The notes below the pieces were generated by a model, which was given only the letters and a program-made list of their open reading frames with translations, was not told the DNA's origin and ran no database searches. Both the position numbers and the translations under genes were made by a program. 64,000 nt of DNA from Trichococcus pasteurii (GTDB lineage Bacteria > Bacillota > Bacilli > Lactobacillales > Aerococcaceae), in NCBI RefSeq assembly GCF_900112935.1, contig NZ_FONM01000001.1, positions 248,001 through 312,000 on the forward strand, written 5' to 3'. The first letter of the stretch is position 1; each line of letters begins with the position of its first letter. This document shows positions 1 through 64,000 of this stretch, in pieces.

Positions 1-1
1 A

Positions 2-1285
2 AAAGCTGCCCCTGCAATCATCTTCATCGATGAAATCGATGCAGTTGGACGTCAACGTGGCGCCGGTATGGGTGGCGGACATGATGAACGCGAACAGACA
101 CTGAACCAATTATTGGTTGAGATGGACGGTTTCTCCGGCAATGAAGGCATCATCGTAATTGCCGCTACCAACCGTTCCGACGTACTCGATCCGGCATTGC
201 TTCGTCCAGGCCGTTTTGACCGCCAAATTTTGGTCGGCAGACCGGATGTAAAAGGCCGCGAAGCGATACTGAAAGTACATTCCCGCAATAAACCGTTGGC
301 AAGCAACGTCGATCTTAAAGTCGTAGCGCAACAGACACCAGGTTTCTCTGGAGCAGACTTGGAAAACTTGTTGAACGAAGCTGCCCTGGTCGCTGCCAGA
401 CGGAACAAAACAAAAATCGATGCCCTTGATGTGGATGAAGCGCATGACCGTGTCATCGCCGGCCCTGCCAAGAGAGATCGTGTCATCAGCAAGCGCGAAC
501 GCGAAATGGTCGCTTACCATGAAGCCGGCCACACAATTGTCGGTATGGTCCTGAGCGATGCGCGCATTGTCCACAAAGTTACGATCGTTCCACGCGGTCG
601 CGCTGGAGGGTATGCAATCATGCTTCCGAAAGAGGATCGATTCCTTATGACGAAGGATGAGTTGTTGGAACAAGTTGTCGGCTTGCTTGGTGGACGTGTG
701 GCGGAGGAAGTTGTCTTCAACGTCCAAACTACGGGCGCCAGCAACGACTTCGAACAAGCTACCGGCTTGATCAGAAGCATGGTTACCGAGTACGGCATGA
801 GCGAAAAATTGGGCACTGTGCAGTATGAAGGAAATCATCAAGTATTTGTCGGACGTGACTACGGCCAAACCAAAGCTTACTCTGAAGATATTGCTTACCA
901 AATTGACTCGGAAGTCCGTCGTATGATGAGTGAAGCGCATATCAGAGCGCGTCAAATCATCGAAGAACACCGTGAACAACTGAATTTGATCGCTGAGAAA
1001 TTGTTGGAACTGGAAACATTGGATGAGAAAACAATCCGCAGCCTGTTCGAAACCGGCCAAATGCCTTCGGACTCAAATACAGAAGAATATCCAAGCGAAA
1101 AAGCACAGTCTTTTGAAGAAGCCAAACGGGCTCTTGAAAAGAAAGAGGCTGAAAAAATCCGTCAAGAAGATCAGATGCTTGTTAATGACGAAGCCGAAGC
1201 TTCATCTGACGTTTCATTACCTACTGCTGATGAAAAAGCGGAAAATGATGCAGAAAAAGAAGCAAAAGATACTGAAGAAAAATAA
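2..1285 (+). CDS. ftsH: ATP-dependent zinc metalloprotease FtsH (5' truncated by window)
   Basis: Membrane-anchored AAA+ protease that degrades misfolded membrane and regulatory proteins. The reading frame is open from base 2, so the N-terminal membrane segments and Walker A lie outside; about 427 residues are visible. Seen directly: Walker B IFIDEID at the very start, the second region of homology (LRPGRFDRQ), the zinc site HEAGH (about bases 519-533) and the downstream acidic ligand region (ASNDFEQ). The tail is rich in Glu, Lys and Asp with low complexity, as is common in Lactobacillales FtsH. Downstream is a terminator, then hslO, the usual Firmicutes order. Identity is very secure. Confidence 0.97.
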
Positions 1286-1301
1286 AAAAATAGAATTTTG
1301 C

Positions 1302-1333
1302 AAAAAGTCTGGGACGACAATCCCAGACTTTTT
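1302..1333 (+). terminator. Rho-independent terminator after ftsH
   Basis: A 13-bp perfect stem (AAAAAGTCTGGGA with its complement) and a 6-base loop ending in TTTTT, 16 bases after the ftsH stop. Confidence 0.9.
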
Positions 1334-1377
1334 GTCATCACCGGCCGGCTGCGCAAAAGCAAGTGAGCAAAGTGTGG

Positions 1378-1405
1378 TTGCTTTCGTCCCGACCTATAGT
1401 AGAAT
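1378..1405 (+). promoter_or_regulatory. Candidate promoter for hslO
   Basis: TTGCTT and TAGAAT separated by 16 bases, about 40 bases before the hslO start. Both boxes match the vegetative consensus only in part. Confidence 0.4.
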
Positions 1406-1444
1406 GATAGAGAAACAATTTAAGAATGCGATGGAGGATTATAT

Positions 1445-2347
1445 ATGACTGACTATTTACTTAAGGCATTAGCCTACGAAGGACAATTCCGTGCCTATGC
1501 GATTGACGCAACCGAAGCGGTTGCGGAGGCTCAAAGAAGGCATGATACATGGAGCGCCTCATCTGCAGCTTTAGGCCGCACGATGGTAGGGACCTTATTG
1601 CTGGCTGCCGCCGGGTTGAAGAATGAAGAAAAAATGACCGTCATTGTGAATGGGGATGGCCTGGGAGGCCGCATACTCGCTGATGCGAACGGCAAAGGCG
1701 ACATCAAGGCCTACATTTCAAACCCGAATGTCAACCTTGCCTTGAACGACCATGGCAAACTTGACGTTCGTGCAGTTGTGGGGACGGAAGGCACTTTGAC
1801 CGTCATCAAAGATTTAGGGATGAAAGAACCGTTCACCGGGCAAGTTTCTCTGGTCAGCGGTGAATTGGGCGAGGACTTCACTTACTATATGGCAAATTCT
1901 GAGCAGATACCTTCAGCTATCGGTTTGAGCGTGCTTGTGGACACCGATGATTCGATCAAAGCGGCTGGTGGCTTCATGATCCAGGTGATGCCTGACGCCA
2001 GTGATGAAGCCATCACGAAAGTGGAACAGAATATCGCAGCCATTCCGTTGGTTTCCAGATTGATGGAAAATGGCGAAACGCCTGAACAGATTTTGGCGCG
2101 CATATTGGGCGAAGAAAATGTGGAAGTGCTGGAGAAAATGCCTGTGCGTTTTCATTGCGACTGTTCAAGAGAACGTTTCGCCGAAGGGTTGAGTTCGATT
2201 GGCAAGACTGAGTTGCACGAAATGATTGAAGAGGATCATGGCGCTGAGGTTGTCTGCCATTTCTGTGGCGAAAAGTACCACTATTCGGAAGCCGATCTGC
2301 AGGAACTGGTGACGGCCATTGATGAAAAGCGCGCTGCCAACATCTGA
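1445..2347 (+). CDS. hslO: Redox-regulated chaperone Hsp33
   Basis: Cytoplasmic holdase activated by oxidation, which prevents aggregation of unfolded proteins during oxidative and heat stress. The 300 residues match the family length. The C-terminal redox switch is complete: C-x-C (FHCDCSRERF) and C-x-x-C (VVCHFCGEKY), the four zinc-binding cysteines. The start ATG follows GGAGG by 7 bases. It sits between ftsH and cysK as in many Firmicutes. Confidence 0.96.
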   Translation: MTDYLLKALAYEGQFRAYAIDATEAVAEAQRRHDTWSASSAALGRTMVGTLLLAAAGLKNEEKMTVIVNGDGLGGRILADANGKGDIKAYISNPNVNLALNDHGKLDVRAVVGTEGTLTVIKDLGMKEPFTGQVSLVSGELGEDFTYYMANSEQIPSAIGLSVLVDTDDSIKAAGGFMIQVMPDASDEAITKVEQNIAAIPLVSRLMENGETPEQILARILGEENVEVLEKMPVRFHCDCSRERFAEGLSSIGKTELHEMIEEDHGAEVVCHFCGEKYHYSEADLQELVTAIDEKRAANI

Positions 2348-2364
2348 TGTCGCCGGCGTTTCGC

Positions 2365-2393
2365 TTGTAATGCGGTTTCACGTAACCTACAAT
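2365..2393 (+). promoter_or_regulatory. Candidate promoter for cysK
   Basis: TTGTAA, 17 bases, TACAAT, ending about 63 bases before the cysK start. Confidence 0.55.
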
Positions 2394-2456
2394 AAAATTA
2401 ATCTATCCGTTTGACGGAACTGATCAGTAAAATCTATCTGAGCTGGAGGAATCGAC

Positions 2457-3383
2457 ATGGTAAAAATAGTCTCTTCAATTGCTAGTTTGATCGGGGAAAC
2501 TCCGATAATCAAACTGAATAAAGTGGTACCCGAGAGTGTGGCTGATGTGTATGTCAAGCTGGAATCGTTCAACGCGGGCGGAAGCGTGAAGGACCGCATC
2601 GCTCTGAATATGATCGAAGTGGCGGAAGAAGAAGGCCTTCTGAAACCCGGGTATACAATCGTGGAACCGACCAGCGGGAATACAGGCGTAGGCTTGGCAA
2701 TGCTGGCTGCGGCAAAAGGCTACAAAGCGATTTTTGTGATGCCGGATACGATGAGTATGGAAAGACGCTTATTGTTGGCAGCTTATGGCGCAGAGCTGGT
2801 TTTGACACCAGGCGCTGAGGGGATGAATGGCTCGATTGCGAAGGCAAGGGAAATCGCTGCGCAACCGGATCACTTCATGCCGATGCAATTCGATAACCCT
2901 GCCAATCCTGCTGTGCACGAAGCAATCACCGGTCCCGAAATCATCGAGGCTTTTGAAGGCAAGACGCCTGACGCTTTTATTGCCGGAGTCGGAACGGGCG
3001 GAACAGTGACGGGCGTCGGCAAGGCTTTGCGCAAAGTCAATCCCAATGTGGAAATATATGCACTGGAGCCGACCGATTCGGCTGTATTGAGCGGAAAACC
3101 GAAAGGCCCGCACAAAATCCAGGGTATCGGCGCGGGCTTTATCCCATCCGTTTTGGACACAGCGCTTTACAACGGTATCGTCCAAGTCTCCAATGAACAA
3201 GCCTTCGAAATGGCTCGCCGTGTTGCGCGGGAAGAAGGCGTTCTGGTGGGCATTTCAGGCGGAGCTGCCATCGCCGGTGCGATCGAAGTGGCCATCCGTT
3301 TAGGCAAAGGCAAATCCGTCGTGACTGTGGCGCCGGATAACGGAGAACGCTACCTATCCACGCCGCTGTTCAGCGTACAATAA
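2457..3383 (+). CDS. cysK: Cysteine synthase (O-acetylserine sulfhydrylase)
   Basis: PLP enzyme that makes cysteine from O-acetylserine and sulfide in the cytosol. 308 residues, normal length. Seen: the lysine that binds PLP in [10 protein letters not shown] (about residue 44), the TSGNTGVG phosphate/substrate loop, and the glycine-rich [12 protein letters not shown] segment that holds the PLP phosphate. The start follows a GGAGGA ribosome site. It has its own promoter and terminator, so it is probably monocistronic. No T-box or other long leader fits in the 109-base upstream gap. Confidence 0.95.
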
Positions 3384-3395
3384 TAAATGGATAAG

Positions 3396-3428
3396 AAGGA
3401 CAGGCTGATCGGATGGCTTGTCCTTTTT
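3396..3428 (+). terminator. Terminator after cysK
   Basis: AAGGACA pairs with TGTCCTT around a 16-base loop, followed by TTT. The stem is short, so strength is uncertain. Confidence 0.65.
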
Positions 3429-3571
3429 CCTTATTGGTGAAGCGCCAAACGCAAACGGTAAGATATTTTTCTTTTCTTACGGATTGTAAGATGATAGAAT
3501 GGTCCAAGAGTTTTTCGAGCATCCGAAAAAAGGATGGGATCACCATAAATAAATAATAAAGGAAGTAAAAA

Positions 3572-4600
3572 ATGTATAAAATCGGCAATATTGAAATCAA
3601 TAATCCAGTCGCAGTCGCACCTATGGCCGGAATCAGCAACGCTGCCTTCCGCGTCACCGTCAAAGAGATGGGCGCAGGCTTGGTCGTCTGCGAGATGATC
3701 AGCGATAAGGGCATCCAGTTCCGCAACGAGAAGACATTGCGGATGCTGCACATCGAGCCGAATGAATATCCGCTGAGCGTCCAAATCATGGGCGGCAACA
3801 AGGATACGCTGGTCGAAGCGGCAAAATACGTGGCTGAAAACACGGAAGCAGCCATCATCGACATCAACATGGGCTGCCCCGTCAGCAAAGTCATCAAGGC
3901 GGAAGCAGGAGCCAAGTGGTTGTTGGATCCGGGCAAAGTTTATGAAATGGTTTCTGCTGTAGTGGATGCTGTTGATAAGCCGGTTACCGTGAAAATGCGG
4001 ACCGGCTGGGATTCCGATCATCTTTTTGCAGTGGAGAATGCCTTGGCTGCAGAACGCGCTGGAGCAGCCGCCGTTGCGATGCACGGGCGTACGCGTGTAC
4101 AGATGTATGAGGGCAAAGCCGACTGGAACATCTTCAAGGACGTCAAGCAGGCTTTGACGCGTATCCCCTTATTGGGTAACGGGGACGTGAAGACGCCTGA
4201 AGATGCGAAGCGGATGCTGGAAGAAACCGGCGTGGACGGTGTCATGATTGGCCGGGCTGCCTTGAGCAACCCTTGGATGATCAAACAGACAGTCCACTAT
4301 CTGGAAACCGGTGAAATGTTGCCGCAATCGACCCCGCGCGAGAAGTTGGAAATCGCAAAACTGCACTTGGACCGATTGACCGATCTTAAGGGCGAAACGG
4401 TCGCTGTCAAAGAGTTCCGCAGCATCGCGGCTTATTACCTGAAAGGCATTCCGCGCGCTTCAAAAACGAAAGCTGCTGTCACGTCTGCATCCAGACAACA
4501 AGAAGTTGTCGACTTGTTGGATCGCTTCATTTTCGAAATAGAGGAACGCGAAGCTTCAAAAGAAGCGCGTTCATTCGAGAAAATCGAAATAAATAGCTAA
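3572..4600 (+). CDS. dusB: tRNA-dihydrouridine synthase B
   Basis: FMN-dependent reductase that converts uridine to dihydrouridine in the tRNA D-loop. 342 residues. Seen: N-terminal APMAGISNAAFR FMN-binding segment of the TIM barrel, catalytic cysteine in INMGCPVSKV (about residue 101), VKMRTGWD, and GNGDV plus GVMIGRAALSNPW at the phosphate site. A GGAAGT ribosome site lies 8 bases before ATG. It precedes lysS, the order seen in Bacillus and lactobacilli. Confidence 0.95.
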   Translation: MYKIGNIEINNPVAVAPMAGISNAAFRVTVKEMGAGLVVCEMISDKGIQFRNEKTLRMLHIEPNEYPLSVQIMGGNKDTLVEAAKYVAENTEAAIIDINMGCPVSKVIKAEAGAKWLLDPGKVYEMVSAVVDAVDKPVTVKMRTGWDSDHLFAVENALAAERAGAAAVAMHGRTRVQMYEGKADWNIFKDVKQALTRIPLLGNGDVKTPEDAKRMLEETGVDGVMIGRAALSNPWMIKQTVHYLETGEMLPQSTPREKLEIAKLHLDRLTDLKGETVAVKEFRSIAAYYLKGIPRASKTKAAVTSASRQQEVVDLLDRFIFEIEEREASKEARSFEKIEINS

Positions 4601-4638
4601 GACGGCTTGATTTTTCACTCTTTTATTGGCAATATTAA

Positions 4639-6186
<1,548 letters not shown>

Positions 6187-6195
6187 CAGTAAAGT

Positions 6196-6233
6196 AAGGG
6201 GCTGCTGCGAATCGCGGCAGCCCTTCTTGTATT
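6196..6233 (+). terminator. Terminator after lysS
   Basis: AAGGGGCTGCTGC pairs with GCGGCAGCCCTT around a short loop, ten bases after the lysS stop. The T-tract is weak (TTCTTGTATTTTT). Confidence 0.75.
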
Positions 6234-6268
6234 TTTGGAGAGCAGCGCGCTCCGATTGTCGGATTTTT

Positions 6269-6300
6269 CATTCGATTCCGGGTGCACCCGGAATCGAATG
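6269..6300 (+). repeat. Perfect 32-bp palindrome between lysS and rpsL
   Basis: The left 16 bases CATTCGATTCCGGGTG are followed immediately by their exact reverse complement. TTTTT precedes it and GAGAAAA follows. As RNA it would form a 14-bp stem with a GTGC loop. The flanking T and A runs would suit a bidirectional terminator, but lysS already has a hairpin upstream. Confidence 0.75.
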
Positions 6301-6349
6301 AGAAAACTGAAAAAAACGAAAAATATTGCAAATAAAACAAGACAAACTG

Positions 6350-6378
6350 TTGACGGTCAGAAATATACATGGTATGAT
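6350..6378 (+). promoter_or_regulatory. Promoter of the str operon
   Basis: TTGACG, exactly 17 bases, TATGAT. This leaves a leader of about 170 bases before rpsL. The leader contains a small hairpin (AGTC-GTGCT-GACT, about 6422) and a second possible -10 (TATGAT, 6438). Confidence 0.75.
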
Positions 6379-6555
6379 TCAAAAGGTGATTTTATACACA
6401 GATCCCTGAACATATCTTTCAGTCGTGCTGACTGGTGTATGATAGTCACAGAAAGAATAGTAGGTCGAAATATTCGATTTATTTATTTTTTTAACTAAAA
6501 AGGAACCACCTGGATGTGTGGACCTAGCTATCCCATCGAGGAAGGAGGAAAATCA

Positions 6556-6972
6556 ATGCCTACAATCAATCAACTAGTGCGTAAACCTCGCCAATCTGCT
6601 ATTGAAAAATCAAAATCTCCTGCTTTAGGAAAAGGTTACAATAGCTTCAAGAAATCTCAAACAAATACAAACTCACCTCAAAAACGTGGTGTTTGTACTC
6701 GTGTGGGTACAATGACTCCGAAGAAACCTAACTCAGCGTTACGTAAGTACGCTCGTGTACGTCTGTCCAACTTGTTGGAAGTTACAGCTTACATTCCTGG
6801 TATCGGACATAACCTACAAGAACACAGCGTGGTGCTAATCCGTGGCGGACGTGTAAAAGACTTGCCAGGGGTACGTTACCATATCGTTCGTGGAGCTCTT
6901 GATACAGCCGGCGTAAACAACCGTCTGCAAAGCCGTTCTAAATACGGAGCTAAGAGACCTAAGAAAAAATAA
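6556..6972 (+). CDS. rpsL: 30S ribosomal protein S12
   Basis: Decoding-centre protein of the small subunit. 138 residues, with the Firmicutes-type insertion ([14 protein letters not shown]) before the [10 protein letters not shown] core. [11 protein letters not shown] and [12 protein letters not shown] carry the wild-type lysines whose mutation gives streptomycin resistance, so the protein looks streptomycin-sensitive. The start is set by AGGAGG 8 bases before ATG; an in-frame ATG at 6514 has no ribosome site and would add a non-homologous extension. First gene of rpsL-rpsG-fusA-tuf. Confidence 0.98.
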
Positions 6973-7018
6973 TGAAACAATAAACGAAAAAAGAAAAGTT
7001 AAGGAAGGAGGAATTTGA

Positions 7019-7489
7019 ATGCCTCGTAAAGGTCCAGTTACAAAACGTGAAGTAATGCCAGATCCGATTTACAATTCTAAATTGGTGACTCGTTTGATCA
7101 ACCGTATCATGGTTGATGGAAAACGTGGTAAAGCTGCTACCATCTTATATAACGCATTTGAAATGATTAAAGAATCTACAGGAAACGACCCGTTGGAAGT
7201 TTTCGAACAAGCTATGAAAAACATCATGCCTGTTTTAGAAGTAAAAGCACGTCGTGTAGGGGGTTCTAACTACCAAGTTCCTATCGAAGTACGTCCAGAT
7301 CGTCGTATGGCTTTAGGATTACGTTGGTTGGTAAACTACTCTCGTCTACGCGGTGAAGACACTATGGAAGAGCGTCTAGCTAAAGAAATTATGGACGCTG
7401 CTAACAACTCTGGTGCTTCAGTTAAGAAACGTGAAGATACACATAAAATGGCAGAAGCTAACAAAGCTTTCGCTCACTACCGTTGGTAA
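7019..7489 (+). CDS. rpsG: 30S ribosomal protein S7
   Basis: Primary 16S rRNA-binding protein that organises the head of the 30S subunit. 156 residues, the usual length; the start [16 protein letters not shown] and the [16 protein letters not shown] core are characteristic. AAGGAGG lies before ATG. Second gene of the str operon, 46 bases after rpsL. Confidence 0.98.
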
Positions 7490-7525
7490 AATTTTCTTGC
7501 AAGAATTTTTTCTTGCAAGAAATTT
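7489..7525 (+). promoter_or_regulatory. Hairpin in the rpsG-fusA gap
   Basis: Two copies of the 8-bp palindrome CTTGCAAG sit inside larger arms (bases 7489-7505 and 7510-7525) that pair over about 16 bp. It starts at the rpsG stop. It could tune fusA relative to the upstream genes by partial termination or RNA processing; this is inference from position only. Confidence 0.5.
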
Positions 7526-7606
7526 GCTTTATGGTTGCGTAAGTCACCATTTTTCCAATAAAATGGACTTGCAATTACTTTTAAAAGAGAGAGGTGTTTG
7601 AAGAAG

Positions 7607-9697
7607 ATGGCACAAAGAGAATTTTCTCTACATAATACGAGAAATATCGGTATCATGGCTCATATTGACGCTGGTAAAACAACGGCAACTGAACGTATTT
7701 TGTACTATACCGGTAAAATCCATAAGATCGGTGAAACCCACGAGGGTGCTTCACAAATGGACTGGATGGAACAAGAACAAGAACGTGGTATTACCATCAC
7801 TTCAGCTGCTACTACTGCACAATGGAAAGGGTATCGCGTAAACATCATCGATACTCCTGGACACGTGGACTTCACTATCGAAGTTGAACGTTCCCTGCGT
7901 GTATTGGATGGCGCTGTCGCTTTACTTGATGCACAATCAGGTGTAGAACCTCAAACTGAAACAGTTTGGCGTCAAGCTACAACTTATGGTGTTCCTCGTA
8001 TCATATTCGCTAACAAAATGGACAAAATGGGTGCAGATTTCCTATACTCTTTAGGCACTCTACACGACCGTCTGAATGCTAATGCGCATCCGATTCAATT
8101 GCCGATTGGTTCTGAAGATACATTCAAAGGTATCATCGATTTAGTCGAAATGAAGGCTGAAATCTATGACAACGATGAAGGTACTGAATACCATGAAGAA
8201 GATATCCCAGCGGAATATCTTGAAGCAGCTGAAGAATGGCACACTAAATTAGTTGAAGCTGTTGCTGAAACTGATGAAGCCTTGATGGAAAAATATCTTG
8301 ATGGTGAAGAAATTACGAAAGAAGAATTGAAACAAGGTATTCGTACTGCTACATGTAATGTAGAATTTTTCCCGATGCTTTGTGGTTCTGCTTTCAAAAA
8401 TAAAGGTGTTCAATTATTGCTTGATGCAGTTATTGATTACCTTCCATCACCATTGGATGTTGCTGCCATCACAGGTACTGACGTAGACACTGAAGAACCA
8501 ATCGCTGTCCCTGCAAGCGACGAAGCGCCATTTGCAGCTTTAGCATTTAAAGTTATGACTGACCCGTTTGTGGGCCGTCTGACATTCTTCCGCGTATACG
8601 CTGGTACTCTACAAAGTGGTTCTTACGTTCAGAATGCCACTAAAGGCAAACGCGAACGTGTAGGCCGTATCCTACAGATGCATGCTAACCACCGTAACGA
8701 AATCCCAGAAGTATTTGCTGGAGATATCGCTGCTGCAGTTGGTTTGAAAGATACGACTACAGGAGATACTTTGTGTGATGAAAAGAAACAAGTAATCCTT
8801 GAATCCATGGTATTCCCGGAACCAGTTATCGAAGTTGCTATTGAGCCTAAATCAAAAGCTGACCAAGATAAAATGGGTATCGCATTACAGAAACTTTCTG
8901 AAGAAGATCCTACTTTCCGTGCTTCCACTAACCCAGAGACTGGTCAAACGATCATCGCTGGTATGGGTGAGTTGCACTTGGACATCATCGTTGACCGTAT
9001 GAAACGTGAGTTCAAAGTTGAAGCTACAGTAGGTGCTCCTCAAGTATCTTACCGTGAAACATTCCGTCAATCAGTTCAATCTGAAGGTAAATTCGTTCGT
9101 CAATCAGGTGGTAAAGGTCAATTTGGTCACGTCTGGGTTGAATTTACTCCTAATGAAGAAGGAAAAGGCTTTGAGTTCGAAAATGCTATCGTCGGTGGGG
9201 TTGTTCCTCGTGAATACATCCCTGCAGTTGAAGCTGGTTTGAAAGACGCAATGGAAAACGGTGTGTTGGCTGGTTATCCTTTAGTTGACGTTAAAGCTAA
9301 ATTGTATGATGGTTCTTACCATGATGTCGATTCATCTGAAACAGCATTTAAAGTTGCTGCTTCACTTGCTTTGCGTAACGCAGCTAAAAAAGCTGACCCT
9401 GCAATCCTTGAACCAATGATGGCTGTAGAAATTACAGTTCCTGATGATTATTTGGGAGATGTAATGGGACACGTAAGTTCTCGTCGTGGACGTATCGAAG
9501 GTACTGAAGCACGCGGAAACGCACAAATCGTTAAGAGCAGCATTCCATTATCAGAAATGTTTGGATATGCTACAACTTTACGTTCTTCTACACAAGGCCG
9601 CGGAACGTTCTCAATGACATTCGATCATTACGAAGCTGTTCCTAAAGCTGTTCAAGAAGAGATCATCAAGAAGAGCGGAAAAAATAGCGAAGAGTAA
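7607..9697 (+). CDS. fusA: Elongation factor G
   Basis: GTPase that moves tRNA and mRNA through the ribosome after peptide transfer. About 696 residues. Domain I holds the P-loop AHIDAGKT, the switch region [13 protein letters not shown] and NKMDK. Domains II-V follow with their usual signatures ([19 protein letters not shown]). I chose ATG 7607: AGAGAGGTG ends about 10 bases upstream, while an in-frame TTG at 7598 is too close to it. Third gene of the str operon. Confidence 0.98.
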
Positions 9698-9721
9698 TCT
9701 CGCTGTTGCTTAGCTTGTATA

Positions 9722-9750
9722 TTGCTTTTTCGAGCACAAATCGGTATACT
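9722..9750 (+). promoter_or_regulatory. Candidate tuf promoter
   Basis: TTGCTT, 17 bases, TATACT in the 120-base fusA-tuf gap. Extra transcription of tuf is common in Firmicutes, which agrees with this site. Confidence 0.6.
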
Positions 9751-9817
9751 TTATACGATAGACGATCAGAGTCTAGACAAATTATAAGCACTCAATATGA
9801 GGAGGAAATGATTTAAA

Positions 9818-11005
9818 ATGGCAAAAGTAAAATTCGACCGTTCAAAACCCCATGTTAACGTTGGTACAATCGGACACGTTGACCATGGTAAAACAACATT
9901 AACAGCAGCTATCACAACAGTTTTGGCTAAAAAAGGTTTCGCAGAGGCAGCTAACTACGCTGCAATCGACAACGCTCCAGAAGAAAGAGAACGTGGTATC
10001 ACGATCAACACTTCTCACGTTGAATACTCAACTGAAACTCGCCACTACGCTCACGTAGACTGCCCAGGCCACGCGGACTATGTTAAAAACATGATCACTG
10101 GTGCTGCACAAATGGACGGAGCTATCTTAGTAGTTTCTGCTGCTGATGGTCCAATGCCACAAACTCGCGAGCACATCTTGTTGTCTCGTCAAGTTGGTGT
10201 TCCTTACATCGTAGTATTCTTGAACAAAGTCGACATGGTTGACGACGAAGAATTATTAGAATTAGTTGAAATGGAAGTTCGTGACCTGTTAACAGAATAC
10301 GATTTCCCTGGCGACGATGTTCCTGTAATCTCTGGTTCAGCTTTGAGAGCTTTGGAAGGCGACGAGTCTTACGAAGAAAAAATCTTGGAATTGATGGCTG
10401 CTGTTGACGAGTACATCCCAACTCCAACTCGTGACACTGACAAACCATTCATGATGCCTATCGAGGACGTATTCTCAATCACTGGACGTGGTACTGTTGC
10501 TACAGGCCGTGTTGAGCGTGGACAAGTTCGCGTTGGTGACGAAGTTGAAATCGTCGGTATTGCTGAAGAAACTAAGAAAACAGTTGTTACCGGTGTTGAA
10601 ATGTTCCGTAAATTATTGGATTACGCTGAAGCTGGCGATAACGTAGGAGCTTTGTTACGTGGTGTTACACGTGAGCAAATCCAACGTGGTCAAGTATTGG
10701 CTAAACCAGGTTCAATCACTCCACATACAACTTTCTCAGCTGAAGTTTATGTACTTTCAAAAGAAGAAGGCGGACGTCACACTCCATTCTTCACAAACTA
10801 CCGTCCACAATTCTACTTCCGTACAACTGACGTAACAGGTGTATGTAACTTACCAGAAGGCGTTGAAATGGTAATGCCTGGCGATAACGTTACTATGGAA
10901 GTTGAACTGATCCACCCAATCGCTATCGAAGAAGGAACTAAGTTCTCTATTCGTGAAGGCGGCCGTACTGTAGGCGCTGGCGTTGTAGCTTCAATCTCTA
11001 AATAA
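9818..11005 (+). CDS. tuf: Elongation factor Tu
   Basis: Carries aminoacyl-tRNA to the ribosome as the GTP complex. 395 residues, normal length. Seen: P-loop GHVDHGKT, effector [18 protein letters not shown] and the SGSAL guanine-specificity loops; domains 2 and 3 are complete (ending [10 protein letters not shown]). AGGAGG precedes ATG. Last gene of the str operon, closed by a strong terminator. Confidence 0.99.
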
Positions 11006-11035
11006 TTTTATTTCAAAATAAAATTTAATGCGATT

Positions 11036-11072
11036 AAAAAATCCCGAGAGCTTCTGCTCTTGGGATTTTTTT
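11036..11072 (+). terminator. Terminator of the str operon
   Basis: AAAAAATCCCGAGAG pairs with CTCTTGGGATTTTTTT around CTTCTG, ending in seven T. Confidence 0.93.
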
Positions 11073-11074
11073 GC

Positions 11075-11290
11075 GTGGCGTTCCAGTAAGCCGTAAATTG
11101 CTAACTGGTGAAAGTCCGCTACAGGCGTGGCAGTGGGACCTGTTAGTGAGTGACAAGGGTGTCCACCGTAAGAGGAAATCTTAAGGAAGTCCCACGCAAA
11201 CACTAGCACTGACGGACAGAAATTTCATGCGAGGCTGTATGGAGACGGATGAGATTGTGCAACAATACAGAGTCCCATGCTGCACGAATT
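11075..11290 (+). mobile_element. Group II intron remnant (5' ribozyme region only)
   Basis: About 215 bases with the landmarks of the 5' (domain I) part of bacterial group II introns: GGTGAAAGTCC, then GTGACAAGGGTGTCCACCG, then GAGGAAATCTTAAGGAAG with GCAAAC, CTGACGGACAG and GCGAGGC further on. There is no room for a reverse transcriptase ORF, and I see no domain V hairpin or domain VI, so the element is a dead fragment. It starts right behind the tuf terminator, as is known for introns that insert after terminator hairpins. The exact ends and intron class are not fixed. Confidence 0.72.
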
Positions 11291-11314
11291 CAAAAACCAT
11301 TAAAATTTAGGATA

Positions 11315-11369
11315 CAAGACAAAGAGAAGATCATCGGGGGCTGAACCCGATGATCTTCTCTTTGTCTTG
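11315..11369 (-). terminator. Long perfect hairpin after amtB
   Basis: 24-bp perfect stem (arms 11315-11338 and 11346-11369) with a 7-base loop, starting 1 base beyond the amtB stop on the minus strand. The T-tract is poor, but the arms end in pyrimidine-rich CTTCTCTTTGTCTTG. It probably ends amtB transcription and may also block the str operon from the other side. Confidence 0.75.
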
Positions 11370-11370
11370 C

Positions 11371-13164
11371 TTATTCGTTTGGATATTCCAAAGCTTTCTT
11401 ACCTTCATCACCGGTGCTGACGCGGATGACGTTCTCTACATTATAGATGAAGATTTTTCCGTCACCAATATTGCCTGTATACAATGCTTTTCTGGCAGCA
11501 TCGACTACCTCTTGGACGGGCACGGTGCTGACGACAACTTCGATGCGGATCTTCGGCAGCAGATCGGCTTCGGTCTCGACGCCGCGGTAATAAGTAGTAT
11601 GACCCTTTTGCATGCCGTAGCCGAATACGTCGAAAACGGTCATGCCTGTGATGCCGATGTTGTTCAATGCTTTTTTCAGACCTTCAAATTTACTTTCATT
11701 CGTGATGATTTCAATTTTGGTGATTTTGTTTTGAGCATCGAAACCGCCTGTTGTTGCGCCGGATGCTTGGTATTCCACAACCACTGATTTGTTCAGGTCA
11801 TCAAATGATGCATTCGCGAAGGCCAGTTCCGGACCGTTATTCGCGAAAGTGCGCTCTTGGAATTTTTGGAAGGCCGTTCTTAATTCGCCCGGAACAACGG
11901 ATGGATCAGTATTTGAATAATTGGCATCACTCAAAGCTACTGCAAGACTGCCGTATGCTGTTTCCCCATGGACTGCATAATCCAAACCGATTTCTTCCTC
12001 TTCCTCGGAGACGCGCAAGGGCATAAATTGACTGATTAACTTCAACAAGAGATAGGACACAATGCCGGCATATGCAAGTACAGCCAAAATGCTGATGACT
12101 TCAGCTATCAAAAGAGAGGCGCTGCCGTCAACCAAACCGCCTTCAATGGCAGGGTTGATGCTGCTTGATGCGAAGATACCTGTTGCGATTCCGCCCCAGA
12201 TACCTCCGATGCCGTGGCAACCGAATGCATCAAGTGCATCATCATAGTTAAACTTCTTCTTCAGGACGGATACGCCATAGAAGCAGACGATTCCGCCGAT
12301 GAAACCGATGGCCAAAGCCGAAATCGGGCTGACGAATCCGGCACCAGGCGTAATGGAAACCAGACCTGCAACGATACCGCTGACGAATCCAAGTGCAGTC
12401 GGTTTCTTATGGATTATCCATTCACAGATCATCCAGCTGATACCGGCAGTGGCAGCGGCGGTGTTTGTAGTGATGAAGGCATCCAGCGCAATATCGTTGA
12501 TTGCCAAAGCACTTCCGGCATTGAAACCGAACCAGCCGAACAAAAGAAGGCCGGCGCCAATCATCGTCATCGGGATATTATGCGGCTTGACGGAATCGTG
12601 GTTTTTCCTTTTGCCAAGATAAATCGCTGCTACCAGAGCCGAAATCCCTGAACTGATATGGATGACGCTCCCGCCAGCGAAGTCGAGTGCGCCCAGTTCG
12701 CGGATCCAACCGCCATTGCCCCAGATCCAATGGGCAATCGGATCATAGACGAAAGTCGTCCATAAAAGGATGAAAGCAAGGAAGGCAGGGAACTTCATGC
12801 GTTCCGCGATGCTTCCTGAAATCAAGGCTGGAGTGATGATGGCGAAAGCCATCTGGAACATCATGAAGAGCTGATGCGGGATGGTCGGCGCATAATCGAT
12901 CGGAGCGAAGCCGACACCGTTGAGCAAGGTGAAGGACAAATCGCCGAAGAATTTCGAGTCGCCTCCGAATACAAAAGAATAGCCGAATAATAGCCATTGG
13001 ATGGAAACGACTGCGATGGCAGCGTAACTGTGCATCGTCGTGCTGAGGACATTTTTCTTCCGGACCATCCCTCCGTAGAATAGGGATAAAGCGGGTGTCA
13101 TCATCATGACTAAGATCGTTGCTAGGAAGACGAAAGTTGTGTCTGCATAATTAATGTTCTCCAT
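11371..13164 (-). CDS. amtB: Ammonium transporter fused to a C-terminal PII (GlnB/GlnK) domain
   Basis: 597 residues. Residues 1-about 385 are a complete Amt channel: FYGGMVRKKN near TM1, D161 with FAGGSVIH, and the twin pore histidines H169 (SVIHISSG) and H317 (GCHGIGGIWGG). The conserved cytosolic tail GLDYAVHGETAY follows (about 393-404). After a linker of about 75 residues, residues 481-597 are a full PII domain with T-loop (GYGMQKGHTTYYRG) and TGNIGDGKIF. Aligned to E. coli GlnB (offset 480), uridylylation site Y51 is T531, R38 is M518 and R103 is S583, so signalling should not use GlnD-type uridylylation and nucleotide binding may differ. The fusion should give built-in gating by nitrogen status. 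It lies opposite to its ribosomal neighbours. Confidence 0.95.
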   Translation of the reverse strand: MENINYADTTFVFLATILVMMMTPALSLFYGGMVRKKNVLSTTMHSYAAIAVVSIQWLLFGYSFVFGGDSKFFGDLSFTLLNGVGFAPIDYAPTIPHQLFMMFQMAFAIITPALISGSIAERMKFPAFLAFILLWTTFVYDPIAHWIWGNGGWIRELGALDFAGGSVIHISSGISALVAAIYLGKRKNHDSVKPHNIPMTMIGAGLLLFGWFGFNAGSALAINDIALDAFITTNTAAATAGISWMICEWIIHKKPTALGFVSGIVAGLVSITPGAGFVSPISALAIGFIGGIVCFYGVSVLKKKFNYDDALDAFGCHGIGGIWGGIATGIFASSSINPAIEGGLVDGSASLLIAEVISILAVLAYAGIVSYLLLKLISQFMPLRVSEEEEEIGLDYAVHGETAYGSLAVALSDANYSNTDPSVVPGELRTAFQKFQERTFANNGPELAFANASFDDLNKSVVVEYQASGATTGGFDAQNKITKIEIITNESKFEGLKKALNNIGITGMTVFDVFGYGMQKGHTTYYRGVETEADLLPKIRIEVVVSTVPVQEVVDAARKALYTGNIGDGKIFIYNVENVIRVSTGDEGKKALEYPNE

Positions 13165-13267
13165 GTAGATTCTCCTTCTGCTGATAAATTATTTTGTATG
13201 ACTACTTTGTGATGTCCTTTACTTTACACCCTAAAAAATATAAAAGCATCAAAATGATGACGACTTG

Positions 13268-13284
13268 CGTCATGAAATATGACA
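13268..13284 (-). promoter_or_regulatory. Possible GlnR box upstream of amtB
   Basis: On the minus strand TGTCATATTTCATGACG matches the GlnR/TnrA pattern TGTNA-N7-TNACA with one mismatch at the last base. It lies about 36 bp upstream of a possible minus-strand -10 (TATATT, 13237-13242). A perfect box occurs upstream of glnQ in this window. Confidence 0.4.
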
Positions 13285-13731
13285 TGATCAAGGCGTTATT
13301 GCGGCTGAAGGCTGCTCGTGATGCCCTGGCAGCAAAAAAAGGCTAATGCGCGCGCAATAAGTGCTGCGGGGACGTCATAAAATTGATTTAATCATGTAAA
13401 TCGCGTGAAGATAGCTCACATGGAATAGGTCAACGACAAAAAACGCTGGAATTTGGGCAATATATCAGCAAAAACCATTCGTTTCTCAAAAAGAAAAAAC
13501 CAGCAAATGCAGTTCGGAAATACTGTTTCTTCTATAATATAGGGAAAGCGATAATGGCAGAGCGGAGAGCCGAAAAGCAAAATGACGATCATAAGGAAGA
13601 AACTTTTCCAGTAGGCTTGCAATCTTCTTGCGGATCAGTATAATAGTGAAGGGACAAAATGCTTCATAGTGCGCCGGCAATACTGGTCATTTAGGCAGCA
13701 ACGGAAATTACAGATTATTTTCAGAAAAGAC
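13285..13731. other. Intergenic stretch without a supported gene
   Basis: Short ORFs occur here but lack ribosome sites and recognisable sequence. I see no tRNA, repeat array or clear promoter until 13732. Confidence 0.5.
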
Positions 13732-13760
13732 TTGCTTTAACTGATGTGATTATGTATAAT
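13732..13760 (+). promoter_or_regulatory. Promoter of the S10-spc-alpha operon
   Basis: TTGCTT, 17 bases, consensus TATAAT, giving a leader of about 165 bases before rpsJ. Confidence 0.75.
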
Positions 13761-13933
13761 ATATTGGTACGGCATTCATGGTTATGAATAATGTATTGGT
13801 GACCGTTCAAGCGGGAACCGCAGCTAAGAGACGAGAGGTTGCGACACACCCGGTCGCTTTGTCACGGCGGGTGTGCCGGGGAATTTTCGTGGAGCTAGTC
13901 TTATGAATTACATCTGACGAAGGAGGGAACAAC
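13761..13933 (+). promoter_or_regulatory. Structured leader of the S10 operon
   Basis: Several hairpins are visible: ATTCAT/ATGAAT near 13775, GTTC/GAAC near 13805, and a strong stem CACACCCG (13845-13852) with CGGGTGTG (13868-13875). S10-operon leaders are known targets of ribosomal-protein feedback (L4 in E. coli). Feedback here is inferred from position and structure. AAGGAGG for rpsJ lies at its end. Confidence 0.55.
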
Positions 13934-14242
13934 ATGGCAAAACAAAAAATACGTATTCGTTTAAAAGCATATGAACACCGTGCTCTTGATCAATCAGCGG
14001 ATAAAATCGTGGAAACAGCAAAAAGAACGGGAGCTACCGTTTCTGGTCCGATTCCATTGCCGACTGAAAGACAACTATACACAGTGATCCGTGCTACTCA
14101 CAAGTACAAAGATTCTCGTGAGCAGTTCGAAATGCTTACACACAAACGTCTAATCGACATCATCAACCCAACAACAAAAACTGTTGACGCTTTGATGAAG
14201 CTTGACTTACCAAGCGGCGTAGACATCGAAATCAAATTATAA
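13934..14242 (+). CDS. rpsJ: 30S ribosomal protein S10
   Basis: Head protein of the 30S subunit and, as NusE, a transcription antitermination partner of NusB. 102 residues; [15 protein letters not shown] at the start and the loop [15 protein letters not shown] are characteristic. AAGGAGG precedes ATG. First gene of the long ribosomal operon, transcribed from 13732. Confidence 0.98.
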
Positions 14243-14280
14243 TCAAACCTATCATATAAAAAACAAACGGAGGTGTTACC

Positions 14281-14919
14281 ATGACCAAAGGAATCTTAGG
14301 CAAAAAAGTAGGAATGACTCAATTCTTTACTGCAAACGGTGAGTTAGTACCAGTTACAGTTATCGAAGCTACTCCAAACGTTGTTTTACAGGTTAAAACT
14401 AACGAAACAGACGGCTACGAAGCGGTACAACTAGGCTACCAAGAAATGCGTGAAGTATTGTCAAACAAACCTGCTAAGGGTCATGCAGCAAAAGCAAAAA
14501 CTGCTCCTAAGCGCTTCATTCGTGAATTTAACAATGTTGAGCTGGGAGAATACGAAGTAGGAAAAGAAATCAAAGTTGATATCTTTGAAGCAGGCGACAT
14601 TGTTGATGTCACTGGTACCACTAAAGGACATGGTTTCCAAGGCGTAATCAAACGTCACGGACAAAGCCGCGGACCAATGGCCCACGGATCACGTTACCAC
14701 CGTCGTCCTGGTTCAATGGGTGCTGCTTCATTCCCATCCCGCGTATTCAAAGGTAAAAAATTAGCAGGACGTATGGGTAACGATCGCGTTACTATCCAAA
14801 ACCTTGAAATCGTTATGGTTGACGTTGAGAAAAACGTTATCCTGATCAAAGGCAACGTACCTGGTTCTAAAAAATCATTAATCGAAATCAAAGCAGCTCG
14901 CAAAGCTGTTAAAAAATAA
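14281..14919 (+). CDS. rplC: 50S ribosomal protein L3
   Basis: Early-assembly 50S protein whose loop reaches the peptidyl transferase centre. 212 residues; starts [15 protein letters not shown] and has the central loop with [21 protein letters not shown] precedes ATG. Confidence 0.98.
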
Positions 14920-14946
14920 CAAAAAAAGAGAGGAGGAACGAGAATA

Positions 14947-15570
14947 ATGCCAAACGTAGCCTTATTTAAACAAGATGGAACACAAAACGGTGAAGTAACT
15001 TTGAATGAAGAAATCTTTGGGATCGAGCCTAACGAAAACGTTGTTTACGATGCAATCATCATGCAACGCGCTTCATTAAGACAAGGAACTCACGCAGTAA
15101 AAAACCGCAGCGCTGTCAGCGGTGGTGGTCGTAAACCATGGAAACAAAAAGGAACAGGCCGTGCACGCCAAGGTTCAATCCGTTCACCACAATGGGTTGG
15201 CGGTGGAGTTGTCTTTGGACCAACACCTCGTTCTTACAGCTATAAATTAAACAAGAAAGTTCGTCGCTTAGCTATCAAATCAGTTCTTTCAACGAAAGTT
15301 GCTGAAGGAGACTTGATCGTAGTTGAAACATTGAACTTCGACGCACCAAAAACAAAAGAATTTGCAAATGTGTTGAAAAATCTTAACGTTGATACGAAAG
15401 TATTGGTTGTTGTAGAAAACGACAACGATTTTGCAGCATTATCAGCACGTAACCTTCCTGGTGTAACAGTCGTTAACGAAACAGGAATCAACGTATTGGA
15501 TGTTGTTTCAAACAACAAACTGATCTTAACACAAGCTGCTCTTTCTAAGGTAGAGGAGGCTCTTAAATAA
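14947..15570 (+). CDS. rplD: 50S ribosomal protein L4
   Basis: Exit-tunnel protein. 207 residues, with the extended loop [18 protein letters not shown] and [15 protein letters not shown]; this tip is where macrolide-resistance changes occur and it looks wild type. Probable feedback regulator of this operon by analogy with E. coli. Its stop overlaps the rplW start by one base. Confidence 0.98.
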
Positions 15571-15854
15571 TGGAAGCAACAGACGTTATCAAACGCCCAA
15601 TCATTACGGAAGCTTCTATGCTTGCGATGGATGAAAAGAAATATACCTTTGAAGTAGATGTACGTGCTAACAAAACGTTAGTTAAACAATCTGTCGAAGC
15701 ATTGTTCGGCGTAGATGTTAAAAACGTAAACATCATGAATGTTCGCGGCAAATTAAAACGTATGGGTAAATACAAAGGCTATACGAAAAAACGCCGTAAA
15801 GCAATCATCACTTTGACTGAAAATTCTAAAACAATCGAATTATTCGAAAATTAA
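15570..15854 (+). CDS. rplW: 50S ribosomal protein L23
   Basis: Tunnel-exit protein and docking site for trigger factor and SRP. 94 residues, with [11 protein letters not shown] at the N-terminus and the [19 protein letters not shown] loop. One-base overlap with rplD (TAATG) implies coupled translation; the ribosome site AGAGGAGG lies inside rplD. Confidence 0.98.
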
Positions 15855-15888
15855 TCTTTTGAAATAATCAAATAGGAGGGGAAAAAAC

Positions 15889-16719
15889 GTGGCGATTAAG
15901 AAATACAAACCTACCACAAACGGCCGTCGTAATATGACTGGTTCTGATTTCGCAGAGATCACAAAAACAACACCTGAGAAATCTTTGATCGAACCAATCA
16001 AAAGAAAAGCCGGTCGTAACAACCAAGGTAAAATTACAGTTCGTCATCAAGCGGGTGGACACAAACGTGCTTACCGTGTGATCGACTTCAAACGTAATAA
16101 AGATGGAGTTATTGGTATCGTCAAAGCTGTCGAGTACGATCCAAACCGCACTGCAAACATCGCATTGATCCAATATGTTGATGGAATCAAAACTTACATT
16201 ATTGCCCCTAAAGGCATCGAAGTAGGCCAACAAATCGAATCTGGAGTAGGATCTGATATCAAAATCGGAAACGCAATGCCATTGGCAAACATCCCAGTCG
16301 GTACTGTTATCCACAACATCGAAACAAAACCAGGCAAAGGCGGTCAATTGATCCGTTCAGCTGGTACAAGTGCTCAAGTACTTGGACAAGAAGGTAAATA
16401 TACATTAGTTCGTTTGAACTCAAGCGAAGTACGTTTAATCCTTTCAACTTGCCGTGCAACAATCGGTTCAGTAGGTAACGAACAACACGAATTGATCAAC
16501 ATCGGTAAAGCCGGACGTAACCGTTGGTTGGGTAAACGCCCTACAGTCCGCGGTTCTGTAATGAACCCTAACGATCACCCACACGGTGGTGGTGAAGGTA
16601 AATCTCCAATCGGACGCAAAGCGCCAGTTACTCCTTGGGGTAAACCTGCTCTTGGTTACAAAACTCGTAGCAAGAAGGCTAAATCTAGCAAGCTGATCGT
16701 TCGCGGACGCAAAAAATAA
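15889..16719 (+). CDS. rplB: 50S ribosomal protein L2
   Basis: 23S rRNA-binding protein near the peptidyl transferase centre, needed for subunit joining. 276 residues. The C-terminal [12 protein letters not shown] with the conserved histidine (HPHGGGEG) is present. It starts at GTG 15889 behind GGAGGGG; the N-terminus [16 protein letters not shown] is standard. Confidence 0.98.
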
Positions 16720-16772
16720 TTATCACAACAATAATTGACTGAAGCAACACATAATCGAAAGGAGGCTTCACC

Positions 16773-17054
16773 ATGGGTCGTAGTTTGAAAAAAGGACCTT
16801 TTGTCGATGAACATTTAATTAAGAAAGTTGAAGCTGCTCTAGCTAGCGAAAAGAAACAAGTAATCAAAACTTGGTCTCGCCGCTCTACAATTTTCCCACA
16901 ATTCATCGGTCAAACGATTGCAGTTTATGATGGAAGAAAACACGTTCCAGTTTACATTCAAGAAGACATGGTAGGACACAAATTAGGAGAATTCGCTCCA
17001 ACAAGAACATACCGTGGCCATGCCGCAGACGACAAGAAAACAGGTCGCCGTTAA
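16773..17054 (+). CDS. rpsS: 30S ribosomal protein S19
   Basis: Head protein that forms a bridge to the 50S subunit. 93 residues; starts [14 protein letters not shown] and ends with [20 protein letters not shown] precedes ATG. Confidence 0.98.
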
Positions 17055-17074
17055 TTACGAGGGGAGGAAATAAC

Positions 17075-17431
17075 ATGCCAGAACAAATCACAGCTGCAAA
17101 AGCATCTGCACAAACTGTTCGCATTGCCGCTCGTAAGGTTCGTTTAGTAGTGGATCTTATCAGAGGCAAGAGCATCGGAGAAGCAATCTCCATTCTGAAA
17201 TTCACACCGCGTGGCGCTTCGCCCGTTGTAGAAAAAGTGTTGATGTCAGCAATTGCTAATGCAGAACATAATTATGATTTAGATATCGAAAACTTGGTAG
17301 TAAGCGAGGCTTATGTTAACGAAGGACCAACGATGAAACGTTTCCGTCCACGTGCAAAAGGTTCAGCTTCACCAATCATGAAACGTACTAGCCACATCAC
17401 AATCGTGGTATCAGAAAAGAAGGAGGGATAA
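17075..17431 (+). CDS. rplV: 50S ribosomal protein L22
   Basis: Tunnel-wall protein contacting all 23S domains. 118 residues; [14 protein letters not shown] near the start and the beta-hairpin [18 protein letters not shown] that lines the tunnel. The ribosome site for rpsC lies inside its 3' end. Confidence 0.98.
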
Positions 17432-17434
17432 TCT

Positions 17435-18091
17435 GTGGGTCAAAAAATTCATCCATTAGGATTGCGTGTCGGCATCATCCGTGACTGGGATGCTAAATGG
17501 TACGCTGAAAAAGATTTCGCAGCTTTCTTACATGAAGATTTACGTATCCGTAAATATATCGAAAAGAACTTAAGCGAAGCTTCTGTTTCTAAAATCGAAA
17601 TCGAACGTGCCGCTAACCGCGTGAACGTTTCAATTCATACTGCCAAACCTGGTATGGTAATCGGTAAAGGCGGTTCTGAAGTAGAAAAAACTCGTAAAGA
17701 GTTAAATGAACTTACTGGTAAAAAAGTACACATCAACATCGTGGAAATCAAAAGACCAGACTTGGATGCTAAATTGGTTGCTGAAGGTATCGCTAAACAG
17801 TTGGAAAACCGTGTAGCTTTCCGTCGTGCTCAAAAACAAGCTATCCAACGTACAATGAGATCTGGCGCTAAAGGGATCAAAACGCAAGTTTCTGGTCGTT
17901 TGAATGGTGCAGATATCGCTCGTGCTGAAACTCATGCTGAAGGAACTGTTCCATTGCATACATTGCGTGCGGACATCGACTACGCTTGGGAAGAAGCTGA
18001 CACAACTTATGGTAAATTAGGCGTTAAAGTTTGGATTTACCGTGGTGAGGTTTTACCAGCAAAAAAAACAACTGAGAAAGGAGGGAAATAA
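17435..18091 (+). CDS. rpsC: 30S ribosomal protein S3
   Basis: mRNA-entry protein with helicase activity together with S4 and S5. 218 residues; starts [17 protein letters not shown] and has the KH-domain GxxG in [13 protein letters not shown] start, three bases after rplV, with AGGAGGG 11 bases upstream. Confidence 0.98.
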
Positions 18092-18094
18092 CCA

Positions 18095-18529
18095 ATGTTA
18101 GTACCTAAACGTGTAAAACACCGTCGTGAGTTCCGTGGAAAAATGCGCGGAGAAGCTAAAGGCGGAAAAGAAGTAGTATTCGGTGAATTTGGTTTGCAAG
18201 CTGTTGACTCTCATTGGATCACAAACCGTCAGATCGAAGCTGCTCGTATCGCTATGACTCGTTACATGAAACGTGGTGGGAAAGTTTGGATCAAAATATT
18301 CCCTCACAAATCATATACATCCAAAGCTATCGGAGTCCGTATGGGTTCTGGTAAAGGGGCTCCTGAAGGTTGGGTATCTCCAGTTAAACGCGGCAAGATC
18401 ATGTTCGAAGTAGCAGGCGTCCCTGAAGAAGTGGCACGCGAAGCTCTACGTCTTGCATCTCACAAATTGCCAGTTAAAACAAAAATTGTAAAACGTAAAG
18501 AAATTGGTGGTGAATCGAATGAAGGCTAA
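18095..18529 (+). CDS. rplP: 50S ribosomal protein L16
   Basis: Binds near the A-site tRNA elbow. 144 residues; [18 protein letters not shown] at the start and [15 protein letters not shown] in the core. Its 3' end overlaps the rpmC start by 11 bases. Confidence 0.98.
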
Positions 18530-18713
18530 TGAACTTAAAGAGTTATCCACTGCTGAAATGATTGAAAAAGAAAAACAATTCAAAGATGAATTATTCAATC
18601 TACGATTCCAACTTGCAACCGGCCAGTTAGAAAATACTGCCCGCTTGAAAGAAGTACGCAAATCAATTGCACGTATTAAAACTGTATTGCGACAACAAGA
18701 ATTGCAAAAATAG
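18519..18713 (+). CDS. rpmC: 50S ribosomal protein L29
   Basis: Small helical-hairpin protein at the tunnel exit. 64 residues from ATG 18519 ([10 protein letters not shown]). Upstream in-frame TTG and GTG codons fall inside rplP and the GGTGGTG ribosome site, so this start fits best. The KARVRT-type region is replaced by [16 protein letters not shown], typical of Lactobacillales. Confidence 0.97.
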
Positions 18714-18740
18714 TAGATCAGCAAAGGAGGTCACAACGAA

Positions 18741-19007
18741 ATGACTGAACAACGTAACCAACGTAAAGTCTACCAAGGTGTTGTTGTTTCCGATAAAATG
18801 GATAAAACAATCGTTGTAGAAGTATCTACAACTAAAACACATCCAACTTACGGCAAACGCGTTAAGTACTCTAAAAAGTACAAAGCACATGATGAAAACA
18901 ACCAAGCTAAAATGGGAGATGTAGTTAGAATTATGGAGACTCGTCCTCTATCTGCTACTAAAAACTTCCGCTTACTGGAAGTTGTTGAAGAATCAGTAAT
19001 CATCTAA
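18741..19007 (+). CDS. rpsQ: 30S ribosomal protein S17
   Basis: Early 16S rRNA-binding OB-fold protein. 88 residues, with [16 protein letters not shown] and the [11 protein letters not shown] end. AAAGGAGG precedes ATG. Confidence 0.98.
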
Positions 19008-19050
19008 TCAGACAAATAAATATTTTTATATCCGGAAGGAGGATACTGAC

Positions 19051-19419
19051 GTGATACAAACAGAATCCCGCTTAAGAGTTGCCGATAATTCAGGCGCTAA
19101 AGAAGTGTTAACTATCAAAGTTTTAGGTGGTTCAAACCGCAAATTCGCAGGAATTGGTGATACAATCGTCTGCACAGTAAAACAAGCTACACCCGGTGGT
19201 GTTGTCAAAAAGGGTGATGTAGTTAAAGCTGTTATCGTTCGTACGAAACACGGCGCACACCGTAAAGATGGTTCTTACATCAAATTTGACGAAAATGCTT
19301 GTGTAATCATTCGTGACGACAAGAGCCCTCGTGGAACACGTATCTTTGGACCAGTTGCACGTGAATTGCGTGACAACAACTACATGAAGATCGTTTCCCT
19401 TGCTCCAGAAGTATTGTAA
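19051..19419 (+). CDS. rplN: 50S ribosomal protein L14
   Basis: Subunit-interface protein and target of silencing factor RsfS. 122 residues; starts [17 protein letters not shown] and contains the conserved [16 protein letters not shown] start behind GGAAGGAGG. Confidence 0.98.
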
Positions 19420-19453
19420 TCAACTGTCATAAATGAAGGAGGTGCAACAAAGC

Positions 19454-19762
19454 ATGCACGTAAAAACTGGTGATAAAGTTAAAGTCATTACTGGAAAAGA
19501 TAAAGGTAAAGAAGGAGTCATCCTTAAAACTTTCCCTAAAAAAGATCGTGTTATTGTCGAAGGCATTAATATTGTCAAGAAACATCGCAAAGCTTCCCAA
19601 ACAAACCCAACAGGTGGAATTCTTGAAGAAGCAGCACCTATCCATGTTTCTAACATTATGTTAATTGATGCTAAAACTGGCGAACCTACTCGCGTAGGAT
19701 CTAAAGTCGTAGATGGCAAAAAAGTCCGCGTTTCCAAAAAAACCGGCGAAATCATTGATTAA
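19454..19762 (+). CDS. rplX: 50S ribosomal protein L24
   Basis: Assembly-initiator protein of the 50S subunit with a KOW motif ([18 protein letters not shown]). 102 residues from ATG 19454. An in-frame ATG at 19433 is rejected because the strong AAGGAGGTG site follows it and lies 11 bases before 19454. Confidence 0.97.
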
Positions 19763-19788
19763 TTATTAGAGGAAGGAGGATATTCTAA

Positions 19789-20328
19789 ATGAACCGTTTA
19801 AAAGAAAGATATACAAAAGAAATCGTTCCATCATTGATGGAAAAATTTGAATACACTTCAATCATGCAAGCACCTAAAATTGACAAAATCGTCATCAACA
19901 TGGGTGTGGGTGATGCTGTTTCAAACACAAAAAACTTGGATAAAGCAGTTGAAGAACTAACTTTGATCTCTGGTCAAAAACCAGTCATCACGTTGGCTAA
20001 AAAATCAATCGCTGCATTCCGTTTACGTGAAGGTATGCCTATCGGCACTAAAGTTACTTTACGTGGCGAAAGAATGTACGACTTCTTGGATAAACTAGTA
20101 ACAGTTTCATTACCACGTGTACGTGACTTCCGTGGGATCAGCAAAAAATCTTTTGATGGTCGTGGAAACTATACTTTAGGTATCAAAGAACAATTGATTT
20201 TCCCAGAAGTTGACTATGATAGAGTCGACAAAGTACGTGGTATGGATATCGTTATCGTAACTACTGCTAACACTGACGAAGAATCAAGAGAATTATTGAC
20301 TCAACTTGGAATGCCATTCCAAAAATAA
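19789..20328 (+). CDS. rplE: 50S ribosomal protein L5
   Basis: 5S rRNA-binding protein of the central protuberance. 179 residues, with [29 protein letters not shown] and the C-terminal [13 protein letters not shown]. Confidence 0.98.
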
Positions 20329-20348
20329 GCTAAGGAGGCGAATAATAA

Positions 20349-20534
20349 TTGGCTAAAAAATCCATGATTGCTAAAAACAAACGTCCCGCAAAACATTCTA
20401 CTCAAGCTTACTCTCGTTGTGAACGTTGCGGACGTCCACATTCAGTTTATCGCAAATTCAAACTTTGCCGTATTTGCTTCCGTGAACTTGCCTATAAAGG
20501 ACAAATTCCCGGCGTGAAAAAGGCTAGCTGGTAA
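20349..20534 (+). CDS. rpsN: 30S ribosomal protein S14, zinc type
   Basis: Short 61-residue form with two C-x-x-C pairs (CERCGRP and CRICFREL) that hold one zinc. The zinc form is the standard operon copy in Firmicutes, while a zinc-free paralogue often lies elsewhere. TTG start behind AAGGAGG. Confidence 0.98.
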
Positions 20535-20568
20535 TTTAACCATACTCGCAAAAGGAGGTATAATGTAA

Positions 20569-20967
20569 ATGGTCATGACAGATCCAATCGCAGATTTCTT
20601 AACTCGTATTCGTAATGCCAACATGGTACGTCACGAATCTTTAGAAGTGCCTGCATCAAAGACAAAATTAGAGATCGCTAACATTCTTAAGGCTGAAGGT
20701 TTCATCAAAAACTTTGATTACACTTCAGACGACAAACAAGGTGTTATCCGTGTATTCTTAAAATACGGTCCAAACAACGAACGCGTCATCACTGGTTTGA
20801 AACGTATTTCAAAACCAGGTTTGCGTGTATACGCTAAAACTGGCGACATCCCTAAAGTATTGAATGGTTTAGGAATCGCAATCGTGTCTACTTCTGAAGG
20901 TGTTATCACCGACAAAGAAGCAAGAGCGAAAAACATCGGCGGCGAAGTATTAGCTTACATTTGGTAA
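20569..20967 (+). CDS. rpsH: 30S ribosomal protein S8
   Basis: Primary 16S-binding protein; in E. coli it represses the spc operon. 132 residues, [20 protein letters not shown] start and the [14 protein letters not shown]-terminal motif. The first ATG is chosen as it follows AAAGGAGG by 10 bases and matches the B. subtilis N-terminus. Confidence 0.98.
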
Positions 20968-21008
20968 TTTTTTTTAAAAAATAAGAGAAAATAAGGAGGT
21001 GCAGCCCT

Positions 21009-21545
21009 GTGAGTCGTATTGGTAATAAAGCAATCGAAATCCCAGCTGGCGTAACCGTTACTCAACAAGGTAACACTGTTACGGTTAAAGGCCCTAAAGG
21101 CGAATTAACTAGCACATTTAATGAAATGATCGGTATCAATATCGAAGGAAACACTGTTACTTTCACTCGTCCTAACGAAGAGAAATTCACTAAATCCATT
21201 CACGGTACTACACGCGCGTTGTTGAACAACATGGTTGTAGGTGTATCTGAAGGATTTGCGAAAGAATTGGACTTAGTAGGGGTTGGGTACCGTGCTCAAT
21301 TGCAAGGCAAAAAACTTGTATTGAACGTAGGATATTCTCATCCAGTGGAATTCACACCTGAAGACGGTATTGAAGTGGAAGTACCAACTAACACTAAAAT
21401 CATCGTTAAAGGTTACGATAAAGCTAAAGTTGGCGCTTTGGCAGCCAACATCCGTGGCGTACGCCCACCAGAGCCTTACAAAGGTAAAGGTATCAAATAC
21501 GTTAACGAAATCATCCGTCGTAAAGAAGGTAAGACAGGTAAATAA
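21009..21545 (+). CDS. rplF: 50S ribosomal protein L6
   Basis: Binds near the sarcin-ricin loop and stalk base. 178 residues with a duplicated fold; [14 protein letters not shown] start and [15 protein letters not shown] end. GTG start behind AAGGAGG. Confidence 0.98.
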
Positions 21546-21609
21546 TAGTCCGCTATTATTACTTGCTTCCTGAACGGCCCAACAAAATTAAAATAAAGAG
21601 GTGACAATT

Positions 21610-21966
21610 GTGATTACTAAACCAGATAAAAACAAAGTGCGCCAAGCTAGACACGCACGAGTAAGAAGAAAAATCTCTGGTACTGCAGAGTGCCCACGCT
21701 TGAACGTTTTTCGTTCCAACAAAAACATCTACGCTCAATTAATTGATGACGTAGCGGGTGTGACGCTAGCAAGTGCCTCTACAAAAGAATCAGAAATCGC
21801 AAACGGTACTAAAACTGAAGCTGCTGCTGCAGTTGGAAAACTAATTGCTGAACGTTCTGTTGCTAAAGGTATCAAAAAAGTAGTCTTTGACCGTGGTGGC
21901 TATCTGTACCATGGTCGTGTGCAGGCTTTGGCTGAAGCTGCCCGCGAAAATGGACTAGATTTCTAG
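21610..21966 (+). CDS. rplR: 50S ribosomal protein L18
   Basis: 5S rRNA-binding protein of the central protuberance. 118 residues from GTG 21610 (MITKPDKNK), matching the known N-terminus; an in-frame GTG at 21601 is part of the AGAGGTG ribosome site. [16 protein letters not shown] is the conserved C-terminal block. Confidence 0.96.
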
Positions 21967-21986
21967 GAAAAGGAGGATAACCACAC

Positions 21987-22487
21987 ATGGTTTATGTTGA
22001 CCCAGCTCATATTGAATTAGAAGATCGCGTTGTTGCAATCAATCGTGTAACAAAAGTTGTTAAAGGTGGACGTCGTCTGCGTTTTGCTGCTTTAGTTGTT
22101 GTAGGAGACAGAAACGGACATGTAGGATTCGGTACTGGTAAAGCAGCCGAGGTTCCAGAAGCTATTCGTAAAGCTATCGAAAGTGCTAAAAAGAGCCTTA
22201 TTGAAGTTCCAATGTCTGAATCAACAATCCCACACCAAGTTATCGGAACTTTCTGTGGCGGTAACGTAATGTTGAAACCTGCTAAATCCGGTTCCGGAGT
22301 TTCTGCAGGCGGACCAGTCCGTGCCGTTGTTGAATTAGCTGGTATCGCTGATATCACAAGCAAGTCCCTTGGTTCGAACACACCTATCAACATGGTACGT
22401 GCTACAATCGAAGGCTTGAAACAATTGAAAAATGCTGAAGACGTTGCGAAATTACGCGGCAAATCAGTTGAAGAATTACTAGGATAA
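21987..22487 (+). CDS. rpsE: 30S ribosomal protein S5
   Basis: mRNA-channel and fidelity protein. 166 residues, with the dsRNA-binding-like N-terminal half ([21 protein letters not shown]) and [15 protein letters not shown]. The spectinomycin-loop region around KVVKGGRR looks wild type. Confidence 0.98.
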
Positions 22488-22500
22488 GGAGGACTACATC

Positions 22501-22683
22501 ATGGCAGAAGTAAAGATCACTTTAACACGCAGCTTGATCGGACGTCCTCAAAACCAAAAAGATACTTGCAAGGCTTTGGGATTGTCCAAAATCGGCAAAA
22601 CTGTAGTGAAACCAGCTAACCCAGCTATCTTGGGCATGATTAACACAGTAAGCCACTTAGTAACATCAGAAGAAGTTAAATAA
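22501..22683 (+). CDS. rpmD: 50S ribosomal protein L30
   Basis: Small 50S protein, 60 residues: [18 protein letters not shown] followed by [18 protein letters not shown] precedes ATG by 8 bases. Confidence 0.98.
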
Positions 22684-22716
22684 TAAATATCAGATTGAAG
22701 GAGGTGCCAAGTTACT

Positions 22717-23156
22717 ATGAAACTTCATGAATTAAAACCTGCTGAAGGCTCACGTAAAGAACGTAACCGTGTCGGTCGCGGATCTTCATCCGGTAATGGT
22801 AAAACATCCGGTCGTGGACATAAAGGCCAAAAAGCCCGTTCAGGCGGCGGTGTGAGACTTGGATTCGAGGGTGGACAAACTCCATTGTTCCGTCGTCTTC
22901 CAAAACGTGGATTCACGAACATCAACCGTAAGGAATATGCTGTCATCAACTTAGAAACATTAAACCGTTTCGAAGATGGTACAGAAGTTACTCCAGCTTT
23001 ATTAGTTGAAACTGGTATTGTCAAAGATGAAAAATCAGGCATCAAAGTTTTAGGCAACGGAAGCGTTGAGAAAAAACTGACAGTTAAAGCTAATAAATTC
23101 TCCGAAGCAGCACAAAAAGCTATCGAAGCTGCAGGTGGGACTGTTGAGGTGATCTA

Positions 23157-23157
<1 letters not shown>
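22717..23157 (+). CDS. rplO: 50S ribosomal protein L15
   Basis: Late-assembly 50S protein with a long glycine- and arginine-rich N-terminal extension ([19 protein letters not shown]). 146 residues. Its stop overlaps the secY start by one base, coupling the two. Confidence 0.98.
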
Positions 23158-25161
<2,004 letters not shown>

Positions 25162-25195
25162 TTGCAAATGTCATTTGAAGTTAATCGAAAATTTC

Positions 25196-25224
25196 TTTTC
25201 AATCGATACTTGCTATGATATAAT
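25196..25224 (+). promoter_or_regulatory. Internal promoter before infA
   Basis: TTTTCA, 17 bases, TATAAT with an extended TGA just before the -10, in the 135-base adk-infA gap. It would allow infA-rpmJ-rpsM-rpsK-rpoA-rplQ to be transcribed separately. Confidence 0.6.
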
Positions 25225-25296
25225 CTAGCAGTTAGAGTAAAAATTGCCAAGACATGAGATTAATCAGCTCAACAGAATGTTAGGAGGTTAGCAGGC

Positions 25297-25515
25297 GTGG
25301 CGAAAGACGATGTCATTGAGATCGAAGGAGTTGTCGTTGAAACTTTGCCCAATGCAATGTTTAAAGTCGAACTTGAAAATGGTCACATAGTATTAGCTCA
25401 CGTATCTGGTAAAATTAGAATGCATTACATCCGCATTTTGCCAGGCGATAAAGTTACGGTAGAATTATCTCCGTACGATCTTACTCGTGGACGCATTACT
25501 TACCGCTTTAAATAA
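25297..25515 (+). CDS. infA: Translation initiation factor IF-1
   Basis: Binds the 30S A-site during initiation. 72-residue OB fold ([20 protein letters not shown], and ending RGRITYRFK). GTG start behind TTAGGAGG. Confidence 0.98.
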
Positions 25516-25548
25516 TTGCACTCCATCACTAAATAGGAGGGAATTTAA

Positions 25549-25662
25549 ATGAAAGTTAGAGCATCAGTAAAACCCATTTGCGAAAAATGCAAAGTCATTC
25601 GCCGCAATGGTCGTGTTATGGTGATTTGCGAAAATCCCAAACACAAACAACGCCAAGGATAA
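25549..25662 (+). CDS. rpmJ: 50S ribosomal protein L36, zinc type
   Basis: 37 residues, [19 protein letters not shown] onward, with C-x-x-C, a third cysteine (VICENP) and histidine (PKHKQ) forming the zinc site. Ribosome site AGGAGGG 8 bases before ATG. Between infA and rpsM as in most bacteria. Confidence 0.97.
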
Positions 25663-25682
25663 TAACAAGGAGGTGCCTATAA

Positions 25683-26048
25683 ATGGCTCGTATCGCAGGA
25701 GTAGATGTTCCGCGTGACAAACGTGTAGTTATTTCATTAACTTATATTTTTGGTATCGGATTGAACACAGCTCAAAAAGTTTTAGCAGCAGCTGAGGTTT
25801 CAGAAGATACTCGCGTTCGTGATTTAACGAATGATGAATTAGACCGTATCCGTATTGAAGTGGATAAATTAAAGGTTGAAGGTGATCTTCGTCGTGAAGT
25901 TAACCTAAATATTAAACGATTGATTGAAATTGGTTCTTACAGAGGAATGCGTCACCGTCGTGGTTTGCCTGTTCGCGGACAAAACACTAAGAACAACGCA
26001 CGTACTCGTAAAGGCCCAGCTAAAGCAATCGCTGGTAAGAAAAAATAA
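25683..26048 (+). CDS. rpsM: 30S ribosomal protein S13
   Basis: Head protein bridging to L5 and the P-site tRNA. 121 residues; [15 protein letters not shown] start, [25 protein letters not shown] near the C-terminus is standard (only parts given here define the family). AAGGAGGTG precedes ATG. Confidence 0.98.
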
Positions 26049-26075
26049 TAATTAAGTGAAGGAGGTCAAAACTTC

Positions 26076-26462
26076 ATGGCTAAAAAAGTAGCTCGCAAAC
26101 GCCGCGTGAAAAAGAATGTTGAAGCTGGTGTAGCACATATCCGCTCAACTTTTAATAATACTATTGTTATGATTACAGATGTTCATGGAAATGCTATTTC
26201 ATGGTCATCAGCAGGTTCATTAGGATTCAGAGGTTCTCGTAAATCTACTCCTTATGCTGCACAAATGGCTGCAGAAGCAGCAGCTAAAGTTTCTATGGAA
26301 CATGGCATGAAAACAGTTGAAGTAGCTGTTAAAGGTCCTGGTTCTGGACGTGAAGCTGCCATTCGTTCATTACAAGCAGCAGGTTTGGAAGTTACCGCAA
26401 TCCGCGATGTAACGCCTATTCCTCATAATGGATGCCGTCCACCAAAACGTCGTCGTGTTTAA
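26076..26462 (+). CDS. rpsK: 30S ribosomal protein S11
   Basis: Platform protein lining the E-site. 128 residues; [16 protein letters not shown] and [14 protein letters not shown], ending [10 protein letters not shown]. Confidence 0.98.
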
Positions 26463-26543
26463 TTGAGAATTGTACTGATATGTAACGAAACGCAATGGAC
26501 TCACTAACATGAACTTCACGTTTTGAAAGGGGTAAATTGATAA

Positions 26544-27488
26544 ATGATCGAAATTGAAAAACCAAGAATTGAAACGATTGAGATCAGCGAAGATGCCAAA
26601 TTCGGTAAATTCGTTGTAGAACCACTAGAACGCGGTTATGGAACAACACTTGGGAACTCATTACGTCGAATTCTATTATCTTCACTTCCTGGTACAGCTG
26701 TAACAACTATCCAAATCGATGGTGTTCTACACGAATTTTCAACGATTGATGGTGTTGTCGAGGATGTTACCCAAATCATTCTGAACATCAAAAAATTAGC
26801 TTTGAAATTGTATACGGACGAAGACAAAACAATCGAGATTGACGTAAAAGGTCCAGCAGTAGTAACTGCAGCGGATATTACCCATGACAGCGATGTGGAA
26901 ATCTTAAACCCTGATTTATATATATGTACAGTTTCAGAGGGAGCACATTTTCATGTTCGCTTGGATGTAAAAAATGGCCGTGGTTATGTTCGTTCCGAAT
27001 ATAACAAAACGGAAGATATGCCGATCGGTGTTTTGCCAGTCGACTCCATCTATACTCCAATCAGCAAGGTGAATTATCAGGTTGAAAACACTCGTATCGG
27101 ACAAAAAAATATTTACGATAAATTAACGTTGGATGTCTGGACAGATGGTTCCATCAGCCCAGAAGAAGCAGTCAGCTTGGCTGCCAAAATTTTAACGGAA
27201 CATTTGAATATTTTTGTTAATCTGACCGATGAAGCCCGCAAGGCCGAGATAATGGTTGAAAAAGAAGAAACACATAAAGAAAAAATGCTGGAAATGACTA
27301 TCGAAGAGTTGGATTTATCCGTACGTTCTTATAACTGTTTGAAACGCGCAGGCATCAACACAGTCCAAGAATTGACAGACAAGTCTGAAGCAGAGATGAT
27401 CAAAGTACGTAATCTGGGACGCAAAGCACTTGAAGAAGTGAAGAACAAGCTGAATGATCTTAATCTAGGCTTGCGTCAAGACGACTAG
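26544..27488 (+). CDS. rpoA: RNA polymerase alpha subunit
   Basis: Scaffold for RNA polymerase assembly and target of UP elements and activators. 314 residues: N-terminal dimerisation domain ([20 protein letters not shown]) to about residue 230, linker, then C-terminal domain ([17 protein letters not shown], with [16 protein letters not shown]). AAAGGGG before ATG. Confidence 0.98.
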
Positions 27489-27515
27489 TACTGTAGCAAA
27501 GGAGGAAAACCTAGG

Positions 27516-27896
27516 ATGGCTTACCGTAAATTAGGACGCACTAGCGCCCAAAGAAAAGCAATGCTTCGTGATTTAACTACTGACTTAATCATCAATGAAC
27601 GCATCGTTACAACTGAAGCTCGTGCTAAAGAAATTCGTTCAACTACTGAAAAAATGATTACTTTAGGCAAACGTGGAGATTTAGCTGCTCGTCGTTTAGC
27701 TGCAGCATACGTTCGTAATGAAGTAGCAGCTGTACGCGAAGAAGATGACAAAATCGTTGTTCAATCAGCTTTACAAAAATTGTTCACTGATATCGCACCT
27801 CGCTATGCAGAACGTCAAGGCGGATACACACGTATCTTGAAGACTGAACCTCGTCGTGGCGATGCTGCACAAATGGTTATCATTGAATTAGTTTAA
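27516..27896 (+). CDS. rplQ: 50S ribosomal protein L17
   Basis: Tunnel-exit protein. 126 residues, [18 protein letters not shown] start and [17 protein letters not shown] end. Last gene of the alpha operon, followed by a strong terminator. Confidence 0.98.
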
Positions 27897-27990
27897 TTCA
27901 ATCGCATAAAGATGAAACGTTCACTTTTAGATGAAATAGAGTGTTATGATGATGGGCTTGCTTACAGCTTCCCTAGTCTAGCTCAAGGTT

Positions 27991-28028
27991 CTTCCGAAGA
28001 TCGCATGATCTTCGGAAGGGCATTTTTT
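27991..28028 (+). terminator. Terminator of the ribosomal super-operon
   Basis: CTTCCGAAGATC and its complement around GCAT, followed by GGCATTTTTT. Confidence 0.92.
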
Positions 28029-28049
28029 CATCAAAAAAAGTGCTTTTTT

Positions 28050-28099
28050 TATCAAAAGAAACTAGAAAATGCCAATATATTTTCTAGTTTCTTTTGATA
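28050..28099. repeat. AT-rich 21-bp inverted repeat
   Basis: Arms 28050-28070 and 28079-28099 are perfectly complementary with an 8-base loop, 22 bases after the rplQ terminator. A T-tract sits just upstream (CTTTTTTT), so on the minus strand it is A-rich. It may be a back-up terminator; no gene reads toward it on the minus strand. Confidence 0.6.
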
Positions 28100-28142
28100 T
28101 ACAAATAAAAGCGTTTTATTTCCGTGCCGTGTCAAGACAGTG

Positions 28143-28215
28143 GATGAAAAATACGGGAGAGTAGTTTATACTTACTAAAGTAGGCATTTCCTTTCCGTAT
28201 TTTTCATCTTTTTTT
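28143..28215 (+). promoter_or_regulatory. Terminator-like long-loop hairpin before ecfA1
   Basis: GATGAAAAATACGG (28143-28156) pairs perfectly with 28195-28208 across a 38-base loop and is followed by seven T. The loop holds TTTATACTTACTAAAGTA, which could form alternative pairs. It lies 76 bases before the ecfA1 start, so it may act as an attenuator, or may simply be another terminator. Confidence 0.5.
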
Positions 28216-28290
28216 ATACCCGTTGGTCTGAGGAGCGGATGGACGGATACGGACATAAAGATCCAATAAAGAGAAAGTAGGACAGCAATC

Positions 28291-29130
28291 ATGAATGAAA
28301 TTATCGAGTTGCGCAATGTGACTTTTTCCTATTCAGAGGAAGATGCAAGGCCGGCATTGAACAACGTTTCGTTGACAATCCAGCAGGGTGAATGGATCGC
28401 CATCATCGGGCCCAATGGTTCAGGCAAGTCAACCTTGGCCAAAACGATCAATGGCTTGATAGAAGCGAATTCCGGAGAAGTGATCATTGAAGGAACAACT
28501 TTGAATGCAGAGACGGTTTGGGACGTCCGCAAAAAAATCGGGATGGTATTCCAGAATCCGGACAATCAGTTTGTCGGTTCGACCGTGCAGGATGATGTTG
28601 CTTTCGGTTTGGAGAATGTCGGCATTCCGCGCGAAGAAATGGTGAAGCGGGTAGCTGATGCGGTTGCAGCTGTGAATATGGCCAACTTCATGGACAAGGA
28701 ACCGGCACGTCTTTCGGGCGGACAGAAGCAACGCGTCGCAATCGCCGGGATCGTTGCTTTATCTCCAGACATCATTATCCTTGATGAGGCGACGACCATG
28801 CTGGATCCGGAAGGCCGTCATGAAGTCATCGAGACTATCCAGGAAATAAAAGAAAAAGAAAATCTGACAGTGATCTCGATCACACATGACATCGATGAGG
28901 CTGCGAAAGCGAACCGCATCTTTGTGATGGAAGCCGGGCAATTGAAACGGATCGGCACGCCGGAAGAGATATTCAGTTTGGGCAAGGAAATCATCGATAT
29001 CGGTTTGGATATCCCATTCCCAGAGAAGCTGAAATACCAATTGAAGAGACAGGGACTGGAAGTCCCAGAAGAATATTTGACCGAGGAAGGGATGGTGAGC
29101 TGGTTATGGACATTACTTTCGAAAAAGTAG
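28291..29130 (+). CDS. ecfA1: Energy-coupling factor transporter ATPase EcfA1
   Basis: One of two ATPases that power ECF vitamin and metal importers. 279 residues: Walker A GPNGSGKST (about 38-46), Q-loop VFQNPDNQ, signature LSGGQKQRVAIAG, Walker B IIILDEATTMLD and the switch histidine ITHDIDEA. Overlaps ecfA2 by 25 bases. The shared module serves substrate-binding S proteins encoded elsewhere. The position after rplQ is conserved in Firmicutes. Confidence 0.96.
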   Translation: MNEIIELRNVTFSYSEEDARPALNNVSLTIQQGEWIAIIGPNGSGKSTLAKTINGLIEANSGEVIIEGTTLNAETVWDVRKKIGMVFQNPDNQFVGSTVQDDVAFGLENVGIPREEMVKRVADAVAAVNMANFMDKEPARLSGGQKQRVAIAGIVALSPDIIILDEATTMLDPEGRHEVIETIQEIKEKENLTVISITHDIDEAAKANRIFVMEAGQLKRIGTPEEIFSLGKEIIDIGLDIPFPEKLKYQLKRQGLEVPEEYLTEEGMVSWLWTLLSKK

Positions 29131-30017
29131 GCTATTCCTACTCTGCCGGAACGCCTTTCGAAAGCCGGGCCCTTTATGATGTGAACCTGAATATCCCGGA
29201 CGGCAGTTACACGGCGTTGATCGGTCACACCGGCAGCGGTAAATCGACTGTCACCCAGCATCTGAATGCCCTGTTGAAGCCTACAGAAGGCAGCGTACTG
29301 ATCGGGGACCGCATCATAACGAACAAATCGAACAACAAAAATCTCAAGGACCTCCGGAAAAAAGTGGGGATTGTGTTCCAGTTTCCTGAGTCGCAACTGT
29401 TCGAGGAGACGATCGCGAAGGATATCGCCTTCGGACCGATGAACTTCGGCGTCAGCGAAGCGGATGCAATGGCGATCGTGAAGCGCGTATTGCCTTTGGT
29501 CGGTTTGGATGAATCCTTCATGGATCGTTCCCCATTCGACCTCTCAGGGGGCCAAATGAGACGCGTAGCGATAGCCGGAGTATTGGCGATGGAGCCGGAA
29601 GTGCTGGTTTTGGATGAACCGACGGCTGGATTGGATCCTGCCGGCAGACGAGAAATCATGAATATGTTCTATCAGCTCCATATCGACAAAGGATTGACCA
29701 TCGTATTGGTTACCCATCAAATGAATGATGTTGCAACCTATGCGGATCATGTAGTCATCCTTGAGAAGGGCACAGTTGTCCGCATGGGCCCGCCTGCGGA
29801 AATTTTCAAGGACGCCGCTTGGCTTCAGCAGAAACAGTTGGGCTTGCCATCCGCACTGGCTTTCCTGGATACATTCAGTCAAAAGACAGGCATCGATTTC
29901 GGAAACGAAAGACCGCTTCGTACGGAACAACTGGCGGCTGTGCTGATCGCCAAAATCAATGAGAATAAAGGCTCCAAAAATGCCGCTAAGGAAGAGGGTG
30001 GCAACCATGTTGGATAA
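29106..30017 (+). CDS. ecfA2: Energy-coupling factor transporter ATPase EcfA2
   Basis: Second ATPase of the ECF module, which pairs with EcfA1. 303 residues: Walker A GHTGSGKST, VFQFPESQLFEETI, signature LSGGQMRRVAIAG, Walker B LVLDEPTAGLDPAG, LVTHQMNDVA. The C-terminal extension after about residue 240 is typical. It overlaps its neighbours on both sides, implying one operon. Confidence 0.96.
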   Translation: MDITFEKVGYSYSAGTPFESRALYDVNLNIPDGSYTALIGHTGSGKSTVTQHLNALLKPTEGSVLIGDRIITNKSNNKNLKDLRKKVGIVFQFPESQLFEETIAKDIAFGPMNFGVSEADAMAIVKRVLPLVGLDESFMDRSPFDLSGGQMRRVAIAGVLAMEPEVLVLDEPTAGLDPAGRREIMNMFYQLHIDKGLTIVLVTHQMNDVATYADHVVILEKGTVVRMGPPAEIFKDAAWLQQKQLGLPSALAFLDTFSQKTGIDFGNERPLRTEQLAAVLIAKINENKGSKNAAKEEGGNHVG

Positions 30018-30804
30018 ATTATTGTTTGGTCGCTACATCCAAGGCGACTCGCTGGTCCATCGACTGGATCCGCGCGCAAAGCTGATCGGGGCTTTCTATT
30101 TCATCATCGTCATCTTCCTGGCCAACAACTGGCAGACTTATTTGATCATGACGTTGTTCACTTTCTTGTGCGTAATCCTGTCCGATATTAAACTGTCGGT
30201 CTTTCTGAACGGCGTGAAGCCGCTGATTTGGTTGATCCTGTTCACGGTATTGCTGCAGATCCTCTTCACACGGGGAGGGGAAACGTACTTGGTACTGGGG
30301 CCGATCAGCATCACTTCATTCGGGGTGATCAACGGTGCCTTCATCTTCATGCGTTTCGTCCTGATCATTTTCATTTCGACGCTGCTGACGCTTACGACGA
30401 TGCCGTTGTCGTTGACCGATGCGATCGAAAAGCTGTTGGGGCCGTTGAAACGCTTCAAGGTTCCTGTCCATGAGATCGCGCTGATGCTTTCCATCGCGCT
30501 GCGTTTCGTGCCGACATTGATGGATGAGGCTTCGAAGATCATGAATGCGCAACGGGCTCGCGGTGTCGAGTTCGGTGAAGGCAATATCGTGAAGCAGATG
30601 AAGGCAGTCACACCGATTTTGGTGCCGCTGTTCGTCAGCTCCTTTAACCGTGCCGATGAATTGGCGAATGCCATGGAGGCGCGTGGCTATCAGGGCGGGG
30701 AAGGCCGGACGAAATACCGCATCCTCGATTGGCAGAAGCGCGATACGCTGAGTATGCTGGCGTTTGTCGCACTGACAGGGCTGTTGCTGTTCTTCCGATC
30801 TTGA
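30007..30804 (+). CDS. ecfT: Energy-coupling factor transporter transmembrane protein EcfT
   Basis: Membrane scaffold connecting the ATPases to S proteins. 265 residues with several hydrophobic helices. The two Ala-Arg-Gly coupling motifs that contact the ATPases are present (NAQRARGVEFG and AMEARGYQGG). Start ATG 30007 overlaps the ecfA2 end by 11 bases behind a GAGGG site; an upstream in-frame start inside ecfA2 adds non-homologous sequence. Confidence 0.96.
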   Translation: MLDKLLFGRYIQGDSLVHRLDPRAKLIGAFYFIIVIFLANNWQTYLIMTLFTFLCVILSDIKLSVFLNGVKPLIWLILFTVLLQILFTRGGETYLVLGPISITSFGVINGAFIFMRFVLIIFISTLLTLTTMPLSLTDAIEKLLGPLKRFKVPVHEIALMLSIALRFVPTLMDEASKIMNAQRARGVEFGEGNIVKQMKAVTPILVPLFVSSFNRADELANAMEARGYQGGEGRTKYRILDWQKRDTLSMLAFVALTGLLLFFRS

Positions 30805-30843
30805 ACGCATATAGGCTGAGTCAGCCGCTATAGAACGAGTCTG

Positions 30844-30872
30844 GGGACCGGGTAGCATTTCCGGTCCCTTTT
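30844..30872 (+). terminator. Terminator after ecfT
   Basis: GGGACCGG and CCGGTCCC around a 9-base loop, then TTTT. Confidence 0.85.
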
Positions 30873-30889
30873 AAAATGAGAAAAGCTGA

Positions 30890-30991
30890 ACGGGTTCGTT
30901 CAGCCCTGAAAGAAATTTAGGAAATCTGTCCGAATGAGCATCGGAGAGCGCAATAGGACAGATTTATCTAATTTCCGAAGGGCTAACCCGT
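30890..30991. repeat. Nested inverted-repeat element between ecfT and truA
   Basis: A 102-base stretch folds on itself in order: ACGGGTT (30890) with AACCCGT (30985), AGCCCT (30902) with AGGGCT (30979), and a 20-base arm (30912-30931) with a near-perfect partner (30956-30975) containing the exact AAATCTGTCC/GGACAGATTT core. The loop is 24 bases. The matched ends suggest a small mobile element (MITE-like) or a structured RNA. A second pair, GTGCAT (31012) with ATGCAC (31053), follows. Confidence 0.7.
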
Positions 30992-31125
30992 GAAGCTGGA
31001 CATTATTTTAGGTGCATGAAACATGTTGGTAACCTGTGAGATACCTGCGGTGATGCACATTCAAGTACAAAAAATTATATACTTTCGTTGTATTATAAAA
31101 AATAAGAAAGGGGCATACGCCAACC

Positions 31126-31899
31126 ATGACTGCACAACGATACAAATGCATCGTGCAATATGACGGAACGGGTTATGTGGGCTATCAGGTCCAACCTAAC
31201 GGCAACAGTGTCCAGACCGAGATCGAAAAGGCCTTGAAGAAAATGTCGAACGGGCAAATCATTCCGATCCACGCATCCGGCCGAACCGATTCGGGCGTCC
31301 ATGCGCTCGGACAAGTCATCCATTTTGATTACCCGGCTGCAATCAAGCCGGATCATCTGCTGCGGGCATTGAACAGTTTGCTGCCCGATGACATTTTGAT
31401 CAAATCGGTGGAGCTCGCTTCAGAGGAATTCCACTCGCGTTATCATGCGATAGGGAAAAAATACATTTACCGGGTCGATCTTGATCGTTTCCCGAACCCC
31501 TTCAAACGACTCTACACGACGCACCATCCTTACCGCTTCAATATGGAAAATCTGGAACGGGCCATCAAAAAACTGGAAGGCGAGCACGATTTCACCAGCT
31601 TCTGTTCGACCAAAACGGACAAGACCGATCTGGTCCGGACCGTCTATGAAGCCAGCGTCAGGAAGGATGAGGCAAACAATGAGCTGGTCTTTACCTTCAG
31701 GGGCAATGGCTTTCTCTACAATATGATCCGCATTTTCGTGGGAACGCTGCTGCAGATCGCTGACGGCCTGAAAAAGGTTGAGGAGATCGATCGCCTTTTG
31801 GAAGTGAAAGATCGGCGCAAAGCCGGACCGACAGCCCCGTCGCAGGGATTGTATCTCGTGGAAGTCTATTATGATGAAGAAAAATTAAGGAATGGATAG
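31126..31899 (+). CDS. truA: tRNA pseudouridine synthase A
   Basis: Makes pseudouridine at positions 38-40 of the tRNA anticodon arm. 257 residues. The catalytic aspartate is D55 in ASGRTDSGVHALGQV; FHSRYHAIGKKYIYR and GNGFLYNMIRIFVGTL are also conserved. GAAAGGGG lies before ATG. Its position after ecfT matches many lactobacilli. Confidence 0.96.
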   Translation: MTAQRYKCIVQYDGTGYVGYQVQPNGNSVQTEIEKALKKMSNGQIIPIHASGRTDSGVHALGQVIHFDYPAAIKPDHLLRALNSLLPDDILIKSVELASEEFHSRYHAIGKKYIYRVDLDRFPNPFKRLYTTHHPYRFNMENLERAIKKLEGEHDFTSFCSTKTDKTDLVRTVYEASVRKDEANNELVFTFRGNGFLYNMIRIFVGTLLQIADGLKKVEEIDRLLEVKDRRKAGPTAPSQGLYLVEVYYDEEKLRNG

Positions 31900-31910
31900 G
31901 AGGAAGAGGG

Positions 31911-32177
31911 ATGTTTGAAAAGGAAAGAGCGGAGATCGATGCCATTGACCAGGAACTGGTAAGACTGTTCGAACGCCGGATGGATGCAGTGACGGAAATC
32001 GCGCGGATCAAGAAAGCGCACAAATTGCCGATCCTGGACCAATCCAGGGAAGATAGGGTGCTGGATAAAGTGCGCGGGCTGACCGAGAACAAAGCCTACG
32101 AAGACAGCATGGAAGACCTCTTCCGCTCCCTGATGACGATCACAAAAGCATTCGAGACCAAACAGAACGAAGAATAA
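31911..32177 (+). CDS. Chorismate mutase, AroQ type
   Basis: Would convert chorismate to prephenate for Phe/Tyr synthesis. 88 residues, all helical, a stand-alone AroQ domain: RAEIDAIDQELVRLFERRMDA, then IARIKKAHKLPILDQSRED with the expected Arg/Lys/Glu-Asp active-site pattern. Eleven bases after truA with GGAGGAAGAGGG between, so probably co-transcribed. Confidence 0.9.
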   Translation: MFEKERAEIDAIDQELVRLFERRMDAVTEIARIKKAHKLPILDQSREDRVLDKVRGLTENKAYEDSMEDLFRSLMTITKAFETKQNEE

Positions 32178-32190
32178 AGAAGTATGCTGA

Positions 32191-32238
32191 AAAAGCGGCT
32201 GCGGAAAAGACGAAATCTTTTCCGCAGCCGCTTTTTTG
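32191..32238 (+). terminator. Strong terminator after the chorismate mutase gene
   Basis: 21-bp perfect stem (32191-32211 with 32217-32237), 5-base loop, ending in six T. Confidence 0.93.
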
Positions 32239-32263
32239 CGTGCCGGGGCAGGAAATCGGCGCC

Positions 32264-32416
32264 AGCTCCGGCGAAGCTACCGCTCGCCGGAGGAAGCTGC
32301 TTGCCGATCGGGCCCAACTCCGGCGAAGCATCGCCCACCGGAGCTGCCGCTCCCGCAAAATGTCTGAACTTCGGCGAAGCCGCCATTCACCGGAGGACAG
32401 CGCCAAAAATAAAAAC
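32264..32416. repeat. Three 51-bp GC-rich repeat units (array A)
   Basis: The core CT(C/T)CGGCGAAGC begins at 32267, 32318 and 32369, exactly 51 bases apart, and each is followed by a partner (TCGCCGGAG, ACCGGAG, CACCGGAG) forming a small hairpin. Unit 1 is a perfect 9-bp stem. The sequence between cores has diverged. A related array with the same 51-base period lies at 49260-49412. No ribosome site or credible coding frame supports a protein. Confidence 0.75.
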
Positions 32417-32451
32417 CTCCGTCAAGTGCTATGCCGCTCTTCGGAGGTTTT
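32405..32451 (-). terminator. Terminator after the metI-like gene
   Basis: On the minus strand AAAACCTCCG pairs with CGGAGGTTTT around a long loop, followed by TATTTTTG. It overlaps the end of repeat array A. Confidence 0.7.
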
Positions 32452-32483
32452 CAACATATTTTCTTTTGCGCTCTATCTTATTG

Positions 32484-33599
32484 TCAGGCTTTAGCTGTGA
32501 CAGCAGCCTTCGCAAAGGCCTGGCGCAGATCTGCGATCAGATCATCCGCATCCTCGATACCTGTCGAGATGCGCAGCAGATCGTCCGTCAAGCCGTAGGA
32601 TTCGCGGACTTCAACCGGAATGTCGGCATGGGTTTGGGTAGTCGGGTAGGTGATCAGACTCTCGACCCCGCCCAGGCTTTCGGCGAAAGTGAAGATGTTC
32701 AGGGCATCCAAGACGGCAGGGATGTACGCTTTATCATGGAGCGTGAAGCTGAGCATGCCGCCTTTGCCCGGATAGTAGACTGATTTGATCAGATTTTCCG
32801 ATTCCAGATAGGCCACTACAGCCTGTGCGTTCGCTTGATGCTGCTTCATGCGCAACGGCAATGTCTTCATCCCGCGGACCAAGAGCCAACAGTCGAAGGC
32901 GTCCAAAGTGCCGCCTGCCGTATTCAGTTGGAAAGCCAATTGTTCGCCAAGCGCATTGTCGTTCGTCACGACCGCTCCTGCCAACAGGTCGTTATGCCCG
33001 CCGAGGTACTTGGTGGCGCTGTGGACGACGATATCGGCACCAAGGTCGAGCGGACGCTGCAAGAGAGGGGTGTAGAAGGTATTGTCCACAATCACCAGTA
33101 AACCGTGCTTTTTGGCGATCTCAGCCACAGCAGCGATATCCGTTTCCTTCATCAGCGGGTTCGTCGGCGTTTCGATGTAGACAGCAGCCGTATGCTCGTG
33201 GATGGCGGACGCTATATCAATCGGATCATCGACATAAGTGAAGGAGTAGAATCCTTTTCGCTCCATATCCTGGAAATAACGGAAGCTGCCGCCATAAAGG
33301 TCCCTGGATGCGACGAAATGGCTATTGGCCGGGAAAATGCTGAAGGCGAGCTGAATAGCGCTCATACCGGAGCTGGTAGCGAACCCTTGGACGCCGTTTT
33401 CAAGCACAGCTAAGCCCTCTTGAAGGATATCCCTGGTCGGATTAGCGGTGCGGGTATAGTCATAGCCGGTCGATTGACCCAAGCCGGGATGTCCATAGGC
33501 TGTGGACAAATAAATCGGTGCACTGACGGCGCCGGTATGCGGATCTTTTCTGTTGCCTAATTGCGCAAGATAGCTTTGAATGCTGATTGTATCCATCAT
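32484..33599 (-). CDS. metI: Trans-sulfuration PLP enzyme, MetI-like cystathionine gamma-synthase / O-acetylhomoserine thiolyase
   Basis: Joins an activated homoserine with cysteine or sulfide in methionine synthesis. 371 residues. Seen: GAVSAPIYLSTAYGHPGLG, YDYTRTANPTR, SSGMSAIQ, the DNTFYTPLLQ segment and the PLP lysine in HSATKYLGGHND. Overall it matches Bacillus MetI more than MetC-type lyases. Start ATG 33599 follows GAGGGG; the longer frame to 33629 lacks a ribosome site. It is a single gene facing away from the small gene at 33842. Confidence 0.88.
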   Translation of the reverse strand: MMDTISIQSYLAQLGNRKDPHTGAVSAPIYLSTAYGHPGLGQSTGYDYTRTANPTRDILQEGLAVLENGVQGFATSSGMSAIQLAFSIFPANSHFVASRDLYGGSFRYFQDMERKGFYSFTYVDDPIDIASAIHEHTAAVYIETPTNPLMKETDIAAVAEIAKKHGLLVIVDNTFYTPLLQRPLDLGADIVVHSATKYLGGHNDLLAGAVVTNDNALGEQLAFQLNTAGGTLDAFDCWLLVRGMKTLPLRMKQHQANAQAVVAYLESENLIKSVYYPGKGGMLSFTLHDKAYIPAVLDALNIFTFAESLGGVESLITYPTTQTHADIPVEVRESYGLTDDLLRISTGIEDADDLIADLRQAFAKAAVTAKA

Positions 33600-33647
33600 C
33601 GATTCCCCTCTATACAAAATGACATACACAAGTGCATTATCATCTGT

Positions 33648-33675
33648 TTATCATTTTAAGTTAATGTTATTGCAA
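33648..33675 (-). promoter_or_regulatory. Possible promoter of the metI-like gene
   Basis: Minus-strand TTGCAA, 16 bases, TGATAA, about 50 bases before the start. Weak match; no S-box or T-box is visible. Confidence 0.35.
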
Positions 33676-33735
33676 TGGTAGCACGAGGGTTTGAAGTGGT
33701 CAATATTTTTATGTATTTAAAGTCAGTGAAGTTGC

Positions 33736-33771
33736 GAGAAATAACCGATCACGCTTGAACGGTTATTTCTC
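33736..33771. promoter_or_regulatory. Inverted repeat upstream of the 33842 gene
   Basis: GAGAAATAACCG pairs with CGGTTATTTCTC, arms separated by 12 bases. It sits between divergent genes, upstream of a TATAAT box at 33802-33807. It may be an operator or a weak terminator. Confidence 0.45.
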
Positions 33772-33841
33772 TCGAATGATGTTAAAATTCCGAAACTCGC
33801 GTATAATGGAAGCATAAGAATGAATGAAGGAGAGTGGAAGA

Positions 33842-34195
33842 ATGGTAACGTTCATCAAGGAACTCAAGCGCATCCCGCGCGGCGATGTGCCGGATTTTGT
33901 GGCTGCCGCTATGCCGCAGTTTTACGAAGCAATCGGTTGTCCGAACGATGTGGTCCTTTCCGTGCAAGCCAGCATGGCGCATTACTCGACCCCGAAAAAA
34001 AATGTACCGGTTGAAGAATATGAAGCTTTTGAAGTGACGCTCACAAAAAAAGGCGAGTTTGTCTCAGTGGAAGATATCGTGAAAGATCACGCTATTATCG
34101 AAGCATTCAAACCTTACAAGACATCCGGCAAAGGAGCCTATCCGTTTGTGCCGGCTGAGGTCATCGAGCAATTATATTTATATTTGAAGAAATAA
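33842..34195 (+). CDS. Conserved-looking small protein of unknown function
   Basis: 117 residues, soluble, mixed charge, no signal peptide or membrane segment and no metal or nucleotide motif that I recognise. The N-terminus VTFIKELKRIPRGDVPDF and the C-terminal KTSGKGAYPFVPAEVIEQL look like a compact globular domain. ATG 33842 follows AAGGAGAG by 7 bases; a TATAAT box lies 35 bases upstream, and a terminator follows. Stand-alone gene between metI and rplM. I cannot assign a function. Confidence 0.8.
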   Translation: MVTFIKELKRIPRGDVPDFVAAAMPQFYEAIGCPNDVVLSVQASMAHYSTPKKNVPVEEYEAFEVTLTKKGEFVSVEDIVKDHAIIEAFKPYKTSGKGAYPFVPAEVIEQLYLYLKK

Positions 34196-34244
34196 AAAAA
34201 AGGTTCCATAAACGCTGCTTCTGCGGGCGAGTGGAGCCTTTTTT
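34194..34244 (+). terminator. Terminator after the 33842 gene
   Basis: AAAAAAAGGTTCCA pairs with TGGAGCCTTTTTT around a 24-base loop (one G-T pair). Confidence 0.8.
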
Positions 34245-34290
34245 GCGCTGAAAACGCGCTGAAAAGGAGAAATTATTTCTTTTGAATCGA

Positions 34291-34319
34291 TTGACAATCC
34301 TTTTGGAATGTCGTATCAT
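34291..34319 (+). promoter_or_regulatory. Promoter of rplM-rpsI
   Basis: Consensus TTGACA, 17 bases, TATCAT. Confidence 0.75.
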
Positions 34320-34329
34320 ATAAGACGGT

Positions 34330-34376
34330 ATTGTTTGCCCCACGATGAGCCCCGGAAACTCAATTGGATCAAACAG
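34330..34376 (+). promoter_or_regulatory. Candidate L13 leader RNA
   Basis: The leader folds with TGTTTG (34332) pairing CAAACA (34370) and contains CCCCACGATGAGCCCCGGAAAC. Firmicutes rplM mRNAs carry a known autoregulatory L13 leader at this position. The match is from memory and position, not a covariance search. Confidence 0.55.
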
Positions 34377-34403
34377 ACAGAGAAGAATATGGAGGAAACA
34401 AAC

Positions 34404-34847
34404 GTGCGTACAACATACATGGCTAAAGCAAGCGAAATGGACCGTAAATGGTTCGTAATCGACGCGACTGACATCCCATTGGGACGTTTATCAACACAAG
34501 TTGCAACTATTTTACGCGGTAAAAACAAACCAACTTTCACACCACACGTAGACACTGGTGATTATGTGATTGTTATCAATGCAGACAAAGTTATTTTAAC
34601 AGGTAAAAAAGCATCTGACAAAATTTATTCCCGTCACTCAGGTTATCCAGGTGGGCTAAAACAAATTTCAGCTGGTGAATTACGTGCTAAGAATTCAAGA
34701 AAATTAGTTGAATTGTCTGTTAAAGGCATGCTTCCTAAAAACTCTTTAGGCGCTAAACAATTCACCAAGTTACACGTATACGGTGAAGCAGTTCACCCAC
34801 ACGAAGCTCAACAACCAGAAGTTTTAGACATCACTAACCTAATTTAA
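34404..34847 (+). CDS. rplM: 50S ribosomal protein L13
   Basis: Early 50S assembly protein. 147 residues from GTG 34404 ([16 protein letters not shown]), 8 bases after GGAGG; an in-frame upstream ATG at 34389 contains the ribosome site. [13 protein letters not shown] and [14 protein letters not shown] are conserved. Confidence 0.97.
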
Positions 34848-34860
34848 GGAGGGAAATTCA

Positions 34861-35253
34861 TTGGCACAAGCACAATATATCGCAACTGGTCGTCGTAAGA
34901 ATTCGACTGCACGCGTACGTTTATTACCAGGAACAGGAAAAATCGTTTTCAACAAAAAAGACATGGAAGACTACATCCCATTCGCTTACTTATATGAAGT
35001 AATCAAACAACCTTTAAACCTTACAGGTACTTTAGGTAGCTACGATATCTTCGTTAACGTAAACGGCGGCGGATTCACTGGACAAGCTGGAGCAGCTCGT
35101 CACGGTATCTCTCGTGCATTGCTAGAAGTAGATCCTGACTTCCGCGCACCATTAAAAGCAGCTGGTCTGTTAACACGTGACCCACGTATGGTTGAACGTA
35201 AGAAACCAGGTTTGAAAAAAGCTCGTAAAGCTTCACAATTCTCAAAACGTTAA
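34861..35253 (+). CDS. rpsI: 30S ribosomal protein S9
   Basis: 30S protein whose C-terminal tail touches the P-site tRNA. 130 residues, ending [12 protein letters not shown] as expected. TTG start behind AAGGAGGG, 13 bases after rplM. Confidence 0.97.
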
Positions 35254-35405
35254 TTGCTGGAGCCGTTGCGAATTCATTCGTTTACGGATACAGTATGGGA
35301 CGGAGATTTCGAAAGAAATCGAGTACCATTCAATTACACTATTTCAAATGTTTTTTGCTTCAATTTGGTTCAAACGACCAATTTGACAAATCAATTAACA
35401 GCCCT

Positions 35406-35437
35406 AAAGCATCGGCATCTTGCTGATGCTTTTTTTT
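35406..35437 (+). terminator. Terminator downstream of rpsI
   Basis: AAAGCATCGGCA pairs with TGCTGATGCTTT, then a run of T. It is 150 bases after the rpsI stop; the stretch between has no gene I can support. Confidence 0.85.
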
Positions 35438-35498
35438 ATGGTGTAAATTCAATAGAACCAAAGTATGGAGCGTTACATTGGCAAAGGTGGTGCGAAAA

Positions 35499-35627
35499 GT
35501 GAATCCAAAAGAAAAAATGTTAGAAATAATCAAGAACAAACAAGGCGGCGGAAAGTCCAAACAAACCGACACGCCGAAAAATGACATCAAGAACATGCGA
35601 AAAGGTCCGAAGATTTTTAATAAGTAA
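35499..35627 (+). CDS. Small ORF of 42 residues, basic C-terminus
   Basis: GTG start preceded by AAAGGTGG 8 bases upstream. The product begins MNPKEKMLEIIKNKQGGGKS and ends MRKGPKIFNK: highly charged, glycine-rich centre, no membrane segment. It has its own terminator downstream (35693). I do not recognise the family. Coding potential rests on the ribosome site, codon quality and the terminator. Confidence 0.6.
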   Translation: MNPKEKMLEIIKNKQGGGKSKQTDTPKNDIKNMRKGPKIFNK

Positions 35628-35692
35628 GCTTATTTACAAGTCTTTGAAGGTTTCGATAGTTATCCACACTAGTTTTTATAGTACAAATTTGG

Positions 35693-35727
35693 AGGTCCCA
35701 TTCGAAAGAATGGGGTCTTTTTTTTTG
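35693..35727 (+). terminator. Terminator after the 42-residue ORF
   Basis: AGGTCCCATTC and GAATGGGGTCT around GAAA, followed by nine T. Confidence 0.88.
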
Positions 35728-35818
35728 CTTTTTTAGAGGGAGTTTTCGTATAAAATTCAAGAGGGGCAATGAACAGTTAGTCAACCTTAACTTAATAGCA
35801 GAATATCTCCATTCTTAG

Positions 35819-35870
35819 AACACTGTTTACAATAATTATTAACTTTCGTGAGAAAATTGTAAACGGTGTT
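35819..35870. promoter_or_regulatory. Operator-like inverted repeat before the small membrane gene pair
   Basis: AACACTGTTTACAAT (35819-35833) and ATTGTAAACGGTGTT (35856-35870) are complementary over 15 bp with one G-T step, separated by 22 bases. It lies 72 bases before the first membrane gene. It resembles a two-half-site regulator target more than a terminator, as no T-tract follows. Confidence 0.55.
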
Positions 35871-35941
35871 ATTAAATGAACAATTTGGCTGATTAACAAG
35901 GGGCCTCATGTTATTATCTGTGGTATCAGGGGGTGTTGTAT

Positions 35942-36298
35942 TTGAACTATATCAGAACATTTTTGGCGTATTGTTTAGCAGGTTTTTTGGTCCCTTACCT
36001 TTGGAGTTATGTTTCCATTTTGGGAATTTATGCTGGTTTTGTAGCGGCAATATTAATAATTGGACCCGTTTGGTATATTGTTCACTACAAGGGTCTAATC
36101 TATCAAGACAGTGAGGCAGCGACAGTCGATATGGGAGCTGGCATCGCAATTGCTGTTTTTACGAGAGATGTTTTATCAAAAGGGGTTAATAATAGCTTTT
36201 CATCATTACCAACAATTATTCTTTTATCAATCGGTGCAGTGTTTGCAGCAGTAGTTTCACACTACTTTGAAAGAAGGAAGGGGAATCCCGATGTATAG
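35942..36298 (+). CDS. Small four-helix membrane protein, first of a related pair
   Basis: About 118 residues with four hydrophobic segments. It shares a pattern with the next protein: GP[VI]W, a histidine, LIYQ, then VDMG followed by a hydrophobic helix (here GPVWYIVHYKGLIYQ and TVDMGAGIAIAVF). TTG 35942 is 8 bases after GGGGG; GTG 35933 and TTG 35936 are in frame but too close. From memory such pairs occur near glycerol/dihydroxyacetone genes of Listeria (Lin0367/Lin0368-type putative glycerol transporter subunits); no glycerol genes lie here, so this is tentative. Confidence 0.72.
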   Translation: MNYIRTFLAYCLAGFLVPYLWSYVSILGIYAGFVAAILIIGPVWYIVHYKGLIYQDSEAATVDMGAGIAIAVFTRDVLSKGVNNSFSSLPTIILLSIGAVFAAVVSHYFERRKGNPDV

Positions 36299-36629
36299 AG
36301 AAATATTAACAATTATAGGCGGATTTATATTACCTTTCGCTATCATACAAGTATGGGGAAGGTTGGTAAACCGCTGGAAAGTAGTTGGAGGTTTTTTGTC
36401 GGCTTTTCTAATTGTTGGTCCAATTTGGTTACTGAACCATGGAATGACTTTTTCTCTTATATACCAAACTGGAGGAGCTTTTGTTGATATGGGATTAGCA
36501 ACTGGCGTAGGTATATTTGTGTATGGATTGTTAGGAGGAAAAAGTTTTCAAAAATCACTATACTTATTATCGGCTGCACTTCGTGGTGGGCTAATTGCAG
36601 GTATTTTACTCTATTTAGTCAGTAAATAA
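36291..36629 (+). CDS. Small four-helix membrane protein, second of the pair
   Basis: 112 residues, hydrophobic throughout: MYREILTIIGGFILPFAI, GPIWLLNHGMTFSLIYQ, AFVDMGLATGVGIFVYGLL. ATG 36291 overlaps the previous gene by 8 bases behind AAGGGG, so translation is coupled. Shared GPxW-H-LIYQ-VDMG spacing with the upstream gene suggests a duplicated pair forming a heteromeric membrane complex. Transport is a guess. Confidence 0.75.
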   Translation: MYREILTIIGGFILPFAIIQVWGRLVNRWKVVGGFLSAFLIVGPIWLLNHGMTFSLIYQTGGAFVDMGLATGVGIFVYGLLGGKSFQKSLYLLSAALRGGLIAGILLYLVSK

Positions 36630-36709
36630 CTATCCTTACATAACTCTTATGACTTCCAAAAAATATTTCGTGGGCGGTGCACTTGCTGCGCGCATGTTAC
36701 AAATTGGGT

Positions 36710-36738
36710 GATCCTATTCAGAAGAGTGGGATCTTTTT
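36710..36738 (+). terminator. Terminator after the membrane gene pair
   Basis: GATCCTATTC pairs with GAGTGGGATC around AGAA with several G-T pairs, followed by TTTTT. Confidence 0.75.
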
Positions 36739-36817
36739 GTATAGGATCAAAAGGAGGCAGCATGTCCGATTGCTTTCCAGGCAAGTTGCTTTACAAAAGG
36801 TAGCTGCTGCCTTATGA

Positions 36818-36844
36818 TTGATTAATCAACAGTTGACCGGTCAA
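36818..36844. promoter_or_regulatory. Two adjacent 12-bp palindromes before the marR gene
   Basis: TTGATTAATCAA (36818-36829) and TTGACCGGTCAA (36833-36844) are both perfect palindromes, three bases apart; a further half site GGTCAG follows. They are likely operators for the MarR protein encoded 46 bases downstream. Confidence 0.6.
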
Positions 36845-36889
36845 ATGTTCGGTCAGCCAGAAAAATACGCATAATCGAGGTGAAATTCT

Positions 36890-37303
36890 ATGGACTTGAG
36901 AGTAATCAGCAGGCTACTTTATCAGATCAAAATAATCAACCAAGAGGTAAATACACTGTTCGAAAAAGAAACAGGCTTCAGTTTGACGCGGTATGAGATG
37001 CTGATGTTCTTGAAAGAAAAGGGGACTTGCTCCCAAAATCAGATCCAGGCAGAGCTGAAGATAGACAGTGCTGCAATCACGCGCCATCTGAAAATCCTGG
37101 AACAAAAAGGCTATGTCATCCGGCAACGGAACGCAGAGAACAACAGAGAGGTCTTTGTTCAATTATCAGAGCAGGCAATCCAAGATTTGGCTGCCTGCGG
37201 AAAAGCGCATGAGCAGGGGAAATCTTCCCTATCGCTGTCATTAAGCGATGAGGAAGCAGAGCAATTGTCCGAGTTGCTGAACAAACTATACTTGAAAAGA
37301 TAA
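36890..37303 (+). CDS. MarR-family transcriptional regulator
   Basis: 137 residues. Winged helix-turn-helix in the middle: LTRYEMLMFLKEKGTCSQNQI, IDSAAITRHLKILEQKGYVIRQ, then the wing with RNAENNREVFVQLSE. N- and C-terminal helices would form the dimer. AGGTG precedes ATG. It is followed 19 bases later by a nitroreductase gene, so it probably represses both genes and responds to an electrophile or quinone; the ligand is unknown. Confidence 0.9.
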   Translation: MDLRVISRLLYQIKIINQEVNTLFEKETGFSLTRYEMLMFLKEKGTCSQNQIQAELKIDSAAITRHLKILEQKGYVIRQRNAENNREVFVQLSEQAIQDLAACGKAHEQGKSSLSLSLSDEEAEQLSELLNKLYLKR

Positions 37304-37322
37304 ATAGAAAGAGGCTATAAAC

Positions 37323-37961
37323 ATGACAAACAAACTTATCAACAACGATTTTTCGGATATCGTATTCGGAAGAAAATCGATCCGCCTTTATGATGAAAAT
37401 TTTAAAATCAGTCAGGAAGAAATGCTGGAAATGATCCAGGAAGCCACAACGACACCATCATCCGTAAACATGCAACCTTGGCGTTTTGTGGTTGTTGAGA
37501 GCGAGGAAGCAAAAGCCAAATTAAAACCGCTGATCCGTTTCAACACAAGACAAAATGATACCTCGTCAGCGATGGTGCTGATATTCGGCGATATGCAATG
37601 CTATGAACATGGCGAAGAAATCTATAATGCAGCTGTCGAACAAGGAAAAATGTCCGCGGAAGTCCGGGACCAACAATTGGCTGCCATTATTCCTTACTAC
37701 AAGAACTTTTCAAAAGAAAAAATGAATGATGTTGTGAAAATCGATTCTAGTTTGGCAGCGATGCAATTCATGCTTGTGGCCCGCGCCCATGGCTATGACA
37801 CGAACCCTATCGGCGGATTTGAAGCTGATCAGTTGGCGGAGGCGATCGAACTAGACAAGGAACGGTATGTGCCTGTTATGATCCTGTCCATCGGGAAAGC
37901 CATGGAGGAAGGCTACGAATCTGTGCGGTTTGCGCCAGAAAAAATTACTTCATTCAAATAA
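37323..37961 (+). CDS. Nitroreductase-family FMN oxidoreductase
   Basis: 212 residues. The FMN-binding start is clear (RKSIRLYDENFKIS, then TPSSVNMQPWRFVVVES), with SLAAMQFMLVARAHGYDTNPIGGF near the second flavin contact. Such enzymes reduce nitro compounds, quinones or flavins with NAD(P)H. Linked to the marR gene upstream, suggesting stress-inducible detoxification. GAAAGAGG precedes ATG. Confidence 0.9.
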   Translation: MTNKLINNDFSDIVFGRKSIRLYDENFKISQEEMLEMIQEATTTPSSVNMQPWRFVVVESEEAKAKLKPLIRFNTRQNDTSSAMVLIFGDMQCYEHGEEIYNAAVEQGKMSAEVRDQQLAAIIPYYKNFSKEKMNDVVKIDSSLAAMQFMLVARAHGYDTNPIGGFEADQLAEAIELDKERYVPVMILSIGKAMEEGYESVRFAPEKITSFK

Positions 37962-37983
37962 AGTAACAGAGGCCACCAACTAC

Positions 37984-38009
37984 TACTCAAATTTTCTGAA
38001 ATTTGAGTA
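37984..38009. terminator. Hairpin after the nitroreductase gene
   Basis: TACTCAAATTT and AAATTTGAGTA around TCTG, 22 bases after the stop; only a weak T-tract. Confidence 0.5.
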
Positions 38010-38100
38010 AAATCAACAACTCTGAATGAAGCCTCCAATGCAAAAACAAGTATTCTGTATGAACTGTTGCTGAGGTGAGCCTCGCTAAAACAGCTATAAA

Positions 38101-38144
38101 AAAAGACGAGGCCGTCTCTTGAAAAAGAAATAGTCTCGTCTTTT
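38101..38144. terminator. Bidirectional terminator between convergent operons
   Basis: AAAAGACGAG and CTCGTCTTTT around a 24-base loop, with A and T runs on the outer sides. It serves the minus-strand redox operon and backs up the nitroreductase terminator. Confidence 0.75.
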
Positions 38145-38186
38145 GCCATTATGCGGAAAATATTTGCAACGGCCTTTGTACAGTGC

Positions 38187-39383
38187 TTATGCCTTGACTG
38201 AGGCGCTAGTCCCGGCATCCACGTCATCGCCGTGGTGATCCTTGATTGAGGCGCTGGAAACGGCATCGACATCGCCTTCCAGTTTTTGGCCGGTCTGAGC
38301 CAAGTACCAATCGATGATCGGTTTGAAGTCAAGGATGTATTCGTTGACGCCGGCATAGTTGCCATCTTTGTCATGCAGCGCTTGATAATTATGCACGACA
38401 TACTTGTCCGGTCCATGCGTCGGAACGTTGACACGGAAGGCATCCATTGTGCCGGAACGCAATTGTTGAAGTACCCATTCCACGCCTTTGTGCACTCTTT
38501 CTGGATGGCATTTGGCGAGCGGGTTGCCGACTTGGCCGGGTACGCGCGCAGCCAGCATTTCTTCTGCGGGCTTCGTATGGTTATAGTACAGGAATTGGTT
38601 GTTGCTGTCGGCATACGTCAATTCCATCGGCATCGACGCCAGGAAGTAATTCAGCTGATCAACGGTCAACAATCCGCGTTCCAGTTTGACGTAGGTATTG
38701 CCTTCCACAGCGCCCACAAGCTCAGCGGCTTGTTCCAGCCAGTCGTCGGCTTCCTTATCGACGCCTTCAATCGTGGTTGCGATCTTTCCGGTAGCGTAGA
38801 GGTCTTCCGGTTCGAGCACCGGTTTTTTCGGCCCTTCAACAACAGAGACCAACGAGATGAACTGGGTGAATTTTTCCAGACAAGTGCCTAGAAAATCGAC
38901 TGTGCGCTTGTCTTTCAGATTTTCCTGATCATCGAAGGCTTCTTTGACTTTTCCCAGCAAAAATTCATTACCCGGAAGGACGATGGCATTGACGCCTGGT
39001 GCATCGAGAATTTGACGCAGGTGCAGTTGGGCCCGGGAAGAACCTTGGTCATAGTAGGAAGCTCCCACAATCATGACCGGTTTGTTTTCCAATGGATGGA
39101 TTTTGAAGGACAACCATTCCAGTACACTCTTCAAGCTTGCAGGGATCGTATGGTTATGTTCAGGAGTGGCGATGATGACGCCATCCGCCTGCAGGATTTT
39201 TTTGGTCAGCTTTTGGATAGGGGCGCTGTTTGTTTGGTCATCACTCTGATTGAACAAAGGGATGTCCTTGATTTCCAATATCTCCAGGTCGAACAAGTGG
39301 CTGAATTGTTTTTTGATGTATTTCAACAAGATGCGATTATATGATATTTCCGCGTTGGAACCTACTATACCGACTAATTTCAT
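38187..39383 (-). CDS. NADPH-dependent FMN reductase fused to a PAS domain, with two C-terminal flavinylation-like motifs
   Basis: 398 residues. Residues 1-about 180: flavodoxin-like FMN reductase (KLVGIVGSNAEISYNR, ADGVIIATPEHNHTIPASLK, GSSRAQLHLRQIL). About 235-365: a PAS domain of the DUF438-tail type (MELTYADSNNQFLYYNHTK, GNPLAKCHPERVH, ending GVNEYILDFKPIIDWY). The tail holds two repeats: D373-A-V-S-S-A-S379 and D389-A-G-T-S-A-S395, each in the context DVDAx(S/T)SASxK. These fit the D-x-x-(S/T)-(G/S)-A-(S/T) sites where ApbE attaches FMN, and apbE is two genes upstream in the same operon. Covalent FMN on S379 and S395 is inferred. No signal peptide, so cytoplasmic. Last gene of the operon. 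Confidence 0.88.
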   Translation of the reverse strand: MKLVGIVGSNAEISYNRILLKYIKKQFSHLFDLEILEIKDIPLFNQSDDQTNSAPIQKLTKKILQADGVIIATPEHNHTIPASLKSVLEWLSFKIHPLENKPVMIVGASYYDQGSSRAQLHLRQILDAPGVNAIVLPGNEFLLGKVKEAFDDQENLKDKRTVDFLGTCLEKFTQFISLVSVVEGPKKPVLEPEDLYATGKIATTIEGVDKEADDWLEQAAELVGAVEGNTYVKLERGLLTVDQLNYFLASMPMELTYADSNNQFLYYNHTKPAEEMLAARVPGQVGNPLAKCHPERVHKGVEWVLQQLRSGTMDAFRVNVPTHGPDKYVVHNYQALHDKDGNYAGVNEYILDFKPIIDWYLAQTGQKLEGDVDAVSSASIKDHHGDDVDAGTSASVKA

Positions 39384-39401
39384 GATGTTTATCTCCGATC
39401 T

Positions 39402-40010
39402 CTAGTTATTTTCCCAAGAAAAGTTTTCAGCTGCTTTTACGTGTGCGGCGTGGGTGTGCGATAGTTGTTTCATGATGTTGATAAACATTAGGAAGTCCTC
39501 GAACAAACCTTCCAGTTCTTGGATCTGATCCGGATTTTTCAGGTTGTTGTCTGCGTCGAAAGCCTGCAAAGAATGGCTGAGCAGGAACTCGGAACTTGGC
39601 ATGATGCGGGCTTTCAATTCGGGCGCATCCAAGATTTGACGCAAATGCGCTTGCGCCCGTGAGGAACCCAGTACGCCATAGGAAGCCCCTGTGATCATGA
39701 CGGGCTTGTCGACGAAGGGATAGATGCCGTAGGACAACCAACTCAAGGCGCTCATAAGGGAAGCGGGAACTGCGTGATCGTATTCTGGTGTGCTGATGAT
39801 GACGCCGTCAGCTGCCTCGATCTTTTCTGCCAAAGCTTTCGCTTCAGCTGGGATCTGCATGTCCGCCGGTTTGTCGAAGATCGGCAGGTCCTTGATTTCG
39901 ACGATTTCGATGTCTGCCTTATCCGCAAAATGCTTTTGGATGTATTGCAACAGCATGCGGTTAGTGGAGTGGTCCGAGTTTGTGCCGACGAGGCCGATTA
40001 ATTTATTCAT
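39402..40010 (-). CDS. NADPH-dependent FMN reductase
   Basis: 202 residues, a single flavodoxin-like domain closely related to the N-terminal half of the next gene (MNKLIGLVGTNSDHSTNR, ADGVIISTPEYDHAVPASLMSALSW, GASYGVLGSSRAQAHLRQIL). It lacks the PAS domain and tail motifs. Start ATG 40010 follows GGAAGGAAG; a longer frame to 40028 begins in the ribosome site. It would supply reduced FMN or reduce quinones or azo compounds. The two paralogues probably arose by tandem duplication. Confidence 0.9.
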   Translation of the reverse strand: MNKLIGLVGTNSDHSTNRMLLQYIQKHFADKADIEIVEIKDLPIFDKPADMQIPAEAKALAEKIEAADGVIISTPEYDHAVPASLMSALSWLSYGIYPFVDKPVMITGASYGVLGSSRAQAHLRQILDAPELKARIMPSSEFLLSHSLQAFDADNNLKNPDQIQELEGLFEDFLMFINIMKQLSHTHAAHVKAAENFSWENN

Positions 40011-40051
40011 GTGAATACTTCCTTCCAATTTTTAAATTTTTTATGATTCAT

Positions 40052-41008
40052 TTAAACACGTGATTGAGAAAGTTGTTTGCGTTGCAGCCGGTTTTCCAAG
40101 CCTTTGGAGCAGAAGAGGCTGCCGTCTTTCGTGATCAGGATGCCGTCGATGGCTTCCGAGTGATCCAATGCGGCTAGGATCACATCGGCAGGTTGGCCGA
40201 ATAAACGCGTCGTCCAGATTTCTCCATCGACAGAGTCATCAGCAACCACAGTCAAGCTGATGACATCCGTTTCTGCCGGATAGCCGGTCTGTGGGTCCAG
40301 AATATGGTGATAGTGCTTGCCTTGGGCTTCCAGCTGCCGTTCATACACACCGGATGTAACCGCTGATTGGTTCTGGATCTTCAATACCGCGCTATAATGC
40401 GCGCGGGGGAGCAATGGGTTTTGGATGCCTATGCGCCAATAGGAATCTTCATGGTTCTGGGATGGTCCGAACACGACGACATTTCCACCCAAATTGATGA
40501 GGGCGGAAGCTACACCGGCTTCCTTGAAGTATGCCGTCAGTAGATCGGCAATATAGCCTTTTGCCAAAGCCCCCAAGTCGATGGCCATGCCTACTTCCTG
40601 AAGGAAAACGGTCTGATCCTTCTCGGACAACAGGATTTTGTTTGGATCGGTGATTTCGAGAAGCTGCTGAATTTCTTCGGCATCCGGGATTTTTGCATCA
40701 CCAAAACCGATCCGCCAGGTCTGCACCAACGGCCCGATCCCGATATTCAGACGACTGTTGGGGGCTAAGCTGTGGCATTTCCCCACCTTGATCAAGTGAA
40801 ACAAATCAGGATGGACGGCAAGAGGGGCTTTACCTGCCAAGTGGTTGATCTGCATCAGCTCCGACTTTGGGTCATTGGCGTTGAAACGTTGTTCGTATGT
40901 TCTCAGGCGTTGGATCGCCCCTTCCAAAATAGCGTCCGGGCGCGTATGTGTCACAAGCAAGTCGATAATCGTTCCCATCAGACGGACCGTTGCTTTTTTT
41001 TGTTCCAT
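40052..41008 (-). CDS. apbE: FAD:protein FMN transferase, ApbE family, cytoplasmic form
   Basis: 318 residues. Transfers FMN from FAD to a Ser/Thr of a target protein. Seen: MGTIIDLLV near the start, AIDLGALAKGYIAD, LINLGGNVVVFG, HHILDPQTGYPAETD and the C-terminal DDSVDGEIWTTRLFG (position of the usual D-x-x-S/T metal-site motif). There is no signal peptide or lipobox, so it should act in the cytosol. ATG 41008 fits the AGGTGGGG site better than GTG 41020. The probable substrate is the C-terminal tail of the gene at 38187. Confidence 0.92.
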   Translation of the reverse strand: MEQKKATVRLMGTIIDLLVTHTRPDAILEGAIQRLRTYEQRFNANDPKSELMQINHLAGKAPLAVHPDLFHLIKVGKCHSLAPNSRLNIGIGPLVQTWRIGFGDAKIPDAEEIQQLLEITDPNKILLSEKDQTVFLQEVGMAIDLGALAKGYIADLLTAYFKEAGVASALINLGGNVVVFGPSQNHEDSYWRIGIQNPLLPRAHYSAVLKIQNQSAVTSGVYERQLEAQGKHYHHILDPQTGYPAETDVISLTVVADDSVDGEIWTTRLFGQPADVILAALDHSEAIDGILITKDGSLFCSKGLENRLQRKQLSQSRV

Positions 41009-41036
41009 TTTATTCCCCACCTTCAGGATAATCTTG

Positions 41037-41912
41037 TCATTCCTTTACGAGATTCCCTGAAAGGATCTCGCTTTCCAACTGCTCTAATTCCTTCAACGCG
41101 ATTGTGTTTTTGTTGATTTTTGAATAGGCTCTGGCATCGTGGATCAATTCCAGCACTTCTTGTTGCGGCTTCTCCTGGATGATGGCATTCTTGGCCAACT
41201 GGATGGCTGCACGGGCAAGATAGTAGGTCACGTGATTGTCTGAACAAATGGAGACAGCATAGGACAGCAACGCATTGCTCAATTCGATCTCATCAATCTG
41301 GGCAAAGAAGGTGCCGCTTTGGAAAACAATATTCAGTACACGCCAGACATCCTCCATCGTGTTGATGGGATAAGCGTAAATTTTTTCCAGGACCTTACTG
41401 AAATAAAACTCTGCTTTTTCCAGTTTTTTTTCACGGCTGTAGACCATGCCGATACCGGTATAAGCCAGCAAGCGATAGATTTCCACGTCGTCCTTATCAG
41501 ACAGCAAGATTTGATCGAAGGTGAACAATACATCCGTCACTGGAACCTGCTGCGCAATCATGATGAAGCCGTTCAAATAATGGAAGCGTAATGCCAGGCT
41601 GTTTTCTTCGATTTCACTCACGGCGATGCTCTGCAGCAAGTCCGAGGCTTGGTCGTATTCACTTGTGATCAGAAAAAATTCTGCTTTGTTCATTTTTTCT
41701 GTCGCTTCTGTATACTTGACGCCTACTTTAGGGAACAGCTCCCCCAAGGGTAGATTCAGTCGGTTGCACAGCTTGATCAGAATTTTAAGATTCGGGACTT
41801 GACCGTTGTTCTCAAATCGACTCAAGGTAACTTGGGTGCAGATGCCCTCCGCCAGCTCCATCTGCGAAAGGTTCAATGCTTTACGGACTTCAATAAATCG
41901 TTCGATGTTCAT
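41037..41912 (-). CDS. Helix-turn-helix regulator with TPR domain (Rgg/RRNPP-like)
   Basis: 291 residues. N-terminal XRE-type helix-turn-helix (about 1-60: FIEVRKALNLSQMELAEGICTQVTLSRFENN) followed by a helical repeat domain like the peptide-sensing TPR of Rgg/PlcR regulators. First gene of the minus-strand operon, 28 bases before apbE, so it probably controls the redox genes. A signal peptide gene was not identified nearby. GGAGG precedes ATG. Confidence 0.85.
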   Translation of the reverse strand: MNIERFIEVRKALNLSQMELAEGICTQVTLSRFENNGQVPNLKILIKLCNRLNLPLGELFPKVGVKYTEATEKMNKAEFFLITSEYDQASDLLQSIAVSEIEENSLALRFHYLNGFIMIAQQVPVTDVLFTFDQILLSDKDDVEIYRLLAYTGIGMVYSREKKLEKAEFYFSKVLEKIYAYPINTMEDVWRVLNIVFQSGTFFAQIDEIELSNALLSYAVSICSDNHVTYYLARAAIQLAKNAIIQEKPQQEVLELIHDARAYSKINKNTIALKELEQLESEILSGNLVKE

Positions 41913-42161
41913 TTTTTTCCTCCATAATAATCGAAGCGGCTCGGATGGCAGCAGCGGAGATTCGAGTTGATATTGTGCTTTATTTCACATTTGTTATATG
42001 GGTAATTATACGCTTACTGAATATAAGGGTCAATAGAATATATAAAAAATTATATAAAAGAATGGTTGGAATATGCATCACGACTTCTGAGAAGGCTTAT
42101 CATTTCCAAATTATAAGTAAGTGTATTAGACTATTCTTACAAAGACAAAGGAGTGAATGAG

Positions 42162-43055
42162 ATGACTGAACCTATTTTGAAGGATCCACGCGAGTTGTAT
42201 CATACTGGAAAATTTGCAGATCAGGATCAAGACACCCCTGCTTTGCAAGATAAGATGCTGCCGAAACCCGATTGCGGGGAGGAAAGCTACGTAGGTAAGC
42301 ACTTGTTGGAGAATCGCCGTGTATTGATTACGGGTGGCGATTCCGGAATCGGACGGGCGGCTGCGATCGCTTATGCCAGAGAAGGTGCTGATGTGGCGAT
42401 CCAATTTTTCCCTGGTGAAGAGCGCGATGCGGAAGAAGTCGCTGAATATATAAAGAAGGCCGGCAGGAAGGCTGTGTTGCTTCCATACGACCTTCGTGAT
42501 GAATCCAAATACCAAGAAATAATCGATAAAACCGTCGAAGCATTGGGTGGTCTGGACACACTTGTATTGAATGCCGCCCAGCAGATTGCGCGGGAGTCCA
42601 TTTCGGAATTGCCGTTGGAACAGGTCAAAGATACGTTCACAGTCAACATCATCTCGATGTTCGGACTGGTTAAAGCTGCTGAGCCGCATCTGCCGGCGGG
42701 AGGCGCAATCATCACGACAACCTCGATCCAGGCTTACGATCCGAGCTCCCATTTGATGGATTATGCCGCCACAAAATCCGCAATAGCCAGCTTCACGATC
42801 AGCTTGGCGAAACAGTTCGCCAAGAAAGGTATCCGCGTGAACGGCGTGGCGCCAGGGCCAATTTGGACGCCGTTGCAATTGGATCACGGACAACCCGATG
42901 GCGCTTTGCCGGAATTCGGGCAGAAAACCTTGTTGGGAAGGGCGGGACAGCCGGTCGAACTGGCGCATGTTTATGTCTTCCTGGCATCCAACAACGCCAG
43001 CTACGTTACCGCGCAAATCTATGGCGTGACCGGCGGCGATGTAATCGATCTTTAG
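42162..43055 (+). CDS. Short-chain dehydrogenase/reductase (YhxC/YdaD-like)
   Basis: 297 residues. The N-terminal extension of about 50 residues with QDQDTPALQDKMLPKPD is typical of stress-related SDRs. Rossmann motif TGGDSGIGRAAA, NAA in VLNAAQQ, catalytic serine in ITTTSIQAY, Y-x-x-x-K in YAATKSA, and GPIWTPLQ. ATG 42162 follows AAAGGAG by 8 bases; GTG 42153 overlaps that site. The substrate is unknown; Bacillus relatives belong to the general stress response. Confidence 0.9.
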   Translation: MTEPILKDPRELYHTGKFADQDQDTPALQDKMLPKPDCGEESYVGKHLLENRRVLITGGDSGIGRAAAIAYAREGADVAIQFFPGEERDAEEVAEYIKKAGRKAVLLPYDLRDESKYQEIIDKTVEALGGLDTLVLNAAQQIARESISELPLEQVKDTFTVNIISMFGLVKAAEPHLPAGGAIITTTSIQAYDPSSHLMDYAATKSAIASFTISLAKQFAKKGIRVNGVAPGPIWTPLQLDHGQPDGALPEFGQKTLLGRAGQPVELAHVYVFLASNNASYVTAQIYGVTGGDVIDL

Positions 43056-43071
43056 GAATAATTGCAGAAAG

Positions 43072-43112
43072 AGGAACGGAGGCATCTGATGATTGCTTTC
43101 GTTCCTTTTTTT
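43072..43112 (+). terminator. Terminator after the SDR gene
   Basis: AGGAACG and CGTTCCT around a 21-base, partly paired loop, then seven T. Confidence 0.82.
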
Positions 43113-43152
43113 GGAGTATGTAGCATTAAAATAAAAAAATCCAAAATCTTTG

Positions 43153-43206
43153 TTGACTTTAGGAATCGGTTCCATTATACTCTGTTTATGAAATCGATAC
43201 CATAAA
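43153..43206 (+). promoter_or_regulatory. Promoter and operators of the LacI-type gene
   Basis: TTGACT (43153), 17 bases, TATACT (43176). GGAATCGGTTCC (43162-43173) lies in the spacer, and a second site TTTATGAAATCGATACCATAAA, given here in halves TTTATG and CATAAA around TCGA (43185-43206), lies just downstream. Both resemble the perfect operator at 44247, implying autoregulation. Confidence 0.65.
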
Positions 43207-43225
43207 CACGAGAGGAGTGATTCGC

Positions 43226-44224
43226 ATGGCGACGATCAAGGACGTTGCTAAAAAGGCGGGGCTGTCCGTTTCGACAGTATCCCGGTATCTGAACGACCAT
43301 CCTTATATTTCGGATGAGAAGAAGAAACGCATCAAAGACGCGATGGATGAGTTGAACTACTCGCCCAGTATGGTGGCGACGCAACTGCGTTCCAAAAAAG
43401 GCACCATGATCGGGATCCTGGTTTCGCGCATAACGAATCCATTTTTCTCCTATCTGGTGGATTCGATCGAGAAGAACAGCAAGCTTTTGGGCTACAATGT
43501 GTTGGTCATGCAGACCTACGACGATTCGGCGGCCGAGCTGAAGATGCTGGAAATGCTGAAGCAGCAGGTGATCACTGGTTTGATCATGTGCTCGGTAGAA
43601 GGCAATCCCGATGTGATCGAAACGTATCAGCAGTATGGACCCATCGTCTTCTGCAATGAGAGGATCCCCGGCTCGACGATTCCGCAAGTCTATACCGACC
43701 AGGAACAGGCGACTTTTGAAGCCACAAACTATCTGATCGCAAAAGGCTACAAAAAAATCGCCTACTGTACGGGCGGCAGATTGACTAGGGGCGGCCACGG
43801 AAATGCCCGGACCGCAGGATTCGAGAAGGCGCTGTTGGTAAGCAAGCTTCCGATCAAGAAGGATTGGATCTTCAAGGAAGTCCATACTATTGTGGATGGC
43901 CATCGCATTGCGGAGACCCTTTTGAGCCTGCCGGAAAATAACCGCCCGGATGCGATTTTCACAGGCAGTGATGAAGTGGCCAGCGGCATTTTGCAGAAGT
44001 TCCTGCAGGCTGGGAAGAAAGTTCCCGAAGATTTGGCGATCATGGGCTTCGACAATCAGCCGTTCACCGCGATGCTGGCGGTCCAACTGACGACGATTGC
44101 GCAACCGGTGGATGCATTGGGAAGAGAAGCCACGAAGGTGTTGGTAGCGCAGATCGAAGAGATTGCTTATCAGATAGATACGACAGATTTGAAATTAGAA
44201 TTGATCAAACGGGAATCCGCTTAG
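43226..44224 (+). CDS. LacI-family transcriptional repressor
   Basis: 332 residues. N-terminal helix-turn-helix TIKDVAKKAGLSVSTVSRYLN, hinge NYSPSMVATQLRSKK, then a periplasmic-binding-like sugar domain (GILVSRITNPFFSYLVDSI; DAIFTGSDEVASGIL; DLAIMGFDNQPF). ATG 43226 fits GAGAGGAG; GTG 43217 is too close. It should bind the palindromes at 43162, 43185 and 44247 and control the downstream alpha-glucosidase and PTS genes, with release by a glucoside or its phosphate. Confidence 0.93.
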   Translation: MATIKDVAKKAGLSVSTVSRYLNDHPYISDEKKKRIKDAMDELNYSPSMVATQLRSKKGTMIGILVSRITNPFFSYLVDSIEKNSKLLGYNVLVMQTYDDSAAELKMLEMLKQQVITGLIMCSVEGNPDVIETYQQYGPIVFCNERIPGSTIPQVYTDQEQATFEATNYLIAKGYKKIAYCTGGRLTRGGHGNARTAGFEKALLVSKLPIKKDWIFKEVHTIVDGHRIAETLLSLPENNRPDAIFTGSDEVASGILQKFLQAGKKVPEDLAIMGFDNQPFTAMLAVQLTTIAQPVDALGREATKVLVAQIEEIAYQIDTTDLKLELIKRESA

Positions 44225-44246
44225 GCGGGTTCTCAAAAAACAGAAA

Positions 44247-44264
44247 TGTGGTATCGATACCACA
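44247..44264. promoter_or_regulatory. Perfect 18-bp LacI-type operator
   Basis: TGTGGTATCGATACCACA is a perfect palindrome with central CG, 15 bases before the glucosidase start. It shares the ATCGATACC core with the site upstream of the regulator gene. It may let the repressor block read-through into the structural genes. Confidence 0.75.
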
Positions 44265-44279
44265 AACGGAGGAGTCAGC

Positions 44280-46004
44280 ATGAAAAACGCAATCAGGGAA
44301 AGAACGGACAGCGAACACATGGAACAAAAGCAATGGTGGAAAGAGGATGTCGTCTATCAGATTTACCCGAAAAGTTTTTACGACAGCGATAACGACGGCA
44401 GCGGCGATATCAAAGGCATCACGCAGAAATTGCCTTACCTGGAGGAACTGGGGATCACGATGCTGTGGATCTGTCCGATCTTCACTTCGCCGATGGTAGA
44501 CAATGGCTATGACATTTCCGATTACCAAGGAATCCAGCCCGAGTTCGGTTCGATGGCTGATTTTGAGGAATTGCTGGATGAAGCCAAAAAGCGTGACATC
44601 AGCATCATCCTGGATTTGGTCGTGAACCATACTTCTGATGAACATGCCTGGTTCCAGCAGGCTTTACGCGAACCAAAAAGCAAATATCGGGATTATTATA
44701 TATTCAGAGAAGGCAAGAACGGAAACCCTCCGAACAACTGGCGCTCCATTTTCGGAGGCAGCGTCTGGGAAAAAGTTCCGGGAGAAGAAAACAATTACTA
44801 TTTCCATACCTTCGACAAAAGGCAACCGGACCTGAACTGGGAAAATCCAGCCTTGCGCGAGGAAATTTACGCGATGATCAATTGGTGGCTGGAAAAAGGC
44901 ATTGCCGGTTTCCGCATCGACTCCATCACCTTCATCAAAAAGGATCAGGATTACGGCGATGCGCCAGCTGATGGGGCCGATGGATTGGCCAGCGTGAAGC
45001 ACAAGGGGAGGAACCGCCCGGGAATTGCTGATTTCTTGGCGGAACTGAACCAAAAAACATTCAACAAGTATCCATGCGCTTCTGTTGGCGAAGCGCCCGG
45101 TGTGACTTATGATGAGTTTGACCAATACATCGGGGAAGGCGGCTATTTCAACATGATCTTCGATTTCCACTATGCGGATATCGATGTGGAGAACGGCAGC
45201 GAATGGTTCCGCAAAACCGATTGGAAGCCGAAGGAACTGAAGGAACTGATATTCGAAAGCCAGAACGCCCTCCAAAAATCCGGCTGGGGAGCGAACTTCC
45301 TGGAAAACCACGATCAGCCGCGGTCCCTTTCCAAGTACATCAAGGATGAGGCTTACCAGAACGCTATCGGCGCCAAAGCCTTGGGAACTCTCTTCTTCTT
45401 TTTGCGGGGGACTCCATACATCTATCAAGGGCAGGAAATCGGGATGAAAAATTTCAAACGGGATACGATCGCTGACTTCAATGATGTGTCCAGCCTGGAT
45501 AATTATCCGCGCGCGATGCTGGAAGGTTTCACTGCGGAAGAATCGCTCGCCTTTGTGAACCAGCGCTCCCGCGACAACGGGCGCACGCCTTTCCAATGGA
45601 ATGCCACGAAAAATGCCGGCTTCAATGAGGGGGCGGAACCTTGGCTCAAGCTGGTCGGCGATCACGAAGAAGTCAATGCAGCGGGCCAAGTGAACGATCC
45701 GGATTCCATCTTCAGCTTCTATAAAAAGATGATCCGACTCAGAAATCAGTCCATCCATAAGGAGGCGCTTATCTATGGAGCCTTCAAACCATTGGAGACG
45801 TCGGATGAGGTGGTCGGCTATGAGCGCGCCGGAGATGAGGTCATCCAGATTTTAGTGAACATGAGCAGTAAAGAAACTGTAGTCGAGAAGGTTTCCGGAG
45901 AAATTCTGTTGAACAACTATGCAACCCTTGAACAATCCGGAACGCAAGCGCTTTTGAAACCATACCAAGCCATTATGATCAGAAAGGATGAAGAAAATGT
46001 CTAA
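44280..46004 (+). CDS. malL: GH13 alpha-glucosidase (oligo-1,6-glucosidase type)
   Basis: 574 residues. Retaining glycoside hydrolase for alpha-glucosides such as isomaltose or sucrose isomers. Seen: WWKEDVVYQIYPKSFYDS start, DLVVNHTSDEH, nucleophile aspartate in GFRIDSITF, general acid in ASVGEAPG and ENHDQPR. No signal peptide, so it acts on internalised, possibly phosphorylated sugar. GGAGG precedes ATG. It overlaps the PTS gene by 8 bases. The symbol is by family resemblance; phospho-substrates are possible. Confidence 0.88.
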   Translation: MKNAIRERTDSEHMEQKQWWKEDVVYQIYPKSFYDSDNDGSGDIKGITQKLPYLEELGITMLWICPIFTSPMVDNGYDISDYQGIQPEFGSMADFEELLDEAKKRDISIILDLVVNHTSDEHAWFQQALREPKSKYRDYYIFREGKNGNPPNNWRSIFGGSVWEKVPGEENNYYFHTFDKRQPDLNWENPALREEIYAMINWWLEKGIAGFRIDSITFIKKDQDYGDAPADGADGLASVKHKGRNRPGIADFLAELNQKTFNKYPCASVGEAPGVTYDEFDQYIGEGGYFNMIFDFHYADIDVENGSEWFRKTDWKPKELKELIFESQNALQKSGWGANFLENHDQPRSLSKYIKDEAYQNAIGAKALGTLFFFLRGTPYIYQGQEIGMKNFKRDTIADFNDVSSLDNYPRAMLEGFTAEESLAFVNQRSRDNGRTPFQWNATKNAGFNEGAEPWLKLVGDHEEVNAAGQVNDPDSIFSFYKKMIRLRNQSIHKEALIYGAFKPLETSDEVVGYERAGDEVIQILVNMSSKETVVEKVSGEILLNNYATLEQSGTQALLKPYQAIMIRKDEENV

Positions 46005-47418
46005 ATTACCGAATTACCAGGAGATTGCCAGAAAAATAGTAGCGCTAGTGGGGGACGATAATATCGTCTCCGCTACCCACTGCGCGACGCGTTTGCGCCT
46101 GCAGGTGAAGGACCGCAAAGCGATCGATGACGACCAAGTGGAGGAAGTGGAAGAAGTCAAAGGCGTATTCTATAACGCCGGGCAATATCAGATCATCCTC
46201 GGATCCGGCATCGTCAACAAAGTATACGCCGAATTGCAAACGCTGTATTCCTTCAACGAAGCTTCCAAAGATGAGATCGCGAGGGATGAATCATCGGCAT
46301 TGCAGCGGGGAGTGCGCAATATCGCGGATATCTTTGTCCCGATCATCCCGATCCTGGGCGCAACCGGTTTGTTTTTAGGACTGAAGGGCGTGCTGTTCAA
46401 TGAGACCGTACTCGGTGCGATGGGATTTACGCCTGATGCCATCCCGGCTTGGCTGAGCGCCAGCGTGACCGTTTTGACGGATACCGCATTTGGCTTCCTG
46501 ACCGCGTTCATCTGCTGGTCGGCGTTCAAAAAGGTCGGCGGCTTGCCGATCATCGGCTTCCTGATCGGATTGATGCTCGTTTTTCCGGCCTTGCCGAATG
46601 CCTATGCGGTAGCGGGAGGTACGGCGGAGCCAATCATGGCTTTCGGCGTCATTCCGTTGGTCGGTTACCAGGGCTCCATTTTGACAGCCTTGATCACCGG
46701 GATCATCGGCGCCAATCTGGAGAAGAAGCTGCGGAAGGTGATGCCGAACGCGATGGACCTGATTTTTACGCCCTTTATCGTCATCCTGGTTTCCGTATTC
46801 ATCGCGCTGTTTGTGCTCGGACCCTTGGTGCACGGTTTTGAAGCGCAGGCCGTCAAACTGATCGAAATGTTCCTGCATCTGCCTTTTGGTATCGGCGGCT
46901 TGATCATCGGCTTCCTCTATCCGATAGCGGTCATGACCGGCATGCACCATATGTTTATCATGATTGAAACGTCGCTGATTGCGTCAACCGGATTCAACCC
47001 GCTGATCACGGTTTGTGCGATGTATGGCTTTGCGAACGCCGCCGTATGTTTGGCGATAGCCTTGCGGACCAACAGCGCCGCGGTAAAAACGGCCGGCATT
47101 TCCGCGACAGTCACCCAGATGCTTGGCATCAGCGAACCGGCGCTGTTCGGGGTCGTGATGCGCACAGGAATGAAAGCAATCGGCGTGATGTTGGCGAGTT
47201 CCGCTCTGGGAGGTATGGCTCTTTCGCTGCTAGGGATACAGGCGAACAGTTACGGATTGGCAGTGTTGTTGTCGCCACTGATGTATATTTACGATCCATA
47301 CCAATTGACGATGTATGTTGTGATCGGCATCGCAACCTTCATCTTGGCGTTTGTTTTGACGAACGTGCTGGTGATGGGGAATGAAACAATTGTGACAAAG
47401 GTCAAAATACAACATTAA
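45997..47418 (+). CDS. PTS transporter subunit EIIBC, glucose/glucoside family
   Basis: 473 residues. EIIB domain (about 1-90) with phosphocysteine C29 in SATHCATRLRLQ; EIIC from about 105 with roughly ten membrane segments and GITEP-type motif as GISEPALFG. There is no EIIA domain, so a general EIIA (for example the glucose type) must phosphorylate it. ATG 45997 is 9 bases after AAAGG; ATG 45988 touches that site. With the GH13 enzyme and LacI regulator it forms an alpha-glucoside uptake operon; the exact sugar is unknown. Confidence 0.92.
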   Translation: MSKLPNYQEIARKIVALVGDDNIVSATHCATRLRLQVKDRKAIDDDQVEEVEEVKGVFYNAGQYQIILGSGIVNKVYAELQTLYSFNEASKDEIARDESSALQRGVRNIADIFVPIIPILGATGLFLGLKGVLFNETVLGAMGFTPDAIPAWLSASVTVLTDTAFGFLTAFICWSAFKKVGGLPIIGFLIGLMLVFPALPNAYAVAGGTAEPIMAFGVIPLVGYQGSILTALITGIIGANLEKKLRKVMPNAMDLIFTPFIVILVSVFIALFVLGPLVHGFEAQAVKLIEMFLHLPFGIGGLIIGFLYPIAVMTGMHHMFIMIETSLIASTGFNPLITVCAMYGFANAAVCLAIALRTNSAAVKTAGISATVTQMLGISEPALFGVVMRTGMKAIGVMLASSALGGMALSLLGIQANSYGLAVLLSPLMYIYDPYQLTMYVVIGIATFILAFVLTNVLVMGNETIVTKVKIQH

Positions 47419-47423
47419 TTTTC

Positions 47424-47465
47424 AGACCAACTATCCAAAGTAACATATGGATAGCTGGTCTTTTT
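47424..47465 (+). terminator. Terminator of the alpha-glucoside operon
   Basis: AGACCAACTATCCA pairs with TGGATAGCTGGTCT (one mismatch), followed by TTTTT. Confidence 0.88.
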
Positions 47466-47545
47466 GGTATCGTTTACATAGTTGGTGGATCAAGAATAGG
47501 ACAGATATCGTGAAAAACGTTCACAAATTGTTAATAATAAATCCA

Positions 47546-47574
47546 TTGTATGCGGAAAAAATGCGTGGTATATT
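47546..47574 (+). promoter_or_regulatory. Candidate promoter of the GPH transporter gene
   Basis: TTGTAT, 17 bases, TATATT, leaving a leader of about 135 bases. Confidence 0.5.
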
Positions 47575-47602
47575 CTGTGTGTAAATGTTACGACGTCTCA
47601 TT

Positions 47603-47616
47603 TGAAAACGTTTATC
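47603..47616 (+). promoter_or_regulatory. Possible cre (CcpA) site
   Basis: TGAAAACGTTTATC fits the catabolite-responsive pattern TGWAARCGYTWNCW except for the last two bases. Downstream of the promoter, where CcpA would block transcription. Confidence 0.5.
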
Positions 47617-47718
47617 GTTTTTTAATCGAAACCAAGTATCGCATAGTGAAATTGTCGCTATTCATTTTATCAACCGGTTCAGCGTCGTTTTATCAAATAT
47701 AAGAAAAGGGGTCATGAA

Positions 47719-49167
47719 ATGCAACACGCAAGCGCAAATAAAGTACAAAATGTAACCGATGACAAAAGAAATGTAAGGGAATTCGGTCTGATCGATAAAT
47801 TAGCCTATATGGCGGGGGACATCGCAAATGACTTATTCTTCATTTTCTCAAGTTCTTTCTTGATGTTGTTCTACACGAAAGTATTGGGCATCAGCGGAGC
47901 AGTTGTAGGTACGTTGTTCTTGTCAGCAAGGGTTGTCGATGCTTTTACGGATATGGGGATGGGACGTCTTGTTGATACGCTGAAGCCTTCAAAAGACGGC
48001 CGCTTCCGGGTTTGGATCAAACGCGTAGCGCCATTCGCTGTTATCGCTGGTTTCCTGATGTTCTTGTCAGTTGTTCAAAACTGGTCCATGACTGCAAAAA
48101 TCGTCTACATCTTTGTAACGTACCTGTTCTGGGGCAGCATCTGCTACACAGCAATCAACATCCCTTATGGATCGATGGCATCCGTAATCAGCGAGAAGCC
48201 TGAAGACCGTGCTTCCCTTTCTGTATTCCGCAGCATGGGAGCCAGCCTTGCCAGCATCTTCATTTCCTTCTTTGTTCCGTTGTTCGTCTACACAACCGAC
48301 GCAAACGGCGCGCAAATCGTTATTCCTGAACGCTTCACACTCTTGGCCGGTGTTTTTGCTGTTCTTGCTTTCGCACTGTATCAATTCTGTTATCACTTCA
48401 CGATCGAGCGTGTACAGATTCCACAAAAACCGGAAACTGAAAAACAATCTTTCGGTAAAGAAATGGCAGTTCTAATCAAAGGCTTATCTACAAACCGCGC
48501 ACTAGGCGGCATCATCGCAGCTGCAATCTTCCTGTTATTGTCCATGCTGTTGGTGAACACGATGAATGCTTATCTGTACGCCGATTATTTCAAGAGCTCC
48601 AAGACATTGGCTGTAGCCGGTATCCTGGGTACTGTCGGAACATTGATGCTTGCGCCTTTCGCAAACAAAATCGCTTCCCGTTTCGGTAAAAAAGAATCAG
48701 CGACAGTAGCGTTGTTCTTCTCGGCAATTGTATACGCAGTCCTGTACTTCATCCATACAGACAATGTAATGGTCTTCCTTCCGATGGCATTTCTTGCAAG
48801 TCTGGGAATGAACTACTTCAACGTAGTCATCTGGGCTTTCATCACGGACATCATCGACTACCAAGAAGTCAAAACCGGCACTGCGGACAGTGGTACAGTA
48901 TACGCCGTCTACTCCTTCTCTAGAAAACTTGGCCAAGCTTTGGCCGGCGGTTTGGGTGGTTTCGCTCTGGCTGCTATCGGTTATGCATCAGCTGCGGCAA
49001 CACAAGAAGCAGCTGTTCTTGACAGCATCTACGATGTGGCTACGCTCGTACCGGCTATCGGATATACCTGCGTTGCGCTATGCCTATGGTTCATCTACCC
49101 GCTGACTAAAGCAAAAGTTGCAGAAAACGTGGCAATCTTGTCAGAACGCCGTAAAGCAGCAAAATAA
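47719..49167 (+). CDS. GPH-family sugar:cation symporter
   Basis: 482 residues, twelve hydrophobic segments. Typical of the glycoside-pentoside-hexuronide family: KLAYMAGDIANDLFF near TM1, ARVVDAFTDMGMGRLVD and WIKRVAPFAV, then NIPYGSMASVISEKPEDRASLS. There is no EIIA-like tail as in LacS. The sugar is unknown; related proteins carry xylosides, glucuronides or galactosides. AAAGGGG precedes ATG. A single gene with its own promoter, possible cre site and terminator. Confidence 0.9.
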   Translation: MQHASANKVQNVTDDKRNVREFGLIDKLAYMAGDIANDLFFIFSSSFLMLFYTKVLGISGAVVGTLFLSARVVDAFTDMGMGRLVDTLKPSKDGRFRVWIKRVAPFAVIAGFLMFLSVVQNWSMTAKIVYIFVTYLFWGSICYTAINIPYGSMASVISEKPEDRASLSVFRSMGASLASIFISFFVPLFVYTTDANGAQIVIPERFTLLAGVFAVLAFALYQFCYHFTIERVQIPQKPETEKQSFGKEMAVLIKGLSTNRALGGIIAAAIFLLLSMLLVNTMNAYLYADYFKSSKTLAVAGILGTVGTLMLAPFANKIASRFGKKESATVALFFSAIVYAVLYFIHTDNVMVFLPMAFLASLGMNYFNVVIWAFITDIIDYQEVKTGTADSGTVYAVYSFSRKLGQALAGGLGGFALAAIGYASAAATQEAAVLDSIYDVATLVPAIGYTCVALCLWFIYPLTKAKVAENVAILSERRKAAK

Positions 49168-49186
49168 AAAGTTAAAATAACTCGTA

Positions 49187-49229
49187 AAAGGGGCGCCATC
49201 CTGTTTGATTAGGATGGCGCCTCTTTTTT
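49187..49229 (+). terminator. Terminator after the GPH gene
   Basis: AGGGGCGCCATCCT and AGGATGGCGCCTCT around an 8-base loop, then TTTTTT. Confidence 0.92.
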
Positions 49230-49259
49230 GCGTGCTGTTTTTTTTGAATGGCTGAAATT

Positions 49260-49412
49260 CAGCTCCGGCCAAGCGAACCTTCGCCGGAGAAGATGACCCT
49301 ATTTCATCCCCAGCTTCGGCAAGCATTGGCTGACAGGAGCTGAGGCCCCTGATCATATCCGCTTCTCCGGTCAGGCAAGCCTTCTCCGGAGAAGGTGATC
49401 ACCGCAGCCCAA
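49260..49412. repeat. Three 51-bp repeat units (array B)
   Basis: Cores CTCCGGC, CTTCGGC and CTCCGG begin at 49263, 49314 and 49365, again exactly 51 bases apart. Unit 1 forms CTCCGGC...TCGCCGGAG and unit 3 contains CTTCTCCGGAGAAG. Like array A, it starts about 35 bases after a terminator ending TTTTTTGCGTGC. No gene is apparent from 49230 to 49560. Confidence 0.7.
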
Positions 49413-49567
49413 TCCGTTTGATGGCACAAAATTTACATTAGAACAAAAATTACTTCGTTTACAAAGATGCTACAAAATTTGTATATATTTTATTGTATCT
49501 TGACGGGATATTTACAAAACCTTGCTATAGTGGATTAATAAGCAAAAAGAGGGAGGATGAATCAAAA

Positions 49568-50236
49568 ATGTCCTATCTAACAGCGCACTCCGGCAGTGAC
49601 GGATTGGCAGACAACAGTATGGAGTTTGTTGCATTCTTCAGCAACAAACAGCAAGTTTCAGCCATAGAAGTCGATGTTCGGATGAACAAGGAACGTCATC
49701 TTGTTCTGCATCACGATATATTGAAGGATGGGCAGCACTATGTCTCTTTGGAAGATGTGTTCGCATATATCGCCCGAGAAAAAAGTCCGACCCGCATTAA
49801 TTGCGACCTGAAAGAAACCGGTCTGGAAGAGGCCGTTTACGGGTTGGCCGACAAATACGATCTTTGGCCACAAGTGGAACTGAGCGGAACGGTGTCCTGC
49901 AGGTATTTGTCAAAGTGGAGCAATCAGATTTTAATGAACATCGAAAACGGTATGGATGACTCCTTTCATGGCGAACATATTGGGCGATGGGGAGAAAATG
50001 TGTTGCTTGAAGCGTTGGCCAAACTGGCCCGCAGCCAAGCGAAAGTCATCAACATCAATCATCAGTTGTTCACGGAGGCTGTGCAGGAAAAAGGTAAGCA
50101 GTTGGCATTGGAGTTTTCCTTGTGGACCGTGAACGACTTGATTTCGATTGGAAATTACGAAAAGGAAAATATCTACAACATAACGACCAAAAAAGCCTGG
50201 ACCTATATCCAACAGAAAAGGGAGCAAGCAGAATGA
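49568..50236 (+). CDS. Glycerophosphodiester phosphodiesterase-like protein
   Basis: 222 residues. GDPD-fold landmarks: TAHSGSDGLADNS (matching HRG-xxx-PENT, with E replaced by D), AIEVDVRMNKERHLVLHHD (E-x-D and the catalytic H-D) and NCDLKE. It would cleave glycerophosphodiesters, releasing glycerol-3-phosphate. Cytoplasmic, no signal peptide. ATG 49568 follows GGGAGGA by 10 bases; a longer frame to 49493 lacks support. The changed PENT-type residue could alter activity. Confidence 0.82.
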   Translation: MSYLTAHSGSDGLADNSMEFVAFFSNKQQVSAIEVDVRMNKERHLVLHHDILKDGQHYVSLEDVFAYIAREKSPTRINCDLKETGLEEAVYGLADKYDLWPQVELSGTVSCRYLSKWSNQILMNIENGMDDSFHGEHIGRWGENVLLEALAKLARSQAKVININHQLFTEAVQEKGKQLALEFSLWTVNDLISIGNYEKENIYNITTKKAWTYIQQKREQAE

Positions 50237-50310
50237 AATACCTAAATCCAAAACGAATCTACCGCAGGTTCGGAAAAGGTATTGATTATCATCTCTCAAG
50301 TGCTCCTTGA
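50233..50310 (+). pseudogene. Short ORF or gene remnant overlapping the GDPD end
   Basis: ATGA overlap with the GDPD gene, then 25 residues (MKYLNPKRIYRRFGKGIDYH onward) and a stop. The coupled start suggests the head of a lost downstream gene. No family recognised. Confidence 0.35.
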
Positions 50311-50389
50311 CTCTTTTGGTACGGAACATCCGCATTGTCTGCTTCGGATCAGGTTACAGTCAAATTAATGATCCAGGGGGAGAATTAAA

Positions 50390-50943
50390 ATGAATTATTA
50401 TGCAATCGAACTGCACTCGCATACGAATCACAGCGATGGCGGCTTCACGACCGAGGAACTGCTCGGAAGCGCCAAGGATTTCGGTTATGATATCCTGACG
50501 ATTACCGACCACCATCGAAAGCGAAATGGATAACACGGCTCTGAGGTACATCGGATTGCGGGAGTTGACGGAAGCTGGCGTCAAGGAGAGCATGGGGAAC
50601 GGCAACTTTTATATCACGCTCGGTCCGCGGCTGCAGATGCAGATCGAACAGAATGGGCGTTCTCATCACCTTGGGCAGGAACTACAGACTGGAGCAGCAC
50701 GGCTGCACGTCAGACTGGAATCTATTTTACAGGAGAAATTGCGCAACTTCGGCTTTAAAGGGTAGCGGCTCATTGTCATTCAAAATGAGGAAGTCATCAA
50801 AGAAATCGAACTGAAAGAAAATCAATCAAGGGAAGTTCCGCTGACGCTCCAACCGGGATATGTGAGGCTGGAACTGTATGGGGAAGCAAAGGGCGAAAAG
50901 GGCAGGCTGCTGGTGATCGGAAATCCCTCATTCAAACTGAATA
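50390..50943 (+). pseudogene. Decayed PHP-domain metallohydrolase (CehA/McbA-like)
   Basis: The first 47 residues (50390-50533) are a good PHP start: IELHSHTNHSDGGFTTEEL and LTITDHH, behind GGGGGAG. Then the frame ends. The C-terminal part continues in another frame (50526-50765: LTEAGVKESMGNGNFYITLG), is cut by TAG, and resumes in that same frame to about 50943 (LIVIQNEEVIKEIELKEN). The middle of the catalytic domain is missing, so an internal deletion, frameshift and nonsense change have destroyed it. Confidence 0.75.
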
Positions 50944-51422
50944 AAAATGTCCAGATCATAAGGCGTATAGGCCGTTTCGACTGTTTTTGAATCATCCGAA
51001 TAGAATTTGTAGCGCCCTCCGGTGACATAGACGAATGCAGTGAAATCCTTTTTTCCGTAATAAGGGCTTATTTCGTTCCACTGTTCTGCAGGAAGTTTCC
51101 CAAGGGACAGGCCCTCAATCATAAGGTTGCCGTCTTTGATGGCCACGTTCAGCGTCGTGACTTGTTCGTATTCATAGATCCGCCGATTTGTCCGAGCAAT
51201 CGCTTCATCCTCAAGCCATCCGAACGGTTTGCAGAAGGGATCTTCCAGGATAATGTGCTCCGCAACTTTCTGGATAAGGCTGTTATCCGCGAACAGCGCA
51301 CTGCTTCTCCAACGTGTCTGAAACAGTATCCGGCCAACGCTGTCGTTTGCATCTTCTGAAGCGTCGGCAACAGGCAGGTCCTTTTCTTTAGCCCCTTTTT
51401 TGAAAAAGTCGCGTATACCCAT
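50928..51422 (-). CDS. Hypothetical protein, unknown family
   Basis: 164 residues, soluble, acidic. GIRDFFKKGAKEKDL at the N-terminus, then a mixed alpha/beta pattern with EQWNEISPYYGKKDFTAFVYVTGGRYKFYSDD near the end (only part quoted). I do not recognise it. ATG 51422 follows GGAGGTG. Its 3' end overlaps the remains of the PHP pseudogene on the other strand. Confidence 0.75.
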   Translation of the reverse strand: MGIRDFFKKGAKEKDLPVADASEDANDSVGRILFQTRWRSSALFADNSLIQKVAEHIILEDPFCKPFGWLEDEAIARTNRRIYEYEQVTTLNVAIKDGNLMIEGLSLGKLPAEQWNEISPYYGKKDFTAFVYVTGGRYKFYSDDSKTVETAYTPYDLDIFIQFE

Positions 51423-51638
51423 GATGCACCTCCGTTCATTTGTAATAGTTCCTTCCATTGTATCACAGCGCCTCCAAGTTCGGAATTGTGGAAAGCAGTT
51501 TGAAAAAAACCGATCGGATATAAAGGATGTTTTTTCTTAGGACTATCAATCCTGCTTGCTGTGATAGAACCTAACGCGTATTAACGTATATCATCTGTCC
51601 ATATTCGATTATTCTTAACCTTTTAGAACCAAGTGTTG

Positions 51639-51647
51639 TGCTATAAT
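51639..51647 (+). promoter_or_regulatory. Extended -10 for the zinc-ribbon membrane gene
   Basis: TGCTATAAT, an extended -10 box without a clear -35, 76 bases before the start. Confidence 0.5.
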
Positions 51648-51723
51648 GGGACAATAGTGCTTGTTACTGAAGCGTTTTTTCGGCTCTAGGAACAGGCAAA
51701 CGAAGAATTAAGGGGATAGCCGA

Positions 51724-52134
51724 TTGGAAAAATTAAAAATAAAAATAATGAATTTTATGCGCGGAAGATACGGCGCGGATCAGCTTTACAACGCTTTGGT
51801 CATTTCCGGTATGGTGCTGTACTTTTTGGGTGCAACGACAAACTTGGGTATGTTAGTTTTCGTGGCGCAAATCTTGATTTTCTGGGCCCTGTTCAGGGTC
51901 TACTCGAAAAAAATCTATAAACGCTCTGAAGAAAACCGCAAATTCCTGAAATGGTGGCAGCCGAACCAGAAAAAGCTGAAGCTGCTATTCAGAAGGTTCA
52001 AGGAAATCAAGGTGGCCCGTTTCCGCAAATGCCCTAACTGCAGGACGACTCTGCGTTTGCCCGTCAAACGCGGCAAAAAGACAGTGAAATGTCCGACTTG
52101 CCATCAAAAATTCGAATCGCGCATCATTCTATAA
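51724..52134 (+). CDS. Membrane protein with C-terminal zinc ribbon
   Basis: 136 residues. One or two hydrophobic segments (about 22-60), a very basic stretch (KSEENRKFLKWWQPNQKKLKLL region), then a zinc ribbon with CPNC and CPTC pairs. TTG start 8 bases after AGGGG. Single gene. Similar small proteins are common in Lactobacillales, but their role is unknown to me. Confidence 0.8.
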   Translation: MEKLKIKIMNFMRGRYGADQLYNALVISGMVLYFLGATTNLGMLVFVAQILIFWALFRVYSKKIYKRSEENRKFLKWWQPNQKKLKLLFRRFKEIKVARFRKCPNCRTTLRLPVKRGKKTVKCPTCHQKFESRIIL

Positions 52135-52136
52135 AC

Positions 52137-52185
52137 AAAAAAGAAGCCCCGCCAATTAATAAAATTGAGCGGAGGCTTCTTTTTG
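52137..52185. terminator. Bidirectional terminator between convergent genes
   Basis: AAAAAGAAGCC pairs with GGCTTCTTTTT, with a second short CGC/GCG pair inside. Confidence 0.88.
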
Positions 52186-52186
52186 T

Positions 52187-53404
52187 CTATACTTCGTGGA
52201 TGAGTACTTCTTCTTGGGTTCCCAAAAGGATTGTCTTCTCGGAAGGGCGTAGGCGGCCTTTGTTTTCGTCGCGTCCCTGCAGAACGATGCGCGGGTTCGC
52301 GTCCCCGATTGTGCGGAAGGCTTCGCGCGCCAATTTTTGGGTGTCGTCGTTCAGGTAGCGGTTGAAGAGGACGCAGAGTTTGACGTCCTGTAGTTCCATC
52401 ATCATATCGTAGTCGCCGGTGCTGTCCCCGAAGAGCATCAGCGGCTGTTTTTCGTTGTGCTTCGGCATCAGTTGTTCCGTGATGACGGCTGTTTTTCCGG
52501 GTCCTTTGGTGATGTTTTTGCCCGGTTGCATGCAAGGTTGGATCAGACCGTTTTCATCCTTGTTGTAATACATGCCGATGACGTGCTCATTGTCCAAACC
52601 GTAGCCGAAGTCCGGATGCGTTGCAGCGACCTGGACGACATCCGCCGGTGAAGCCGAAATGACATAGACGACGATGCCATTCGCCTTCAGCACATGGTAG
52701 AGTTCTTTCAATTCGTTCGGGAAAGCCAAACCGGTATCGTAATGGGAAACGATGACGCCGGCTTTGCTCGGCAGTTCAGCTGGACTCGTCAAGGTCACGC
52801 GCTCGAATTTGCCGTACTGCAACCAGTAGGAGATGGATTGATAAGCCAGTTGGCGCAGATCTTCGCTTGTGCGTTGCGTGAAAAGATACGTCATCCAAGG
52901 ATAGCCGGCCTTTCTTTTGAAATCGCCGTTGATGACCGTGTAGAACAGACGGATTTTTGCTGCGAATTCTTCATAATAAGAAGTTTTTTTGGCTTCTTCC
53001 AACGAGAGGGTACCGCCTTGCATAAAGCCTTCATAATGATCATACAGCCAAGCGTAAGCCACTTTAATATCGTCTGCGATATTGCCGATTGTAGCAAGCG
53101 GATTGGTCTTATCAAGGAGCGTGTCTTCTGTTGCACCGACATTCTCGAGACCATCCGTCAAAATCGCGTGGAACTGATCAGGCGTCAAACGGTAATCAAG
53201 ATGCAACAACATGTAAAGCATCAAGGTATCTTCTATATCCATGATGGCCGAAGTATTGTCGAAATCAAATACGACGTAAGGAGGGTCAGTTGGGTCGAAT
53301 GAACTGTTTTGGTTCCCATAGGCAGCGATGACAGCATTCAGCGCTTGGTGAGTATGCGGTGCCCAGTTTTTGGAAGAAAGAATTTTATTATGTTTTTCTG
53401 GCAA
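52187..53404 (-). CDS. HAD-superfamily phosphatase
   Basis: 405 residues. HAD motif I is DFDNT (PPYVVFDFDNTSAIMD), motif II SAS (VVYVISASPADVV), motif III lysine near GKNITKGPGK and motif IV GDSTGDYDMM. The large insert between motifs I and II is a helical cap. The DxDNT form resembles phosphoserine- and phosphorylcholine-type phosphatases; the substrate is unknown. TTG start, 8 bases after AAAGGGG. Single gene. Confidence 0.85.
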   Translation of the reverse strand: MPEKHNKILSSKNWAPHTHQALNAVIAAYGNQNSSFDPTDPPYVVFDFDNTSAIMDIEDTLMLYMLLHLDYRLTPDQFHAILTDGLENVGATEDTLLDKTNPLATIGNIADDIKVAYAWLYDHYEGFMQGGTLSLEEAKKTSYYEEFAAKIRLFYTVINGDFKRKAGYPWMTYLFTQRTSEDLRQLAYQSISYWLQYGKFERVTLTSPAELPSKAGVIVSHYDTGLAFPNELKELYHVLKANGIVVYVISASPADVVQVAATHPDFGYGLDNEHVIGMYYNKDENGLIQPCMQPGKNITKGPGKTAVITEQLMPKHNEKQPLMLFGDSTGDYDMMMELQDVKLCVLFNRYLNDDTQKLAREAFRTIGDANPRIVLQGRDENKGRLRPSEKTILLGTQEEVLIHEV

Positions 53405-53697
53405 AGTAAGTACCCCTTTATCATGGAATTTTCATACTAAATCATTTTAACAAAAAAGAATGGGAAGATACACTTAAATGTGCCGGTTTCGGCTGATTCG
53501 AGTAAGAACTGCAAAATGAAATGAGAATTAACAATAAATTGTTAGTCAGACAATATGTTGCGAATGGGATTGTTTTTTTAATATGCTCCATTTACGCGGA
53601 TTTGACTTAATGAAAGCAATTTCCGTGGAAGGATTTCTCATAAAACAGACATAAAATCGGCTATTTTTAAGGATTTAGTAAGTAGATCGAAAAATCG
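53405..53697. other. Intergenic stretch without a supported gene
   Basis: AT-rich DNA between the divergent HAD and glnQ genes. No ORF, repeat or RNA gene is supported. A GlnR box and promoter follow it. Confidence 0.5.
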
Positions 53698-53714
53698 TGT
53701 GAGAAAGTCTTACA
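53698..53714. promoter_or_regulatory. GlnR/TnrA operator before glnQ
   Basis: TGTGAGAAAGTCTTACA matches TGTNA-N7-TNACA at every fixed position. It ends 19 bases upstream of the -35 box, where GlnR could act on the glutamine-type transporter operon in response to nitrogen. Confidence 0.7.
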
Positions 53715-53733
53715 TTCTCGCGGAAGAATTTAA

Positions 53734-53762
53734 TTGATTTTTAATCATGCTTTCATTATAAT
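53734..53762 (+). promoter_or_regulatory. Promoter of the glnQHMP-type operon
   Basis: TTGATT, 17 bases, consensus TATAAT, about 110 bases before the first gene. Confidence 0.7.
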
Positions 53763-53872
53763 TTTGCTTAACGGTATAAATATAAGAAGAGGTCCTTTCT
53801 TGACAAGGATCCAATCCATGCTCTTGAAATTAAAGCAGCGTGATGGCGAGCATAAAAGGGGTTGAGGCAAAA

Positions 53873-54595
53873 TTGATTAAGTTAGAGCACGTAAACAAGT
53901 ATTTCGGCGCCAACCATGTGTTGAAGGATATCAACCTTGAAGTTGCCGAAGGGGAAAAAGTGGTTATTATCGGGCCTTCCGGTTCAGGTAAAAGTACGAC
54001 AGTCCGTTGTATGAATTTCCTCGAAGAGCCTACAGACGGAAAAGTTTTTATAGACGGCACAGAAGTCACACCTAAGAACAAGTTGGACATTGTCCGTCAT
54101 TCCTCTGCAATGGTTTTTCAACAATTTAATTTGTATCCGCATATGACCGTGTTAGGCAACCTGACAATCGGCCCTATGAAGCTGCAAGGGAAAACCAAAA
54201 AAGAAGCGGAAGAGATGGCTTACGAATATTTGGATATCGTCGGATTGCGAGAAAAGGCGAACGTCTATCCTTCAACACTCTCAGGCGGACAACAACAAAG
54301 AGTAGCAATCGCAAGAGCACTTTGTTCACAGCGAAAGATCATTCTTTTTGATGAACCCACTTCGGCATTGGACCCTGAAACGGTTCAGGAAGTATTGGAT
54401 GTCATGATCAAACTTTCCAGCATGAACATCACGATGGTTGTGGTGACGCACGAAATGGGTTTTGCGAGACAAGTTGCCGATCGGGTAATCTTCATGGCTG
54501 ACGGCATGATTGTTGAAGAAGGCACTCCGGAGCACTTTTTCGACAATCCGACAAACGAGCGGACGAAAGCCTTCTTGGGTAAAATTTTAAGATAA
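53873..54595 (+). CDS. glnQ: Polar amino acid ABC transporter ATPase (GlnQ-like)
   Basis: 240 residues, the family length, from TTG 53873 ([12 protein letters not shown]) with GAGG 5 bases and AAAAGGGG 11 bases upstream. An upstream in-frame ATG at 53843 would add ten atypical residues without a ribosome site. Walker [11 protein letters not shown]-loop [10 protein letters not shown], signature [15 protein letters not shown], Walker [21 protein letters not shown]. Order Q-H-M-P equals the Bacillus glutamine system. Confidence 0.92.
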
Positions 54596-54635
54596 CCGAT
54601 CTTTTCGGAATACAACATTATAGGAGGAATTGGGT

Positions 54636-55469
54636 ATGAAAAAGAAAAATCTATGGGTTTCGTTATGTTTATCGGCTGCATTGTTCTTGGGTGCTTGCGG
54701 TAGTGATGCTACGGATACAGCAGATTCTGCGGCTGGTTCCGCAACAGATGCTTCCGGTCAAGTGACCGCAGAAACAATCAAAGAAGCAGGCGTATTGAAA
54801 GTCGGCGTTAAAGAAGATGTGCCGAATTTTGGATTAAGAAACACTGAAACAAACGAAATCGAAGGTTTTGAAATCGACATCGCAAAAAAAATCGCTGAAG
54901 AAATCTTAGGCGATGCTGAAGCGATTGAATTGGTTCCGGTAACTGCAAAAACGCGTGGTCCATTATTGGATAACGGCGAAGTGGATATGGTCATCGCAAC
55001 ATTCACAGTTACAGAAGAACGTAAAGAAACCTATAACTTCTCTGATGCTTATTATGTGGATGCAGTCGGCCTGTTGGTTAAGAAAGACAAAGGATACACT
55101 GGTCTGGCTGACATGGACGGTGCTACAATCGGGGTTGCCCAAAGTTCAACAACTGCTGATGCAATCAACGCTGAAGCTGAGCAATACGGCATTTCCTTGA
55201 GCTACTCAGAATATGCTACTTATCCAGAAATCAAAGCTGCTTTGGATTCCGGCCGTGTGGATGCATTCAGCGTGGACAGATCCATCTTGGCTGGCTACTT
55301 GGATGATTCAACTCAAATCCTGAAAGACCGCTTCGCTACACAAGATTACGGTGTTGCGATCAAGAAATCAAACACAGAATTGGCAACGACTGTTAATGAC
55401 TTAATCACTGCATGGGGAGAAGACGGCACCCTTGATGCAATGATTACTGAGTGGGGATTGGGCGAGTAA
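54636..55469 (+). CDS. glnH: Amino acid-binding lipoprotein (GlnH-like)
   Basis: 277 residues. Signal peptide MKKKNLWVSLCLSAALFLG with lipobox LGAC, so it is anchored outside the membrane after cleavage. A Ser/Thr/Asp linker follows, then SBP_bac_3 fold (GVLKVGVKEDVPNFG, EGFEIDIAKKIAEE, DMVIATFTVTEERK). ATG 54636 lies 8 bases after GGAGG. Ligand is glutamine or another polar amino acid. Confidence 0.93.
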   Translation: MKKKNLWVSLCLSAALFLGACGSDATDTADSAAGSATDASGQVTAETIKEAGVLKVGVKEDVPNFGLRNTETNEIEGFEIDIAKKIAEEILGDAEAIELVPVTAKTRGPLLDNGEVDMVIATFTVTEERKETYNFSDAYYVDAVGLLVKKDKGYTGLADMDGATIGVAQSSTTADAINAEAEQYGISLSYSEYATYPEIKAALDSGRVDAFSVDRSILAGYLDDSTQILKDRFATQDYGVAIKKSNTELATTVNDLITAWGEDGTLDAMITEWGLGE

Positions 55470-56191
55470 TGAGAAGTACCAATCCATTCGCTCTCTGGCG
55501 TTGGGAAAGCCTTCTTGAAAACAGCAGCGACATTGGAGCCGGATTTATTCGGACACTCCAAGTCGCTGTGTTGGCGTTGTTGCTGGCTTTGGTCATCGGG
55601 GTTGTCGTGGGGACCATGTCCACGGCAAAAGGCCGATTGCCTCGTGCTGTTGCCAGAATATACGTGGAAATGTTTCAGAATATCCCGTTGGTTATCCAAA
55701 TCTTCTTCATGTACAACGGGCTTGCCATGGCAGGCTTGGTGTTGAGTGAATTTACGATCGGGGTAGTCGGTGTAGGGATGTATCACGGTGCCTACATCGC
55801 TGAAGTCGTTCGTGCAGGTATCCTCGCTGTTCCGAAAGGCCAAGAAGAGGCAGCTTACTCAGAGGGCTTCAACTACGTTCAAACAATGCGTTACATCATC
55901 TTGCCGCAGATGGTCAAAATTATTTTGCCGCCTTTGACCAATCAAGCTGTCAACTTGATCAAAAATACTTCCGTGTTGGCGATCATCGCTGGAGCGGACC
56001 TGATGTATGTAGCCGATTCTTATGCTTCATACAGTCTGAACTACGGACCTGCTTACGCAGTTGCCGGATTGCTTTATTTCCTGCTTTGCTTCCCGCTTGC
56101 AACATTTGCGCGGAAATACGAGCAAAAACTGAAAGACAATGATACGGTTGTCGTCAACGTTGGCGTGGATATTCCGGAGGTGATGGAATGA
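55469..56191 (+). CDS. glnM: Amino acid ABC transporter permease (GlnM-like)
   Basis: About 240 residues with the HisMQ-type membrane domain (GFIRTLQVAVLALLLALVIG) and the ATPase-contact EAA loop in GQEEAAYSEGFNYVQTMRYI. ATG 55469 overlaps the glnH stop by one base; GTG 55451 is an alternative. Confidence 0.9.
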   Translation: MRSTNPFALWRWESLLENSSDIGAGFIRTLQVAVLALLLALVIGVVVGTMSTAKGRLPRAVARIYVEMFQNIPLVIQIFFMYNGLAMAGLVLSEFTIGVVGVGMYHGAYIAEVVRAGILAVPKGQEEAAYSEGFNYVQTMRYIILPQMVKIILPPLTNQAVNLIKNTSVLAIIAGADLMYVADSYASYSLNYGPAYAVAGLLYFLLCFPLATFARKYEQKLKDNDTVVVNVGVDIPEVME

Positions 56192-56847
56192 TGGAATCGA
56201 TCAGAACAGTCTTCACACCATCGAATGTGTCGTTCATGATGGAAGGATTGAAACTGGCATTGCTGATTTCTATCGGTGTCGTCATCCTTTCGATCATCTT
56301 CGGTACGGTATTGGGCCTGTTGCGTAATTATGAGAAAAAAGTATTCGGAAAACTGGCTGGTGCCTACATCGAGCTTTTCCGGAATACACCGTTACTTTTA
56401 TGGATGCTCTCGTGTTCTTTCTTGATACCGGGCAGCACGATCACCTTGAAAGGGTCTTTCGCCCTGTTCCTGTACACATCGGCTGTTGTAGCCGAAATCG
56501 TGCGCGGCGGATTGAATTCGATACCGAAAGGGCAATTTGAAGCTGCCCATTCCCAAGGTTTTTCTTTCATGCAGACTTTGTGGTATATCGTTCTGCCGCA
56601 AGCATTCAAGAAAATCATCCCTTCGCTGTTGTCGCAAGTGATCACCACCATCAAGGATACATCTTTCTTGGCGGGTCTGGGAATCATGGAATTCACAAGA
56701 AGTGGACAAGTTATTCTTGGTAAAGTGACGAAAACATCAGAAGTGTTCATGATTTATGCCTTCCTGGCCTTGGTATACTTCATCATCTGCTTTACGCTTT
56801 CGGCCATCGTCAGAAGCTGGCACAAGCGCAATGCAGAACATGCTTAA
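56188..56847 (+). CDS. glnP: Amino acid ABC transporter permease (GlnP-like)
   Basis: 219 residues, second HisMQ-type permease: LKLALLISIGVVILSIIFG, ELFRNTPLLLWML and the EAA loop GQFEAAHSQGFSFMQTLWYI. Overlaps glnM by 4 bases behind GGAGGTG. Forms the channel with GlnM. Confidence 0.92.
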   Translation: MMESIRTVFTPSNVSFMMEGLKLALLISIGVVILSIIFGTVLGLLRNYEKKVFGKLAGAYIELFRNTPLLLWMLSCSFLIPGSTITLKGSFALFLYTSAVVAEIVRGGLNSIPKGQFEAAHSQGFSFMQTLWYIVLPQAFKKIIPSLLSQVITTIKDTSFLAGLGIMEFTRSGQVILGKVTKTSEVFMIYAFLALVYFIICFTLSAIVRSWHKRNAEHA

Positions 56848-56859
56848 CAATATAATATG

Positions 56860-56906
56860 AAAAGCCCCCGATTACAGCGTTATAACGCTGCAGTCGGGGG
56901 CTTTTT
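56860..56906. terminator. Terminator between glnP and the aldolase gene
   Basis: AAAAGCCCCCGA pairs with TCGGGGGCTTTT, with an inner AGCGTTATAACGCT palindrome; A and T runs flank it, so it can serve both strands. Confidence 0.9.
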
Positions 56907-56915
56907 TCGTGACCA

Positions 56916-57803
56916 TCAAACGATGGAGGCGTCATAGATGGATTGGATCGATTCAGCCAATTTAGTCTTAAATTCATCATCCGTCAGGCCGGCAGTCAAG
57001 CCTTCGGACAACGCCCGCGAGAAGCTCGCGATTAATCCTGGATTGTGGGTCAATTTTTCGTTGGCTTCTTCCCGCGAATAACCGCCGGATAATGCCACGA
57101 CCCGCACTACTTGCGGATGGGCAATCAGTTCCTTGTAGAAATCATCTACGCTCGGAATCGAAAGCTTCAGCATCACAAACTGATCCGGATTCAGCGCATC
57201 AAGCGCCAACAACAATTCTTCCTTGAGGATCGCTTCCGATTCAGCTTTGTCCGCGCTGTGGATGTCGACTTCCGGCTCGATGATCGGGATCAGACCGGCC
57301 GCAATGATTTGCTTGCCGACTTCAAACTGCTGGGCGACGACTTTTTTGATACCTTCACGATTGGCTGATTTGATCACGGAACGCATCTTGGTACCGAAGA
57401 TATGGCGCTCGTTTGCGCGCGCGAGCAGGGCATCCAAATCCGGATTCGGTTTCATCAACTGGACGCCATCAGCTTCAGCATCAAGCCCTTTATCGACTTT
57501 CAGGAAGGGCACGATGCGTTTCTTTTCCCAGAGGTAGTCGGCCGTATAGAGGCCATCGACTTTGCGGTCCATCGTTTGTTCGAACAGGATAGCCCCCAAG
57601 ATGTGTTCCGAACTGAAAACAGGCGAGGTGACGATGCGGGAGCGCATCTCATGGACGAGCGTGAACATCTCTTCTTCACCGTTGTAGCTATCTTCCGAAA
57701 TACCGTACAATGCCAGTGCTTTGGGCGTGCTGCCGCCACTTTGATCCAACGCTGCAATGAAACCTTTGCGATTTTTCATGATATCGAATTGCTCTTTGTC
57801 CAT
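56916..57803 (-). CDS. fda: Fructose-bisphosphate aldolase, class I
   Basis: 295 residues. Schiff-base aldolase that cleaves fructose-1,6-bisphosphate without metal. Seen: [42 protein letters not shown], and the Schiff-base lysine in VMLKLSIPS, then [12 protein letters not shown]. Length matches the Staphylococcus/Lactobacillales class I enzymes. GAAGGGG precedes ATG. Single gene, with a TGCTATACT extended -10 on the minus strand (57884-57892). Confidence 0.95.
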
Positions 57804-57925
57804 GATACAAACCCCTTCGATTTTCAGATTTTCGAAATCCGGATTCGGTCTTGCTTTTTCGTGGAATGAGGATCTCTAAAGTCAGTATAGCACTAGTTAA
57901 TTCTGCAGGAAAAGAATTGGAACTG

Positions 57926-57954
57926 TTGTGATAAAATGGATGTATCGTTATATT
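57926..57954 (+). promoter_or_regulatory. Candidate promoter of the Wadjet operon
   Basis: TTGTGA, 17 bases, TATATT, 33 bases before the jetA ATG at 57988. If used, the in-frame ATG at 57928 is outside the transcript. Confidence 0.5.
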
Positions 57955-57987
57955 TTGATGTGGGAACAACGAACTACGGATATTAAT

Positions 57988-59541
57988 ATGGGAAGCTTTT
58001 TACATACAATTCATGATCAAGGAGTGAGTATTCTGGCCGACGCAATCGAGTACAGTAAAATAAATGAAGCAAGCTATCTGTCAGCGGACAATTTCCAGCG
58101 CTACCGTACCATCATGCACTTTTTCTATCAGCAGCATCGGAAGATGAACGATTTGCTGTACCGGGGAGATGTGCTGGAGTACATGCAGAGTCTGGATGGA
58201 TTTGCGGGCTATTCCGAAAAAGAATTGGATCAGGATCTGACCAGCCTGGTGGGATGGGAAAACCTGGAGACGCGTCAGGAAATGAGCGAACCCAAGAGCA
58301 TAGCGGAATACAAAAATAAACATTTCCGCTACCAGATTTCCGAAACCAGCATCGCGATCGAAGAGATGCTGGAGAAATTGAGCGGCAAGACCGGCCACAG
58401 CAGAGGGGCCTTGGATAAGAATACTTTTGAAAGGTTTCTGTCAGCCATAAGGGAGTTGGATCAACAATCCGACGAGAAGGAACTGTTCAACATTTGGCAG
58501 GACACCGTCACGCATTTTACGAGCATCAAAACCAATACATCCGACTACATCGGCTATCTGAACAGCGAACGGACGGAAAGCCAGATGCAGACGGAGGCGT
58601 TCCTGGTATTCAAAGACCAGTTCGTTTTTTATCTGCGGGACTTCATTGTTACGATGCAGAACACTTCCTATCAGATCCAGCACGCTTTGCAGGGAGTATC
58701 CAAGGAAAAACTATTGCTCGTCGCCAGATGCGTCATCAACCATGAAAAAGAGATTCCCCGCTTTGATGAAACGGTTCTGGATGAGGTGAAACTGACGGCT
58801 GAGCTTTTTGGGATTTGGGACACGATGCTTGCTTGGTTCATCGATGGGCAAGGGAAGTCCAGTGAGTACAGTTCCTTGATGAAACAGACCAATCAGGCCA
58901 TCAGCAAAATCACCCGGATGATCCAACGTTTCAGCGACCGCATGCAACAGCATCAGAGCCGGAAAAAGGACTATATCCACTTGGCTGAGTGGTTCCTGCA
59001 CTGTCGGTCCGTTGAGGAAGCGCATCAGCTTTCCTCGCAGGTATTCGGCGCCTTTCACACGCAGCACTATTATGTGAAGCCTTCCGAAACCAGCATCAAA
59101 TTTGCGGACATCTGGGATATTCCGGCGACCGTCCATGAGACGATTCCGCATATCAGAGCGTATCGGGAACGGACAAGCGCGACGGCCTTCTCGCGAAATA
59201 CCCAGGCGAAGAAAGAAGCCGTAGTGGCCCATCTGCAGCAACGGCAAGAACTCGAAAAATCCCTGCAGCACTATATCCAGAACGGAAAGATCGATTTGAT
59301 TGAACATCCCTTTATGGATGCATCAATCCGGAAATTATTGTTGAAATGGCTGAGCCTGTCTTTCCAGAATGAAGAGAGAACCATCGCAACCGAATTTGGC
59401 CAAGTTTTCGCGATCAAGGTTGATAGGAGCGTAAAAGTCATGTTGGAATCCGAAGATGGCTTTTTGGAGATGCCGAATGTCGTCTATATGCTGATTGACA
59501 AGGAAAATACAGGAGGTGACAGGAATGCCGGCAAGCAGTGA
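57988..59541 (+). CDS. jetA: Wadjet type II JetA (DUF2397 / TIGR02677)
   Basis: About 517 residues. Kleisin-like subunit of the SMC-type Wadjet complex that cleaves circular plasmid DNA. Seen: YLSADNFQRYRTIMHFFYQQ, the DUF2397-type start, long helical middle, and C-terminal LLKWLSLSF with winged-helix-like end. Start is uncertain: ATG 57988 lacks a ribosome site, whereas AAGGAG at 58019 precedes an in-frame CTG at 58033 and overlaps GTG 58024. It overlaps jetB by 17 bases. Assignment is by family recall plus gene order. Confidence 0.85.
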   Translation: MGSFLHTIHDQGVSILADAIEYSKINEASYLSADNFQRYRTIMHFFYQQHRKMNDLLYRGDVLEYMQSLDGFAGYSEKELDQDLTSLVGWENLETRQEMSEPKSIAEYKNKHFRYQISETSIAIEEMLEKLSGKTGHSRGALDKNTFERFLSAIRELDQQSDEKELFNIWQDTVTHFTSIKTNTSDYIGYLNSERTESQMQTEAFLVFKDQFVFYLRDFIVTMQNTSYQIQHALQGVSKEKLLLVARCVINHEKEIPRFDETVLDEVKLTAELFGIWDTMLAWFIDGQGKSSEYSSLMKQTNQAISKITRMIQRFSDRMQQHQSRKKDYIHLAEWFLHCRSVEEAHQLSSQVFGAFHTQHYYVKPSETSIKFADIWDIPATVHETIPHIRAYRERTSATAFSRNTQAKKEAVVAHLQQRQELEKSLQHYIQNGKIDLIEHPFMDASIRKLLLKWLSLSFQNEERTIATEFGQVFAIKVDRSVKVMLESEDGFLEMPNVVYMLIDKENTGGDRNAGKQ

Positions 59542-60727
59542 GGATATCCGCGAAGGACTCAGCATCCTCTTTGAAAATTTTTGGATCATACGGGAAACCG
59601 ATAAGGACGTCTACCATCAGCTTTTGCGCATCGAAAACGACCTGAAGCGCGTCACCCAGAGAATATTCGGGCTGCGCTTGATTGTGCATGCTAAATTCAT
59701 CAAGTTGGAAAAAATCCCATTTGAATCCCAGGATTGGATGGGCATCACGACTTTCAACGAGCCGATGGATTATGCCCTGTTTGCCTGCGCGATGGCCTAT
59801 ACGGAGGATAAAAGCGAAGGCGAAGCGTTTCTGATCAATGAACTCGTTGATGAACTGGACCTGTTTTATCCTGAACGGGACCTCCTGGACTGGACCAATT
59901 TCAACCACCGAAAAAGCCTAGTGCGCGTTCTGAACGTGATGACTGACATGCAATTGATCGATACGATCGAGGGGAAGACCGATGATTTCGCGACCTCCGA
60001 GTCCAATGAAGTACTCTACAAAGTCAGCCCCTACAGCAAATATTTCATGCGTTCCTATCCAGAAGACATCACCCAATTCCAGGATTGGCGGGAATTGATG
60101 CAGATGGAACGGGAGCGGGCCGAAGAAGAGACGAGCACGGTCGCTTTCAGACGGCTGATGATGGAACCGGCGATCCTGCGCACCGAAGAGAACGACAGAT
60201 TGTTTTATTATCTGCGCAATCAGCAACAGTACATCAGTGCTTTTTTTGAAAAAAATACGCCATACACCTTCGAGTTGACGAAGGATGTGGCGATGTTGAC
60301 GCTGGAGGAGCGCCTGAAGCAGCAGACTTATTTCCCAATGCTGAAATCTGCCGACGAGAGCCTGCTGCAGCTGGCGGAGATGGTCCGCACTTCGGATTAT
60401 GCAGCGGACGCATATGGGTGCATCCATTTATCGAAAAATCAATGGCTGGCTCTGATCGGCCAGCATGCCACCCAGAACAGGAAGGGCTGGTCGAAGGAAT
60501 ACCGCGAGAGCGTTGATAAAAAATTGGCCAGATTGATACTGGAGAATGGCATCAAGTGGCGTTTCTTTGCAGAAGATGGAGACGGAAACGTCACGATCCT
60601 CCCGACATTTGCGCGCAATACAGGCAAGTACCCGCAGGATTTTCTTCAGAAATTGTTGGAGGAAGATGATATGCCTGAGGAAGAATTTGATGGAGATGAG
60701 GGAGACAGCAGTGAACAAAACGAATAA
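59525..60727 (+). CDS. jetB: Wadjet type II JetB (DUF2398 / TIGR02678)
   Basis: 400 residues, winged-helix subunit (MukE-like) of the Wadjet complex. N-terminus EDIREGLSILFENFWI, then IFGLRLIVHAKFIKLEKIP, helical to the end, closing with an acidic tail (DDMPEEEFDGDEGDSSEQNE). Length of about 400 separates it from the short DUF4194 JetB of type I. ATG 59525 follows AGGAGG by 8 bases. Confidence 0.87.
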   Translation: MPASSEDIREGLSILFENFWIIRETDKDVYHQLLRIENDLKRVTQRIFGLRLIVHAKFIKLEKIPFESQDWMGITTFNEPMDYALFACAMAYTEDKSEGEAFLINELVDELDLFYPERDLLDWTNFNHRKSLVRVLNVMTDMQLIDTIEGKTDDFATSESNEVLYKVSPYSKYFMRSYPEDITQFQDWRELMQMERERAEEETSTVAFRRLMMEPAILRTEENDRLFYYLRNQQQYISAFFEKNTPYTFELTKDVAMLTLEERLKQQTYFPMLKSADESLLQLAEMVRTSDYAADAYGCIHLSKNQWLALIGQHATQNRKGWSKEYRESVDKKLARLILENGIKWRFFAEDGDGNVTILPTFARNTGKYPQDFLQKLLEEDDMPEEEFDGDEGDSSEQNE

Positions 60728-63700
60728 ATGGGTAATGAACAGAACCGGCATCGTCAATTTCTGGTACTATGATGAACAATATTTTGAGTTCGCTGATGGG
60801 AAAATGTTGTTGCGCGGCTCCAACGGATCGGGTAAATCGGTGACGATGCAGAGTCTGCTGCCTACCTTGTTGGACGGCAAAACGGACCCGACCCGGCTGG
60901 ATTCTTTCGGAAGCCGCGCCAGAAAGATGGAAGATTATCTTTTGGGTGAGGAGCAGGTGTCGAAGATTCAGGAACGGACAGGTTATCTCTTCCTGGAATT
61001 CAAACGGAAAGAACAGGATTCCTATTTGACGGTCGGCATCGGACTGCAGGCCAAACGGGGAGGCTCGTTGGGGAAATGGTACTTCGGAATCACGGACGGC
61101 AGGCGAATAGGCATGGACTTCAGCCTGTTTGAGGAGCTGAAAAGGGAGCAGCTGCAGCCTTTGTCCAAACGCCAATTAACCAACCGAATTGCCGAGGGCG
61201 GAAAAGTGATGTCTTCCCAGAAGGAATACCAGGAATTTGTGAACGAACGCATTTTTGGGTTCGACAGTCTGGGCCAATTTGAAGATTGCATCAAATTGTT
61301 GATGGAATTGCGCAGCCCAAAATTATCCAGGGCATTCACGCCGACAGAAATCTACAAAATTTTGACGAATTCCCTACCAGCACTGAAGGAAGATGATCTC
61401 CAACCGGTTTCGCGGACATTGGAACAGATCGATGCCAGCCGCGAACGGCTCGGCCAGTTCGAGCGCGAATCCAAGGCGGTAGGCAAAATCCAACAGAGCT
61501 ACGAAAGTTTGTACGAAGAGAAACTGAGGCAGTTGGCGAACCGTTGGCTGGAGAACGACCAAATGACGAAGCAGAAGCAAGCCAAGATAGACGCCGATAC
61601 GGCCCAACGGGATGAACTTACCAGCATCTTGGCTGCGCTGCAGAAGGAGCAGGAAGAGCTGGAACAGAATCTTTTGCTCTGGCGTCAGGAACAGGATGAA
61701 CTGAAACAGAATGAGGCCTATCAGCTGATCGAGAAGGGAACCCAGCTCAAACAAAGTCTGGAGAGCAGCAAGTTGGCTCTGGATATATATAGTGGCAGGG
61801 TAAGCAAGAAAGAGCAGCAGGTGGCTGAAACTCTTAACAAGTTGGAAGATTACATCCGGAATCTGGAGCGGGCCGAAAAGGAATTGGTTGCTTTGGCTGA
61901 CGAAATGGCGGAACACGCAGAGGGATCCGGTTACCTTGTTGAAAATGAACAGCATCTGGCCGACTTCGAAAGAAAGACAAGGGAACATTCCTTTGAGTTT
62001 TGGAAATCAAAGAACCTAGTATATAGGGATCATTTGCGCTACATGGTCTCGCTGTTCAAGGACCTGAACGCAGCGGTGGACGTCCAGAAACGCATCGACA
62101 AGGAACTGGGTGACATAGCCGAAAAACTGGAGGCTGACCGGAAAAATGAGCGGCAATGGCAGGGAATCTTTACTGATGAAAAGGAAAAACTCATCAGCGA
62201 TTTCAGCCACTGGCAGAACCAAGCACATTTCACGGTGCCACAAACCGAGTACAGCGAGGTCCTTCGTAGACTGGAAGGCCTGTATGCGAAAACGATCCGG
62301 TTTACGCAGGTCACTGAGCCGATTTACAGGGCCGCAAATGATGAAAAACAACGCATCAGCAATGTTCTGCTGCCGATCAGGAGCCGGATGCAATCGATCA
62401 GGAAAACCATTGCAGAGCACGAAAAAGAAATGCGCGCCTGGAAAGATGAGAAGGATCCAATTCCGGAGCGGAGCAAGGCCAGTCAAAACTATCGCGAACA
62501 ATTGGCGCAAGCGAGTATTGCGGCTGAACCGTTCTACTCCTGTGTCGATTTCAGATCCAACTTGGCCGACGAGAAACGCAATGCTATTGAAAGTGCATTG
62601 ATGGAGACCGGATTTTTGGATGCCTTACTTTCTGAAGAAAAGTTGGTATTGGAAGGCGACAGACAATTGTTGCCGAATCCGCAGTTCTTCACCCAGACCC
62701 TGGCTGATTACCTTGTCCCCGATAGCAGTGGGCGCAGCGTGGATGCCGGCTATGTGCAGGACATTCTCCAATCGATTGAAGTGATCGACGGTGGCGAGTT
62801 CGAATCCACAGCCCCGATCATTTCAGAAGACGGCAGTTACCGGCTGTTTTCGCTGAGAGGTAAAGCGGACACGGACTATCGAGCCAGCTATATCGGCAAA
62901 GCCAGTCGGGAACGCTACAGGATGGAAAAAATCCGGTCATTGGAGGAAGAAATCGAGCGCCTGGATGCAGAACTGCAGACGACTCTGGTGGAGGAGAGCG
63001 GATTATTGGCTACCATGAATGCTGTTGATGCCGACCTGACGCTTCTTCCTGACGACAAGGAACTCGCTTTTGCCAACCACAACATTTTGGAGATGGAGAT
63101 GGAGATCAGTCGCGGCGAGAGCGAGTTGGAACGAAAACAAAGAGAACTGCAGGAAATCAAAAACAAGGCAGATAATTTGAGGATCACACTACATCAATCG
63201 GCTAAAGGAAACACGATTGGTTTTACTTTGGCTGAATACGAAGGGGCCGAAAAATCATTCGATTATTATCAACTTTCATTTCAAAATTGGACTGAAGTGA
63301 CGAGGAAAAAAAGCTATATTGCTGATAACAGTGCAGAGACAGAAAAGCAATTGAATATGCTACGTGAAGATTTTCAGGAATCGCTAGCGGACTACGATGA
63401 AGAGGCAGCGAATCAGCATAAGCTTGAAAGGCTATTGGACTCAAATTTGGAACTGCAGAAAATCAACAATGTCGCCGAAATAACGGAACGGATCGAGTCT
63501 TGCATTCGAAACATCACGGATGGAGAAGGGCGCAGGAAAACTATTCAGCAAGAGCAACACGATCATGGCACCAAGTACACAGTCATCAAAATGAACCTGA
63601 AACAGCTCGAGGAACAGATCCGCTTCGACAAGCCGTATACACAACTATGGAGGGATACCTTTGCGAAAGAGATTGCCAGATACGGCAAAGGTGGAGATAA

Positions 63701-64000
63701 ATCTTTGACAGCTTTAGCCGAAGACTACCTAATAAATTGGGCCAATCAGGAGAATCGCTTGGTGCAGTTGGAGGGAAATCTGGATGCCATCCATCGGCAA
63801 ATGGAATCGGACCTGATCGACTACCGTCCGAAAATCATCCAGGAACAGATCGTTACAGAGCCGACTTGGTTCAACGAGTTCGAGGCTCAGGAATTCCGCG
63901 ACAAAATGGAGATTTGGCATCATGCAAATCAAATCAGGATCTACCAAGTGAACTCGGAGGGGGCATGGAGAAGTCCGAATGACCTGAAAAAGAGCTTAGA
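60711..64000 (+). CDS. jetC: Wadjet type II JetC, SMC-like ATPase (3' truncated by window)
   Basis: At least 1096 residues, open to the window end. Motor subunit that extrudes DNA loops. N-terminal Walker A GSNGSGKS (about 36-43) within MNRTGIVNFWYYDEQYFEF, TIGR02680-type. A long coiled coil follows (from about residue 245). The signature motif, Walker B and probably jetD lie beyond. GTG 60711 has GAGGGAG upstream and overlaps jetB by 17 bases; ATG 60735 is less likely. No in-frame stop was noticed. Confidence 0.87.
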   Translation, partial: MNKTNKWVMNRTGIVNFWYYDEQYFEFADGKMLLRGSNGSGKSVTMQSLLPTLLDGKTDPTRLDSFGSRARKMEDYLLGEEQVSKIQERTGYLFLEFKRKEQDSYLTVGIGLQAKRGGSLGKWYFGITDGRRIGMDFSLFEELKREQLQPLSKRQLTNRIAEGGKVMSSQKEYQEFVNERIFGFDSLGQFEDCIKLLMELRSPKLSRAFTPTEIYKILTNSLPALKEDDLQPVSRTLEQIDASRERLGQFERESKAVGKIQQSYESLYEEKLRQLANRWLENDQMTKQKQAKIDADTAQRDELTSILAALQKEQEELEQNLLLWRQEQDELKQNEAYQLIEKGTQLKQSLESSKLALDIYSGRVSKKEQQVAETLNKLEDYIRNLERAEKELVALADEMAEHAEGSGYLVENEQHLADFERKTREHSFEFWKSKNLVYRDHLRYMVSLFKDLNAAVDVQKRIDKELGDIAEKLEADRKNERQWQGIFTDEKEKLISDFSHWQNQAHFTVPQTEYSEVLRRLEGLYAKTIRFTQVTEPIYRAANDEKQRISNVLLPIRSRMQSIRKTIAEHEKEMRAWKDEKDPIPERSKASQNYREQLAQASIAAEPFYSCVDFRSNLADEKRNAIESALMETGFLDALLSEEKLVLEGDRQLLPNPQFFTQTLADYLVPDSSGRSVDAGYVQDILQSIEVIDGGEFESTAPIISEDGSYRLFSLRGKADTDYRASYIGKASRERYRMEKIRSLEEEIERLDAELQTTLVEESGLLATMNAVDADLTLLPDDKELAFANHNILEMEMEISRGESELERKQRELQEIKNKADNLRITLHQSAKGNTIGFTLAEYEGAEKSFDYYQLSFQNWTEVTRKKSYIADNSAETEKQLNMLREDFQESLADYDEEAANQHKLERLLDSNLELQKINNVAEITERIESCIRNITDGEGRRKTIQQEQHDHGTKYTVIKMNLKQLEEQIRFDKPYTQLWRDTFAKEIARYGKGGDKSLTALAEDYLINWANQENRLVQLEGNLDAIHRQMESDLIDYRPKIIQEQIVTEPTWFNEFEAQEFRDKMEIWHHANQIRIYQVNSEGAWRSPNDLKKSL

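Follow-up and report, generated by a model that had tools for sequence, protein, structure and literature searches.

In the portions of the literature covered here, several described systems stand close to the locus under study. Huang et al. (2024; PMC11334425) demonstrated that ApbE flavinylates the motif-bearing C-terminal tails of two Lactococcus FMN_red proteins (from L. lactis and L. taiwanensis), the modification being detected on UV gels and abolished by alanine exchange; the FMN_red proteins in that paper carry one to two motifs on the tail and come mostly from Firmicutes. In its text, PAS, peroxide, NADH oxidase, johnsonii and Lactobacillus do not occur as whole words. Valladares et al. 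(2015; PMC4500961) described FRedA/FRedB of Lactobacillus johnsonii, a heterodimeric, H2O2-forming NADH:FMN reductase (donor NADH; FMN Km 20 μM; kcat 146 per s; product H2O2), alongside LjPAS, a PAS protein, and pointed to PAS fusions in L. plantarum and E. faecalis; the covered part of that paper does not mention ApbE or covalent flavin. The hydroxycinnamate reductase HcrA/HcrB of L. plantarum is likewise encoded by an adjacent FMN_red pair and was proposed to be a heterodimer (PMC10295242). We found no published link between ApbE flavinylation and the flavin reductases with which lactic acid bacteria form H2O2, two literatures that the present analysis joins.

The Trichococcus operon and its closest described relatives

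We analyzed a 64,000-nucleotide stretch of the Trichococcus pasteurii genome (the window), in which four head-to-tail minus-strand genes form one operon. Domain matches and gene order agreed with the first-pass annotation of a regulator, an ApbE, an FMN reductase and an FMN reductase-PAS fusion. The first gene (41037..41912) encodes an XRE-type HTH and TPR regulator (HTH_3, E 4.6e-11; TPR_1, E 5.5e-5, below the TPR_1 cut-off), with a homologue at some position in 38/104 related loci. It is followed by ApbE, an FAD:protein FMN transferase without signal peptide (40052..41008; PF02424, E 3e-73), by the stand-alone FMN_red protein RED, the probable heterodimer partner (39402..40010; PF03358, E 4.6e-35), and by the 398-aa fusion FUS (38187..39383), whose architecture of FMN_red, PAS_10 and motif tail was assigned from domain matches and a structure model. 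By eye, ApbE likely starts at the ATG at 41008 (the listed ORF begins at 41020), and its N-terminus, MEQKKATVRLMGT, stands directly at the catalytic fold. For RED, the ATG at 40010 is likelier than the upstream TTG (listed ORF from 40028), and in 104/104 loci the fusion has a RED homologue no more than 300 nt away. The promoter scan gave a promoter-like site upstream of the regulator (TTGACC-17-TATAAT, 11/12; 42005..42033, minus strand), with no excess of such sites in the operon region (5, compared to 6.3 in shuffles). A possible terminator after FUS (5-bp stem, 4-nt loop, T run; 38098..38117, minus strand) was noted by eye and is absent from the output of the terminator scanner.

Within FUS, the FMN_red domain spans residues 1-146 (E 1.5e-38) with a fold match to ChrR (3svl), and PAS_10 spans residues 244-353 (E 4.9e-27); PF04205 (FMN_bind) was not among the domain matches at E ≤ 1. 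The AlphaFold model has a mean pLDDT of 85 and falls below 50 at residues 371-398, so the tail is predicted to be disordered. At exactly the positions proposed earlier, the motif scan located DAVSSAS (D373-S379; 38247..38267, minus strand) and DAGTSAS (D389-S395; 38199..38219, minus strand), with FMN predicted on S379 and S395, respectively. No signal peptide was seen by eye on the window ApbE, and a crude scan found none on its close homologues. Among the 84 ApbE rows for fusion loci L011-L115, a crude regex left 83 without a lipobox, the sole exception (L042) having it in an upstream extension; the regex does find one in the lipoprotein ApbE that the same genome encodes (L001). Domains, disorder prediction and signal scan thus bear out the description of a soluble FMN_red-PAS protein that ends in a motif tail and is encoded next to an ApbE lacking a signal peptide.

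Like the Lactococcus proteins of Huang et al. (PMC11334425), FUS combines FMN_red, an extended, unstructured C-terminus with motifs and a neighboring apbE, here in the same operon. On an L. lactis plasmid (L092), genes for a Crp/Fnr regulator, ApbE and RED accompany a 403-aa FMN_red-PAS fusion that has two motifs. The adjacent FMN_red gene pair and PAS_10 resemble FRedA/FRedB/LjPAS, whereas the L. johnsonii PAS protein acts in trans (PMC4500961). The covalent-flavin module of HcrB is FMN_bind followed by FAD_binding_2, in place of which FUS has PAS and tail (PMC10295242); the FUS FMN_red domain is 60% identical to HcrB-like L095, whose one chain holds FMN_red, FMN_bind and FAD_binding_2. Klebsiella fumarate reductase shares the cytosolic ApbE and soluble target but differs in fold and enzyme and has no FMN_red domain (PMC12052999). 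Multi-FMN proteins of Streptomyces and Clostridiaceae also carry several covalent FMN per protein, in folded FMN-binding domains of exported proteins rather than on a disordered tail (PMC10339131, PMC12052999). Given these precedents, the earlier label of an undescribed type has to be withdrawn, since tail flavinylation on FMN_red proteins (PMC11334425) and the FMN_red-PAS fusion (PMC4500961) were already published, and the Klebsiella enzyme removes the novelty of a cytosolic ApbE with a soluble target (PMC12052999). "Self-contained" is doubtful as well, because the neighboring reductases RED and FUS probably form a heterodimeric enzyme, by analogy with FRedA/FRedB (PMC4500961).

Tail motifs and apbE among related loci

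ApbE motifs were present in 102/105 examined FUS tails, with up to seven on one tail (L097). The 105 homologous tails held 246 motifs, compared to a mean of 3.1 after shuffling (maximum 8, 200 rounds), and two motifs arose in 3/100,000 shuffles of the window FUS's own 30-residue tail. Protein body sequence (38,792 residues) contained one motif, and among 65 ATG-started, six-frame window ORFs of at least 150 aa only the fusion had it, in two copies. Across seven Trichococcus-type sequences, 24/164 codon differences changed the amino acid in the motifs and 78/163 in the tail linkers (all pairs, not independent). A degenerate DNA pattern for the motif, run on the own genome (47 matches vs 58 in the reversed control), was poorly designed and was discarded.

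Co-occurrence was assessed in 295 sampled Lactobacillales genomes from lists compiled by hand, a fusion being a listed match that extends to query residue 359 or beyond; the fusion-negative group includes divergent fusions (G064, G142, G211), the three-PAS proteins (G036, G284) and split systems. The results showed ApbE in 122/122 genomes with a fusion among the matches listed and in 140/173 without one (P = 6e-9, kinship ignored). Among the 89 genomes without an FMN_bind protein, ApbE was found in 45/45 with a listed fusion and 12/44 without (P = 1e-14, kinship ignored), and in 39 genomes, among the matches listed, the fusion occurred with exactly one ApbE and without any FMN_bind protein. 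For these 39 the arm is a candidate ApbE target, addressing a gap that Meheust et al. (2021; PMC8238504) had noted. Locally, ApbE lay within 3 kb of 83/104 fusions; for the other 21 it was not found within that distance, which counts against our best explanation.

We also searched 12 partial-match genomes, comprising six tail-less pairs hand-picked from the listed partial matches, two three-PAS genomes, one PAS-less tail, and G091, G238 and G245. Around the six reductase pairs that lack PAS and tail, none of the 11-kb regions contained apbE, and a PAS-less reductase with a motif-like tail (L236) kept its adjacent ApbE. G091, G238 and G245 had single distant reductases, whose 3.5-kb loci contained neither a motif nor ApbE. 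The expected co-occurrence of tail motifs with apbE among homologues was thus recovered (122/122 listed fusion genomes; 0/6 tail-less-pair regions). Homologues keeping apbE without tail motifs, named in the first-pass annotation as evidence against its proposal, were largely missing in view of the motifs in 102/105 tails, with the exception of L062, whose tail is degenerate and yet adjoined by apbE.

These data also bear on whether the tail stays unmodified in vivo, the motif being a product of low complexity and apbE serving other targets. The three degenerate tails (L062, L093, L105; D-x-x-A-S-A-S and similar motifs only) and the 21/104 fusions with ApbE more than 3 kb away or absent would fit such a reading, but the shuffle controls, the codon changes, the 39 single-ApbE genomes without FMN_bind among the matches listed and the flavinylated Lactococcus relatives (PMC11334425) speak against it, and we give it hardly any credence. 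By homology with the flavinylated relatives, covalent FMN on the FUS tail is very likely.

Split systems with a separate PAS protein

In genus g26, motifs were found on LjPAS-type stand-alone PAS proteins in 11/12 genomes (PAS_10 in the L116 protein, E 4.6e-19), and in 10/10 split systems apbE lay on the same strand near a motif-less reductase pair. For four of 30 PAS loci the script found no match; two of these (L129, L131) were read again under L193 and L191, and the other two, L143 and L145, did not enter the counts. The genus appears to be Lactobacillus, an assignment based on gene content (a PAS protein of 245 aa; reductase genes 11-13 nt apart in 8/10 loci) and a weak match to L. intestinalis; the L. 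johnsonii reductase genes are 12 nt apart (PMC4500961). In the reductase tree, RED grouped with HcrA (0.89) and FUS with HcrB (0.68). The Lactobacillus-like g26 pair sat on branches of its own, apart from RED and FUS, which counts against our best explanation; five g26 loci entered the tree with one reductase only. The proposed arm has a trans form, the LjPAS-type protein, and a cis form that includes FMN_red proteins with three PAS-tail repeats, in which we counted 8-9 motifs.

PAS domains are often sensors. The PAS domain could accordingly bind the tethered flavin or another ligand, with the tail flavin as a redox signal tuning reductase assembly, as proposed for LjPAS, which slowed the formation of active FRedA/B in vitro (PMC4500961). 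However, E. coli was the source of the LjPAS used in that work, and covalent flavin goes unmentioned in the covered part of the paper (PMC4500961); the effect of LjPAS may therefore be that of an unmodified carrier. Several motifs per tail are also hard to explain by sensing, and we regard a sensor as quite improbable. Comparison suggests a use of tethered flavins also by the flavin reductase with which lactobacilli form peroxide. If so, LjPAS, a published modulator of H2O2 production in L. johnsonii, would be a multi-flavin carrier studied without its flavins, and we predict that the published LjPAS biochemistry used unmodified protein. Many apbE genes of streptococci and lactobacilli that are otherwise orphans would then have such arms as their targets.

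Proposed electron transfer to the tail flavins and possible acceptors

We consider it fairly probable that the product of the operon is a cytosolic NADH:flavin oxidoreductase with two subunits, of the FRedA/FRedB and HcrA/HcrB type, that relays electrons to ApbE-tethered tail FMNs. FUS would be the second subunit, bearing the PAS domain and the flexible tail, and the dedicated signal-less ApbE would attach FMN by a phosphoester to the serine that ends each tail motif (S379 and S395). With its non-covalently bound FMN, the reductase pair would plausibly pass electrons from NADH to the tethered FMNs, which would stand in for free FMN, the substrate of such reductases. The reduced arm may in turn reduce O2, forming H2O2, or a partner protein, such as an FAD-only fumarate reductase in some lactobacilli. 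A crude Gaussian-chain estimate gave a local flavin concentration of 0.9-15 mM at 20-30 Å for 9-60-residue linkers and 0.02-1.9 mM at 40 Å, mostly far above the published FMN Km (20 μM). The wider proposal of a tethered-substrate flavin reductase, whose natural acceptor would be one to about nine FMNs tethered to a disordered arm borne by PAS, in cis or trans, seems to us evenly poised; with several flavins, such an arm would offer nature a simple way to build a soluble multi-flavin carrier.

By folding back, the tail FMN might instead occupy the reductase's ordinary flavin pocket and only prevent cofactor loss, with no relay to a second flavin. Huang et al. proposed from models that the tail FMN occupies the reductase's own flavin site (PMC11334425), and FRedA/B has an FMN KD of about 2 μM and contained 0.58 mol FMN per dimer as purified (PMC4500961), so that an anchor could help. 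However, the seven motifs of L097 and the 8-9 of the three-PAS proteins exceed the two pockets of a dimer, and the g26 motifs reside on a separate PAS protein. We consider the anchor unlikely.

As for the acceptor of a relay, fumC, frd, RED and FUS lie head to tail in L098, and fumC/frd adjoin RED/FUS in L093 and L105. Two of the three degenerate tails (L093, L105) are those next to fumarate reductase, which counts against our best explanation. A match to the L098 fumarate reductase (E 1e-15) was absent in 28/38 fusion-bearing genomes of g21, a genus we infer to be Streptococcus, so that there is no common acceptor, a further point against our best explanation. With physical linkage seen in L093, L098 and L105, fumarate reductase was rejected as the general acceptor. 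The L098 reductase was matched in 179/295 genomes, and many of those listed fall in open frames of 500-540 aa, which we take to be exported reductases. A pyridine nucleotide-disulphide oxidoreductase (read as NADH oxidase) adjoined the operon in 21/83 loci; we read the adjacency as shared ancestry among streptococci. Phylum-wide, 2/348 genomes matched at E ≤ 1e-45, namely the genome of the window and a second one from its order, and a search that kept the best 80 of 161 relatives also placed relatives in Amphibacillus, Gracilibacillus, Oceanobacillus and Halolactibacillus.

The operon and the tail of the fusion

On the minus strand, four genes run from 41912 to 38187 in the order helix-turn-helix/TPR regulator, ApbE (start preferred by eye, ATG at 41008), stand-alone FMN_red protein (RED; start preferred by eye, ATG at 40010) and FMN_red-PAS_10 fusion (FUS). 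FUS ends in DAVSSAS (residues 373–379) and DAGTSAS (residues 389–395), which confirms the operon and the two tail motifs of the first-pass annotation. An AlphaFold model of FUS, built on a 62-row alignment, contained two confident domains, and the tail (371–398) had pLDDT < 50. By Foldseek, the first domain matched ChrR (3svl), 1rtt and FerB (3u7r). The second domain matched S. mutans SMU_1151c, specifically its C-terminal domain (2qkp; TM 0.88 on target). FUS shared 91–96% identity with five Trichococcus records (L011, L012, L013, L015, L016). Homologues at 95% and 78% identity occurred in records titled Sedimentibacter sp. SX930 (L014) and Roseburia sp. 1XD42-34 (L023), respectively; both records appear to be Bacilli genomes with wrong labels. 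Matches to the PAS-tail region of FUS came from 95 Enterococcus plasmid records; on one E. faecium plasmid (L091, 6286–11959) the regulator, apbE, RED and FUS are all flanked by two IS1216 copies.

We scored the motif D-x-x-[ST]-[GSA]-A-[ST] in 105 FUS proteins, comprising that of the window, the best 80 of 161 relatives' loci, 4 plasmid loci and 20 further loci. The results demonstrated that the tail motif is a real signal. At least one motif was present in 102 tails (one in 7, two in 58, three in 29, four in 6, five in 1 and seven in 1), with starts mostly 12 to 21 residues apart. The 5,005 tail residues contained 246 motifs and the 38,792 residues of protein body a single one; shuffled tails gave a mean of 3.1. 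For the window's own tail, two motifs were reached in 3 of 100,000 shuffles. Across all pairs of seven Trichococcus-type sequences, motif codons showed 140 silent and 24 amino-acid differences, and linker codons 85 and 78, respectively.

The three remaining tails (L062, L093, L105) carried a D-x-x-A-S-A-S type instead. The expectation that homologues keeping apbE would also keep the tail motif was mostly borne out, with an exception at L062, where ApbE is still adjacent to such a tail. Alanine at position 4 was seen again in a PAS-less reductase tail next to ApbE (genome G270: L202, L236), and for this reason we guess that it may be a tolerated variant.

Co-occurrence of ApbE with the tail

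ApbE follows the tail. In a survey of 295 Lactobacillales genomes, with counts that ignore kinship between genomes, a full-length fusion was found in 122 among the matches listed, and ApbE was present in 122/122 of these compared to 140/173 of the remainder (P = 6e-9, kinship ignored), a class that includes divergent fusions (G064, G142, G211), three-PAS proteins (G036, G284) and split systems. Where no FMN_bind protein was present (89 genomes), ApbE occurred in 45/45 with the fusion versus 12/44 without it (P = 1e-14, kinship ignored); exactly one ApbE, the fusion and no FMN_bind protein were combined in 39 genomes. RED lay within 300 nt of the fusion in 104/104 loci and ApbE within 3 kb in 83/104, and a regulator homologue was found anywhere in the locus in 38/104. 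ApbE was absent from all six 11-kb regions read around reductase pairs lacking both PAS and tail (L230–L235, hand-picked from partial matches); three of these genomes had no genomic ApbE match (G044, G138, G193) and three had one elsewhere (G156, G205, G241).

In a crude scan, no lipobox was seen in 83 of the 84 ApbE sequences from fusion loci, and one was detected in the lipoprotein ApbE of the own genome. That lipoprotein-type ApbE neighbours a predicted small lipoprotein bearing a site similar to DAVTGAT (L001, 1411–3144), an arrangement known from extracellular electron transfer. The genome has a further signal-less ApbE besides that of the operon; it is adjacent to a NapH-like iron-sulphur membrane protein containing FMN_bind (L002, 1480–2397 and 2402–3829), whose FMN sites are expected outside the cell, though the ApbE itself has no signal.

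PAS proteins in trans and multi-PAS relatives

In g26, a genus of the same order as Trichococcus (Lactobacillus by inference), proteins of ~245 residues resembling LjPAS, the separate PAS protein of L. johnsonii, were present in 12/13 genomes. Eleven of the 12 carried motifs (three in nine, two in one, one in one; for example DATTGAT, DTATGAS and DTNSGAS), and in the twelfth (L126) there seems to be a frameshift immediately ahead of the motif region. Nine second, shorter g26 PAS proteins had one motif each near the C-terminus, and no motif was found in four short PAS homologues of 145–155 residues (L140–L142, L144). No motif was found in the g26 reductase pair, yet all 10 genomes examined have apbE at a distance of one or two genes, on the strand of the pair. 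Because the pair is motif-less yet has apbE nearby, and the PAS proteins bear motifs, the target of g26 ApbE is likely, judging from sequence, the PAS protein acting in trans; it is set beside L. johnsonii LjPAS by the description of the latter. At L181–L190, the pair and apbE are separated by a gene resembling tyrosine phosphatases (Y_phosphatase3 by Pfam in L181) and, in 4/10, by a MupG-like gene as well.

Open frames of 882 residues in G036 (L229, 8145–5578) and 901 residues in G284 (L228, 5347–7920) each encode a large soluble protein with one FMN_red part and three segments that match the FUS PAS region, between which 9 and 8 predicted FMN attachment motifs, respectively, are spread; ApbE adjoins both. 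A 717-codon frame in G249 held six motifs and two PAS_10 stretches, and L097 carried seven motifs on a single tail. Fusions of the FMN_red-PAS-tail type that are more divergent, with ApbE immediately downstream, were found in G064, G142 and G211 (L191–L193; Pfam run on the first two).

Published systems and a proposed electron route

Huang et al. (2024; PMC11334425) describe apbE-linked FMN_red proteins, mostly from Firmicutes, whose C-terminal extension bears one or two motifs, and report that two Lactococcus proteins are flavinylated and that alanine exchange abolishes this. Because flavinylated FMN_red tails were already shown there, the main novelty claim of the first-pass annotation, an undescribed self-contained relay from the reductase to two ApbE-attached FMNs, falls. 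The whole word PAS is absent from the text of that paper; since on a plasmid of L. lactis a Crp/Fnr regulator accompanies apbE, RED and a two-motif FUS that includes PAS, the Lactococcus protein probably belongs to the FUS family. By homology, covalent flavinylation of the FUS tail is very likely, and of a kind already known. As excerpted, a review (PMC12052999) describes the seven-residue motif, tags favoured at a terminus and a cytosolic ApbE in Klebsiella, and Meheust et al. (2021; PMC8238504) excluded genes without signal peptides and remarked on genomes with orphan apbE. In S. agalactiae, apbE changed jointly with an adjacent pair of FMN reductase genes (−2.09, −2.11, −2.12; all listed as cytoplasmic; PMC6224512, in part), which represents co-regulation in a relative.

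The purified L. johnsonii NADH:FMN reductase FRedA/FRedB is a heterodimer that oxidises NADH and makes H2O2, with free FMN as second substrate (Km 20 μM, kcat 146 per s); LjPAS (28 kDa) slowed formation of the active complex, and the authors point to further Firmicutes in which LjPAS homologues and the reductase are fused (Valladares et al. 2015; PMC4500961). Neither ApbE nor covalent occurs as a word in the accessible portion of that paper, and no link of LjPAS or FRed to flavinylation was found in the open-licence literature among the matches listed. We propose that the RED/FUS pair would oxidise NADH at a non-covalent FMN, and that a second FMN, hung on the tail arm, would take the place of free FMN. 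A crude Gaussian-chain estimate with linkers of 9–60 residues gave a local arm-FMN concentration of 0.9–15 mM for a site 20–30 Å away and 0.02–1.9 mM at 40 Å, compared to the FRedA/FRedB Km of 0.02 mM. The proposed assignment of the operon to the FRed/LjPAS system, the motif-bearing PAS in trans, the multi-PAS arrays and this tethered-substrate hypothesis were not found in print.

From the arm, electrons might pass to O2 or to partner proteins. Genes for fumarase and an FAD-only fumarate reductase lie beside RED/FUS in three lactobacilli-like loci, head to tail as fumC-frd-RED-FUS in L098 and divergent in L093 and L105. Fumarate reductase was rejected as a general acceptor, since 28/38 fusion-bearing genomes of genus g21 (Streptococcus by inference) had no match to the L098 type at E 1e-15. 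Proteins resembling HcrB, of the L. plantarum hydroxycinnamate reductase HcrA/HcrB, combine FMN_red, FMN_bind and FAD_binding_2 in a single chain, with a reductase domain 60% identical to that of FUS, and look like a one-piece version of the proposed route from RED/FUS to an FAD reductase. At L194 (1485–6619), the larger protein of an HcrA/HcrB-like pair bears a DVISGAS motif with ApbE nearby, which suggests that flavinylation extends to HcrB-type enzymes.
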